A stretch of 64,000 bases of DNA from Cytospora piceicola (lineage: Eukaryota; Ascomycota; Sordariomycetes; Diaporthales; Cytosporaceae), in the NCBI GenBank assembly GCA_023375675.1, contig JALQBC010000027.1:248001-312000 (forward strand). The letters run 5' to 3'. The position numbers and the translations under genes were made by a program. The first letter of the stretch is position 1; each line of letters opens with the position of its first letter. The notes beneath the pieces are model-generated. The model searched no databases. It was given only the letters and a program-made list of their open reading frames with translations, and was not told where the DNA came from. This document shows, in pieces, positions 1 through 64,000 of this stretch.

Positions 1-110
1 TCTAGATCTATCCCTTAGATCTGTTACCTAGACCTGTCCCCTAGATCTGTTACCTAGATCTGTTACCTAGATCTGTTACTATAGGCTATACTGTTATTCT
101 GTTACCCTAT
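1..110. repeat. Short tandem repeat, 13-14 bp unit
   Basis: Degenerate copies of CTAGATCTGTTAC run in tandem from the very start of the window, so the array probably continues to the left of it. Confidence 0.6.
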
Positions 111-3100
111 TAGATTTGTTACCGCAGGCTTTACCGTAAGATAATACTTTTACTATATTTAGATCGAGATCGCTTTACCCGGGCCGGCTTATAAAGAGAC
201 AGGTTAAAGGACGTTTATAAATATAAACTTATACCGTAATTTATTCTTATTATTAATTAGCTGCTGTTTTTAAAGAGTACTAGTAGATAGTAATTCTTAT
301 AATACTTTGTTAAGTAGTAGGGCTGTAGTTTAGGTTATTAATAATAAAAGAATAAGGATTATATAAGACTTTCCGGGTTTTTCGGAATTATCGATATTAA
401 TTTATAGTATAGTAGCTTATCTGTATTTTCTATCTAAGATAATCTAAATAACCTTAAGTTCTATAGGTTAGTATTTATAAAATCGCGTTTATAAAGGGCT
501 AAAACCGTTAAAAAGCTTTAAAGACTCGTTAACGTTATAGTGTTTTCGGTAGGCTTTATTTAAAGGAAGTAAAACTTACCTTTAGCGTACTTTTATTTTT
601 CGAGACTTTCTTTTTAAGTAAATAAGTCTCTTAGGTCGATTACTATTATTCTTAATACTATTACAGCGAATAGTTAGTAAGCTAGAATTAATTAGTATAG
701 GGGCCGTACTTTATCTACTTAACACTTAGCTACTAGACCCTTACTCGGTAATTCGACTAATTAGTTAATTAATATCCCTCTCGGCCTAGACTTACCGATA
801 TTACGATTTTATTAATTAATATCTCTAGACGTTATTTACCTATTATATTAACCGATCTACGCTTTAAGCGGACTTTCGACTTTCGACCTCTCTCCCGACC
901 TTTTTTCCGATCGTTTTACGGATATAGTATTTCTACTATAACCTCGGATAATAGTACGGCTAAACGTATTAACGTATATAAAGAGCGATGTTCTATTTCG
1001 AGCTTAAATAAGGCTTTATATTTAAAGGACGTTAAGGTTAAGTCTTTTAAAAAGGAGGTAGCTACTATGCTAAAGGCGGTAGAAGAGGAGCTTAAGGTTA
1101 AGACTTTAGTAGGGCGTAAAAGATATATCTTTTTATATAGAGTTAACATTATTTAGTACTAAAATAATACTATTTAAATAATTCCTGCTACTATAATTTA
1201 CTTTAATTAGACATTAATTATAATATATATAATGTTTATTTATTACTTATATACCTACTAGAAAAGGAGCGTAACTAGCACCTGAGTTAGCACTTATAAG
1301 TACTAACTTTAAACCTGATTAATTAAACGTTTTAGCACCTTTTAGTGCTAACTAGCTTTATAACATTTTTAGGGTTTATGTTCGATATTTTATAGATCGG
1401 GCTGCTGTTTAGTTTCGTTGCTTAAAGACTACTTAAGTACCTAGGTATTATTAACTTATTTCTTAATCTAAATACCTTACTTAACGTTATATATCCTGTT
1501 ATATTTATAAAATAAATACTACTTTAATATATCGTATAGTCTTATTATTAAACTAGTATTGCTAACTCCCTTCTTTAAATCTAAACACCCTACTAAATAT
1601 TACACTTTATTATTTCTATAAACAATATATTAACTAGTATTATTAACTCTATTCCTTAATCTAAATACTTTACTAAATATTATACTCTGTTATATCTATA
1701 ATTAAATACTTATTAATATATCGATATAAACTAAACTAGTACTTACCGTTATTTATCGTTTAGCCTGTTTAGCCGTTATTTAGTCTTTTTTCTATAAGAG
1801 AGTCTGCCGGCGTAAGGTAGTCGGCTACCTGTTTAACTAGGCTATATTCGAGCCGACGGGAGCTCGGGGTATATCGGGTTTATATATATTTTTAAGGGTT
1901 TCTTTCTGTTTAGTAAAGGGTAATAAGATAAGCCGGAGAAGCGATAGCTTTACGCTGATATTATGTATAATAAGCTTAGTAAGACCTTACCGCTTTAAAT
2001 ATAAGCCTTAAATATTCTTACTCCGAGTATAAATTTCTATATCTTAATGTTTTATCCCGGCTATATTTAAAACTTTATATAATATTATCTTATATACGCT
2101 CGGATTCTATTATAGGCTGTTATCGGTTATAATGTCGGCTATAGCGTTTATAATTACTAGGTAGGCGATTAGCGGTCCTCGCTACTATATCCTTTACTTA
2201 TTATAAACCTAAAGGACATGTCGATTAGTAAGTTTACTATAGAGCTTTATAGCTATTATTTTAAACTAGTTCGGCTTATCGGGTAGCTGCTATAGCTGCT
2301 ACGGCTACTATATCTGCTACGGCTATTATGTTTACTATATCTGTTATATCTGCTATAGTAAGAGTTACTTAACAGGTTACTATAAGGTTTTTTAACCTAG
2401 CTATTCTAAAGCTAGCTATTAAACTATTACGTAACGTCGGAAGAGTTTACTTTAGGTAATAGTTAGTAATATACCTTTTAAGACTTAGATAATAAGGATA
2501 GACCTAAATATGTATTTCGATAAGATTTACTTTAGTTAAGGTAAGATCTTATTCGTCCGTTTACTCCCGGATTTTGTATTTAGTTATATTTATAAAAAGG
2601 AGTAGCTTCGGCTTAAGTAAGTTATTTTACGGTAGCTTAAATTCTTAAAGCGTAAAAAAGACTATAAGCTCTTCCTATCTTTTTTAATCCTCGATTAGGA
2701 TAGCCCGCTTTCTAGCTTAGTCTTTAAAGTTATTTTATAAACCGCTACTTAATATAAATCCGCGATTTATTTAAACGGTCTACTATAGAAAAACGTATCG
2801 TAATAAGGTTAGCTATATATTATCTGCCGAGTTTATCGTGTTTATAAAGGGTAAAGTATATAGTATTTTAAAGCTAAGATTTAGTAGTTTCGAAGGTAAT
2901 ATATATAGCTTAAGTAGATAGTAACGATTAAAGGGCTTAGAACTCGGGCTTAAGGCTGTTACTACGATTTCCTTTAGCTTAAGGCTATTATTTAACGCTT
3001 TTCTGTTAATAGCCTTTAGCTTTTTATCGACTGTTTAAGACTATTTTAGTATTATTCCTTTTACTTTTATTAATATTATTATTAGCTAAGTTGCTTTATA

Positions 3101-3569
3101 GCTTTCCGATATTCTAAGGTATAAAGGAAAGCGGTTTAAGACTTTTAAAAGCTTATTATAGCCTTTCGATATTTTAAGGTATAAAAGAGACTAGTTTAAA
3201 GTTTTAAAGTTATTTCTACAGGCTACCGATATTATTAAAGTATAAAAGAGAGCGGTTTAGGACTTTTAAGAGTTTATTATAGCCTTCCGATATTTTAAGG
3301 TATAAAGGAGACCGGTTTAAGATTTCGGAGTTATTTCTAAAGGCTACCGATATACTCTAAGATCGTTTAAAGCTATATTAATAGCCTTAGGTAGCCGTTA
3401 AGTAGGTAACTTAAGTATACAGATTTAAAGGCTTACCTCTTTTATACTAACTTTCTCAGAATTTTCAGATTTTTATAAACCTTTTCTGCTATACCTCTTC
3501 TACTATACCTTATCTGCTATACCTTATCTTACAGATATTATCCTACAAACATTATCTTACAGACTTTAT

Positions 3570-3895
3570 CTTATAAACCTTATCTGCTAGACTATATCTC
3601 TATAGACCTTATCTGCTAAACCTTATCTGCTAGACCTTATCTCCTAAACCTTAATTCTTAGACCTTAATTCCTAGACCTTAATTCCTAGACCTTAATTCT
3701 TAGACCTTAATTCCTAGACCTTAATTCCTAGACCTTAATTCCTAGACCTTAATTCCTAGACCTCAATTCTTAGACCTTAATTCCTAAACCTTAATTCCTA
3801 GACCTCATCCCCTAGACCTTATCCCTTAGACCTTATCCCTTAGACCTTATCCCTTAAACCTTATCCCTTAAACCTTATCCTTTAAACCTTAATTC
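3570..3895. repeat. Tandem array, 14-bp unit AGACCTTAATTCCT
   Basis: At least fifteen near-identical units follow one another, first with ACCTTATCTGCT variants and then with TTAATTCCTAGACC and TTATCCCTTAGACC variants. The differences between units are mainly C/T, as expected from RIP acting on an existing satellite. Confidence 0.85.
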
Positions 3896-4179
3896 TTAGC
3901 TATATCTATAAGATAGCAGAAACCGGACACTATAAGTAAGGTAAGCTCGAGACTATATACTATTTCCTATTTTATTACTAATATAGATAATTCGAAAGAT
4001 AAGATATCGCTTTCGAAGGCTACTTCTACTATTACCTCGGAAGCTATAAAAAGCTAGTAAATTATTAACGATCTCTATATTTATAATAAAGTAATATTAG
4101 TAATAAGTTTAAACTCTTTAAATATCCTAGTCCTTACCTTTATATTAACTAAATCTATAAGAAGTCGACGTATAAGAGT

Positions 4180-4240
4180 AAGCCGCTACTACTACCGCTA
4201 CTACTACCGCTACTACTACCGCTACTACTACCGCTATCGT
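4180..4240. repeat. 12-bp tandem repeat TACCGCTACTAC
   Basis: About four perfect copies of the unit are seen. The unit length is a multiple of three, so it may be a remnant of a coding repeat, but the surroundings are full of stops. Confidence 0.7.
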
Positions 4241-7200
4241 TAAACAGTCTTTCTATATCTAAAGGAACGACGAGCTAGCCGACGGCCTTCTACAGTCTTA
4301 ATAGAAGACGAAAGATAGATTTAAAATATCTATATAGCTAAACTAAACACGTTTCTTTAATAGCGCTTTTAAAACTATAGACCGATAAGCTTAAATTAGC
4401 GATAGCGAACTAAATAGGTTAGTCTAACTCGCTTAGCAGGGAGGCAGTTTAAGGTTTTTCCTCGTTAAAGTAGTTTTATCGGAAGTAAATATAAGAGGCA
4501 CGCACGTAGTAAATATAACCGCCGATTCTTAATAAGAAGTCCGAAACCGTATTAAGTCGGCCTTTATATATATAGCGATTATAGATCTGTTAAAAAAAGA
4601 AGGTAGCTTATACTAGGCTTTAATCGTCGTATATAAAGGTAAACTCCTGTATTTTAATACGTCGGCTTTATAACACGTATTTACTCCTTATGCTTAAGAA
4701 CTTTTTATACCTGTTTTAATTTTAGCCGGTATCGATACTTATTTCCTACTTATTATAATCGTCGACGTACTTTAGTAATTAAGCAGGTAAAAGTATAGAC
4801 TTCTTATTATAGAGATATAGTGTAAGATCGTCTGCGAAGGTAACCCGATAACGGTTATAAGTTAAGGCGAAAGTATCGAAAAGGTTATTAAGCTATAGAA
4901 GGCCGCGATTGTTTAAGAGCTCGGCGATACTAAGGACGAGGACAGGCCTAAGGGAACGTTTAAGCCTTACGTTTAAAATAACTATATAATTATCGCTAAA
5001 GTATACTTCGATTAAAAGGCTAGTAATTAAGTGTTCTCTGTTAGTCTTAAAGATATTCTTATGTCGAGACTAAAGTTTATTAGCTTTTTAAAGTATTTTT
5101 AAGCCGACGAAGTATTTATCCCCGGCTTTTTTTAAAAACAGTATAAAGAACGCCTTAAAGATGTCGTAAACAGCTTCCGGTATAACTTTTATTTAATCCT
5201 ATCTGCTAAAATCATATTAGTAAATTTCCCGAACTTATAAGCTTTCGATTTCTTAACTAGTTAGAATACTCTTTTCCCGGTTTTACTATTTATACTATCT
5301 TTAAAGGCTTTTATACTGTTTACTTATCGCTAAGGGGCCTTATGCTATTATATAAGGGCTAATATAGTAGTTATAATAGGCTTTTTAAACTAGGTAAAGG
5401 GTAAGACTTAGTTTCTCTTCGACCTTATAATCGGTATATTTTAGTAAAGAGTTTCGCGAGATTTTAAGACTCTTTAGGCTTAACGCTTTTTCGTGCTTTA
5501 GTAGTTTACCGTAGCTGTAGAGAACTTAATAGTATTTCGACGTCTGTTAGGGTTTTTAGGGGTATATTAGGCTCGGTATAAGTAATAGGCCGATATAACG
5601 AACGAGGACTTAGAGATAGTTTTTAAGACCGTTTCTACTAGGGAAAAGACGCGGCTTTTAAGAGAGAAGCTTATAAAGGCTAGACGAAATAATAGCCCTC
5701 TTCTTAGCGTCCGACTAAAAAACAGATTAGTCGATAACGTCTCGACTTAAAAGGCGTTCCGGATCTAACAGAGCTGCCTAGCTATTTTTAAAAGCTACGG
5801 CCTTAGCGAATTAGAATTTAAAACTTATATACTTCTTAACAGTATATATATCTGTTTATTCTATATCTCTTACTATAGCTAGTTACGTTCCCTTAGCTAT
5901 ATAATCGGTACTTTATATACTATATTAGTATCTTTACCTTTCTATACGTATTATAATAAAGCTGTAGTACGTTCTAACTTTTATAAGCTTAAACTAAGTG
6001 TTTATTAAAAGCGATTCCTTTTTTAGATTATTTATAACGTTTTATAATAAATTGTTTAAGCTATTTAAAAGGTTAGTAACTAGCGGCTAAGTAAAGACCG
6101 CTACTCGCTAGATTTTATACTCGAAGTTTAGTAGTCGATTATAGACTGTTAAAGCTTCCCGATTATACTATTCGAGTATAGCTTTTTCCGTTATATGTCT
6201 ACTATATAAAGACCTTTAAACTTAATAATGTTTTCGGGGTATTAAAGTCTTTTATTACCGGTAGTTAAACCTGTTAAGTACCTAGATTTATTCGATCCGG
6301 TCGAGAGCTTTTAAGATAAGTTTTATAGCGTTACTTAAGATAGTAATATTACGAATAAGGTTATAGGCTTTTACGATCTTTCGTTTTAGCTAGCTTAGTT
6401 TACTTATTTATTACAGATCTTAATAAGTAGTTTATTTTAAAAGCTCGACTTTAAACTTAGTAAAGAGCGATAGGCTTTAAAGGAACGTTTAAAGATAAAG
6501 GCTTCCGATTCGTCGTTTATAAACCTTAACCTACCAGACCTTTTATATATTTAACTTATAGATAGTTAAAACTAGTTACTCTTTTTCCGGTACTTTAATT
6601 ATAATACCGATAACTTCGACGCCGGTTAACTTTAATACTACTTTAACCGCTTTTATAGCGAATAAAGGTATAGGTATAATAATTACTAAAGATTATTTTC
6701 GAACTAAGAAGCTTTAAAAGCTTATCGGGATATTAACTCTTATCTCGATATAGAAAGAGTTTTCGATTAAACTTATAAGTTCTTTTAAGGATACTTCTAT
6801 TACGACTATATCGACTATATCGGGAAGTAAAAGAGATTCGGTATAAAATATTACTTCGATCGATACCGTTAAAGTTATATACCTTTAAAAGAGCGATCGT
6901 TTCCGACGATAGTTTACGAATACGGCTTTTACTAAGTAAGTAAAATAAAATATTTTAGTATATATTAAGCCTTTAAGTTTTACTAATAATATATAAACGA
7001 CTGCGGTAAGCTTAATTAAAGGCTGTCGAAAACGTTTTAATATTCGGTTTATTATATCGAGACTAACAGAAAGTATAATTAGTAGAAATATAAAGACTCG
7101 GAAACCTATAAAAAGGTTGTTTTTTACTTTAACCTTTATTTTAAAGGTAAGATAGATGTTATCGATAAGACTACCGTTTAAATATAAAAGGCCGTTTAAA

Positions 7201-7859
7201 AGCCTTTTTTATTATAGGTACTTTAAAATTCGTAAAACAGATATAAGGCTACGTAGGATCGCGGTTTATAAAAGAGGGGCTAAAGCGATAAGTAGAAAGA
7301 AAAAACTTTTATATGTTAAGCTTATAAATATAGCTTTTAGAAACTAAGTAATTATAATTAATATTTTAGTACTATAAAATATAAATTCTATAATTCTACC
7401 TTTATTCTATCGCTATAGAAGTATCGTTATTAGCTTTACGACTTCGAGATAAATATTTTTTACCGGTCGAAGAAGTATACTGTAGAATGCTATTTAGTAC
7501 TTAAAATCGAGTCGTTAGACTTTATAGAAAAGGTTAAGAACCTTTTTAAAAAGCTTCGAGATATTCTCTTAAGTAACGACGGTATTCTTACCGATTTAAA
7601 GGAATATATATATCCTGAATACTTTAGTAGTTTTCGGTAGCTAAAAGACCTTAAAAAATATTGCTTAATAAATAGCTGCTATATAAACCGAAATACTTTT
7701 AAGTTAATCGATAATAACTTTTCGATCGTTTACGTTAAAGTATAAGTATATTTTAAAAGAGAAAGTTAACCTCTTACCGGAAATAATAGTTAAACTTTAT
7801 AAATATTACCTTAAAGTAAGACTTCCGGAAAAGGTAAAACGGTTATCGCTATAAGAGGT

Positions 7860-7980
7860 ATAATAGCTGTTAAAGGTATTACTACTAAAGGTATTTTTAC
7901 TAAAAGTGTTATTATTAAAGGTGTTATTACTAAAGGTATCTTTATTAGAGGTACTACTAAGAGTGTCGCTATTAGATAAT
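7860..7980. repeat. Degenerate repeat of about 21 bp
   Basis: Copies of ATTACTAAAGGTGTTATTA-like units are repeated five or six times with mainly C/T and A/G differences. Confidence 0.6.
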
Positions 7981-8394
7981 AGCCGGTTTTAAGTATTATA
8001 AAGCTAACCTTAAAACGTCGGATTTTTAACGACGACTAATATACTTTAAAATAATCCTTAAAGCGCTAGTTTTCGGATATAAAATTAAATACCGAAATCG
8101 GGACTACTATACGTCGGTGTTTAATACGGTTAGCCGCCTTTTAACCGTCGAGTAGTAGTATATTATTACTAGTATAAAAGGTAACGTTAAACGATATTAT
8201 AAATAAAAGTAATAACGGCTTCGAAAGTAACGATGATTTTAATAGTAACGAAGGTAATAGCGAAGATTAAGATATCGAGTAAAGATATATATTTAGTCGT
8301 TTTCTATTATTTATAATACTATATATTATATCTTTTTTGCTTTTAAGTATTAAAGTCTAGTATTAAAGAGCGTTAACTTTAAGTAAGTTTCGCA

Positions 8395-8720
8395 GTTAGT
8401 ATTAAAGGGTATAAACTTATAGTTACTAACTATAAGTTCGTACCCTTTAATACTAATTATAAACTAATATCGAGCCTTTTAACTACTCTTTAAGCATTCT
8501 AGCTACTTTCGAGTTAATACCTTTTAGTATTAGTTTCGAGCCTTCTAACTACTTCTTAAATATCTTAGCTGCCCTCGAGTTAGTACCTTTTAGTGTTAGT
8601 TTTAAGCCTTCTAACTACTCCTTAAGCATTTTAGCTACTCTTAAGTTAGCACCTTTTAGTGCTAACTATAAACTAGTTTCGAGCCTTTTAACTACACCTT
8701 ACGTATCTTAACTAACCTTA
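8395..8720. repeat. Imperfect repeat of about 75 bp
   Basis: Units contain the hairpin-like core CACCTTTTAGTGCTAACT followed by a TCGAGCCTTCTAACTAC-type segment and recur about four times. A related copy with the same core lies near 1,265-1,370, so this is a dispersed repeat family of the AT-rich block. Confidence 0.65.
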
Positions 8721-8754
8721 AGCAACTAGGTTGCTTATTACTAACTAGGATACT

Positions 8755-9180
8755 TAAAGTAAGTTAGTATACTTAAGGCGAGTTAGTATACTTAAGGCGA
8801 GTTAGTATACTTAAGGCGAGTTATAATACTTAAGGCGAGTTAGGGTGCTTAAGGCGAGTTAAGGTGCTTAAGGCGAGTTAGCACGCTTAAGGTAGAGTTA
8901 AGATGCTTAAGGCGAGTTAGTATACTTAAGGCGAGTTAGTATACTTAAGGTAGGTTAGGATGCTTAAGGCGAGTTAGGATACTTAAGGCAAGTTAGAATA
9001 CTTAAGGCGAGTTAGTACGCTTAAGGTAGAGTTAAGATATTTAAGGTAAGTTAGGATACTTAAAGCGAGTTACGATACTTAAAGTAGTTAGTATGTTTAA
9101 GGCGAGTTAAGGTATTTAAGGTAGTTAGTATATTTAAGGCGAGTTAAAGTGCTTAAAGTAACTTAGGATACTTAAAGTAA
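8755..9180. repeat. Satellite array, 19-bp unit
   Basis: About twenty copies of TACTTAAGGCGAGTTAGTA occur head to tail. Each unit keeps a CGAG and a CTTAAG palindrome while the rest drifts by C/T and G/A changes. It is the clearest satellite in the window. Confidence 0.9.
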
Positions 9181-9569
9181 GTTTTTAGGTAGTTAGTACT
9201 TAAAGTATAAAAAGGGCTACTAAAAGTATATAATTACGTAATATAACGTAAATAAGCTCTTTTATCTAAAGGGCTCGGAAGCTATACCGTACTTATTTCG
9301 AGCTACTATATTTATTTTAAGCTGCTATACTTATTTCTAGTAAGGTAAAGTATATACTCGTATACTTAATATACCAGGTATACTAACGCCTATACCGGTC
9401 TTATTACCTTTAAGGCCGGAGCTCCCTTTAAAAGCTTAATTACTTTATATAACGTATAATTAAATTACTTCCTGTTATTAGCGTGTTTTCGCTTTCTGTT
9501 GTTTTAATATAAGTATATACCTAAGTACCTTTAAATATATTTCTAAAGTTAAGCTTAAAAAACATCTTT

Positions 9570-9619
9570 ATTATTACTATTACTACTATTACTACTACTA
9601 TAACTACTACTATTACTAC

Positions 9620-9660
<41 letters not shown>
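9570..9660. repeat. Trinucleotide microsatellite (TAC)n then (AAT)n
   Basis: A run of TAC/TAT triplets passes directly into an uninterrupted run of about ten AAT triplets. Confidence 0.95.
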
Positions 9661-10212
9661 GTTCGTATTACGCTTTTTATCTGTAGCTCGATTAAAATAA
9701 TTATAAAACTAACTACTATATATAGATAAGATGCCCCTTACCTCCCCTGTTAAGTTACTCGCGGCCGTTCGGGCTATAAAGGCCGGTATATACGTTTTTT
9801 AGCTCGATTATAATCTTTATACTAACGACTTACTAGGTAAAAAGAAGAGTCGCGCCGGCAGTATTAAAAGTATATATATATTAACTTACTTTATTTATTC
9901 TAGTTATTACTATCTAAAAGTAATTACTAACTTTTATAATTAAAGAGCGCGGCTTTAAAGCCTGCTTATAAGAGTAAGATTAGCGGCTTAGGCTTTCTTT
10001 TATATAAGTTACGCCTTTTATTATTTATTATTTATATAAATTACCTTTTACGTTTTTTATTTACTTAAATATTATTATTACCTTTTATAATTCCTGCTTA
10101 CTCGAGTATTATTACTACTTTTTATATTCTTTATTTATCTCGAGTATTATTACTGCCTTTTATATTTCTGCTTATTTCGAGTATTATCGCTTATATTACT
10201 AACTAGTATATA

Positions 10213-10803
10213 GCTACCTATATATACGGCCGTTTAGCCGAGCCTTCCCTTTCCTTTTTCCTTTCCGACGATAATAACGACGACGACGATAAAGATAACG
10301 ATAATAATAACCCCGGTTCGCTTATAACCGCCGCCGCTTATCGTTAGTCTGTTTATTTTTAAAAAGCTAAAGGTAAGGCTAGTAGCGAGGCTAAAAAGGA
10401 CTCTTTTAAGCTTAAAGTGTTCGAAGGCAGCTTACGCGCCGACTTATATATTAGTTACGTAAGATCGGCTTTAGCTAGTCAGAGTATAGGATAGTATTTC
10501 GACGTTTTCGAAAGTAGTCCTTCGAGTATAAAAGCGTATTACGTTTACTATACTCGGGACGGCTATACCTATACCGCTATTACCGGCTTAACGAAGCCGG
10601 CTTATCATGTCTTTATAAACGTTTTAGCCGGCGGAGCTAAAGCTTAACAGGTTAAGGTATTTTATAGTTTCGTTTACGAAGTTTTTAAAAATCCTACGTT
10701 AAGGTTTACCTTTAACGGGGTAAACGTTTCGGTAGGCGAAGGTTATACTTAGTTACATATAGCTAAATATACTTTTATAGACTTACTTTTAAACTTAGTT
10801 TAA
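10213..10803 (+). pseudogene. RIP-inactivated pseudogene, function unknown
   Basis: One frame reads as protein-like sequence for about 197 codons, starting near an acidic D/N-rich stretch and passing through segments such as KVFEGSLRADLYISYVRSAL and FTFNGVNVSVGEGYT. It is interrupted by only a handful of in-frame TAG/TAA codons (for example after ITAAAYR, SVYF and GGAKA). Every one of these can be derived from CAG or CAA by a single C-to-T change, the change RIP makes. The true start was not found, and the frame is blocked by another TAG just upstream. I do not recognise the family; it could be a transposon gene or a duplicated host gene. The frame is solid, the function is open. Confidence 0.6.
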
Positions 10804-10846
10804 TAAGACGTTTTTATATAAGGTTTTTAGTTTAGTTTAAGTATTT

Positions 10847-10960
10847 AGTTTTACGCCGGCGTATACGCTTTATAAAGCTTTTTATTTATTTATTTATAGT
10901 TTACGCCGGCGTATATACCTTTCGGGGTAAAATTATAAATTAAATATTACGCCGGTATAT
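10847..10960. repeat. Repeated TACGCCGGCGTA palindrome
   Basis: The 10-bp palindrome ACGCCGGCGT stands at 10,853-10,862 and again at 10,903-10,912, both in the context TAGTTT(T)ACGCCGGCGTATA. A third, mutated copy is near 10,949. It may be a protein-binding or transposon-end motif; no function is assigned. Confidence 0.55.
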
Positions 10961-11229
10961 ATACCTTCTTTAAGTATTTAATATCTTCTGCTTCTTTTCT
11001 GTATATATAATATTTAATATTAAGGTAGTTAGTATTAAATAGTACTAACTCGAAGTTAGTTAAAATACTCGAAATTACCTAAGTTCTTAAATAGCTACTT
11101 TAATACTTTAAACGGCAATAGAATATAATATAGGCAATATAGGAATCGTAGCTAAAAGGTTAGTTATAAAAGGCCTAATAAGCGTAAAAGTAAGGTTATT
11201 ATATAGGCAGTTATATATTCTATAGCGAA

Positions 11230-11650
11230 CCGACTGTAAAAGGTATTATAGCTATACGTTATATATTCCGGAGCGGACCGACCGTAAAAGGTATCGTAGC
11301 TATCGTAAATCTTCCGGGGCGGACCGGCCGTAAGAGGTATCGTAGCCTAGTATCGCTTTTCCTACCCGGCGTAGCCTAAGCCGACCGTAAGAGGTATTAT
11401 AGCTATACGTTACGTATTCCGTAGCAGACCGACTATAAAAGGTATTATAGCTATCGTAAATCTTCCGGGGCGGACCGGCCGTAAAAGGTATCGTAGCCTA
11501 ATATCGCCTTTCCTACCCGACGTAGCCTAAGCCGACCGTAAAAGGCATTATAGCTATACGTCACGTGTTCTGTAGCGGACCGACTATAAACGGCATCGTA
11601 GCTATCGTAGATCTTCTGTAGCAGACCGACCGTAAAAGGCACTAGAAACA
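11230..11650. repeat. Higher-order tandem repeat, about 60-bp elements in larger units
   Basis: The core GACCGACCGTAAAAGGTAT is followed alternately by CGTAGCTATCG- and ATAGCTATACGTTACG-type segments, and a longer unit with CCTACCCGGCGTAGCCTAAG appears twice about 175 bp apart (near 11,370 and 11,515). The array is less AT-rich than the block around it. Confidence 0.75.
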
Positions 11651-11689
11651 CTACCTACATAGCCACAGTCAGATAAATAAAGGACTATT

Positions 11690-11960
11690 AGCTAAGGACT
11701 CGAAGGCGTGATAGAAGCCGTAGCGGAAGCCAGACGATTAGACTCGATAACTACGATCAGATTCGAAAGCGACATAGAGATAAAGAGTTAGCTATAATTA
11801 GACTCGAAGGACGAAGGTCGAGGGCGATATAGAAACAGAGATAGCCATAATCAGATTCGAAAGCGATATAAAGATAAAGAGATAGCTACGATTAGGTTCG
11901 AAGGTTAAGGGTCGAAGGCGACAGAGATAGCTACGATTAGACTCGAAGGCTAGCCTTAAG
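11690..11960. repeat. Degenerate repeat GATAGCTACGATTAGACTCG
   Basis: Four to five diverged copies of a segment of about 50 bp with GATTAGACTCGAAGG cores are seen at the right edge of the AT-rich block, just before the first intact gene. Confidence 0.55.
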
Positions 11961-12141
11961 TTATAGTCTCGAAGGCTCGAATGTAAACTTTAGAGATAAA
12001 GTCTTAACTCACGATATATGTATTATACTCGAGATGCACTCTAAAAACATGTATTAGACTCGAAAATACACTCTAAAAACATGTATCAGACAGTGTCTCA
12101 GGAGTCAAGACCTGCCGAAAATAGAGAAAATTTACTCTCGC

Positions 12142-12630
12142 TTAACAGGGAGCCATGCCGGTAAATCTCGCGGCACCAGCATTGCTCGTCGCCGTGGCCT
12201 TGGCTTCAACGCTGGTGAAGGCGCTCTCCCAAGCGTCGTTGTACTTGGAAACCTCGGTCTGTAACTTGCTGGGCATGTTGTCCTTGTACCAGCTGTTGGT
12301 GGTGATGTCGTACCAGTCGAAGCCCGACGTGCTCATCGACGCCACGACCTTGGAGCCGCCGTCCTTCTCGGCGGCCGACCAGATGTCGTCGATGATGGTC
12401 TGGTAGTCGTCGCGGCCCGCGAACGAGGTCGCCACGGAGTAGTAGGCCGTGGCCAGCTTCGTGGCGTATTTGCCGGTCGCCCAGGTTGGCGTCGCCGTCT
12501 GGCCGGACCAGACTGACGAGAGGAAGGAGGATGCGTCTGTGGATTTGGGGATGGATGTATCTGCTGCGGTGGTCTTTGCTGAGACGAGGCTGGAGAGTCC
12601 GGCGAGGACGGGGAGGATGAAGAACTTCAT
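12142..12630 (-). CDS. Small secreted protein, unknown function (effector-like)
   Basis: This single-exon gene encodes 162 residues beginning MKFFILPVLAGLSSLVSA, a typical signal peptide with a likely cut after residue 18, so the mature chain of about 144 residues should be exported. There is no further membrane segment. The mature part is rich in Ser, Thr and Ala with aromatic residues (SFLSSVWSGQ, GFDWYDITTNSWY), and only one Cys, the last residue, is present. It is therefore not a Cys-rich effector and no enzyme motif is visible. It lies directly against the RIP-degraded block, a common position for secreted or lineage-specific genes. I do not recognise the family. The start is the only ATG that gives the signal peptide. 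Confidence 0.8.
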   Translation of the reverse strand: MKFFILPVLAGLSSLVSAKTTAADTSIPKSTDASSFLSSVWSGQTATPTWATGKYATKLATAYYSVATSFAGRDDYQTIIDDIWSAAEKDGGSKVVASMSTSGFDWYDITTNSWYKDNMPSKLQTEVSKYNDAWESAFTSVEAKATATSNAGAARFTGMAPC

Positions 12631-13531
12631 TTTGCTGGTGTTTGGTTTGTATTGTTTCCTTGTTATTCTCTAGTTGCTTTGATGTACCGTAGTTGTTTCA
12701 GATGGATCTTCAATTTCTTGACAGGGATCTTCTGAAGAGTGTTAGGTTACAGAGGAAAGAGAGGTGCAAATCTGCGGTTCCAATCAATTGTATTTGTAAA
12801 CACTTTGGTTTGGCTACAGACAAAGGAAGAAGCAGGTCTATATACAGGTGACGGTGGGGTAAGTGGTATACATCATCAACCATACCCCTTATGAGTAACA
12901 GCAATATGCATGTGACATCTGGATGGTATCCTGATTTGACACCATCATGAACCAGTCCGGCGTTTATGTAGTGAACCGAGCGAATGAACAGCAACCAAAT
13001 CCGTATTGCATGGGAATGAGGGGCAAAAGACAGGCTAGGTCAAGACAATTTCCTCATTTGACTACAATATAGACTGGTGCCTAAGTTTATTGAGATCCTT
13101 AATGCATGGTGGCGGCACAGCATCCAGATGTCGCGTGAGGAGCGGAGTCGACGAAGGACGGATATCGAATAGAAATACAGGATAATTGGACCGAGCATAT
13201 ACCCAGTATGGCCTCGGGAGGCTACCGGACGGGAATAACCAGGTGGATTTCAATTCGAGGTCTGGGCGAACCTCTGGGACCTCGGCGAGTTGCCGGACGG
13301 GGAAATCCAACGGGACACAACCCGACATTTCAATAGAAGATAAAGGAACCTCGGGTGGTCACCGGATGCAAGCAGCAATCCCCATAAAATCCTTGTAGGC
13401 CTGAGCCATTGTGCTTCCTGGATGCTTCGCTTGTATGGAGCCTCGTCTGCTGCCGCAATGTCAACTTTCTCGGCACGCTCGGGAAATAGTTCCTACTGAA
13501 CAATACGACTCTGACCAGCATGCCTTTGGAT
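12631..13531. other. Intergenic, nothing recognised
   Basis: About 900 bp of normal composition holding the promoter of the secreted-protein gene and the 3' flank of the coiled-coil gene. Frames present are short or lack ATG, and none reads as protein-like. Confidence 0.6.
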
Positions 13532-14898
13532 TCACTCTAGACTGATGCGTGCCTGTTCTACCAAGACCCTCGCCCCATTGAGACGGTCCATGACCCTCTC
13601 TTCAACTTCTTCCACAGTTCTCTCCTGGACTTCGTCCAGCTGCTCGGTCACGAACTCTCTCATCTCGGACTTGAAGGTCTCCTTTTCTTCTTCGACCTCG
13701 ACCTTGTAGCTGATGACGGCGTCGTCCACTTGGACGTCTATGCGGTCATTAGTATCCTCGGTTTCCTTTTCTACATCGGTGAGTCGGTAGTCAAGTTCAT
13801 CCGTGCACCTGTCGATATACTGCATCATCTCTGTCTTCTTGTTCTGGATCTCGTCCATTATGTCAGACCTCAACGCCTGGATATTGGCCCCTACAAATTC
13901 CATCATGAACGCTCGATCCTTCTCTCGGGACTGGCGAAGGATTTTCTCCACAATGTCTTCGACACTTGGACCCCTGCTGGCCTCATCTATGCCACTGTCC
14001 CGTCGCCTCTTGCGAGGCTCACTGGAGGTGCTCGGTCCGGCGACTGATAGTAGATGGTCAACACTGAATACGTTCACACAAAAGTGGGCCTATTAAAAAG
14101 TGGTGCAACACGGGAGTGTATCACACCGAAAACAGGGTCGGTCCTCTTACCATGGTCCTGATCCAGGGGCGCCATCGGAGGGGGCGCCCCGATATTATCG
14201 TAGGCCGGAGGCAAAGGAGGCGCGGCCCGGGGCCCACTGCCCGACAGTTTGGCACCGTGGATAATTATCCCGCCCCGACCAGAGTACAACGATTCCATAT
14301 CGTCTGCCTCGGCGTGGGACTGGACCCCCCTGGCCGGGTCGGTGATGGCATCGGCGAAGTCTCGCAGCAACGAGAGTGAATCAAAGTCTTGGGCTTTCAA
14401 GAATACAGAGAACGAGATAGATTGTGCAAGGTCCTTCAGCAGGTCCATCTGTTCGCCATGTGGTTTCTGCTTTGTTGGAACCAATGGAACGCCAGAGGGC
14501 GCGACCATATCCGCAGGGCTGCTCAAGACAAACCTCAAGCAGACCGGTCGAGGGCCTAGCTTCGCGCACACTAACTCATCGGCATCATCGTTCTGTGCAG
14601 CCGGCAGTTCGGGGTCATCGCTGTGCTGGAACAGTAGGGAGGCAACGTGTTCAGGCCGGACGCACAAGAGCAGGGGTGTCTTCTCGTAAGGGAAAGCCTT
14701 GAGATCTACTGGAACGCAAAGTCTGAAGAGACCAGTGTACGCCAACTGACCCTGGACCTTGTTGTACTTCATGTCGAGCGTCACCTGGAGCGTAGGATCG
14801 TTGTCTTGCCGGTACAGATGGTTCGTCTGGCCATCGGTGCCGATCCACGTGATGACCGTTCGGAGTCCCGTGAGGTCGAGTGATGCTGGCTCGGACAT
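13532..14898 (-). CDS. Conserved-looking two-exon protein with C-terminal coiled coil
   Basis: Exon 1 is 14,898-14,151 and exon 2 is 14,043-13,532. The 107-nt intron has donor GTAAGAG and acceptor ATCAG, and the phases match (GTC codon split 1+2), giving 419 residues. The first 210 residues or so look like a folded domain (RTVITWIGTDGQTNHLYRQD, TPLLLCVRPEHVASLLFQ). A Pro-rich linker follows (PPLPPAYDNIGAPPPMAPL), then a basic stretch RKRRR that could be a nuclear signal. The last 150 residues are Glu/Lys/Asp-rich with heptad-like spacing, almost certainly a long coiled coil. I have a faint memory of similar uncharacterised Pezizomycotina proteins but cannot name a function. Nuclear location and self-association are inferences. 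Confidence 0.75.
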
Positions 14899-16577
14899 GA
14901 TGGATGGGAAGGGGCACAGAAGAATATCGGGTATGGGTCATAGACACATTTGATCACGGTCCTAATCATGAAAAAGACACATATTAGTAAACTAGCAGGC
15001 TGTAGCGTGGAGCACATGGACGGAGAGGGAGGGACAAGGTTGGTCCTATCCATGTGTCCCATTCTTCTGAGATTCAGATTGAAAAGGAAAAAAAGCCCCC
15101 CCACGAAGCGCGATCTGATCTTGCGACTTGGACCACGACAACGCAGAGAATCCCGCCCGCCCAGGCTTTTGCCAGTTCTTAACTAGCAGAGTAGCCGTGA
15201 CTCTTGACCACACAACAAACCAAGGCGCAGTACCCGCAACACCTCCAACAGCAGCTGAAAGGGCAAGCAGGCAGCCCCCAGGCGACTTGCGACCCTATAG
15301 GCCACGAGCCCCTTTCCCACCCCCAGGGTGACCTGTAGCTTGGTAGTGGACGGCTGACCGCCCTCCCTTTGCAGGAAGAAGTGCGATGTGCAGTGCAGCT
15401 TCTTGCACTACTGTTGTATGATGTCGCGCCCAGTCCCCCGCCTGAAGAAGCGGGTACTCAAGCACTGGCCCGGGAATGTTGTGTAGATCGTAGGCAATGA
15501 TACCCACAGGCAGCCGGAAGGTTTAGCAGTCAGCCACCAAGCGACTTGCGGCCCTTGAGGCCAGAAGCCCCTTTCCCACCCCCATGGTGACCTGTAGCTT
15601 GGTAGCGGACGGCCGACCGCCCTCTTTTCTCGGGAAGTAGCGCGATGTGCAGTGCAGCTTCTTGCACTGCCGTGGATGGCACGCCCTGTCCCGCTTTAGG
15701 AAAGCGAGTACTCAGAACTGACCCTGGAGTGTTTGCGTAATTGTGCTGGGACCGAGATGGCGTGTGCTGGTGGGCGTTGGAACTGTGGTGATGGTGATGG
15801 ATTGGTTAGATGGTGCAGTTGATGGGGATGAGGATGTGGAACGGAGATGACGACGAGAGGAGGGCGTTTGAGCGTTTTAATGCGGCACGCGTGGATGTCG
15901 CGAAGGTGTCTGGAACGGATTACCTCATCAATAGAGCCGTGGATGCATGTGCACCTGGGTAACAGGATCTCCCCAAATTTGGCTGACGATCCGTTAGGTT
16001 CTGCACTTACCCGTTGGGTGGCCCCCACAAGCCAGCTGCCGTGCGCCCAGGCAGCAATGCTCCAATATCACCTGACATCGCGATCAATCGGTGCCAAACG
16101 AAAGCTCGAGCAGCCTAGCTAACTAGGAAGCTAATTAGGTAGGTAGGTAGCTACTGTGGTAGTCATGGAAGCATTGTACAGCCTGTCTGCCCTGCGAAGA
16201 TATCCACAGCATTTTGTCGGAGGTATCGAATCAAGTGAGATGCCATCGACACAGAATGAGTCGAAATGACCGGGGCAGCCTGCCTTAGTGCCTGTTAGGA
16301 AACTGCACTAGGTTGTTAGGATGTTATAACAACTGCTGCTACAGGGCATGCGCTGTAACCCTAACCCAGCTAGCGTTCGCGTTGCCTTTTCCCAAGGCTC
16401 ACTGTCATTCAGGTGGGATATCCCGAGGTCGCTGACAACCCAATACAGAAGAAGCTATATGATTCTGAATATATAAAGAACATGGGTCTCCATTCGAATG
16501 ATATCTTCACAATGTTTATTACTTCACTTCCATCTCAATATCATACCCGAGGCGTCCCCTGACAACACACAAGTTTC
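14899..16577. other. Intergenic region with a duplicated segment
   Basis: About 1.7 kb between divergent genes. It holds an imperfect direct repeat (separate entry) and a short run of TAGGTAGG repeats near 16,130. A pyrimidine/CA-rich stretch before 16,578 looks like a fungal 5' UTR. No convincing gene was seen. Confidence 0.6.
15282..15740. repeat. Imperfect direct repeat, two copies of about 200 bp
   Basis: Copy 1 starts at 15,282 and copy 2 at 15,541, an offset of 259 bp. Both contain GCGACTTGCG, CCCCTTTCCCACCCCC, GGTGACCTGTAGCTTGGTAG and GCGATGTGCAGTGCAGCTTC in the same order and then diverge gradually (GCGGGTACTCA versus GCGAGTACTCA). The differences are scattered transitions and small indels, so the duplication is not recent. 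Neither copy is open in any frame throughout. Confidence 0.85.
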
Positions 16578-17843
16578 ATGACAGGCAGCACAACAGACCT
16601 CGTTGCCGACCAACACCATAAACACGAAAGAAGCATGATAATGGTTTCACATCGTTACCCGATTCCCAAGGGTGTCCACGAAACACCCATGAGTAACCTG
16701 GACCTAAGGCCAGATCATGAAATAGATGCGGATCTTCTCAATTCACCACCACCCTCGGTCTCCCATGAGAAGAACATCTGGTTCTTCTGGCACTCCGGCT
16801 ACACCACCATGCACCCATACACCAAACGCAATGTACGCGCCTGGCACCGGCGACTCAGCCCCCAAGGGTGGGTCATCCGCGTAGTCGACCGCGTCCCGGG
16901 CTCACCGGGCAATATTGCCAATTTCCTCAATGTCAACGACCCTGAGATTTTCCCCCGGGCGTTCAGCGAGGGGACCCTCACGGGCACGTATGCCCTGCAA
17001 CATACGAGTGACCTTACTCGATGGCCCCTGCTATTGAAATACGGAGGAGTGTATGCAGACGTTGGACTCATGCAAATTGGCGACCTGGACCGTCTGTGGA
17101 ACGAAACAATCGCCAAGCCTGACTCGCAGTGGGAAGTCCTCAGCTACAACAGCGGTGGCCCTGAGGAGTACGACATAACCAACTACTTCCTCTGCGCCCG
17201 GAAGAACAACTCGCTGTTCCGGCGCTGCCACAAGCTCCTGCTTGCCCTCTGGGGCGAAGACGGCGGCAAGACGAGTACGGTTGGCATGCATTCCAGCCCG
17301 TTGCTCAGAGGCCTGTCACTACTCGGCGAAGACCTGTCCAAGGAAGATAGCCTGGGATTGACGGACTACATCATACAGGGCCAAGCAGCGAGGATGACGA
17401 TGGGGACTGTGGATGAGGAAGATGGCTGGGATGGGCCGGGCTATGTTGCGAAGCACGTGTACGCCATGGAGTTTATGGTGGGATCGCAGCTCATCAACGA
17501 TATGACTGCGTGGAACGGGCAGAGGGCATTTGACCTGATGTCTCTCGAGTTGCCCGGAAAAGGAGAGCAAGAGGGTGAGGATCAGAAGCTCGCGAGGGAG
17601 ATCGTTGAGGCTTGCTTGTCAAGGAGCTTCGGGTTCAAGCTGGCTCATGGTATCATCCTGAAGGTGCTTGGCGATACACTGGGGTCGCTGTGGAGGAAAT
17701 ATGAGGGATCTGATGATGTCCCCGGGACTTATGCACATTGGTTGAGGTATGGTATGGTGTACTGGTCGCAGGATGAGCTGCCGCTACCTTTGGTGTTTAG
17801 GAAAATCAGCTCGTACAAGAGAGGCCCCTTGTTGAAGCCCTAA
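16578..17843 (+). CDS. Capsular-polysaccharide-synthesis-type glycosyltransferase (Caps_synth family)
   Basis: This intronless gene encodes 421 residues. An N-terminal segment of about 60 residues precedes NIWFFWHSGYTTMHPYTKRN, the first strand of a GT-A-like fold. After it come VIRVVDR, then TSDLTRWPLLLKYGGVYADV, the sugar-nucleotide-binding core typical of the glycosyltransferases related to Caps_synth (PF05704) and DXD sugar transferases. The second Asp of a canonical DxD is replaced (ADVG), a pattern I believe is common in fungal members. A conserved-looking IGDLDRLW follows. No signal peptide or clear membrane segment is present, so the protein is probably cytosolic or Golgi-peripheral. 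Donor, acceptor and pathway are unknown. The first in-frame ATG was chosen; later Met residues (M20, M22) are possible. Confidence 0.8.
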   Translation: MTGSTTDLVADQHHKHERSMIMVSHRYPIPKGVHETPMSNLDLRPDHEIDADLLNSPPPSVSHEKNIWFFWHSGYTTMHPYTKRNVRAWHRRLSPQGWVIRVVDRVPGSPGNIANFLNVNDPEIFPRAFSEGTLTGTYALQHTSDLTRWPLLLKYGGVYADVGLMQIGDLDRLWNETIAKPDSQWEVLSYNSGGPEEYDITNYFLCARKNNSLFRRCHKLLLALWGEDGGKTSTVGMHSSPLLRGLSLLGEDLSKEDSLGLTDYIIQGQAARMTMGTVDEEDGWDGPGYVAKHVYAMEFMVGSQLINDMTAWNGQRAFDLMSLELPGKGEQEGEDQKLAREIVEACLSRSFGFKLAHGIILKVLGDTLGSLWRKYEGSDDVPGTYAHWLRYGMVYWSQDELPLPLVFRKISSYKRGPLLKP

Positions 17844-17994
17844 CAGATAAATGCAATGGAGCTTAAAAATAGAAGAGAACGGTAAATAAACCCACAATCC
17901 AGTAATATCATGATGGAACCAAACAACATATTGTGAACATATCCGGAGACCACAGGAGGTGTCAAGGTTGTTTGTTCTGTCGTTTCTTCGTCTT

Positions 17995-18006
17995 GGTGAC
18001 GTCACC
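17995..18006. promoter_or_regulatory. CRE/ATF-type palindrome GGTGACGTCACC
   Basis: A perfect 12-bp palindrome with the bZIP core TGACGTCA lies 206 bp upstream of the endonuclease start at 18,212. Such sites bind ATF/CREB-like bZIP factors, which in fungi serve stress and DNA-damage responses. Placement suggests control of the nuclease gene; binding is inferred. Confidence 0.55.
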
Positions 18007-18211
18007 TCTGAAAACACCTATATTCAAACAACGGCAAACCGATGTCTACAATGCCGAATACATTCGTGACAGAGAACGTGGCTCGCTTTTGAACAGTTCT
18101 GTCAGAGCCTTGTTTGAACTGAGGAAGACCGTTCTCTGTCTATGCAAATGTCGTGGAGACTTGACGTAAGACTTTGAAAGGCTCAATCCCAATGAAACAA
18201 GCATCACCGAG

Positions 18212-19531
18212 ATGGAAAGAGAAATCAGTCCTCCCCCAACTAAACGCCGAAAGCTTGAGAACGTGTCCTTGGACTCATCAAGGCATGCCATAGGAGCCAA
18301 GTCAGAAGCCACCATGCCCGCGAGAAGCCGTTGCATTCGCATTTTCTCGTGGAACATCAATGGGATCCAGTCGTTTCTTCCACCCTCGACAGCGCCTATC
18401 ACGTCCTTCTTCATACCCGTTTCTCGCCAGGGAAAGCGACAAAGAGATGGCAAGCCAGCTGGCGACATATCGCCATCTCACAGCCCGCACATAAATCCCG
18501 TCGTCAGCAGCCCTCTTCGCGCCTTCCTGGCACGGCACCAATGGCCGGAGGTGCTCTTTCTTCAAGAGCTAAAGATCAAGGCATCGGACCAGAAGACGGT
18601 CACAGCACTTCTATCTGCCATCAACACCTCTTCCGGTGCAGACGACCCCATCCTGCCAGAAACAACATATACACTCGACGTGAACCGTCCTCGCGACAGG
18701 TTCAACGCCAGGGGCTTCGGAGGCAGGCTCTACGGCGTGGGAACCATATTGCGCTCAGACTTCGCCAGCCAGCACGTTGCGAGCGTCCGACACGCGGACT
18801 GGGACCTGGAAGGGCGGGTGAGTATTGTCGAGCTGCGACGACCACCAGTAGACAATGATCACGAGGGCGACGGAAGCCCGTCCCAAGAGACGATACAGGG
18901 TCAACATCCACTGGCACTGGTGAATGTCTACGCTGTCAATGGCACGTCCGCGCCCTACAAGTCTCCCGAGACCGGCAAGGTCGTGGGTACCCGGCACAAC
19001 CACAAGCTGGAGTTCCACTCGCGGCTGCGCGACGAGTTCCTGGCGCTCGAGAGGCGGAGGTTCGACGTCGTCATCGCGGGGGACCTCAACATCGCGCGCG
19101 GGCAGCTGGACGGACATCCCAGCTTGCGGACATGGCCGGGGCAGCACAAGGTGAACAGGGCGGACTTCAACGCGAAGTTCTTCGGGGACGAGGACAACAA
19201 GCGTGCCGATGCGTACGTCGGTCGTCAGGATGCCGGCACCAGCACAGGGAAGAGCGAGAACGGCGAGAGGGGAAGGTTTGACGGGGTCGATGTTCTCCGT
19301 GCTCTGCATGGCAAGGTGAGGAGGTATACGTACCACCCGCATAGAGAGTGGGGGTCGACTTGTGACAGAGTCGATTTGATCATCGTCTCAAAGAGCCTGC
19401 ACGAGGCGGTGAGGGTGGTCGATACGAACATCCTCGATACGCCTCAGGAACGGGGGACGAGCGACCATGTTCCGCTGTGGGTGAAGATGAGGTTGGCCGA
19501 TGATCATGTGCCCAGCCCCGACTCAGTATAA
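18212..19531 (+). CDS. AP endonuclease-like nuclease (exonuclease III / EEP family)
   Basis: This intronless gene encodes 439 residues of the endonuclease/exonuclease/phosphatase fold. The catalytic set of exonuclease III/APE1-type enzymes is readable in order: FSWNINGIQ (Asn), VLFLQELK (metal-binding Glu), FGGRLYGVGTI, VNVYAVNG, VIAGDLNIA (Asp/Asn), CDRVDLIIVS and GTSDHVPLWV (Asp-His). These enzymes cut the backbone at abasic sites or trim 3' blocks in base-excision repair, using Mg2+. The insertions between motifs and the length differ from APE1, and no zinc-finger tail as in Apn2 is present, so it is better called AP-endonuclease-like than Apn1/Apn2. A CRE palindrome lies upstream. The start at 18,212 follows an in-frame 5' region without a better ATG. 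Confidence 0.85.
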   Translation: MEREISPPPTKRRKLENVSLDSSRHAIGAKSEATMPARSRCIRIFSWNINGIQSFLPPSTAPITSFFIPVSRQGKRQRDGKPAGDISPSHSPHINPVVSSPLRAFLARHQWPEVLFLQELKIKASDQKTVTALLSAINTSSGADDPILPETTYTLDVNRPRDRFNARGFGGRLYGVGTILRSDFASQHVASVRHADWDLEGRVSIVELRRPPVDNDHEGDGSPSQETIQGQHPLALVNVYAVNGTSAPYKSPETGKVVGTRHNHKLEFHSRLRDEFLALERRRFDVVIAGDLNIARGQLDGHPSLRTWPGQHKVNRADFNAKFFGDEDNKRADAYVGRQDAGTSTGKSENGERGRFDGVDVLRALHGKVRRYTYHPHREWGSTCDRVDLIIVSKSLHEAVRVVDTNILDTPQERGTSDHVPLWVKMRLADDHVPSPDSV

Positions 19532-20757
19532 TCGAGAGTGAATCTTTACTAGAGCACATCAAGCGACTGGCCTGCAACTAGCTTCCTCTGGACGCCTTAA
19601 CAAATTTATAACCGGTCGCATCTGGTTTCGCCAAAGAGGTCAGAACCGCCCAGGGAAGGGCAATGCCCCATAAAAGTGAGGTTAGTGGAAGTAGTGCAGT
19701 TATCTATTACACCTGATTGGTCAACTTCCTTTCAGGGGCTATGGGGCGCACATCGGTGCTGGCTCATGCGCTCAACACCACAACATCGAGATCGTGACCG
19801 ACGACAGCAAATAAGACAATGACCATCTCCTGGTGACAAAACTTCACCAAGCGACGGGTCGTCTCGGTCTCGTGACCCATGTTGACAAGACCAGAAAACG
19901 ATAATCGAGAGACGTGCCAAACGATCGAGTCAAGCAGTGGACCGGTGGATCAAAAAGGAAATTCCAAAAATAATAACATACAACACCGGGTATTCGCTGG
20001 TCGTCACCGACCCAACTACTAATCCAGCCCTCAGCGGCTTGTCTATGGGAGAGCGGACGGGATCCCGAATTTTCCGCTGGGTATGGTCGTATGTGAAAGA
20101 ACAGGTAAAGTGTGCGACTTATATAGGACATATCATCACCCGGAAGCCCTGTTGCAACTCCGCTGGTGGCGTTCTGGAAGCCGAGGGTCGTCGAGATGTC
20201 CGGGCTACGAAAAGTTAGGTTGTAACGAGTGGATGATCGCGGACCCAACGACTGGGCTCGGGGCGCCCACGAGACCTGGTGCCAGACTTGAAGCCATCGT
20301 GACTCAGGATTCAGCAGCCAATATTGCTAGGCAACCTGTTCTTCACTGGAGCATAATTCACTCTGGTGGCTGTTAGTCACCAGGATTCCATACCTGCTAA
20401 GACCATGTTCTTCAACACTCGACGCCTACTATTACGTAACCCCACCCCAAGTACCCAAATGTTTGGTTGTGAGAGTTGTATGTCATCACAATTTTGTTCA
20501 CGGAATATATATGTAGCACTCAAGAGGCAAAAAATTGGTGAAAGCAGTCAATTAAAAGGTGTCGACAGGTATATGCGAACAACAAGCGATCCAGATGTCT
20601 GGTAAGCCGCGAGGAATGCTATAGTTTTTGGTATTGATGCCGCCCAGAGACGCCCCCTTCCTTCCACCCTGATGTCATTGCGTCATGAATTATGAGCTTC
20701 CAAGAGGAAACTGTGTCTGGTAGTATTGTGTAATGTCGATGAGAAATTCTTTTGGGA
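19532..20757. other. Intergenic, nothing recognised
   Basis: About 1.2 kb between the convergent 3' ends of the nuclease gene and the SUR7-like gene. Short open frames (for example 19,844-20,248 on the minus strand) have no protein-like composition or recognisable motif. Confidence 0.55.
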
Positions 20758-21636
20758 TCAAGAGTAGTCATCCTTGACGCGCTTCGTTGAGCCCACATCA
20801 TAAGAGCGTGAGCTCCTGGCGACGCTCTGACGTCTGCCCCAGCGACGCCCAGTAGTAGTCTTGGTAGTCTTGTCGGTCCGGATCGTACCCAAGAAGAACA
20901 ACACTGTAGCAATGAGGAGGGCTGCCCACGCACCCCAACTGAACCCAAATGCGTACTTGCCGAGCGAGGCGGAACGGCCGTCGGCGTGGAAGGCGTTACG
21001 AGCCCGAACAAAGACTGCCGTCATGAGGGACACAGCGACGGAGTAGAAGAACAGCGCGGTGAAGGCGACGAGACCGGATATGGCGGCTCCAAGACGACCG
21101 CAGCAGGCCAGGAAGCCAGCGAAGAAAGCCATGACTTCAAAGAACAGCGCGAGCAGGTAGAAGACCCAGCCAAACCTCCACATGTAATAATAGAACTCCG
21201 AAGTCGTGTGACCGGCGTATTTACTAGACTTTGTGTCAGATATATCGTACACAGCGCAAGGTGGTCCAGGAAATGCTTGTTACTCACCCGCCCAACCTGC
21301 TGGGAATATTGTCCGCATTGTTCGCCCATGCATGACCGAACGGCATCGCGGGGCTTGCCTTGGAGCAGCCAGTGTTGCCAGCACCGCAGATGTGGAAGTA
21401 GGTCCATTGCGAGAGGTCGCGCGCACCGGTGATGCCGGACGTGTCGGCCTGGAGGAAGTAGGTCTTGTCCAGAGGAGTGGTGTGCTTGACACCGGATAGG
21501 ATGATGAAAAACAGCAGGACAATTGATCCCGCGAGGAAGACGAGGCCCGTGAGGCCAAGTGCCGGGCCTGCGCAAACTGTCAGCGATCTGCCCTCTAGAG
21601 AACGGAGGAGAAAGGGCAACACTTACGGCCAGCCAT
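20758..21636 (-). CDS. SUR7/PalI-family four-pass membrane protein
   Basis: There are three exons: 21,636-21,627 (only 10 nt, MAG plus one base), 21,567-21,288 and 21,223-20,758. Donors are GTAAGT and GTGAGT, and the phases match throughout, giving 251 residues. Four hydrophobic segments are clear: residues about 5-28 (GLTGLVFLAGSIVLLFF), then three after the extracellular loop (FGWVFYLLALFFEVMAFF, LVAFTALFFYSVAVSLMTAV, WGAWAALLIATVLFFLG). The first loop carries WTYFHICGAGNTGC, the W...C...C pattern of SUR7/claudin-like proteins. The tail is cytosolic, basic and Ser/Thr-rich. SUR7 proteins mark eisosomes and affect wall and membrane organisation; PalI relatives act in pH sensing. Which subfamily this is cannot be decided. 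The micro-exon start fits the usual gene layout of the family. Confidence 0.85.
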
Positions 21637-22340
21637 GATGATGGCGAGAACTCAGGTCTGCTAAAAGTTGGACGGAAAAGTTGTCACTTTTTAAGTCTGG
21701 TTCAGGAGCTGTGTAGATTATATCGTCAGCGCGCTGGAATGCGACGGCGGTGGCTAGGCAACGGGGAAAGAGAATGAAGCTACGAGAAAAGGGATAGGAC
21801 TTTGAGTGCAGCTCGTTCCCTGATTATGATATGAATGTCTCTTACCTGTGACGCAAATATCTGCAGTTGTTTCACCGCTCGGACCAGGCGTTGCGGCGAG
21901 GAGTTCGGGTAAAGTGGTAGGAAGAACACGGCGAAGACCTGGTAGGAAAGGTATGTGATTATTTGAACCTAGACTTCTGAAACTTCAGAGCAAGGTAGGG
22001 GAGATGGATTCGGAGTGTTGTTTAAAAGAGGAATCAGTTCTTGTACAGGGAAGGGAAAACCAGATGAAGAGAGCCCAAAAGCTGGAGGGGTCGCACAGCA
22101 GTTAAACTTTAATGCGGTGCTGAGCTTGGTAGCAACTGGAGCGGCAGCTGTGTTCAGCTTAGCTGTTGCATGGAAGAGCTGCATGACGACAGGACGAACC
22201 TGACTCCCGGATTGTCGTCCAACCGGAGAAGCCCAAAGAAGCCCTGTCCATGCCGCTAAACCTGCTCTGGTTAACAATGGCCCCACTCGCCATCCCACAG
22301 ATCGCTGTAAGACCCATGGTTAGCTCTCGCTACTTGGGGC

Positions 22341-22348
22341 TGACGTCA
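22341..22348. promoter_or_regulatory. CRE site TGACGTCA
   Basis: The 8-bp bZIP consensus lies about 705 bp upstream of the SUR7-like start. It could regulate that gene, but an 8-mer also occurs by chance. Confidence 0.3.
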
Positions 22349-22582
22349 TACCGGTTGATAGTTGAAATGGTCTCGTGAAGATCAAAGGCTTTTTCACTGT
22401 AACATGTGTACGCATCATTGTACTATCACTGTTGTATGGTAGTAGTCACTAGTAGGTAGAGTAGTAGATAGACCTGGACGCATGCGTAACATTGGCGTTT
22501 GATCCCTTTCACCTTTCACCGCATCATCGAGTCGGAAGCACCGGAGAGACATCCCCTAGGTAAACTTATGTACAATAGTACC

Positions 22583-22610
22583 TACAGACGTACAGACGTA
22601 CAGACGTACA
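22583..22610. repeat. TACAGACG tandem repeat, 3.5 copies
   Basis: Three perfect 8-bp units and a partial fourth are seen in a non-coding stretch. Confidence 0.9.
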
Positions 22611-24353
22611 TCCTGTAGTCAAAGAATCTGGAAGTGGAAAGAAGTGCTAGGTGCTGACGAAATCTTGACAGTATCGCCTCGGTGCCTCTCAGATCTTACT
22701 CGATACGTAGTCTGCGCAACCTGGAAACGTCGCAATCGCAAGGCGCGCGATCAGATTATATGTACGGACGTACAGCTGTCACCTGATCACACCGAAACGT
22801 ATACCCTTTTCGTTTTTTGTTCGGCAAACTGGCAGACTGGGGAATAACATTTGAAGGCCAGTGGAGTAGTGGAGCGGGCCGCTGGACCACTACCGATCGA
22901 CCTGCGGGACCGAATCCGTGCTCTTGGCGGGGATGTCGCCCGGGAGGTTCGGCGGTGAGATCGACTAGCCTACAAAGCCTAAAACCTTGTATCGACCGAA
23001 GCCATCGCCGACGACACAGAGCCAGACGACCACTGCATGCAACCAGGAGGCTACCCAAACCAGTGATAACCATGGTTGACTAGGGCAGACGGACGCGGTC
23101 TGCCTGTCTGTCTATCTGTGTACAACAGAGGCGACAGCAACGCCGGGCTGTTCGGCTCATCTGCTCTCACCAGAGGCCGACCGCGACTTCTAGAAAACCT
23201 CCACCTGTCAGGCTTGTCAGCCGAGACTCAGGCCATCTAGCGAGATTGTGAGCTGCAGATTGAAGTAGCTAGCAACAGGACACATGGCTAGTATCGGCTG
23301 GCCATGGCTACGGTTAATCTCTTGCTAAGGTTTTCGTCTTACATATGTATAATTTTTGTCTTCGGACCTTCGAGAATTTTAAACTATGCCTCCCCTTACA
23401 TACTTCCAACTCAATTTCGATTACGACCTTCACTTGATGGGTGACATCACCCGTCTAGGAAGGCATCCTGTCTTCATCAGTGGACATCCAGACGAAAACA
23501 CACCTTGCCAGGCCCTCAGCTCACATCATATGGCTACGTAATGTGCGTTGGTCCAGTTCCGGAATGCCTATTCCCATAGGGCTCGAAAGATGGTTTGAAG
23601 TATGTACATATGTACAACACCACATGCATCAATGTGTTATAGTATGTCAGCAGGGATATGTCCAACCTTGCATCTGGCAATATGCATGTGACCTACGCGC
23701 AAGCTACAGTCCTGAGGCGATGATGAGTATTTCAACCACACTTTACACTCAAGCTACCCATGGATATGACTTGCGTACTTTTGGACAGTGCGTAACCGAT
23801 GTAGGCAGTCCTCTTTTGCTCCTCTTCGAAACACAGTACTTAGTTGGGCGCACAAAAATGGGTGGTTCTAATACCTGGAGATCTCTATCGCCATGTATGA
23901 CAGGTCGAGGCCCATTGGGTAAGCTCTATGTGCTTGAGGGCAGGCTACATGTCAAGGTACAACATTGGAGACCTGATCAGAAGAAAGCTGAGATGACATC
24001 TTAAGACTTGAGCCAAACGGAATGATCCACTTTATGTCTTCCAGCATGTTATACTTAGGCAGTGTTTGAATTGACAAACGTTTCATCGCTGTCCAAGCAT
24101 GAGTACCTACATATGTACTTAGTATGTAGGCAGTTGTAGAGCTTAGGGAGGCGATTGGAAATCTAAGAGTAAGATGCTCCCTCTATCGCATAGGAAGGAC
24201 GTGCCTGCCACTCCAAACTTGACAGCCAGCATCTTCCAGTCCAGGTCTTTCTGTCATTTGGTTGCCTAGATTGTGACATCACTCGGGTCCCTTGCTGTCC
24301 CAGTTCATCTGCATTCACTTATTTGATTTTGGACAGCTGCGGCGCGCTTTTTA

Positions 24354-24566
24354 TCAGTCGCGTGTCTCATCACCACTTACACCACTTACACCAGTCGACG
24401 CGCCTCTTCCCATCTTCAGCACCTCCATCTTCCGAACCATCTCTTCCTGACGAATTCTAGCATTTCTATTCCAATCCTCACCAACAGTTGCAGGGTCGAA
24501 CACGGGCCCTAAACCCCTTCTCCCTCGCGACGTCACATTGACCATCGTCAACGCGTCAACGCCCAT
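24354..24566 (-). CDS. Small putative protein, head-to-head with REC8
   Basis: From ATG 24,566 an open frame of 70 codons contains GLGPVFDPATVGEDWNRNAR followed by IRQEEMVRKMEVLKMGRG, a charged helix with protein-like composition. Near the 3' end two GTAAGT donor-like sites occur in a row. Splicing from ACTGGT to the acceptor GCCGCAG would replace the last residues by LSKIK and a stop. Both endings are possible. The start is only 75 bp from the REC8 start on the other strand, so the two genes would share one promoter region. I do not recognise the family; no signal peptide or membrane segment is present. The call rests on composition and context only. Confidence 0.4.
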   Translation of the reverse strand: MGVDALTMVNVTSRGRRGLGPVFDPATVGEDWNRNARIRQEEMVRKMEVLKMGRGASTGVSGVSGDETRD

Positions 24567-24641
24567 TACCGTCACAACCTCCGTAGTTGAGCACTTTAGG
24601 CCGTCAGTAACGCGTTATGGACGCGCCTTACGGCCCCCGAG

Positions 24642-26930
24642 ATGTTCTACTCTCACGAGAGTAAGACGCTAGACCCTCATAGAAAGTCGGCATATTACTA
24701 ACGCGTTTCTTCAGTCCTCGCGAGCCCTCAGTATGGCGTCGTAACAGTCTGGTAAGCCCTCGACCACCCAAACAAGCCGTCTCCATCACAGCGATCATGA
24801 GACGCTGACAGAAGCATTTGCAACAGGCTGTTCGCCAACAACCGCAAGCTGAATCGGAAGGCCATCGAGCGGGTCAATGTTCCCCAAGCATGCACAACGA
24901 TCGAGAAGCCGCCTGGCGCTCCCATTGCCCTGCGCCTGCAGGGCAACCTCCTCTTCGGCGTGTCTGGCGTGTACTTGAAGCAGCACGCCTATCTCCTCGA
25001 CGATGCCGCGAAGATGTGGTCTGCCATGCGGACGTTTTACCGATCCATCCAGTTGTCGGCTTCCAACGAGATCGACAAGAACGCAGGAAAGGCCAAGTGA
25101 GTAACGGCAAAGAGTGACGAAGACCGGTGGCTGGCGTCACATACTGACCAGAAGAACAGGCGCAGTCAGCTCATGCTCGTGGACGACCCCAACTTCGTGC
25201 CGAACATTGACCTGCCTCCCCTCGACTTCGACGAGAACGGTGAACTGCGCCTCCCTGATTGGGATAATAGCCAGCGCACGAAGCTTTCCACCCAGTTTTC
25301 TCCTCTCGAAAGCAGTGGATCTGGTAGATCTCCTGCTGGTGCCCCTTTCATCAACCTCGATATCCGCCATTCTTCAAGCCAGGCAAGTCTCGACATAGCG
25401 TCACCTTTCGGCAAAGGTACGCAGAAACCAGACGACGGCGACATAACCATGGCGTTCGGAGACGAGGAAGTGTTACCTTTTGCGGACTTTGGCCTGACAA
25501 TCGACGCGGATGGAAACCTTGTCGAGCAGCCTGAGCCTGAGCTTCCTCCCTACCCTCAACACATGGTAGAGAAAGTTGGAAGTGGCCCGCACCTTCCTGA
25601 CGACGGAGGCCTTATCCTGCCCATTGACGAGGAACTCCAGATTCTGTTTGGTGACGAGGAGCAGTACTTGCCTGATGAGGCCCCAGCCCAGCCGATTGAT
25701 CAACAAGATGGTCATGGCTCCGTGCACCTGCCCTCCGAGGAGCTTCCCAGTTCAGAATCAGGCATCCAGGAGCCCCCTCCAAGGAAGAAACGCAACATCA
25801 AGCGCCTGCCACCCGACTCCGCCACCCACGTAGGTAGAGAGGAATTCAAGGGCTGGACTGAGAATTATATTGCCCGCGCTATGGAGGCTCGCAACGCTCC
25901 TCACCATTCCACCGCTGCTCAAGGCAGAAAGAATGCATACAGCCTTACTTTCGGCATGGGCCTCATGGGCGTCGGAGTTCTGAACAATATCCCCGGTCTG
26001 GACCATCCTCTTGCACAGATGTTTGCTGGCGACGAACTCAAGTCCGTTGTGATGGGCGACCCCGAAGAAGAGACCGAGGAGTCTCGGGCCCGCCGTCGAC
26101 GGTCAGCTTCCGATGCTTTCGGTGGAGAGGAGGACGACGAGGAGCGTCGCGTCCGCGCTCGCCTCGAAGAGAATCTTGGGAAAGAGCAACCGGTCGGTCG
26201 CAATAAGGAGCAGGACGCCCAAAACGTCGACGACCCCATGATTATGTTCGGCGATGACCTGCTCCCTGAGGTCGGCCGTGAGCAGCCCGGCTCAGCCATG
26301 TCCGACCACCGCCGCTCTTCCAACGCTCCCTGGAACCGTCCCTCTTCTGTCGTCCCATCTTCCGTTCGCAGCCAGAAGGGAATCGAGGGCGGCCGCCATG
26401 CTGTCGAGGGCAGCCCTCTCGTAGGCCGCGGTAGCATCCTCCCCGTGGACCCCAAGTTCAGCGATGGCAACATGCCGCTTTTCGGCTCCGACGGCTTCGG
26501 ACCCCTTCCCGGCGATGGCCAGGATCTCAGCCTCTCAAGCGCGTTGGGTGCCGACGCTGGTATGCCTGCGCAAGAGGCCAGCACAAGCCAGTTCGTGCGT
26601 GATGCCCTCGACCGCGAGGGCCGCAACTTCCTGGGTTTCGTGGAGCGTGTTGCCGCTGATCATGGCGAGGACGACGAGAACGAGGAGGATCGACGATGGG
26701 TGAGCTTTGACGGCCTGTTTGAGCCACGGGACAGGACGAATGCTGTGGTCGCGCAGGCTTTCTTGCATGTCCTGACGCTGGCGACCAAGGGCCAAATCAA
26801 GGTCACACAGGACGGGGCGAAGGAGCAGATCCCCTTTGGCGAGATTCGCGTTGGTGTGACAGGTCCCTTCGAGGAGCAGTTTGGGGATGCGCCAGAGCAG
26901 ATGGAGGGCGTTGAGGAGGCCGAGGCGTAG
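24642..26930 (+). CDS. REC8: Meiotic cohesin kleisin REC8
   Basis: Exons are 24,642-24,660, 24,715-24,751, 24,827-25,096 and 25,160-26,930, with a TACTAAC branch site in intron 1 and matching phases, giving 698 residues. The N-terminus MFYSHEILASPQYGVVTVW and the following LNRKAIERVNVPQACTTIE are the Rad21/Rec8 N-terminal domain that contacts the Smc3 head. VLVDDPNFVPNIDLPPLDF follows, as in fungal Rec8. The middle is long, acidic and disordered with SR/SXXR patches suited to separase and kinase control. The C-terminus (RTNAVVAQAFLHVLTLATKG, QIPFGEIRV) is the winged-helix domain that binds the Smc1 head. Rec8 holds sister chromatids together in meiosis and is protected at centromeres. The short first exons are typical of kleisin genes in fungi. 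Confidence 0.92.
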
Positions 26931-27477
26931 GTGGCCATCTTGGGCGAGGCCGGCGGCAACGACACGACAGCCCCCGCCAGCACACGGCGGGATGGCGACA
27001 ACCCAGTCCTTCTTCTGGACACTTGATTTCGACTTCGACGTACCCGCGGTGACCGAGACGGGAGCTGCGGATGATCCCCTTATTTACAATTAATCGGTTG
27101 GACCGGTATTTTCGACTTGTTTTTGGTACGGCTCGGGCTGGGTTCTGAATTTTGACGAGGATCATGGGCCACATCGTTTTGCGACCTCGGGGGTAAATCT
27201 CCTCCGCATTTGGTGATGGATATCATTTCTGAGGATGGCGTTTTCTTATTTTCCAGCACACAACTCATGGCATGCCTAGCATTTGCTCTTGCTCATCGAG
27301 GAAGCTTATCAGCACAAGTCTGATCTAATGACAGCAGAAGTCACAGGGGCGGGCGATGTAAAGTAAATAGAGAGGTCGAGTCCATAATCAAAATGAATCA
27401 AGATAGCTTCTCATTAAATTCATACACTCATAGCCATCATGAACTATAGAGGCAACTAAACTGAGGAGGCTTTTACG
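26931..27477. other. Intergenic between convergent genes
   Basis: About 550 bp holding the 3' regions of REC8 and the Rab escort gene. Nothing else was seen. Confidence 0.6.
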
Positions 27478-29273
27478 TTACTCGTAGTCATCGTCGTCAT
27501 AAACGCCTTCACGGTCCGCGAAGACCATATAGTCAGCCAGCGTCTCCTCTGGAACGTCGGGCCCTGAGACACTCTTCCAGGCCTCATACACGGGTTCGAG
27601 CGAGGCATCGTCAAAGGTCAAGGCTGCAGGTGGTGGTGCAAACCTGACTATCCGCTGGTCGACTGCCAAAGCAGTATCACTGCTGCATTGTTGCTCGTAG
27701 TACATTGAATATAGCACGTGTGGCTTGGGGGCGTCTTCAACGGCAACAGCATCAAGCAGTGAGGTCACGCTCGCTTCGAGGTGTGCCTTTGAATCGGCAG
27801 TAGCGATAGTGCTGAGGTAAAGGATGCCTGTACCATTGCGGTCAGTATGCGATATCATGAAAAGTGATGATGGTAAAATAAGGTTGGAATATGGTCGTTA
27901 TCAGAGTATAAGTTGACGTCACAGCCGTAGCTCAGGCAATGTAGATAAGTTTTTGTGTATTTTCATCATATGACCGGGAGTGTAACAAATCAAGTTCAAA
28001 AAGGGGTAGCAACTTACTTTGTCCTGAAGGGCACTCACCCGTCTCGCTCGAATGAACGATGGTGTGGATCGGGTATTTCGACTCGATCCCGCCATCTGTC
28101 TTCACAGAACCAAGCGGTAGTGCAACCACGGCCACACCTGGCCTCGGCGCTCCTTCCACTGTCGCTTCGAAAAGCGAAGGGAGTGGTGAGCCGATAACGG
28201 CAATCAGTCTGCTCACCTTGGTGGCAGGGCCAGCGGGAACCTCTTTGGAACCCCTGGCTAGTGACTTGGTCTTGACGACAGTGCCGTCCGTCAGCTCCAC
28301 CTCCACCACCTCTGCAGAGCCATCGCCCTTGACCTCCTTGATGCCGGTCCCGAGCATGTAGATCCCGCCCCCGACGGCACCAGCTCGACATGCGACCTGC
28401 GCGATCTCAGAGCCCCCGCCCCACTTGGGGTACACGGCAGCGAAGCCGGGACCGAACATCCCCATCGACGTCAAATGCCGATGTATGTTGGCTAGGCCAT
28501 CCTTTGTGCTGACCTGCCCATCGAGAGATAGTGTCAACGTTGTGATGTAGGTCCGGAGGTCCGCGTCGAGACCCATCTTCTCCGCCAGGAACTCAGCCAG
28601 CGGTTTGTCCGCATACTCTTGCCATTGTGACCGAGATGCTTCCTCTTGGTACGAAAGGACAAGCTTCAAAAATTTCATGAGCTGTCGCTTCGCCCGAGCT
28701 GGGAGGTCTGTGGAGGAGAAGACGTCCTCGCGGGTAGAAGGAATACGCGCGAGCGTTGGCTTCGAGGATGCGCCTGAGGATGGCTTGTATATGAAGAAAG
28801 AGCCGACGGCCAAGAACTCCAACTGCCGGAAGGCGCGGGAAGAGACGAGCTGAGAGAGGAGTTTGGAACCAGCATGGATGATCTGCGGGGAGAGGGAGAG
28901 GGCGTAGGCGCGCGGGAAGGACAGCTTGATGTCCGAATCGGCACCGTCTTCTGGCTTGCTTATCACGGCGGAGCTGAAGATTGAAGAGGCGGGTGCTTTG
29001 GCAATCTCTGAGGCCCAAGCATCGGCTTCTTGCAGGCTGAAAGCGGCCTCTGCACCACCGTAGTATTCATTGGGGTCAAGGTGAAGGATCTTCTTGTCGG
29101 ATCGGGAGAGAGCTCTTCAAGGAGAGGAAGGACTGGGTTAGTTAGATGGGCTTCCGGTAGGGTTTTCGCAGAACCTGGGAAGGGAAGTGAAGCACTGACA
29201 ATGCTAGGAGTGATTGCTGCATGCCCGTGCCACAGATGACCACGTCCCAGGTTGTTTCGCTCAACGACTCCAT
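27478..29273 (-). CDS. MRS6: Rab escort protein (Rab geranylgeranyltransferase component A)
   Basis: There are three exons, 29,273-29,200, 29,114-28,018 and 27,827-27,478, giving 506 residues. Intron 1 uses donor GTCAGT and intron 2 (190 nt) uses GTAAGT; phases fit. The N-terminus WDVVICGTGMQQSLLALALS is the GDI/REP dinucleotide-fold motif, and ILHLDPNEYYGGAEAAFSL follows as in REP and RabGDI. VGSFFIYKP, IPSTREDVFSSTDL, YITTLTLSLD and NIHRHLTSMGMFGPGFAAVY are REP/GDI core motifs, with a further GGGSEIAQVACRAGAV. The acidic tail (VYDDDDYE) is REP-like. REP presents newly made Rab GTPases to geranylgeranyltransferase II and delivers them to membranes, an essential step in vesicle traffic. The extra length after the first motif argues for REP over RabGDI. 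Confidence 0.9.
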
Positions 29274-29805
29274 AATGGATGGATATGGCTGCACTGCTCT
29301 TCCTCGAGGGTTGAGTTGTGGTGAGGATTAGAAGGAAAAGAGACAAAACTCGAGGTTGAAAAAAGAGCTGCCGTTGGAGCTTTAGCGGGGAGCTCACAAT
29401 TGACCCACCAGAGTCCGTTCGGAGCGCCTGATTTTCCGCGGCAGGTGGCCCCACCGTAGAGCCGTCACTCGCCTGCTGTCAAAACTCTTCGGCGATGGCA
29501 GCTGTTTCGTTCGGATTTTCTCTTCTTCAACCATCCGCCCGACCAGGTACAGTTGTCTACGTTACCATCCACAGTCAACTTCTCTACCGAGGTTCCTTTC
29601 ATTAGGCAGCTTCATGTTGGGCGGTAGATTGAAATTCCTCTTGTATCTACTGCTCTTGATTCACAACCTGACAGAGCGGTTCGAAATGTGCGAAACATCC
29701 CAAACAAAACCTCACGAGGGTTGAATATTCTTATACACTTGAACCAGGGCGCAAATTATCAGCCCCTGAACGTTGTAAATTACCTTTGTTAGAGTTTCCA
29801 TTTCG
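29274..29805. other. Divergent intergenic region
   Basis: About 530 bp between the divergently transcribed Rab escort and hydrolase genes, so it must hold both promoters. No specific site was recognised. Confidence 0.6.
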
Positions 29806-31119
29806 ATGGTGCTGGGCCTTAAGTCTGGTCCTGTTTCGCGAGTGCTTGTGAAGCCGTCGCACGTGCACGCCGAATCCTTATCATCTCCGAGAATGGAGCG
29901 CTTTACTTCTGGCCCTCTTCTACCCAGCACTATCATGATATGTTGTTTGTCCGCAGCTGTCATTCTGCCGCGCCTAGTCAAGTCGTTCTCGACAGGATCA
30001 CCAAGGGTGACTCCATCACCTAGAGACACGCTCTCCCAGTCGGAGAATTCATCAATGCCGTATCCTCCCGACGTTTTGCCGGGCAGCCGGGACGTTCCCA
30101 CTCCCTATGGTACTATCAAAGTCTTTGAGCTCGGCCCGGCATCCGGCGAGAGAGTCTTGCTCCTCGCTGGGTTGTCGACACCCTGCCTAGCCCTCTCCAA
30201 CCTCGCTGAGGCTCTCGCCCAGAAGGGTTACCGGGTCATACTGTTCGACTACTTTGGTCGTGGCTGGTCTGATACACCAAGCCCTGACGAGGTGGATTAT
30301 GGCGAGAGGTTGTATGCGAGCCAGATCGTGCTGGCCGTGGTGAGCTCTGAAGTCAGTTGGATGGGTAACGCTGATCGCGGGGACAATGGTGGTTTCCATG
30401 TCATTGGGTACTCCTTCGGTGGGGGACTGGCTGTCAATTTTGCAAGCCGGTTTCCACACCTGGTACGGTCTGTAACGGCTGTCGCCCCAGGCGGGCTTTT
30501 AAGTCGCAGCAGTAATAGCTGGCGGACCCGGTTGCTGTACTCGAGGGGTATTTTCCCTGAGAATTTGTTGCGACATCTCGTCAGACGGAGGTATGAGCCT
30601 GTATATACAACGGCTAAGGAGAGTCTTGGTGACGATGCCTCCGTAGGACAGGTGAAGCTAGGTGAGATGAGCAAGAGGATCACGGGAGATCCATTCGACG
30701 ACACCGTTATATCGGCCCGTCGACCGGACGTGACGGTGGCATCAGTGATGTCGTGGCAGCTTCGCCATCATGAGGGCTTCGTACCGGCTGTGATGAGCAC
30801 TATGCGTTATGGGCCCATCTATGAGCAGTATGAGGATTGGAGAAAGTTGGGCTTACTTCTGATGGAAAGGCGGCAGAACCCTACTCTACCCGGGTTGCTT
30901 GGAGGGAGGATGTTGCTGGTCCTGGGTTCTTCGGACTCAATCGTGAAGGCAGAGCGGATTCTCCCCGAGCTGAAGGATACTCTGGGGAGTGATGCATTTG
31001 AGGTCGAGGTGTTGAATGCTGGCCATGAGGTTGTCATTGCCAAAGGAGCTGAGGTGGCCGATGTTGCCAGTGACTTCTGGAAAAGGTGTTTGCAGGACAA
31101 ACCGCTTGCGGGGTTATAG
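29806..31119 (+). CDS. Alpha/beta-hydrolase fold protein
   Basis: This single exon encodes 437 residues. An N-terminal region of about 100 residues includes a hydrophobic stretch (IMICCLSAAVILPRLV) that could be a membrane anchor. The hydrolase core then starts with GERVLLLAGLSTPCLALSNL, continues with YRVILFDYFGRGWSDTPSP, and has the nucleophile elbow HVIGYSFGGGLAV (Ser of GYSFG). The acid is probably in VLGSSDSIVKAE and the His in LNAGHEVV, so the Ser-Asp-His triad is complete. Substrate is unknown; such proteins include esterases, lipases and peptidases. An earlier or later start is possible because the first 90 residues are low in recognisable structure; Met residues at positions 30 and 44 are alternatives. 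Confidence 0.8.
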   Translation: MVLGLKSGPVSRVLVKPSHVHAESLSSPRMERFTSGPLLPSTIMICCLSAAVILPRLVKSFSTGSPRVTPSPRDTLSQSENSSMPYPPDVLPGSRDVPTPYGTIKVFELGPASGERVLLLAGLSTPCLALSNLAEALAQKGYRVILFDYFGRGWSDTPSPDEVDYGERLYASQIVLAVVSSEVSWMGNADRGDNGGFHVIGYSFGGGLAVNFASRFPHLVRSVTAVAPGGLLSRSSNSWRTRLLYSRGIFPENLLRHLVRRRYEPVYTTAKESLGDDASVGQVKLGEMSKRITGDPFDDTVISARRPDVTVASVMSWQLRHHEGFVPAVMSTMRYGPIYEQYEDWRKLGLLLMERRQNPTLPGLLGGRMLLVLGSSDSIVKAERILPELKDTLGSDAFEVEVLNAGHEVVIAKGAEVADVASDFWKRCLQDKPLAGL

Positions 31120-31154
31120 GCCAGCTTCAACACCACCCGACACCCAAAAGTGAT

Positions 31155-31281
31155 GGGGAGGTAGCTCAGTTGGTTAGAGCGACGTGCTCTAGGTGACCCC
31201 GTGCTTGCGAGCTGAAAGGGCGGACAAGGCGTGTGTGATCCTGGAGCCGGCGGTCCCATTGTTCGAATCATGGTCTCCCTA
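31155..31281 (+). tRNA. tRNA-like gene with probable intron, anticodon unresolved
   Basis: The 5' half, GGGGAGGTAGCTCAGTTGG and TTAGAGC, has the A-box and a perfect D-arm (GCTC/GAGC). The 3' half has the B-box GTTCGAATC and an acceptor strand TCTCCCT that pairs with GGGGAGG (with two G-T pairs). Between them is an insert of about 50 nt, so it would need an intron. A 7-nt anticodon loop read directly gives CTA, but the proposed stem ACGTG lacks a good 3' partner. Instead an 8-bp helix GCTCTAGG/CCTGGAGC closes the insert. The T-arm contains an extra T (CCATTG against CATGG). It may be a decayed tRNA. Confidence 0.45.
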
Positions 31282-31952
31282 ATAACATTTATTTTTTCTT
31301 TTTTCTTTTTTGCTTCCTCTCGACGTCTCTCGGTGAAACTATCTTAGTCTTGCGTGATACCTTTATTCAGCAGCCTGATGCTTTGCCCTGGACCACATGG
31401 TACCTTAACCCAATACTACTCAGGTGTGGTTGACTGCTACATAGACGTCTTGCAGGCTCAAGGTTATAGAAAGGACTCCGTGCATCAATTATTGAGGGTA
31501 TCACAGGTCATTTCAACTTGAGACTTGTTGTTGATAGGGCGCATAATGATCTTTGACTAGCAGGGTGTTTTGAAATGAGTAAAGTCATGCTCTATTGGAA
31601 TTAGAGATAGTGGCATCCCCACTCCTCACCAATTGGTTGGATCTCGAGTGATGAGAACAGCCTTGATTCATGAGCACATGTTTTAGAAGTCGTACCCAAG
31701 GGTGTGGGCTTCAGGAATGAGTTGTGGTGGGCACAGTAATCTTGCAGGCAAGCAGAAGAAGCGAAGGGGAACTTCCGCAAATCACGTTTCGTGTTGAATC
31801 TGTCGCCGGACACGTAGTAAAAGGAGGTTTATGTACAGAACAGCGAAGTATCCTGCATTTGGGTATCATTATCTGTAGGTAGTCCCACAGAGCATCTTTG
31901 CTCAAAAAATCTTTTACTTCATCCTCAAAGCTGTGCTGTCTCCAGCACCCCT
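31282..31952. other. Intergenic, with poly-T after the tRNA-like gene
   Basis: A TTTATTTTTTCTTTTTTCTTTTTT tract starts about 7 bp after the tRNA-like 3' end and could act as an RNA polymerase III terminator. The remaining 650 bp show no gene. Confidence 0.5.
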
Positions 31953-33017
31953 TCAAGGCAGTGCCTTCTGAAATTCTGCCCATCTGCGCTCTGCCATCTG
32001 GGTCATCTCCCGGATCTGCTTGGGCCCCAGGACCCTGCCGCCAGCCTTCGATATGCCCCGTATCCTCGCCTCGCCCTCACTCTTGTCCACCACGACCGTG
32101 ATGCTCTCCTCGCACAAACTCTCCTCCAGCCGGTCCGGATCCACCAGGGCCCATGACTTGCCCTGACCGGCAGTTTCCGTCTCCTTCTCGTTCAGCACGG
32201 CTGCCGTGCACGCGATTGGCAGCCCATTGACGGTCAATGGTGTAGTCTCGGACCGTGAGCACAGCACCATTTCCCTGTCCGCATCCCACCAAGCTTTCGG
32301 CAGCTTGGTGTCCCTCAGCGCAGCAAGGATGGCCACCCATGCCGCGTCAAAGGGGTTGCCGTCAAACGATATGAACAAGACGTCGATGTAAAGCGTCCAG
32401 TATGCCTTGATCTCGGGCTTCAGCACGTCCTCCGCCGCGCCGCCGCCCTCCATCTGCTCGTCTCCCTCGTCGGCGCCCAGCTTCGGGGGCGTGTGCCATA
32501 TCCTCAGGTCCTCCGCGGCCAGCAGCCCTGAGCTGTGCAGCAGCGAGTACACCCTCGTGCTGAGGGTCTGCGCGAGCGTCGTGGGCGGCACGCCGGGCAG
32601 GAACTGCGGCGCGCAGCCCGTGGCGAGCTCGATGTTGGGCACCAGCAGGTCGTAGTCCCTCAGCTCCCTCGCGCCGCCCTCCCTCTCCTCCCTCGCCCTC
32701 TCCTCCCCCCCCAGGGCCTCCAGCTCCTCCGCCGCCCGGGGCTCCCGCCACTGCGGGATGCCCGACGCCGGCAGGATCTCGCCGCGCACGCCGCAGATGA
32801 CGCTCGTGTCGCCCACGCGCACCATGGCGCTGCCGTGGGCGTGGGACAGGGACGACGCGTTGATGTTTACGGGCCGGGCCTGGTGGGGCGCGCGGCCGTT
32901 GGTTCGGGTCGGCTTTGCGGCGGGGGCATTGCTCGGTGGTTGGAGGTTTGCGAGGAGGAAGGGGTGGGGGGAGATCTTGGAGAAGGTTTGGGGCGTGAAG
33001 GTCGTTGATGATGCCAT
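31953..33017 (-). CDS. RRP43: Exosome core subunit RRP43 (RNase PH fold)
   Basis: This intronless gene encodes 354 residues. The RNase PH-type N-terminal domain includes FLLANLQPPSNAPAAKPTRT, GSAMVRVGDTSVICGVRGEI and LLVPNIELATGCAPQFLPG. The second half has YIDVLFISFDGNPFDAAWVA, AALRDTKLPKAWWD, LVDPDRLEESLCEESITVVV and a C-terminal helix after ISKAGGRVLGPKQIREMTQM. The order and spacing fit eukaryotic RRP43, one of six PH-like subunits of the RNA exosome ring that guides RNA to Rrp44/Rrp6 in nucleus and cytoplasm. Ring subunits of this type lack phosphorolytic activity. An acidic/Arg-rich insertion around residues 95-118 is longer than usual and GC-rich. RRP42 or RRP45 are less likely. Confidence 0.85.
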   Translation of the reverse strand: MASSTTFTPQTFSKISPHPFLLANLQPPSNAPAAKPTRTNGRAPHQARPVNINASSLSHAHGSAMVRVGDTSVICGVRGEILPASGIPQWREPRAAEELEALGGEERAREEREGGARELRDYDLLVPNIELATGCAPQFLPGVPPTTLAQTLSTRVYSLLHSSGLLAAEDLRIWHTPPKLGADEGDEQMEGGGAAEDVLKPEIKAYWTLYIDVLFISFDGNPFDAAWVAILAALRDTKLPKAWWDADREMVLCSRSETTPLTVNGLPIACTAAVLNEKETETAGQGKSWALVDPDRLEESLCEESITVVVDKSEGEARIRGISKAGGRVLGPKQIREMTQMAERRWAEFQKALP

Positions 33018-34014
33018 TGTGAGAGGTGGATTGGGGCGTTCTATGGCCCGGAATCTTGGGTTGGACTTCTTTCTCGGGTTTGTCTGTATGGGGTTTGCAG
33101 GTCGTTTCGTGGAACCCTGACGAGGCGAGGCTTGGCTTGGCTGTGCGGCGAGCTTGAGGTTGAAGCTGGACAGACGGAAATTTCGTCCTCAGCCTTGGCG
33201 GGGCGGCTTTCCAGGTGGCCCAATCACGATTTAGCGGGTATGCAGGGGCATGAAGCTCCAGCTACAGTTCCCCGCGGCGGCTGCCCCCTGGAGCTTTGGC
33301 TTACAGGCCCCCCTGGTGCCCCTCCATCTTAGTGACCTCTTGGTGACGTATTCAACGGCCTGGACAGAAGAGCCTCATATGCTACTACTAGTCTTTGTGC
33401 AGATCCCAAATCTATGTCTTCAAGTGAAAGGTTCGGATTTGAGGAGGCGTTTCATTGACGACGGAGGAATCTTGGTGTGCTTTTGTCCTTCCTAACGGTA
33501 CCTGAATAGTTCTAGCTCTTGTAGTTAAGTATACAGTAGTAGACACCTACGTGGTTGTCGGTGGTGATCATATATGTTCTGCTGTAATGGCCGATATTGA
33601 AGCTCTCTGTTCGGCCGAGCAAAAGTTCAGTTTCTGCCCAAGGTCGCCAAGGTTGCCAGGATCTCCTCGACGGCGACGGCCACCCTATAATGACGTAAAT
33701 CCCCATCCAGTCGAGATTTCAGTTCCTGCAGCTCCCAACCTTTTTAGCAATGGCCCTGAAGGGAATGATCTTCGATGACGGAGGGCAAAGCAAAGCTGTT
33801 TGCCAGATGGAGCAATGACGTATGGTTTGAAATGGGATGCTGAAAAGGTATATCAATGAGCAAACTGCAACTATTCTGAATGTTCGCTTCTACAATTCAT
33901 CTCAACTCATCTACACTACTCCAAGCTCAATCAATACTTTCATAAACAGAAAGTAACATTCACAAACCACCTACCTCACACCTCACAACTCCCAAAACCA
34001 CCACATCAATCAAC
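33018..34014. other. Divergent intergenic region
   Basis: About 1 kb between RRP43 and the small hydrophilic protein gene. The last 100 bp before 34,015 are CA/CT-rich (ACCACATCAATCAAC), typical of a fungal 5' UTR. No gene was seen. Confidence 0.6.
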
Positions 34015-34378
34015 ATGTCTGGAAAGGCCGAGCTTCCCCAGGGTGACCGCTTCGAGGAGGGCAAGGAGCACTCCCACCAGGCTGGCGACTCCAAGGACCA
34101 AAGGTCCATTGCCAACCGTCTCGCTGCCGAGGAGCGCAAGGACGAGAACGCCGGTGACTCCAAGGAGACCGCTCTGTCCAAGGAGGACCCCACAGCTCCC
34201 GTACGTTTACCAAGTCCCAAACCTCAAAAATCACTAGTATATGCTAACAAACCCGCAGGCCAAGGCACACGGAAACGCACCCTCCAAGGGCGCCAAGATC
34301 GACGCTGAGATCCAGGCTGAGGAGGAGGCAACCCTCCACAAGAAGCACACGGATGGCATGCCTGGCAAGAAGAACTAA
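34015..34378 (+). CDS. Small hydrophilic conserved-looking protein (101 aa)
   Basis: There are two exons, 34,015-34,200 and 34,259-34,378. The 58-nt intron has donor GTACGT, branch GCTAACA and acceptor CGCAG, phase 0. The 101 residues are very rich in Lys, Glu, Asp, Ala and Gly and lack hydrophobic core or membrane segments. Segments such as ELPQGDRFEEGKEHSHQAGD, SIANRLAAEERKDENAGD, LSKEDPTAPAKAHGNAPSKG and AEIQAEEEATLHKK suggest a disordered, highly soluble protein. I associate this type with abundant stress- or conidiation-related small proteins of filamentous fungi, but no function can be assigned. The strong CA-rich leader hints at high expression. Confidence 0.8.
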
Positions 34379-37300
34379 GTTAGGGAACGGGGATTATTTC
34401 ACTGGACCAACAACGGGATACCCATCATGAAGCATTTGTGTTTGGGACGGTGGTGCATGGCGTTTTTTTAGAGGACAGATTCGAGGGAAAATCGAATTCA
34501 CTATTTTTTTGACAACTCAAGTTTCGGTTCAATCTTGGTGAAAATGGTGATACAAACCGACATGAATGGTGCAAACCACATCCTCCTACTTCTACACTTC
34601 GAAAGATCGACGTCAAGCAATATTTCAACTGCTACATCACAAGGAACTTAAGCTATGACTTCGGATGCTTGAGCAGAACATGTCGACCAGTTTCGGGATT
34701 ATCATGAAGGGTCCTAAGTACCGAGAAGCAAAGCGAGACTTTCACATTGGGGGACAGGATCAAGTGGTGGTGTTTTTTTTTTTACGATATTAATTGATTC
34801 TAAAGTGTGCTTTGGGTGAGAGAAAAAGATACATGGTCGGCGAAATGAGATATGCAAGCCACCTGAGCATCTCCTGGCGCGCAACAAAACCACAAGACAA
34901 TGATCAAAGTGCAAAGATCTCGCGTGGTTGTGAGAGAAACCCATGACAACAACAGTCCCCGGTTTTCAACGTCCCTCAGCAAGATACTTGCGTAAATTGG
35001 ACCTGTCTGTTTTCCCAATGTTAGCAATCAGGCTTCCCTTTGGTAGAAGGTGTGAGACGAAAGCGACGATTGGGAGTCAAAGTTCAGAATATGTAAGAAA
35101 AAACTATCAAGTACCCGAAAGATATAACATCGCAGGCGAGCGAGCCATCTCCCGGAATCAATCGCAAATTACTCTCATCATTGAGAGCTCCCGATCGTCG
35201 TCGAAACGTGTGTAAATGGAGACTTTTGACTTACCATTAGCTGAATCACCACAGAGGATGGGTAGAGGATGAACGCCATCAGTCGTTTCACAATCCTCTG
35301 CCCATCCCCTGTCCCGTCGACCGATGGTCGCGGTTTGAAGTTGATGTTATTGTTGTTGTTGTTGGAAGTTCAGGTTTCATTTTCGTTGCAGAAATTTCGC
35401 GGTTGTGGTTTTATGTGACGCGGTGCACGGACCACGCAAGCTCCAGTTGGACTTTGGCCAATCACGAGTGGGAGACCCGCCGGTCGGAAGAGGATGGGAG
35501 CTTTGCTAGCGGCCGGGCAATGGATCAACTCCAAGTGCCGAATGGCGGCCGACCTCGCCGTCATCATTATCGTCGTCGAGGTCGTCGCCGTCACATCGCG
35601 TTCGGAGATCGCCTCGGACGGCTCCTACCAGGCCCTATGTTTTGGGCACGCCCGTTGATACCTTCTGATCACACGTCTGTAATCGGTACATTGGTAGTCT
35701 CTCTGTTCAGACCATCTGCTTCTCCAGCTTGTTGGTTGAAGGGGGGTCGGGACCGAGACGAAGGAAAAGCAATGTGACTCGTGTCGATCTCCTTGGCCCA
35801 CAGGGATGGCACGGTGGACAGCATCACTGCTATATTCGGTTTCGGTCTAGACAGCCCCAGGGACCGTTTTCCCCATGGGTTTGTCTCAGAAGACGACGGG
35901 TCTGTCTCAGAAGACGACTCCGTGGCCATGCGGGTGGGCAGGGAGTGATGGGCGGTGAGCACTGGGAGAGGACATATAATAGCTCGGATAGTTAAAAAGG
36001 GGAAAAAGGAAACACCAGCAGTAGGTATCGTGGGTTGACGAGATGAGGGCGGTGAGAACCGGGGCAAAGATATTACGGAGATGAAGTAGTAGGACCTGGA
36101 AGGGGGGAAAAAAAGAAACACCATAGGTAAAGTATCGTCGATTAATGAGCTGATTATCGTCGTCTCAGTGCACGACCTATCGATGGGACCCCCCATCATG
36201 CAATGCTGCCATGCCATGCCGGCTCTTTGCGAAGCGAGCCCAGCCAGCCGGCAGACGCTCAAACCCGCCCGCGCTCCTGATGCATTGAGAGACAAGGGAA
36301 TACCATGTGAGGCTCGACGCTAGCGCCTGGTAGCCCTATCTTTCTCGGAAGATGCCCACGGCTGGAGTGCTCGATCTCCTGGTGTGCCTCGAGGACTAGC
36401 CGATCGTGCTTTTGGCAGATAGGCGAAGTCGATGCCAAGAGGAAGACGATCATACATACGGCGGGAAAAGAAGCATGCTGATGCTCCATGCTACCTTGAC
36501 GTGGCATCGCTTGGACGCGAGATCAGCCGGGTTCAGCGTCGTGGACCATCACATATCAAAATGTCATATGGCTCGATTCGGTTCCAGATTCTGTTTCTTC
36601 TTCCTTGTGACCTGCGGCGGAAAAGAAGGGGGAGGGGCGAGGTAGCACCCCTGGAATCGAGCAAGACCTGACATCAGAGGGCAGCAGCCATGGACCCTTC
36701 TGATAGACAGACAGATACCGGAATTACGGAGTAGATTGCAGGCTTGGACCCCCGGAGATCATGGTACATGGTCTTAACCGCCCCCCTCCCCCACCTCATC
36801 TTGTTTGTTTTCCTTCTCCCTCTTCCGGCTCCCCCCCCCCGTCCGCGGGCCGGCCGGCCGCGATCATTTCAACGGCTCCAGGGTGCAAAGCAGGTAACTC
36901 CCTGCGAGGGGGGGAAAGAGTGGTCAATCGACTGGATCAGACTAGACACGCGACAAGCTTCGGGTGGCTTTTGATTGAGTCTCTCGCTCTCGTGTGACAC
37001 GAGGCCCGTTGTGTCAGAATGCATGGTTTTCTTTCGTCCCCTAACCACCCTGGGACACTCACTACGCATGCATGTGTGCCGCGTGTAAGGCCGGTAGTCA
37101 ACCGCACATATGTATGTAGGGCTGGACTGGTAATCTGGAACCCTCCCCCTCCCCCCACTGTTGATGTCAGGGACACCTCATAGCGCCGCATGCCATGGAT
37201 GGGTCTTTGGGGGCTAGAGCCTGGGATTTGGGAGTGGGTTAGGCAGGCAGGCATGGCAGGCCAGGTCGACAGTCAACGTCGTACGATATACGCGGTTTTG

Positions 37301-38249
37301 CATTGGTTCAACCTGTCAAAGCTTTGTTCCCGTTGTGTCCCTTGCCTGTTAACTGCCTTATGATGTGTTGCACAGCTTTGTATGGGCTGTTGCACCGCAT
37401 ACGTACGCGCTGCTTTGGTGGCCGCTTAAAACCTCCGGTTGGTTGGGACTTTCTTCCCTATTGCGTCTGAATGATGCTGAACTGGTCTCTTGTTGACTCT
37501 GGAAGATATCTGCTGATCTGGAGTCGCGAGCCTAGTAACGGCGAGTTAGCTTTGTTGCCCAGGTGTTGCCCATGTGGCTCAAGAGGTGCCAGAGATCGGT
37601 GTCCCGGAACCCCTTGACTCTCATCCATGTCACTGTATTGCCTCTCCTCAAGTCTGAACATGGGAAGAATTTTCGTAGTATTCAATGAAGTAAAGCATTA
37701 CCGTACCCAGTGCCACCCCTTCGCGTCAAATCCTTCGTCGAAAACCCTCCTCATAAGGACGCCCTTTCCGACAACCTCGTTACCATTTTTGGTTTTCCTA
37801 CCGACCGACCAACCAACCGACGCCAAAGAGAGATTGAATGAAGAAAGGAAAAAGAAGAGAAAAGGGAACGAAAATCGTGGAAAAGACAGTAAGTTTTCCT
37901 GCTTCGCCTCCGTGAGGAGGAGAGCAACCTCATGAAATCTGAAGAAAACCCCGATGTTTGTGTGCCACTGAAATCTCGGACTGGGTGCCGTGAAGCTCCA
38001 CCTCTGTAGTAGTAATAGTAGTCATAAAGTGTAACAAGCGTGCAAATACCACCAACAGCAGTAGCCGTTCGTTTGCCTCTTTTTTTTTCTTCCTCTTAGG
38101 TTTTCGTTTTCTTTTGTCGAAAGTTTGTCAAAAAGACAAGACACATAAGGAAAAGTGAGAGCCCGTTCGTTCGTCGAGTCTTCCCGTCTCGAGTCCGGCC
38201 TCGCGTATGTTTCTACCTCCGTCTCAACAGCGTGACGAGGTCTCGATTC
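34379..38249. other. Long intergenic region, possible small spliced ORF inside
   Basis: About 3.9 kb without a secure gene. On the minus strand, ATG 35,279 opens MAFILYPSSVVIQLM, followed exactly by a GTAAGT donor; a GCTAAC branch and ACAG acceptor lie about 230 bp downstream, and an open frame continues to 34,800. This is suggestive but unproven. Other content: a TTG repeat near 35,345, a duplicated TCTCAGAAGACGAC element near 35,885-35,920, C-rich tracts at 36,780-36,850, and a purine-rich stretch near 37,820-37,890. Some of this is probably promoter and UTR of flanking genes. Confidence 0.45.
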
Positions 38250-38554
38250 CTAGCAGCATGGCGTGCCACAGTTGCCGCATGCGCGACCCGGAATCACCCA
38301 AACCTCGTTGCCATTGGCGGCGCAGGTGGGACAGCGCACGCCCGGGAGCTGGGAACCGATAAATGTCAGATGTTTCTTGGTCTTCAGGTGTTGTTACTCT
38401 CGGCTTGGTGTGTACTCACTGGGCGGGATCGAATGTTAGGCTCGTGTGATGGCAAGCCCGGGTATTGCGGCGTGGCCGGCATGGGAAGGGGGCTCAGGAG
38501 TTGAGGCTGGGAGAAGGTGATGTCCAGATCACAGGGGATGGTAGGGTGGACCAT
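38250..38554 (-). CDS. 77-residue Cys-rich, zinc-ribbon-like small protein
   Basis: Exon 1 is 38,554-38,420, starting in the strong context ATCAAAATGG. Exon 2 is 38,348-38,250. The 71-nt intron has donor GTGAGTAC, branch CTGAC and acceptor CCCAG, phase 0. The first 45 residues are Pro/Leu/Ser-rich (MVHPTIPCDLDITFSQPQLL). Exon 2 encodes VRCPTCAANGNEVWVIPGRA followed by CGNCGTPCC and a stop. Two CxxC knuckles (CPTC, CGNC) about 17 residues apart form a classical zinc-ribbon geometry, with two extra Cys at the end. I recall similar short C-termini in Pezizomycotina proteins of unknown function. Metal binding is inferred; role unknown. It is easily missed because both exons are short. Confidence 0.65.
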
Positions 38555-41500
38555 TTTGATGTTGGTGATTTTGGTGTTGTTAAGTTTGTTGTGTGTAATA
38601 GAGATGTAGCGGCTTGAAATGCTCGGGTTGCCAAGAGTAGTCAAACTGAAGGAATGATGATTGTGGTGATGGTATAAGATGGTTGCTTGGATGGATGGGA
38701 TGTGAAGTTGATACAGACACGGGAAAGGAGGCAGAGGAGGCGTGGGGAGTTTTATATTCATCCACGAGCCTCAAATGTTCGTCCTGTAGTTCTCGATCGC
38801 CTCATGGTGCTCAGCATTGCAGGGACCAGGTCTCGAGAGAAAAGGAAAAGGAACAAAGGAAAGGGAAAAGAAAGAAAAAAGATGCCTGGCGGTATCCACG
38901 ACGGGGGGGCGCGGGGAGCACAACGGGAGCGGATGTTTCCATGCCATCCTCCATATGAGAGAAGCTATGGGCAGATGTGTAGCCCATACCCTGCTTCAGA
39001 GAGTGGGAATAATAATGCGAACGACTCCGATCGTCGTGAGTACGGTGGTATTCTGAGCACACACACCATCCCGGCGGGCTACTGCAGCCAGCGCGACGGC
39101 GTGGGAGTCTATCGTGACGGTGTGTTTCAAGATACCACATGATCTCAGTGTATGGAGGTGAGAAGGGGGGGGGGTCTTGAGGATGGAAACAGATGACAGC
39201 CCAGTTAGTCTTCTCTGTAGGTGGAGCCAGGGTCGTCCACGGGTGTTTGGATGTCTGGATTAGAGAGAAACGAAAGAAAGTTCGAGCATAGTCTGTGTAG
39301 AGCGTGGTGGTCGGGAAGTTTGGAATGTGAGGCGTATTGCAACGCATATGGCGAATGGAGCCCAGGGAGATGGTGGGATGGAGGAAGCAAGCTCGATTTC
39401 GACTTCTTCTTTCGATAGCGGGTACGGAGTAGTGGGCCACCTCGGGACGTCGAGGCGGCCGGAGAAGTGGATCACCCCCGATTCGAGGGTTGACCTGGGC
39501 AGTGAGGTCTTATTCAGAGTGTTGTATACCTAGGTAGGTACAGGAACCTGCTGGTTTCGCCGTTCCCCAGCGAGGCTTGTTCCCTGATGGAATCCTGCCC
39601 TCGTAAGTACCTAGGTAGGTATGGCTTGCGACTTGCAGCCTTGCATTGCGCCTGGCGATCAAGCCAACCTTGGAAGCCAAGCCAGTCATACTATGTAACT
39701 GTGAACCATAGACCGTGAATCGTGTGTGGAGTTATCTCATGTACTAAGTATGTATGTATGTACAGTGGAATCAATAGATGCTCAAGAAACGAACATGGCT
39801 CCATGGTAAGATGTGACAGATAATTATTCGTGACCCATTTGGCTCGTCTGTATGTCTATATTTTGCTCAGAAGGGCGGGGCATATTTCATACATATGTAC
39901 CTACATCCTATACAGATGTATCTTGCATGTGGCGGCATATGTGCATGCAAGCATCCCCGGCAGCTCCCCCCCCCCCCGACCAACAGTTTTGATCATGTTT
40001 GCTCCTGATGACTGGGTTTTCGTATCATGTTCCTTTCCGTTCTCTCTTGTCTGTCGTTGGCTTTTCGATCTTCTCGGTGGTCTGAACGCAGATGCAGGTG
40101 TACAATTTTGTTAGTACTTGCCAGCTTACTCCTCATGGTTCTCAAGTGTAGGTACCTTCGAGGTGGTACTGAGTACTGAGTACTGAAGTACTTGATTAAG
40201 GTAAATTCCGATATGCCTAGGTAGGCAGTCTGGAGCGGCCGCACCTCGACGGCTTGAGCCGTGATGAAAATGAATGAATGGTACGGTGATGAGAGGTAAC
40301 ACACCTGGCCAATTGGCAGTGATCCATCATGTCTGGCTGATACTGACGGGTGGACAGCAGATGGGACCTTTCAGGGCTTGACCGGGCCAAGATTTCAGAC
40401 TTAGTGCATTCGATATCATATCTCATATTCCAAGGTTGTTGATGGTGTTTCTTTCTTCTCCTAAGCTTCCAAGACACCCCCTGTACCCTGGGCCCTGGGC
40501 CCTGTTATGTAGTGTACCTAGGATGCGCGCTGCGGGTTCTCCGGCGTCCTAGCGGGACATGGGGCGGGGCATGGGGCGGGGCATGGGGCAATGGGGCATT
40601 TCAATGCTACTGTAAATGCTCAATGCTCGCGTGGAATAGGTACTTAAGTACCTACTGTAGGTAGGTTTTTCCCAATTCCTCCACCTGCCTCCCAACAATG
40701 GGTACATGTACCGATGATTGTTTCTGTTCCTCCTGAGGTCCTAAAACCTCCATATTGTATTAGATGAAAGTATAGAGTCTTGAGCCACATCTCATCTCCA
40801 ACTGCCTTTTCAATCCCTCAAGAGGATCGGTATTACTATTACCCACGTGGCTTTCCAATCGTACCTTCCTCAAGGGCGCATGTGCTGATTTTAATCTATT
40901 AAGGTTAAACTTTGGGAGGTCACCTAAAAGGGAAGTAGTGTATGGTGATGGATGTACCTACCTGGGTAGGTAGATACTCAAGTATACCTACCTACCTAGG
41001 TACCTACATAGGTACGGTTATACGTACCTACCTAGGTATGTACTTACGTTCCGGTAACCTTGGAAGTCCAGATGTGTTGCATACACCCACCTAGGCAGCA
41101 CTACCTACCTCCAGGTAGGAGGTATCCCTTTCCTTCCCCCGCCCCCACCTCACTATTCCTATCCGTCTGTCAGTCTACATACCATCATCTTGCCTGCTTG
41201 TGAACCAGCTGCTCCCCTCCCACTCGTTAACGAACTTGCAGTGTCTAAATTTTTACTTTTATTTTTTATATCCTTTCTTTTCCCCCTCATCCTCCTTCTT
41301 CCTCCTCGATCATCGCGATGTAACGTCTTGTGCCAAGTTTTGATTTTTATCTTATTTATCTCAAATAACAACAGGCTGACCGCTCTTTGGCGCCATGAAG
41401 TGCGATCATGTCTTGGCTCGCTTATCTCATCAACAAAACACCACACATGCTGCACGTGCGCCTTCGCTGCCTGGGTACCTACAGTAGTAGCATTTCGTGT
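38555..41500. other. Repeat-rich intergenic region
   Basis: About 2.9 kb. It holds a purine tract (38,825-38,885), CCTAGGTAGGTA palindromes at about 39,530, 39,610 and 40,215, GGGGCGGGGCAT repeats near 40,560-40,590, and a dense cluster of TACCTAGGTA motifs (separate entry). Open frames here have no protein-like composition. Confidence 0.5.
40954..41046. repeat. Cluster of TACCTACCTAGGTA palindromic repeats
   Basis: Tandem and inverted copies of TACCTA/TAGGTA fill about 90 bp and can fold into several alternative hairpins. The same motif recurs singly at 16,130, 39,530, 39,610, 40,215 and 62,190. It is a dispersed intergenic motif familiar from Sordariomycete genomes. Confidence 0.75.
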
Positions 41501-44500
41501 CCCCCCTCCACCCCTGGTCGTCTAGATCAACCTTTTGAAGCCTCGACACTACAATCTACATATGTATCAGACCCAATCGCTCGGTTCCCCAAATTGCCAT
41601 GGGCTTACACTCCGGACTGCACCGGGCCCTGAACTCGGCATACCCGCTATCAGTATGATCCCGGACGTCCTTTACCTGTCGATCAACAATCTGATGCGAC
41701 TCTAGCTGCAGAGCATGTCGATGAAGTCTGTTACTTTTTGCACACCCTCCCGGACGCATCCCCAATCGAGCACAAACGCCTTGTCGCCTCGGTCTTCGAG
41801 CATGAACACCCGGGGCACTTGCCCCATAATCATGCACGCTCGTCGTCCGTATTAACGAGAATAGATACCCACTGACCCCCTCCTGTCCCTCCCCTTGCCG
41901 TTGATCCAGGCGATCCGAGGCGACGGCCCCATCTACGGTACTAGGCCACGGGCTTCACATACAAAGGATCACACAGTTGTACATACTTGGCAAACCGAGA
42001 GTCCATCACAGGTCCACAGGCAATATCACCATACCTCATGGCTCAGCTCCTACGTCTCGTATCCTTGGAAGCCTTACGACATTTCAATCTGGCATACCCA
42101 TAGCAAGAAACGGGTCTGGCTGCGGATTCCGAGCCAGCCGGAGAGACACTCGATCTTCTCGGCGACGCGTCAACGTCCGACCACATCTGAGATCAACGGA
42201 GGTGTCTTGCGTCTCCAATATCGAGAAGACTAGACGACGACGTCGTTTTCATCGGTTTTCACCGACTTTCACGTTACTTCTGCAACCATGCTGGCCAGGA
42301 CAGAACTGCACTGCGAGGGCATGAGGTCACGACTCTTTGCTTCTCGCCTCTGAATATGATGACTTAGGCGAGATACGGCCGGGTCATCCCCCGGCCATAA
42401 TCGGGGCAGGTGGAGGAGCCCGTTCAGTGTTATCCCTGGGCATTATCGCGGGGAAAAGCATTCCAAGTCAACGGCGTCGGCATATGCGTCACTCATCCGA
42501 TGCTGAAAAGGCAGTTCCTCAATCCTGTGCTGAACCTGCTCGCTAAGCAGAGCCGCAAGCTCTGGTGACACAAACTCCGGCCCAGACTCATTTGCCAGTT
42601 ACGGTAATCCGTGCATACCCCACTTTCGAGGGGATGTGGGGTCTGCACAAATATGATATGCGGTGGATCTTTCGTATGTACAGGAGATCTTCAGACCTGC
42701 ATCTTCGCTGTGGGCCTAAACTAGATGAGAAGGGACCTCTGCGGGGCACTCGCGAGGAAGCAACCTCGAATCGCCGGATCGCCGGATCTGGGAGTAACTT
42801 GAGAGTCCAGGATTCGACGATATGACCCGTCATATATCACTTCCAGAAACCTGCGTGATGCGGGCCGATTTGGACGCACAAACTGACAGTAAGAGCATCA
42901 ATGACTCGAGGCGACGACCCCTACACCTCGGGCGTCTGATGTATTGTGCACAAACTCGAGCACGTGCCTCGCCAGCGCCATGAGGTTCTGATCGCTCGAC
43001 ATCGAGCAGTGATTTCCCCGGGGCATGAAGCCGCCGCTCCGAAACCCGGACGTCGCCGACCGTGGAGGCCGTCTCGGTCATGATGCCAGTGATACGACGA
43101 AGCACCACGCTATGCCGTCACTCTTGTTTTAACGCCATCGATAACATATCGGGAATGCTGCCCAGGCGCCAGATCCCGATGTTCGCATAGGGCAGAAGCT
43201 CGTTGGATGCTGCTCTGGTCATGTTTGCACAAACATCATCTTCACCCAGCCTGTCGGGCTGTTACCCGAAAACTCTTGGCCATGATCAGGCCATGGATAC
43301 CGCTATGACAGCAGCTGTACCACCCTCAGGCGCCCACCAGCTTTTAGCTTCCTGTTAGCCACTCTTCCAGCTTGCTTTTCATCATGTACAGGAGACTAAC
43401 GATTGGCGAGATGAGACTAAGGTTTCTCTCATGGGTTTGTTGAGATCTGGCCCACTCTCGGCAAGACTGCGTGGGTTCTTGCATGCAGACTCGCATACGA
43501 ACCGCAGCGCCGGGACGAATGAGAAGACCAGCTCCTTGTGGCGAGGAGGGCTCGGCCACTTGCGCCTGTCACACGCTGACTGCATACACCGTCAACAAAC
43601 ACCGTCACTCATGCCGAGGCTATACTAATACAGCAACTTGCGCGAAGGACTAGTAACAATCTCTTTATGTACAGCTCCTCCCGTGGAAACCATACAGTTG
43701 ATGTTAGAATCGGCTTCGATGTGGCTCAACTTCTACCAGCCTGCCAACGGAATGATCGACGTTGACATGAGGTGGCTTTAAGTAGTACACGGGCTATCGA
43801 GCCGTTGCAAAAGCATCTAGCCGCCGCGTCAAACTGCTGCCAACATTGCACCTGTGTAGCGCAAATGAGACAATGGCTTCTCCGACGTCAGATCGTGTAT
43901 CTCAACTGATGCCGCTTTTCGTGCCGAGAACCCAACTTGTCCAACAACGTTCACATCGGTCAATGCTACCTACTCTTGTCTCCGATTCAGAAACTCTCGC
44001 ATAGAGGCGTGTATCCTGATGCAAGTCTACGTACTCATGGCTCGATTTCCGAGTGGCCATGTCGATAATCATGCGAGAGCCTCGTCACCAACGCATCGCA
44101 TACACCCCCACACACCCGGCCGCTCGAAACGTGGGCGATGATCGCGTTTAGAGACGATCACCACGCATGAACTCGCAAGCATCTCCGATATTGGCCCTTG
44201 GTGTTGCTCCTCCCCTAGACGGCTCCATACCCCGATTGGATTGGCCTGCACGACCCCAGGCCCTCGGAAACTCAATGGGCAGGAGCCAACTCGCTCTACC
44301 GGGTATAATCCAGAAAGTCAGATCTGTTATTGACAGGGTAGGGTGTTTCGCCTGCGCAATGCCTTCACACCCTCGGTCGACCAAGACGGGGGTAAGCGTA
44401 ACGGAAGGTGACGAGCAAAAGCAAATCTACAGCTTCTTGCACTGGCCGAAGCTTTGCTGTCACCAGCCTGTCGAGCAGGCATCATTGTTTAGCCATACTA

Positions 44501-44998
44501 CATGCCTATAAACCCGTACAGCATCCGCGAGGTCTTCAGGTAAAGCGATGCAGGCCCACCAGGCGATACTATTCGAAAGTTTTGAACGACAGACCGAGGT
44601 CACAAACTCACATTCTAGTAGTAACTCAAACAGGGAAATGGGTATCCTATCTACTGGGGACCTCGCCTGAAAACGATCAAGGAGACCTTCCAGATTGGTT
44701 GTGCAATCAACGCCCGTACAAAACAGAGTGTGCCGAATCCTGGCTTCGAAGCCTACCCATCAAAGAGGAGGACGTGCCCCAATACCGATCGCCAGCATGC
44801 AATGGGAATCACTTCCATGCAGGACGGTACAAAAAAGGAAATATTCGCCCCACAGGTCACCGGTCAGCCATACCGAGTACCTAAGTTGACCAGAGCCGAC
44901 CTGTCAGAAATGATATCGCAAATTCGTGCGAAACCGACAACGAGCGGTGACCATTTGGCTCGATCGCAGAACTTGCCGCGCATAAGCAGCCTATTGCC
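41500..44998. other. Gene-poor region with apparent coding relics
   Basis: About 3.5 kb downstream of phospholipase C without an intact gene. On the minus strand some short frames read like protein: MGQVPRVFMLEDRGDKAFVL continuing to FIDMLCS and a stop (about 41,830-41,705), GGFMPRGNHCSMSSDQNLMA followed by LARHVLEFVHN (about 43,050-42,960), and KELVFSFVPALRFVCESA (about 43,540-43,485). They lie in different frames and could not be joined by convincing splice sites. Composition is normal, not RIP-like. This is either a decayed gene or a gene with short exons that I failed to assemble. Confidence 0.35.
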
Positions 44999-47900
44999 TC
45001 ACCGAACCTGCTTCTCGATCTTGACCAACAGCTTGCCTGCACTAGGTCTGCCGTGGGCGTCTTTCAGGTCGATGAATCGATATCCCTGCTGTAATCGATC
45101 GAGCCTAATGCAAGCCCAGGCGGCCAGCTTATCTTTCATGAGCCCTTCGTCTTCGATCTTGAACCTTGATTCAAAACAATGTTAGCATTATGACCTCAAT
45201 CTCACGTATTGACTGGCAGGGAACCCGTTGTCTCCAGCAGGAAAGTCCAGTGCCACTTGGCGACTCGACTGTCGGACGACGAAGCGACACCAACACGCGT
45301 CGACAGCAACTAGCGAAGCTCCCGGAAGAATTCGGTGCACCAGAGGCGCACGATCTCGTCTCGGATAGCTGCTCCAGAAGAGACGATCGATGAGGCAGGC
45401 CGAAGGGTGACAGGCACCGAATTACAGGCGTAACGTTTGTGCTGCGCTTCACAAGAGCAGAGGGTCCTGATGCGTCTCACTGATTCACATCGAATGCCAA
45501 CTCAGAAACGGTCTCATTTCCGTTCTCCACACCGGTGTGCGCCTGAGTTCTAGCCCCCGATAATTTCCTTTCAGCCTCACCGGGCAGACTTTGAAAACTG
45601 CGCTATGTAGAAGCTGAACCATCGGCTTGCATGGAGGACCCGTAATGGCAACACACTGGCGGCTCTTGTCCCATTAAAAGCGATGTGTCAAAAAGTATAG
45701 GACCCGTGTTATAGGGAAGGACGACGCCGTCAAGAAAAAACCAGTGAATGACAACGACACGAGGCAGGCATATCGAAAGGCATGGGAGGTGCGTTCTGCT
45801 TGGTATCACTGCACCACTGACTCACCTGACGAAGCTGAGTTCCTCCACCACGTCGTCAATTTCTGGGAATTCGAGGACCTGGCCAACCCCCCAGTCTGGA
45901 TTCTCGGTCTCGCTGCTCTTGGTCACAAGCTTATACTGGCCGTCCTGCGCGAGACCGCTCTTGATCGCCTTCTTCTCGTTGCGCTCCTCGGGCGTTTCCA
46001 CGTGGATCTCGCACTTTACAAAAGGCTTGAAACCGGTACTATCAGATGTGCTGGCAGTCGAGACTGTGCTGGCGTCGCTCTCGGAGTCATCGGACTCCCC
46101 AGGGAAGGGCAAATGTTGCCCAGCCAAGATGGTGATGCGGAATTTCTCCAGAGTTCGATGCTGTCCGGCCTCGGCCTGCGTCGCGGCGCTATCGCTGCCA
46201 AGGTAGCCCGGCGGCTTGAGTGCCCAGCCCTGCTCGGGCTCGAACATTGCGCTGTTCAGCATGATCGCCTCGTCAACGTGCGACCTCTGCCAGTTCAGGG
46301 CGACCATCTGGACGCCCTTCCGCCAGTAGATGGATGGGTCGAGGTTGGTCGAGCTCACGCGGGTGGAGTGCGGGTAGACCCGCATGAAGAAGTTGCGGTT
46401 ATGGACGAACATCTCCGCGTGCTTGGTCTGGTGCAGCTTCAAGATCTTGTACTCGTCGATCGAGAAGATGTGCGATAACGACTGAGCCGCCATCCCTGCA
46501 AAGTCTTTGTAGTGTTCGCTGTGCGTGTAGACGGCCAACCTGCCGAGCGCCTCGCGGATATTAGTCTTCGATTGCTTGGCGAGCTGGAGCTCGCCTCCCT
46601 GAGAGTCGGCGTCCCCGGATAGCCGCTCATCCTCAGATGCGGATCCGTCCTCGTCATTTGTGGACATGGTGGGCACTGTGAGCTGACTGCCTGACTTGGA
46701 CAGGCCACTGCTTGGTGCGGCTGGCTTCTTGACCTTCACAAGGATCTTCTCCATCAACTCTTCCAGCCTTGGTTGACGCTCATTAGGATTACAGTCCGCG
46801 AACGGCTCATCTAGGAGGTATTCGCCCCACTCCTCTTTCATTATATCGACCATCATGTCTTGTTGCTCGCCTGTGGCATGGACCTCCAAGCTCACGATCA
46901 GGGGAAGCTTGTTGGTCTTGAAGGCAGACTCCCTGATAACCCGACACACTTCTCGCAGTGGTATGCGTTTTGCGAGGCCCACATCGCCGAGCCCCTGGAC
47001 GGTGTGCGCATGCGTGACTTCAGGCTCTATTATACCCTGCCTGGGCTCCCTCGATTTTGATCGCGACCGAGACATAGGCCCGTCCTCACCCCGGCCCCTC
47101 CCGTCAGTGGACTGCACATGCCGGAGCGGTGGACAAATGTCGCCGGGACCTAAGAGGTCGTTCTCCAGGGACGTGGTGCTGTAACTCGCGGATGGGATGG
47201 CCAGGTGCAGCTGGCTCATACTAGCACTGGCAATGCCGAGCTTCGAGCTGTAGGCGCGCACAGGCTTGTTATCCTCGTGCTTGGACCCCCCCGTGAACGC
47301 ATGCCATTTCCGGTCGATCTTGCTGACGAACGATTGGGCCGCTGCCGGGAGCGAATGGATCGAGGTCGTCGAGAGCGCGGAGGCGTTCCTCTTGTGGGTA
47401 TACCGGGGGTCGTGGCGGCCGCTCGGCGACCGGGACCTGCTGGGCGTGGGCGTCCTGCTCCGCTCCGAGCCCTCGCCGTTCCAGACATCGATCTCCACGC
47501 AGCGGCAGTCGCCCTCCAGCACCGTCCGGTACGCCTCGGCGGACACCTCGCCGCTGAGCTGGTTGCCCAGGCCGATGTACGTGTTGTGGCTGCTGCTGAT
47601 GAAGTAGTTCGTGATGGGCTTCGACAGGTCCTTCCTGCCCGCCGGCCGCTGTGCCGCACTGTAGCCGTGCAGCCACACGTAGATGAAGTCGCCCAGGGCG
47701 TACCGCTCCTTCTCGAGGGGCCGCACCAGGCCGCCCTGCACGTCGGTGAGGAACTCCTGCAGCCGCTCCCTCGTCACGAAGTCCCCCTCGCGGCCGCGGA
47801 GGGACGTGAAGACGCGCTCTATGTGCCTGTGGGTGTACTCTCTCAACAGGGGCAGGTCGGAGTTGTAGGTGGGCGCGAATGGGGCGGCGCGGAGGTCGTC

Positions 47901-48263
47901 GATGGGCGACGTCAGCTCCGAGTCGTCGATCCCGGCTGTCGCTGTCGCTGTCGTTGTCGCGGTGCCGTCGTCGCTGTCGGTCGTCTTCACTGTGTACTCG
48001 GACTTGCTGTGCTGGTGTTGGCGCTGCTGCTGGTGGGGGGCCTGGGGGTTCGGCGCGGTGCCCAGGGAGACCATCGAGAAGAAATGTCGCCACGCCGTGT
48101 TGGCGCCGAACCTCGGGCTCGGCTTGGGCCCCCCGGAGCCTGGCGGCATTGGTGTTGGCGTTGGTGAGGCTGGTGTCGGTCTAAGTCTCGCTACGGTCGC
48201 ATCCTCGGTCCTGTTATCGGCGCCGGCTTCGGCTGCTTTGGCTCCTCCCCTATTTGTCGACAT
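44999..48263 (-). CDS. PLC1: Phosphoinositide-specific phospholipase C
   Basis: Exon 1 is 48,263-45,826 and exon 2 is 45,164-44,999, giving 867 residues. The intron is 661 nt (donor GTGAGT, branch GCTAAC, acceptor CAAG, codon AGG split 2+1). An EF-hand-like region lies at about 140-180. The PLC-X domain starts at KPITNYFISSSHNTY (His226) and has the second catalytic His in VTHAHT (His418). Between them is a Ser/Arg-rich insert of about 150 residues. PLC-Y shows FMRVYPHSTRVSSTNLDP, GVQMVALNWQ and WALKPPGYLG. The C2 domain runs over the intron: ELSFVR joins FKIEDEG, then WACIRLDRLQQGYRFIDL. It cleaves PIP2 to IP3 and diacylglycerol at the plasma membrane in a Ca2+-dependent way. Without the distant exon the C2 domain would be truncated. 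Confidence 0.92.
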
Positions 48264-50444
48264 GGCCGGGTAGGTCTGCGCACGTCTGTGAGCTCCCTGC
48301 GCGCGAAATAATGGGGCACCGTGTCGGTCGAGCTTGGTCTAATGGGCAAAAAGTTCTCCGGGAGCTCCAGGAGATGGGCGTGTTCGCAAGGCTGCGCGCG
48401 ATGTTGGGAGATGGGGCTGGACGGTTTGGGCTGTCGGGCGAGGCCAGATAAGGCCAGGTAAAGGGCAAGGTTTAAGGTTTGCGCAACAAATGCTCGCTGA
48501 CGACGACGACGAGGTTTCACAGATAACGATGCGCGGCCTCGAAACCCCCCCAGGGAACCACAGTTCTTTTTATTTGTCTTGGCTCAGCTCATGGTAGGAC
48601 TTACGAGGCAACCCATGAGTGGTACTACGTGATGACGGTGTGTGGTCCGTATTTCGTGCTTCCCTCTCACGCTCCCCCGTATCGCCGTTTTTTTGTTGGT
48701 TCAGGGGGTTTGGTTTGCCCCGACCGAGAGAAACCGCGGCGGGCCGCAGCGCACCCACGCAGCCCAGCAGTGGACCAGCTGCCACTGCTGCAGGTCAGAT
48801 CTGCAGAAAGAGGATGCAGGGAAATTTTATGGGGAATGGGGCTGCGCTGCAGGACCGCAGTTTGGGGCGGGCCCCCCGTTGTCGTTTGGGCGGGTCCTAT
48901 GGCGCTACTGTATGTACGGTTGTGGGCGTCGGTACTGGGCTTCGCTGATGATGCCGGGGTGGGACATTGCAGGTTCGGCTGCTTGTGTGACTTTGTCCAA
49001 TGTGGATTCTGTCGACCCTGTCGACTCTGTTGGGGTTTGAAATGGGAGAAGAGAAGTCCAAGACAGGAACAAAAGAAGAAAAGGTAAGCAGGGAGCATAA
49101 GAGACAACAGCCAAGAGGCAAGTAAGCATTGATCTATCATCCTCCGGATTCCTCCCCGGATACGGATTACTGGGCGGCCGCAGCAGCATCAACTACAACC
49201 CTTTTCCGATGCTATGGGCTGCCAATCATTAAGGTTTCGGTACGGGCTGCAGATTGATCAGGGGAATGAAGGTCCCACTCCCCAGGGACTGATTCCCCAG
49301 GGGCTGAGCAAGCTCGTCTCGGGGTTAAAGATCTGAGACAGGACAGGAGGGCCAGAAGGGTGTTTCCTTGTCGAGGACCTTGAAAGGTGCGGGCTGATTC
49401 GGCAGCAGCGATGGCAGCGATGATGTATGTCTATATTATATACAGCAACTTGATCCTCCACAATGTCCTCCAATGATTCGGGGACGAGAGCTGACGACGG
49501 AAGATCTCAGTCATCAACAACAGGGGTTTCGTGCTGCGGCATTTGCCATTTCTGCAGGTTCAGAGGGTGTCGTCGAGCAGGACGTGCATCTTACTTCTGA
49601 CTGCATTGGGCAACCCCATGTTTTTCCATTTGGAAACATCAGGGTTGACTGCAGGTCTGATGAAACAATCTGGCATCCAAACGAAGCTCATGTGGGGTTC
49701 TTCGTTGTTGGCTCTGTTCAGTTCATCAAACCATTTGGAAGGGGGGAGTTACATATTTCCAAGGGCCATCGGACTAACCGTTTTAGCAGCCTTTAGATGG
49801 AAGAAGCCTTCTAGAGCTGCCCCTGAATCCGATGACAAAAGATACCCCGGCCCGCCTGTGGGGAGCTGCTGGAGATGATCGGCGCTTCGCAAGAGCCGGT
49901 ACCCGATGCTAAATATGGAGTCTTACCTGATGCTGAGATCATCAATCTTCGTATCGGAGGATGTTTGGAGAGAGGTTTGAGGTTTGTCTACTTGGTTTCC
50001 ATGCGGATGATGTCTTGTCCAGTGGCTAGGATTTCAAGTTGGTGATCAAGATGTTTCCAGGCATTTCCAGGCTCTGGAGGGAGGCAGAGAGGCCACCCAG
50101 CGGGCGCAGGCGGGGCGCTGAAGATGCAATAGAAGCACCCGGACATAAAGCTTGGGGGGGGGGGGGCATAACGTCATTGGTCTGGAGAGGTTGCTGACTG
50201 CAGTTCAACGACGTTCCATCATCGTCCGCCACACGGAAACTTGCATCTTCTACACGTCAATCAACTGCGCCTGGCCACAGAAAAGCCTCGTCCTGCACTG
50301 GTTACCCAGATACCACACCTTTCACGCGCAATACCAGGACGTCTTAGACCAGACTTGAGCCGAAGGACACCAAGCAGGCACCGGTCTGACCTGACTGAAC
50401 TGAACACAGCGAACTGAACACAGCCAACTGCCACCCACTGGAAA
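48264..50444. other. Intergenic region
   Basis: About 2.2 kb holding the phospholipase promoter side and the 5' flank of the cupin gene. A poly-G run of 12 is at about 50,155-50,166, and CTGAACTGAACACAGCGAAC-type repeats precede 50,445. No convincing gene was seen. Confidence 0.55.
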
Positions 50445-50732
50445 ATGGCCGGGAAGAAGTCTCGCCGGGAATACGAGGCCGAGGTGCGCTCCTGGGGCTT
50501 CAACCACGTCTTCACCTGGTCAGACGGCCCCCACGCGCACTACAGCCCGCATTCCCATGCTGGCCTGACCACACATCTCATCCTCAGCGGCCAGCTGAAC
50601 GTCACGTATCCAAAGGATGAGAACCCTACAAAAGAGACCTTCGGTGTTGGTGACAGGCTTGACGTTGATGCGGGGAGGGTTCACGAGGTTTGGATGGGCA
50701 AGGAGGGCTGTACTTATGTTATTGGGGAGTAG
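50445..50732 (+). CDS. Small single-domain cupin protein
   Basis: This single exon encodes 95 residues covering one cupin barrel. The first cupin motif is DGPHAHYSPHSH followed by TTHLILSGQLNVTYP, and the second is FGVGDRLDVDAGRVHEVWMG. His residues of HAHYSPHSH and the later RVHEV, with a nearby Glu, could bind a metal. Small cupins of this kind are widespread in bacteria and fungi and their substrates are mostly unknown. No signal peptide is present, so it is cytosolic. The ATG at 50,445 has a purine-rich context (GGAAAATGG). It is next to the cell-death-type cluster but is not an obvious part of it. Confidence 0.8.
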   Translation: MAGKKSRREYEAEVRSWGFNHVFTWSDGPHAHYSPHSHAGLTTHLILSGQLNVTYPKDENPTKETFGVGDRLDVDAGRVHEVWMGKEGCTYVIGE

Positions 50733-51436
50733 GTCCGGCATCTTGCATATTGTACGGGTTGCTTGGAACGGTGGGTGCGACGAAGAACGACACGATGCAG
50801 ATGGGACGATGCAGGCTAGACGTCCGGGGAGGAAAGCTGTGTGTTGGACTCACCCACACTGTGGCCTTGATGGGAGAAGAAGATCCGCTCTAGCGGTGGG
50901 ACAGCCCTGAGCAGATCGTTGCAATACGTTCGTTCAGCCTATCTCGCTTTCACAACGGGCTGTCATTGCAAGAAGTCCGCGAGGCGTTCTTGGGAACGAG
51001 CAAGACAGAGTGAATGCTTCAGCATTCTACCACCTACGACGACATACTCCAGCCCTATCCATGGGCTCTGCTTCAATTATGAACCTTATGGAAAACCACA
51101 TTTGCAATGATATATGTAGCAATCTAACTCGACAACCCATACTTGTGCACACAGCAAAGCATCGCTGACTGTTTTTCAAAGATCTTGGCTTGTAAACTGT
51201 CCCAGCCCCTTCAATGTTGGGCTTGCATGCATGGTGTACCACACACAAGTTGGGCTTCCTGGGTGCGCGTTACCCAGACGCCCCAGGGTGCTCCAATAAC
51301 TTTTGCTGGTCAGAACAAGGCGCCCTCTACTCCCCGCTCTTGGGCTTTTTCTTCCTAACTTTCCAGTGTACTCGCCATGCTCGCACGTGTACACCATCCA
51401 GCTTGACGAAATTGTATGATACAAGATTGTTGCATC
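50733..51436. other. Intergenic, promoter of the gasdermin-like gene
   Basis: About 700 bp with no gene. The last part before 51,437 should hold the promoter and leader of the gasdermin-like gene; no specific site was recognised. Confidence 0.55.
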
Positions 51437-52288
51437 ATGTCAAACTTAAAGAAGACCTACTTCCTCTGTCCGAACTGGGACTACCACCCGGACGGCCCAG
51501 TGCAATTGGGCAACATCATCATATCCCCAGAGAGCCCAGCGTACGCTCTCAACGACTTCGAACGCTACCCCCCACCCGAGGGCTCCATCTTTCCTCCGAC
51601 TTCCAAGACCGGAGTGATTTGGTCGAGAGAAAAGTTCCGTTCCGGAAAGTACGGCCTATGGACCCAGTTCCTGTCCTTCGTTAGCGGCCTCGGTGTAGAC
51701 GCAAGCGTCGACCACAGCTCGTCTCTTGAGCAGACCTTCACTTTCGACTCGATCACCACGACCGAATTCTCACCAACCCCCGAATATCTGGCTCAGAGCA
51801 TGTCTGCGACTGCTGTTGTCGACTTTCTCAGAGCAAGCCGGTTCAGGAAGCATGTATACATGATCACAGCCCTGAAGACCGTTCACGGCGTGAAAGCGGA
51901 GGCTGAACATGAAAGATCGACTGAAGGAAAGTTGGGAGTAACTGTTGATGGCACTCCCAGTGGTTTGCCAGGCAGCGGCGGGCCCAGCATAGGGGGCAAG
52001 CGGACCAATCGGGATTTCACTTCCTTTGAGGGCTCGTCGGATTTTGTATTTGCTTACAGACTGCGGAAAATCATGACACATCGTTCAGGTGACATGAGCA
52101 ACAGTGAATACACCAAGGGGGCCATGTACGATGCGGAAGGACAGCCGATGACCGACCAAGATCTCCCTTTCATAGTGGACGGCTTAGCAGCGCAGGATGC
52201 GTCCGCCCATGACTTTGGCTGTGGCCACTCTGACGAGGTAGTAGACGGAGACGATCACTGTGTATGTGTCTGGCCGGAGGAAGAATAA
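51437..52288 (+). CDS. Fungal gasdermin-like protein (RCD-1/HET-Q1 type), putative pore-forming executioner
   Basis: This intronless gene encodes 283 residues from ATG 51,437; an in-frame ATG at 51,416 would add MIQDCCI. There is no signal peptide. The order of segments fits a gasdermin N-terminal domain: KTYFLCPNWDYHPDGPVQLG at the start, a beta-rich middle with TFTFDSITTTEFSPTPEYLA, the helix SATAVVDFLRASRFRKHVYM running into the strand MITALKTVHGVKAEAE, a Gly/Ser-rich loop, and FEGSSDFVFAYRLRKI, comparable to the last core strand of animal gasdermins. About 70 mostly acidic residues follow, as expected for a short releasable inhibitory tail. Length is close to HET-Q1. Convergent at 117 bp lies a subtilisin protease gene, the known kind of partner. 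In RCD-1/HET-Q1 the freed domain permeabilises the plasma membrane. The family assignment is by pattern, not by search. Confidence 0.65.
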   Translation: MSNLKKTYFLCPNWDYHPDGPVQLGNIIISPESPAYALNDFERYPPPEGSIFPPTSKTGVIWSREKFRSGKYGLWTQFLSFVSGLGVDASVDHSSSLEQTFTFDSITTTEFSPTPEYLAQSMSATAVVDFLRASRFRKHVYMITALKTVHGVKAEAEHERSTEGKLGVTVDGTPSGLPGSGGPSIGGKRTNRDFTSFEGSSDFVFAYRLRKIMTHRSGDMSNSEYTKGAMYDAEGQPMTDQDLPFIVDGLAAQDASAHDFGCGHSDEVVDGDDHCVCVWPEEE

Positions 52289-52405
52289 TCTCATCTATCC
52301 CCGTAATATAGATCAGGTTAATGGGAACAGACGTGGTGTGTGGCCCGAGATCCCCGACTGAAACTTGAGTACCCTAGGGTACCCAAGTATCAAAGCTTAA
52401 CTGTA

Positions 52406-55400
52406 TTATGTTTTGACTGGCAAACCACGTGCAATTCTCTTCATGACAGCCTGAATTACCTCCTCCTTCTGTCGCCCCCCAAAGAAATTCGAAATAGATA
52501 AAAGGACATCATAACCAGCCCTGCGCTCAGACATGTACTTAAATATATTTCTCATCTTGTCGTACTCCTTGAACTTCAGGGCTTCCATACGAGACATGAT
52601 GGTTTGTGCGTAGAACAAAACAAAAGCGGCCAGCCCAGCAGCTACAGGAGTGGAAAACGATGTCCCTGACCTTCGTGATTTCCATGGTCTCCGCGGCCAT
52701 GCGGACTCGACGGCCTCACCGAGTGTACAGAAGTTGTCCTTGTCTTCACGCGCTGTTGGGTTTCCCCGGATGCTATTCCCCTTCCCATCGCTAGCAAAAA
52801 TGCAGAACACGTCGTGGTGACAAGCTGGGAATGCCGGGGAAAGGCCATGCGCGCCGCCGTTGGACGCAGCCGCAAACATGAGGATTCTGTGCATACGGGC
52901 GTTGTTTATGGCCTCCAAGAGATGCTCATTCTCTTCAGGGAAGCCAAAGGACATCGAAATGATGTCGACCTTCCAAACGTTTGCTGCATGATTGATGGCC
53001 TTGAGACATTGGTCACTACTATCCCAGCAAGAACCGATGGTGACCGGGACCTTACCTTAGCTATCTCGCTTGGCTCGATAGGATTGAACTTTGCGATTCG
53101 GGCGATATATATATCGGTATCCGGTGCCATATCCAAAAGGAGATTGGCAATGTGAGTTCCATGTCCAGACGAGTCCCCAGCTCTGCGATCTTCCTTGCCC
53201 CCCAGGCCACCAACCCATGTCCGAACGTCCTTGATCCGCTCTTTTCTTGCTTGGATCAAGTGATGGCCGGTGTCAATGCCAGTGTCGAGTATGGCAACTT
53301 TCACCCTGGTCTGCTCATCAATAGCTTGGCTGAACACAAGTTCATAGGTACTCTGATGCTCTCTTAGGAACTTATCTGCGGATGTGCAACTGTTGAAAAC
53401 GCAATCAGCGCCAAGACCGAGATGAATCCTTCCTTGAAGCAACAACAATAGAGGTATTGAACAGTATGAAAAAAACAAACATACACATCGTTCGTGTAGT
53501 TGGACAGTATATCGTCATGAAAAAATCCAGCGATAGTACGATCCAAATTTTGTGTGTGCTGCAACTCCGCTTGAAGATTGATTCTGTTGTCCTCGCGAAT
53601 GGTTATGGGCTCAGACCAACTAGACATTCGAGGCCTCTTCCGTGGCGATGTCATGCCGAGATCAGGTTGTAACAATGATGGTCGATTCTGGCCAATATTT
53701 GATGACGCTGTAGAATACTCTACATATGGTCTTTCGATGACTGCATGTTCCTGCCGAGGCGGTGATAGTTCACGATTCTTTCGTTTGCTCGAAGACCGCG
53801 ATTTGGACTGCTCTAACGTCCTCTCCAACTTCTCGACAACATGCACGTAAATTTGCTCCCTAATTTCCAAGTCTGCCTCTTTTCCAGATGACTCGCTATG
53901 CCTCAGGGATTGCGCGATATTGCGATAGACCATGAGACATCCCCTGACAGCCTCAAGATAAGGACCGCTTTTTTCCACTTCCATTTTGTCTGCCGCAACA
54001 AGTAGTCTCGTCCAGGTCTTCTGGTTGATACCGTCATCATAGCTTGAGCTGATTTTGTGGCGAAGTTTGTCTCCATCGTCTATTTCCATCAGAAGTTTGG
54101 CGAAGGCAAGTAGAATTGGATGACCCATCTGGAATTCACGCAGCTTAGTCGAGGTGGGAATATCTGTGGTGAAGCCCAAATACGGAAGGCTAACATGAAC
54201 ATAATCGCCTTCCGCAACCGCGAAATATATGTTTCCCGAACCGAAGCTGGTGTCGAAGAAGTCCATGAGAGAGTGGCCTAGCTTGACGGCCAGTTCTCGT
54301 TTCTCCCTTGTGCCGAAGCGTTTAATTCGTATCCTCGATTTATTTCTCGTGGCGTATGCCGCGTTGATAGGTTTGAAAGCACCGTTGGATATCAAACGAT
54401 CAAGGGACTCCATAGGGACTTTGGCTCCCTGTCCTTGTTCCCACACAATACCTCTCAAGCTGTTCGATTGTTTATTTCCTTGAATCATCAGACGCAATGC
54501 TTCGTCTTGACCAGAATGTTGCATAAGCTCCTTACAGAGGTCATAAACGCTGGCGACATGGGCAACCCCATTCGCCCCCCTGGAGTAGTATCAGTTCTGT
54601 ATGGCCTCATACGCTACTGCGTCCATGGAGAAGTAACTTACTGAGACAAGCCGTAAAGAACTTCCTGCCAGCGATTCGAATCTGAACAAAAGTACCACAT
54701 ATGCAGCGTTGGATCTAGCAAGCTATCCTCCGCTCCCTGCGACACCTGCGGGCCCCCCGCCCCCAAGCGCAACTTGACTTCATGACGTGACTTGCATCTT
54801 TGTCCCTTGAAAAGAACCTGAAACGCATCTGTTGCTTGATCTCGTAGCTGCGTGTTCTCCCAAGGCTTGCCTCTGGACTTTAGTTTTGCAGCAGGGGCTT
54901 CATCACGAGGAAGGGGGAAAATCTTCAAGATGGAGATATTCCAACCCATCAATTTGTGCAGTGTGGTCCTGAGACTGGCGTCGTCTGGAAGCTTGAATAA
55001 TTTCCGAGATGGCCCAGTTGCCAGGTCGAAAACTTCGGAGTTTTTCGGATCCAGTCCATCAAGATACCGTGCTAATCCCTCTAATGCTGGATACTCGGAG
55101 TCCTCTACAGGGCCTCCGTCAGGGTCGACAAGGGAGAATTCTGCTCTAACACTGCTGTTGAGAAATCTGCACACTCCTCTGAATACATCGATGTGCTCGC
55201 TCTGCTGAAACACTTCCGTAGATGATTCGGCACCAGAAAATTCAAGGCCAACATTGAAGAGTATCGCCAATTCCGAGTCGAAAAGCTTCTCGTAAGGCCG
55301 CTCTCCACGACCCGGAAAGGGATTTGTGGGGTGCTGTGGTTCGTAAGGTCTTCTTCTCCGCGCCCAAAGCAAGCTGAGACGGTGTATCAAGCCCCATTCG

Positions 55401-55423
55401 GCAGATTTAATCGGGCAGGACAT
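52406..55423 (-). CDS. DUF7580-like domain plus subtilisin (S8) protease, HET-Q2-like
   Basis: Four exons, 55,423-54,642, 54,579-53,485, 53,389-53,056 and 52,999-52,406, join in phase to 934 residues. The N-terminal 500 residues or so are helical with FQVLFKGQRCKSRHEVKLRL and FGSGNIYFAVAEGDYVHVSL followed by GHPILLAFAKLLMEI, the marks of the fungal DUF7580-type domain found in NLR-like and HET-associated proteins. A disordered basic linker (SSSKRKNREL, SPRKRPRMSS) follows. The S8 domain is complete: Asp661 in VAILDTGID, His702 in SSGHGTH, Asn784 in AAASNGG and Ser851 in SGTSFSTP. No signal or propeptide is seen, so it is an intracellular protease. Its layout and its gasdermin-like neighbour match Podospora HET-Q2, which cleaves HET-Q1. 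The substrate here is inferred. Confidence 0.8.
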
Positions 55424-56004
55424 CTCCTATGTTTTCACTCCGGCAGACGATGCGGTTTGTGTCCTGAAATCTCAAATGTAACTCAAGGATAATATGAAAT
55501 GAAATCTTATCACAAAGATAGAAATCACTTGGAAAATCTCATGAGAGCTCCTTGCTCCGAGAAGATCTGGAGGAAAAACGGACGTCGAGATCTTAGAAGC
55601 GATGGGTGTCCTGATCCTAGCACAGCCACCCATGGTTCGCGTTGCACCCACGCCAGTACTGCGTGCAGCTGGCCAAGCTTTGTACAACCAATATTATGCA
55701 GCAATTGTTACATTGCATGCAGAAACCAGAAGATAAGAGCTACTTGGTGCGGCTTTTACACTATTATAGGTTCCTGGATCTAATAATCAAAACAGGAGGC
55801 CAACGCCACCATCCCTCCTGGCTGCCTGGGTTCAACGCGGTCACATGGCTTACTTGCATCATCTAGGTTCTAGTCCCTATTGTGCTCCTGTAATTATATG
55901 ATGCACCTTTGAGCGGGGCGACGGACGTGTCGACGGCCTAAGCTGACTCTCGATACTTCTCGCTGCTTCACACTTCAGATCCGGTTACCCTATGTACATC
56001 CGCG
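55424..56004. promoter_or_regulatory. Shared bidirectional promoter region
   Basis: The protease gene starts at 55,423 (minus) and the kinase-HET gene at 56,005 (plus), so 581 bp must serve both. No frame in between is convincing. Co-regulation is an inference from the arrangement. Confidence 0.5.
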
Positions 56005-59000
56005 ATGTCTTCATCGGGTGATTCGAATGGGGATTCTGATGAATCGATTTACAAGTTAAGTTGTGAATGCGAAGAGTCATTTGACACCCAAATTTCTCTT
56101 TCTGAAACCAGCGGCACTAGAGATCTATTCGAAGAATACCAACAACGATTTTCAATATGGACAGCGAATCTGGGTGTTTTTGCGCGTCCAAGCCAAAGCC
56201 TTGACAGAAGACTCAGAAACGCGCCCGGCTCACGAGACATAGTACTTCGACTTTTGGACATCTTGTGGGGAGCATTGCAACAGGGTGAGTAGTTTCGCAG
56301 CCTTTTTGACTTTGTATTGTTCATGAGCAGCCTTGAAACCCTAACCATTGGCTCCAGATGTCCGTAACCCAGTCCAAGCAAACCGGGAACACTGTGAAGC
56401 TCATGACACAGAGGCAACCTCTAATGTTGAGGTGTTTGAAGTCATTGAGGAGTCCCTTAGCAGCCTGAATCGTTACGGTGTTACAATTCGGCAAGCGTCT
56501 AGAGTTAACCTCACGGCAAGGGTCGACATATTTGCTTCCACCCTTCAACTTGGATCGTTTGAGGACTTGTGCACTATTTCAATCCGAGCTCTATATCCTA
56601 ACGTCAACGAAGCATTGGCTGATCGCCTCAGCAAATATATGACCAATCAGTTCGCAGCCAAGCTATTCTCAAAAACTCGACAAGAGGCTCTACAAAGTCA
56701 GCGGCCAAAGGAATCCAAGTCGGTGTCATCGTTGCCCACCATCAGTGAAACAAGCACACTGGAAAACATCGATATTGGAAATTATCAACCCTCATACAAT
56801 GCAGGCATCAACGCTCGACGACAAGATGAAAACATCCTGCACGCCCAATCCGACCATTCCTCACTCAACACAAATTTATTGAGAAATTTGACAACATCGC
56901 AACCGAGGAACAGCGGAACTGGTATAAAACCAGCCTCCTCCATCCACATGGGGCGTCTCGAATATCCTACAAAACCAAGCGCGCAAGGTAGCAGCCAATA
57001 TTCAAAATGCGATTGGTGTGGACAGCTGTTGCACGATCCGAGTGATGAAGACTGGAGGTTAGTTGTTACCCTTGTTGCTTCGATACCATTTCTTACTCAA
57101 CCCTGTGGGACAGGCGACACCTGAAAGAAGATTTCAAGCCGTATATCTGTATATCAGAAGATTGTGGTTCGGATTTTCCCAGCTACGCGACATTTGACGC
57201 TTGGTACCAACACATGCTGCACGAACATGGTGACCGCTGGCATAGAGACGTCTTCAAACCATATTCTTGGTTTTGCGTCATTTGCAATAATCACGAGGAC
57301 AACTTCACCAACTCACAAAGTGTCTTCGACCATATGCAGGTGGAACATCCAGACATCTTCAGCATCGTCCAGCTTCGCACCATATCCCGTCATAGCAAGA
57401 CCCAGGTGGCGAGGCCGAAAGGAGTATGCCTTTTATGTTCGAGCCCAATTGACCTTGGGCAGCTTCGTGATAGGAAGGGCTTGAGTTCTTCCAAAACCCA
57501 CAAGGAGACACTCCAAACAAGCAGCAAAAGTGCCCGACTTTCGAAGGAGATGAGATCCCCGGGCCCTCATATCACAGACTACAATGCCACCACTGATTCA
57601 GATCCACCACCTGAGAGCTACGAAGGGATGGAAACCTTGATTGGTCATGAAGCTCTAATGAAATACATTGCAGGACATATTGCCAAACATCTGAAGATGT
57701 TGATGCTTCTGACCATGCGGCTGGCGAATTTGCAAGAGATGGAAGAGGATTCAATAGACGAAATCGGGAGCGAAAGCGTTGAAGTAGCTGGTGAAAATTC
57801 CTCTCAAGATCCTGGTGTCAATGACGAATTCGAGCTTGGTACGCAAGCAAATAGCCCCATGATGGAGGATGATATCATGGAAAGCGAATTCGCAGAGACA
57901 ACGTCACAGCTCGGAATGGAAAACCCGCAGCAAGATGAACACAGCATACCCGAGTGCGAAGCGGACTGGACTGGGGTTCCACTCAATAAGTTTCCAGTGA
58001 AGGAAGACCGAATCCTGGAAGATTGGTATGATCATTCAGTGGACTTGGAGGACCAAATCCGCCGCAGCTTTGTGAACTCGGTATTCCCTGAAGACAGCCC
58101 AGTACAGAAATTCTTGCCTGAAGGTGCTGTGGATCGGATCATAACAAGGAGATCCATCATAAATGAGTTATGGTTTGATGGCGGCGTAACAGCATCGGAC
58201 GAAGACAGGGAACTCACAACAGCTGAGAATGACCTGGTTGAATACATCCTTACGTCGGCGAAGAAGATATTCACGATCAGCCTCATGAGCGGCTTGGCAA
58301 ATGTCCAACTGAAGAATGCAATGGTACACTTTAAGGAAAATCGTGTTTTGGACGGCCAATTACCCTTCGACATCCCCTTGAATGATACCCCTCACTCAGA
58401 TTTTTTTTTCCCAGATCGGCCGTGGACGAGACTACGAAAGGAGGATTTCATGACCGAGCAGTGGAAGCTCCTTGCACCTGTATTCCCCAAAGTCTTTGTT
58501 ACATTGGTGCTCAAGCAAAACCATATATTCCCGTTCACATTTGTGAACCAGGAGCGGAAGGAGGGCACCTTTGGTGCTGTGTACCAAGTTACGATTCATG
58601 AAGCACACCAGGAGGAACCCGTGCGGAAGGTTAGCTATACCCTCAATGTGCATTGCATACCAAATAAACCGTTTTGGTTTCGTATACTGACTGCCTTCAG
58701 GCAAATGGCGACCTTGCCAACGTCGCTATCAAAGAACTCAAGGCCACGGGCCAGAAGGGCGACGCGACGTACAAAGAGTGGCAAGCTGAAGCCAAGGCCC
58801 TGGAAGAGACGAGCAGCCTCAAGCACCCACATGTGGTTCAAGCCATGGCCACCATATCAAAAGAAAAGAGGCACTATTTCATGTTTCCATGGGCAGATGG
58901 GGGAAGCCTTCGGGATCTCTACGAAAAAAACCCGAAACCCAATCTTGGACCGAGCCTCATCATGGACATCATTCAACAAATGGTTGGACTGGTCGACGCA

Positions 59001-61926
59001 GTCTGTGCCCTTCACAACTTCAAAAATAAAGGGGCATATCGTCATGGCGACTTGAAGCCCGAGAACATCTTGATATTTCCAGGCAAGGACAACACAAAGG
59101 TGGGAACCTGGAAGATTGCAGATATGGGCTTGGCGAAGCACCATGTTGCTGCCACTCGTGCTCGTGGACCGACCAGTACACGCCATGGAACACCATCTTA
59201 CGAACCTCCCGAGGCTTTTCTCAACACGTCGTCCGCGCGATCTCGTCTTTATGATATTTGGTCCATGGGTTGCATCACTTTAGAGCTCATCATCTGGCTG
59301 CTTTACGGCTACGACGAACTCAACAAGTTCAACGGCAACATGAAGAATACCCTGGGACAGCCGAAATGGTACTGGGAACGTGTAAATGGGTCCAACGTCG
59401 CCAGGGTTCACCCCAATGTGGCAGCATGCATAGCTCACATCAAAAGGGATCCAGAATGCCAGATTAAGGATGAGAATGGGAACGAGAAAAAGACAGCAAT
59501 CAGTGAACTCATCCAACTCGTCGAAACGAAACTACTGGTAGTGCCTCTTCCCCCAAACAGCAAAACCCCGGAACAAGATCGGAATATCGATGCCGATGTC
59601 ACCAATACAGCAGGACCAAGTTTAAAAGTTACCCGCCCGGACTCAGAAGCGCCTGATGCTTCGGTGCCTAGTCCAACGCTGGGGCAGTTTCGAGCCACAG
59701 CTAAGAATTTTCATGAAATACTTCTGAACATCCAGCTGGAAGGTAAGAAACGTGAGACTTACCTATTTACAGGCAAAAGCAGGAAAGGTGTCACAGGGCC
59801 GCCACTGGATGAGCCAAAGTTGTTGCCACAATCTGTACCCAGGAAGGTCGATTTGATCAAGCGACTTTCAGAGAGCTCTGAAAAGAGCTCTGATAACTAT
59901 GAATATCTGATGACTAGAAGCAGCTTGGTTTGGGAGTTTCCAGTCGATAATGTCTTCGCTACGACAGTTCTCGGGGATGGCAGACTATGGGAAAAAGTGA
60001 TGCAGCCCTCATCGCAAGCTGCACAGCTTTGCAGAAAGTGCAGCAAAACGGACTTCTGGGCTGGGGAAATCCTCTTTACGGAGGAAGTTAGCAGTCTCGA
60101 AAGGGAATCTTCGTTTTGCGAATTTTGCAGCCTGCGATGGAGTTTGTGCAAGCGCTTTACTCCCGCCGGCGTGCCGACCGTCTTATTTGACAGACTGGAG
60201 TCCACCTTGAGACTCAATGAGAGCTACCCGCCGGTGTTGACAATTCAAAGAGGTCCAGGTATGTCTGAAAGCGATCTGATAAGAACCATATTGGATTATA
60301 GCTAATGTCGAAACCTTAATGAAGACTCGAAGGAGAGTCCCGGGCCGCACTCTCCGTTGCAGATTGGCCTTCCTCAGCTTCCGGAAGCTGGTAGTGACTA
60401 CCATTTTGAAATACTCAGGAATTGGCTGAGTGTCTGTGATCAAGATCACATTCAGTGCAAGATACCAGCAGTCTCTGGCTTGCCCACGAGACTAATTTGT
60501 GTTGGAACCCAAAAGTCACCGGTCGTGAAGCTGTACGAGACCAAACCAGGCGATAATATCAAATACTTCGCGCTGTCACATCCTTGGGGAAGCCCTCCGC
60601 ACTTTTGTACCTTCACAACGAACATCCAAGAGCACAAGAAGAACATAAACTTCGACAAGTTGCCTCGGACATTCCAGCACGCAATTATAACAACAAGGGG
60701 TCTAGGTGTCCAATACCTATGGATCGATTCGCTCTGTATTATCCAAGGGGCACACGGGGACTTCGAAATGGAGGCAAAGCGCGTGGAAGATGTCTTCAGT
60801 CAAGCTGACTGCGTACTCGCGGCGAGCTCTGCTACCGGCCAAGCGGACGGGTTCCTCCACCCACGAGAAACTCGTAATTATCTCACTGTCCAGCAGGATG
60901 GTCGACCGCCGGTTTACATCTGCGATTATGTTGACGACTTCAACAAACACGTCCGGGGAAGCATCCTCCATCAAGGGGGATGGGCTCTCCAGGAGAGGGC
61001 GCTGGCACGGCGGACGATCTACTTTACCAGCAAGCAAACCTACTTTGAATGCGGTGATGGTGTTCGCTGTGAAACCATGACGAAGATGTACAAGTAAGCA
61101 TTTTAACTATTACGTGACCGATCATATTTTTAGTGCTGATACCGGTCTTTACAGCAAGCTTGAGTCTTTCCTCGGCGATCCTGCCTTCCCAAAGGTTGCC
61201 ATAGAGTCGTCTCTCGGCTGGCAAATCCACCTGTATCAGGATCTCTATATGCGATATTCCAGGATGAGGTTCACTCATCCACAGGACCGGCCTATAGCCA
61301 TTGCCAGCCTCGAAAAGCGCCTTATTCACGGTTTTGGAGCACAGGGTGGCTTTGGTGTGTTTCACGGAGACAATCCTGGTCAACTCCGGCGCGGTTTGCT
61401 ATGGCAACGAGCGTCAGATGTGGATAGACTAAAAGTGATCGACTTCAGAATCACCCATTCCCTAGCTTCAGGCAGCAGGACGCCTCCGACATGGTCCTGG
61501 ATGGCCTATGAAGGCGGCATCGAGTATCCATACCTGCCTTTCGGTCAGATCGAATGGGAAGCAGACGAGATTCTCCCGGTCGGAGTGTGGGATGATAATA
61601 AGGGCTCTGCTGCAGACTTTGGGCTGAGCGTTGTTGCTCGTGACTTCAACAATGCTGCCACGCCAACCGGAAGGATAATACTCGATATCCCGAACAAAAC
61701 AAACCCGCCGGTGCCAGCTTTGAAATGTGTTATCCTGGGACGGCTGATTTCGGGGCGACAGCGGGAACAGCCCATGGATACCAGGATTCATTTCATCTTG
61801 TTAGTGACCACTGGTACCTCGCCAGCGGCCCGCGATGAGCCAGTTTACCATAGAGTGGGAGTTGGCTCTGTGCCTGGTAGTTGGATACAGTTGGACGGTC
61901 CGGTGAAAGTGGGAAAGATTCTGTGA
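56005..61926 (+). CDS. Zinc finger - protein kinase - HET domain fusion protein
   Basis: Six exons (56,005-56,284; 56,358-57,057; 57,114-58,629; 58,701-60,258; 60,325-61,093; 61,134-61,926) join in phase to 1,871 residues. Order: helical N-terminal domain with YQQRFSIWTANLGVFA; C2H2/Cys-rich fingers from Cys311 (CDWCGQLL, YICISEDC, WYQHMLHEH, WFCVICNNHE); an acidic linker; a kinase at about 800-1,070; a linker with Cys-rich CRKCSK and CEFC; and a HET domain at about 1,430-1,600 (YFALSHPWG, YLWIDSLCIIQ). The kinase looks active: GTFGAV loop 811-816, Lys843 (VAIKELK), HGDLKPEN with Asp949, DMG 973-975, YEPPE and DIWSMG. HET domains trigger incompatibility cell death. A fusion of both is unusual. 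Intron 5 is only 40 nt, the weakest splice call; without it the C-terminus would be shorter. Confidence 0.8.
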
Positions 61927-64000
61927 AATCGTCCACTCCACTCCTCTCACTGTTGTGTCGGTTCTTATTTCGCTGTTATGCTTTCATCGTCTCTCATTGA
62001 GGTTTTCCACAAAGATGGAAGGGGATGGGTGGGGACGCGCTTGATACGGTCTATAGCAACGACCGAAGGAATATTACACGTGATGAAATGAAATTGGGAA
62101 AGAAAAAATATAGCGTGACTGATATGAACCCTGGGAAACTTGTGGTGTTGTGATGTTTGCGAGAGTGTCCGGTCAACATGTATTCAGTAGGTACCTAGGT
62201 AGTCGGGGCCTATATTTCCATGTACATTGTTACGGCATCGTACCTTCCTTCCTTTAGTTACACCTATTTCCTTCATTCCCTTAGGCTTTAGTCCTGTTGG
62301 TTTACTCCCTTTAAGAATTCACACGCAACGAGAATTCTACGATAAACTTATTTGGCTGTACTCTACACACCAGGTCTGGTCTCTTGAGTTCCACTTCCTT
62401 CATTGCATCGTGACCTCTGCTAACGTTATATACATAGTATGTTTTGAAGTTAATATCCTGTCTCTCTGCACCAAAATATATAGGCAATTTAACAAGGCAT
62501 TAACCTTGCCATAAATACCTGGAGTAGCCAACAACCCAACCAATGTACTGAACCCGCACATGTCGATTTTCCTTGACGGTAAGCTCCCAGCACCAGGTGG
62601 CCAAAGTAGTGGTCTCGAACACTGAGCAAAGGCGCCACCGTCCGTTTTGGGGTGGAATGGGACTTAACAAAGCACGTGACATCAAAGTTCAACACCGTCT
62701 ACACTCAAGTACCTAAGTAGTCTTGGCCAGGACGTCAAACTTGGCTGCTAAGTACTTGGGTACCCAGGTAAGTACCTTCTCAAATACATTCAGGGCTCTC
62801 AAGGCTCCCAAGTGGTCATGTGGGCAGTTTCTCACTACCGTATCTACAAATACTTAGACAGGCACACCTCAAAGCTGACGACTTTCCATCTTACATTACA
62901 ATGTTACCACGGTTCTATAATCACTGCAATCACACCCTGGGGGAAACCTGCCTTCAATTGCCGATAATGAATAACCTCTGAGTAGAGCTTGGTATGTCTG
63001 AGGCGACTTGGTGTTTCAACTCCTAAAAGAAAAACCTTGCGTTAGCAAAGCTAACGTCTTGCAGGGACCTCATAGTTACATATGTTAGGATTCTTTTCAA
63101 CCGGCTACGTCCCTGAATGGTACAACACTTATCATCACCGGAAATACACCCTCGGAGAAACCTGCCTTTGTTTGCCGATGATGAAAAGCCACCGAAAACC
63201 GCGTGGCCTGCTCCTTGGGAAGCAGTCATGACAACTAGGCAGGGCAGAGGCAAGTTTTATAGCAACAGGGAAGAGCCAAGTGGCCGTTGGAAGCATGGTG
63301 ATACTAGTGGCTAGATTTGGAAGACAAGTGTCTTCAGAAACCCTGGCGGTTGTTGGGTATAGTAGATCCAGATAGGACTGCCACAAAGGAAGAGACAAGA
63401 TGGAGGGGAATTGTTGATCAAGAGAATATGAGGATGAGACAGGGGAATATAAGTAGGCTAGGCGATAATGCGAAGCTTCATATGTCAGAGAAGAAGCGGG
63501 TGAGGAAGCGAAGCGCTGTGTATGAGAGTCGGCGAGAATGGTAGGGAGAAAGCAATACGAACCCTTGGAGGTGGACGATGGCCTCTATATACATTCTTAT
63601 GATTTGATTCTATCCATCAATAATTGTTCTATTGTTCGTTCCTTCCTATGCACATCATCTCTCTGTATCTCTGTCTCTCTATCTCTTCCTCGTCCTCTCG
63701 ATCTCCCTCTTATCGTATCCAGAATGTCGGACTCTTCGAGGAGATCATGATTGTACCTTTCGGGAGGAGTCGCTTTCCTTGAGCCATATAGGGCTCAGAG
63801 GACTTCAGTACACTACCATGCATGAGCCCCCTTCAATGTACACACCTAGGTAAGAAATGGAGACTTGTTATGTTCGTTTTGATATCGTTCCCGTCTCGTT
63901 CTACTCTGAACTAGGTCCTGCTCTTACCAGAAGCTGGCGCTTTTCCCATCCTGTCTTTTATAGTGCTACAGTGCGCGGGAAATACCATGGCTTAGGGGTG
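61927..64000. other. Intergenic region at the right end
   Basis: About 2.1 kb. Features are GTACCTAGGTAG near 62,190, a diverged duplication (separate entry), a hairpin CGTTAGC-AAA-GCTAACG at about 63,040-63,056, and a CT-rich tract at 63,655-63,715. Open frames of up to 95 codons have no recognisable content. Confidence 0.5.
62917..63190. repeat. Diverged direct duplication of about 55 bp
   Basis: The segment ACACCCT(G/C)GG(G/A)GAAACCTGCC followed by TTGCCGAT(A/G)ATGAA occurs at about 62,932-62,972 and again at about 63,145-63,187, roughly 213 bp apart. Confidence 0.65.

Follow-up and report, generated by a model that had tools for sequence, protein, structure and literature searches.

Two-gene clusters that pair a gasdermin with an S8 protease are known from fungi (PMC10989679; PMC10197012 section 15; these and the other papers named below are cited for parts of their text). 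In Podospora anserina, HET-Q2 is reported to cut HET-Q1 with a likely P1 residue of F238 out of 278, and activation by cleavage, which the preliminary description of our locus had taken as its model, is published there (PMC10989679). S8 or CHAT domains that control fungal gasdermins have been described in fusion with repeats, with NLR parts or with domains predicted to be kinase-like, and the same 2025 review singles out, as a major open question, what kind of stimulus sets off the putative sensors in fungal death pathways (PMC12881547).

The window analysed here is a stretch of 64,000 nucleotides from Cytospora piceicola, bases 248001-312000 of contig C22 in a genome of 43.6 Mb and 99 contigs. 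Because gasdermin/S8 two-gene clusters of fungi have been published, the gasdermin-protease pair that we describe is a further member of that kind; because a third gene recurs beside each such pair that we found, the known two-gene suicide switch looks like a three-gene unit here. We establish the gene structures and families, the predicted gasdermin fold, the catalytic residues and a recurrent three-gene linkage in one genome, and from these we infer that the tail would inhibit the gasdermin, that and where the protease would cut it, that pores would form, what DUF7580 and the third gene would do, and what the trigger would be.

The gasdermin gene and its upstream neighbor comprise the following features:

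51437..52288, forward strand: gasdermin gene, 283 aa, open and intronless (bGSDM profile, family profile, predicted fold)
51437..52084, forward strand: gasdermin pore-forming core, residues 1-216 (end of the profile alignment, AF2 model)
52085..52168, forward strand: low-confidence linker, residues 217-244, the expected cleavage region (pLDDT)
52115..52129, forward strand: conserved K-G-A-M-Y motif of the linker (residues 227-231), the leading candidate recognition/cleavage site (conservation in the alignment)
52169..52285, forward strand: acidic C-terminal tail, residues 245-283, putatively autoinhibitory (sequence, AF2 model)
50445-50732: small cupin-like ORF just upstream of the gasdermin (Cupin_2 match below the cut-off)

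We placed the gasdermin start at 51437 (MSN) and not at 51416, in agreement with the start in most aligned homologs. Pfam gave no match to the 283-residue protein at E<=1. The PADLOC bGSDM profile matched it at E 3.5e-7; of the 34 family members in the alignment, 31 (the window protein among them) matched that profile below 1e-3. The profile of this 34-sequence family in turn matched RCD-1-1 (E 4.7e-19), RCD-1-2 (E 2.2e-18) and the HET-Q1 pore structure 9uv9 (E 1.5e-11), and the window sequence by itself matched RCD-1-2 at E 4.8e-5. For the AF2 model (mean pLDDT 73.2), the highest Foldseek and VIA matches were gasdermins; 9uv9 was absent among the Foldseek matches listed, which is uninformative either way. 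By profile and predicted fold, the protein is a fungal gasdermin, and its earlier description as gasdermin-like holds. A full-length relative at 80% identity exists elsewhere (P0002), and the nearest named relative is VSDG_08920 of Cytospora chrysosperma (78% identity over 75% of the query). The gene model of VSDG_08920 starts with sequence closely resembling the small cupin-like ORF, and therefore the neighborhood is common to C. chrysosperma and the window.

The alignment of the family profile runs to about residue 212 against RCD-1 and to about 220 against HET-Q1, and pLDDT in the AF2 model falls below 50 at residues 220-229 and 231-240. The short acidic tail that had been noticed after the core is indeed present: its 39 residues include 11 D/E and 0 K/R, and three strands are predicted within it. 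In the linker alignment (34 rows, one without the linker region, leaving 33 scored), conservation among ungapped members reached 29/33 for G228, 28/33 for A229, 32/33 for M/L230 and 25/33 for Y/F231, and columns 236-243 were variable and gapped. The counterparts of KGAMY in the five other gasdermins of this genome are KGAMF (C41), TGAML (C9), KGAML (C57), KGEMY (C15) and HGELY (C2). F245 provides a second candidate P1, with F or L in 26 of the 33 rows; among the paralogs of this genome, F is found there only at C57, and the position is not conserved in C41, C9 and C15. Judged from the alignment, the most likely candidate cut is at 230/231, which we rank above 245.

Facing the gasdermin gene on the opposite strand is a gene with these features:

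55423-52406, reverse strand: protease gene, 934 aa, four exons (splice model; DUF7580 plus S8)
55423-54642, 54579-53485, 53389-53056 and 52999-52406, reverse strand: exons of the protease gene (splice model)
53808..54862, reverse strand: DUF7580 (PF24476), about residues 188-518, exons 1 and 2; probably kinase-like (Pfam)
52592..53307, reverse strand: Peptidase S8 domain (Pfam PF00082, catalytic motifs)

The introns of 62, 95 and 56 bp are all GT..AG, and 117 bp separate the stop codons of the two convergent genes, a spacing from the preliminary description on which the ORF and the splice model agree and which falls inside the 10 kb taken as the limit for a gasdermin-protease cluster. PF24476 was matched in two exon frames (E 2.2e-47 and 1.4e-8; 162.7 and 35.2 bits, with the cut-off at 27), bearing out the proposed fusion of DUF7580 N-terminal to S8, and PF00082 matched the last exon at E 6.4e-6. 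The motifs DTGID, GHGTH, AASNGG and SGTSFSTP supply D661, H702, N784 and S851, the complete Asp/His/Asn/Ser set that had been claimed, and the 934-residue splice model places the serine of SGTSFSTP at 851, as it had been numbered. The DUF7580 domain is probably kinase-like, a reading taken from a partial model (exon 2 alone) for which no Foldseek match fell under 1e-3; no HRD or DFG was spotted by eye, and our search of the literature on DUF7580 found no paper. Homologs of the protease comprised 97 proteins at E<=0.001, the best full-length one being 39% identical. An S8 domain also occurs in P0062, an NLR of Trichoderma gamsii (54% identical across 32% of the query), and Parathielavia hyrcaniae has relatives of both window proteins (gasdermin P0015, protease P0061). 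We dropped P0074 as a protease-free DUF7580 protein, S8-like sequence being visible in it by eye, and we rejected a CHAT protease at the window locus, the one CHAT match of the genome (C9:648490) lying elsewhere.

We surveyed the linkage of these families in this one genome by a first-look search, the counts of which are lower bounds. With the window gasdermin as query there were at least 8 matches at six or more places (C22, C41, C9, C57, C15 and C2); a second gasdermin query, P0037, returned the same six, and the bGSDM profile found three of them. DUF7580 occurred at no fewer than ten places (12 matches) and S8 in at least 30 matches. At six of the DUF7580 places an S8 match follows 438-653 bp behind on the same strand, and a gasdermin is in the cluster at all six. 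At five of the six gasdermin places the gasdermin lies directly beside the DUF7580-S8 gene, 307-706 bp from match to match; four of these pairs are convergent, and in the fifth both genes are on one strand. At C2, the gasdermin is 7.5 kb from the S8 match of its DUF7580-S8 gene, with third-gene sequence in between; another S8 match, which has no DUF7580 (C2:951353), lies about 5.7 kb from the same gasdermin. The four DUF7580 places that lack S8 yielded no gasdermin (genome-wide search plus loci, that of C14:691522 covering 3 kb), and none appeared at E<=0.1 around S8 matches without DUF7580 in 18 loci of 3.4-9.9 kb. In each of the other four protease genes that adjoin a gasdermin, all four S8 motifs can be read, with GHGTF replacing GHGTH in C9.

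These counts agree with the earlier opinion that the pairing is hard to put down to chance, five of the six gasdermin places adjoining a DUF7580-S8 gene in the same genome. If gasdermins were placed at random, the probability that at least five of six would fall within 1 kb of one of six S8 matches is about 5e-17, a rough estimate that ignores shared descent. Both window genes are open, moreover, and a full-length gasdermin 80% identical to ours exists (P0002), so that we consider it extremely improbable that the two are chance neighbors or relics. The paralogs within the genome are only 27-39% identical for the gasdermins and 35-43% for S8; the linkage has therefore outlasted a long divergence, and any common origin is old. 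Part of the linkage may be inherited from one duplicated ancestral cluster, and since one cluster may derive from another, it is uncertain whether the linkages arose independently.

In a mirror-tree comparison of the five adjacent pairs, gasdermin and S8 distances correlated at r 0.45, with 21 of 120 permutations as good (not significant), and therefore one-to-one co-evolution of gasdermin and S8 is not demonstrated. This weak matching would suit a protease that has some other substrate and a gasdermin that is held in another way, perhaps through an allelic partner like that of RCD-1, the Neurospora protein that is activated without cleavage (PMC12881547). However, in the window gasdermin a low-confidence linker leads into an acidic tail for which strands are predicted, the linker motif is conserved, and gasdermins were found only at those DUF7580 places that have S8; we therefore regard another substrate as improbable.

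Comparison of the gasdermin/DUF7580 loci with one another first led us to recognise a third gene, divergent from the protease gene:

56005..60305, forward strand: third gene, 1366 aa, four exons (splice model; at other loci of this genome, relatives that diverge from DUF7580 genes)
56005-56284, 56358-57057, 57114-58629 and 58701-60305, forward strand: exons of the third gene (splice model)
58560..59294, forward strand: protein kinase domain of the third gene (PF00069, E 1.6e-26)
55424..56004, no strand: 581-bp upstream region shared by the protease and third genes (gene models)

The locus had been presented as a two-gene module; the gasdermin-protease pair stands, but the two genes are not the whole unit, the gene at 56005-60305 having been missed. 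Its product combines an N-terminal domain with three C2H2-like finger motifs (seen by eye, Pfam having no match there) and a protein kinase that shows a GTFGAVY Gly loop, VAIKEL, HGDLKPEN and DMG. A search for homologs of the protein returned 5 proteins.

In the genome, a third-gene piece from C41 matched 9 places at E<=0.01, all nine of them divergent from a DUF7580 match across gaps of 162-2927 bp. A piece from C2 found 8 of these 9, an N-terminal piece from C57 found four, all known third-gene loci (C57, C9, C41 and C22), and the window piece found all nine, several at weak E, plus C7 (E 0.41). A longer query from C87 added C6:749230 (E 1.9e-10) and C14:991306 (E 1.6e-4), neither beside a detected DUF7580; C79:567431, which is beside a DUF7580 (a weak match, E 0.044); and weaker places on C9 above 0.1. 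By eye, we saw no DUF7580 gene before C6:749230 in C6:745501-748000. Thus 9 of 11 relatives at E<=0.01 are head-to-head with DUF7580 (10 of 12 counting C79), and 9 of 10 DUF7580 places have a divergent third-gene relative (10 of 10 with the weak C79 match). Because the third gene is also found where DUF7580 has neither protease nor gasdermin beside it, we tie it to DUF7580 and not to the gasdermin; S8 and gasdermin are a further layer on the association of third gene and DUF7580, present at six places.

This tie to DUF7580, with or without S8 and gasdermin, is what would be expected if the locus were an ordinary cluster of the HET-Q1/HET-Q2 kind, an established two-gene system (PMC10197012 section 15; PMC12881547), and the third gene a passenger from an ancestral DUF7580 locus with no part in killing. 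A passenger, however, should become lost or separated, and here the linkage is kept at 9 of 10 DUF7580 places despite identities of only about 25-45% between the matched pieces of the third gene; the C2 gasdermin, too, lies on the third gene's side and not beside the protease. We view a mere passenger as possible, though on the unlikely side.

The shared upstream region of 581 bp could co-express an activator and a brake, and the kinase motifs of the third gene look active, as against a DUF7580 in which neither HRD nor DFG is visible by eye. Both would fit a kinase that keeps the DUF7580-protease off until its loss or mismatch frees the protease, in the style of an allorecognition pair. We think such a brake unlikely, since the part after the fingers varies in a manner that better fits a slot for sensors or effectors: the genes have a kinase at C22, a degenerate S8 at C41, TPR at C87 and a DUF7514 frame at C14:334472. 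The C2 gene would also carry a kinase, its finger and kinase pieces appearing to form one gene by strand, order and similarity, with about 950 bases between them not read; the 3' parts at C57, C9 and C15 lay outside the comparison.

We favor a three-gene cassette in which a C2H2/kinase regulator is head-to-head with a pseudokinase-protease that cuts the neighboring gasdermin, a proposal to which we give an even chance. The gasdermin would be made inactive, its acidic tail (245-283) restraining the core (1-216), and the DUF7580-S8 protein would be its activator, with the DUF7580 part holding S8 silent until a signal arrives. The signalled protease would then cut in the linker at 217-245, most likely at KGAMY (P1 M230 or Y231) and otherwise after F245, and the released core would form plasma-membrane pores and kill the compartment. 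The third-gene product would be a regulator, expected to sense the trigger – by our reading, non-self fusion or infection – or to pass it to the DUF7580 protein. That gasdermin and protease form the core of a cell-death module, as originally proposed, we hold to be quite probable; a part for the third gene in that module is roughly a toss-up. The same balance applies to regulator and DUF7580 being a conserved core pair, to which an output of S8 and gasdermin is attached at six places, whereas no output is recognised at the other four.

What we did not find in the literature searched is the third gene with its repeated divergent placement: the portions covered of PMC12881547, PMC10989679, PMC11138114, PMC9815663, PMC9119436, PMC10890737 and PMC10197012 section 15, a set that does not include the primary survey (Clave 2022), mention no third partner for these gasdermins, and no paper turned up that links C2H2 proteins to gasdermins of fungi. 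If our reading is true, the third-gene regulator would fill the place of the missing sensor or relay upstream of fungal gasdermins, and a gene found repeatedly head-to-head with that of the DUF7580 protease is a concrete candidate for the upstream part. One genome moreover gives six parallel cassettes with differing third genes, and the conserved linker motif allows a direct test of the cleavage site.

Among the known systems, we know of no DUF7580 or C2H2-kinase partner in the bacterial gasdermin-protease clusters. Those clusters resemble our locus in grouping a gasdermin with a protease gene (PMC12881547), and the bGSDM profile and the fold match. RCD-1-1 and RCD-1-2 of Neurospora crassa are two allelic partners that act without cleavage (PMC12881547), whereas the window has an adjacent protease gene and an acidic tail. 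As in the Q2L proteases, the window S8 is fused, in this case to the probably kinase-like DUF7580. The likeness to HET-Q1/HET-Q2 of P. anserina lies in a short-tailed fungal gasdermin adjoining an S8 protease gene, the gasdermins being 278 aa in HET-Q1 and 283 aa here; HET-Q2, however, is reported at 388 aa (PMC10989679), whereas our S8 domain ends a 934-aa DUF7580 protein, and the window locus differs further in having a third, divergent gene.

Throughout this genome the C2H2-like third gene keeps company with DUF7580, lying head-to-head with it at nine of the ten DUF7580 places. The C2H2-like part is common to the loci, and the C-terminal part differs among them. Two third-gene relatives (C6:749230 and C14:991306, contig and position) have no detected DUF7580 gene alongside.

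Window 56005-60305, (+): third gene; also at compared loci L012 (contig C41), L013, L014, L015, L017, L029 and L030
L029, L030, L047 and L031 (contigs C87, C14 twice and C79): DUF7580 genes without S8
L012:915-2056, (-): apparent degenerate S8 domain at the C41 third gene

At the four DUF7580 genes without S8 a divergent third-gene relative is present, weak at C79, and no gasdermin was found at any of the four. At C41, the degenerate S8 domain apparently follows the third gene or is fused to it; DMG replaces DTG and HGTQ replaces HGTH, and no clear Asn box was found in this domain.

Two features of the window lie on the gasdermin side:

45822-48263, (-): large gene of an ordinary kind, encoding a phosphatidylinositol-specific phospholipase C with both its X and its Y domain
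50445-50732: cupin-like ORF, counterpart of the front part of VSDG_08920

VSDG_08920, the Cytospora chrysosperma gasdermin model, looks misannotated, because a cupin-like ORF is joined at its front and the tail is absent.

The S8 domain also occurs at the C-terminus of an NLR-type Trichoderma gamsii protein with a NACHT region (P0062), where its aligned part is 54% identical to the S8 domain of the window; on this resemblance, the protease seems to have been exchanged among sensor types.
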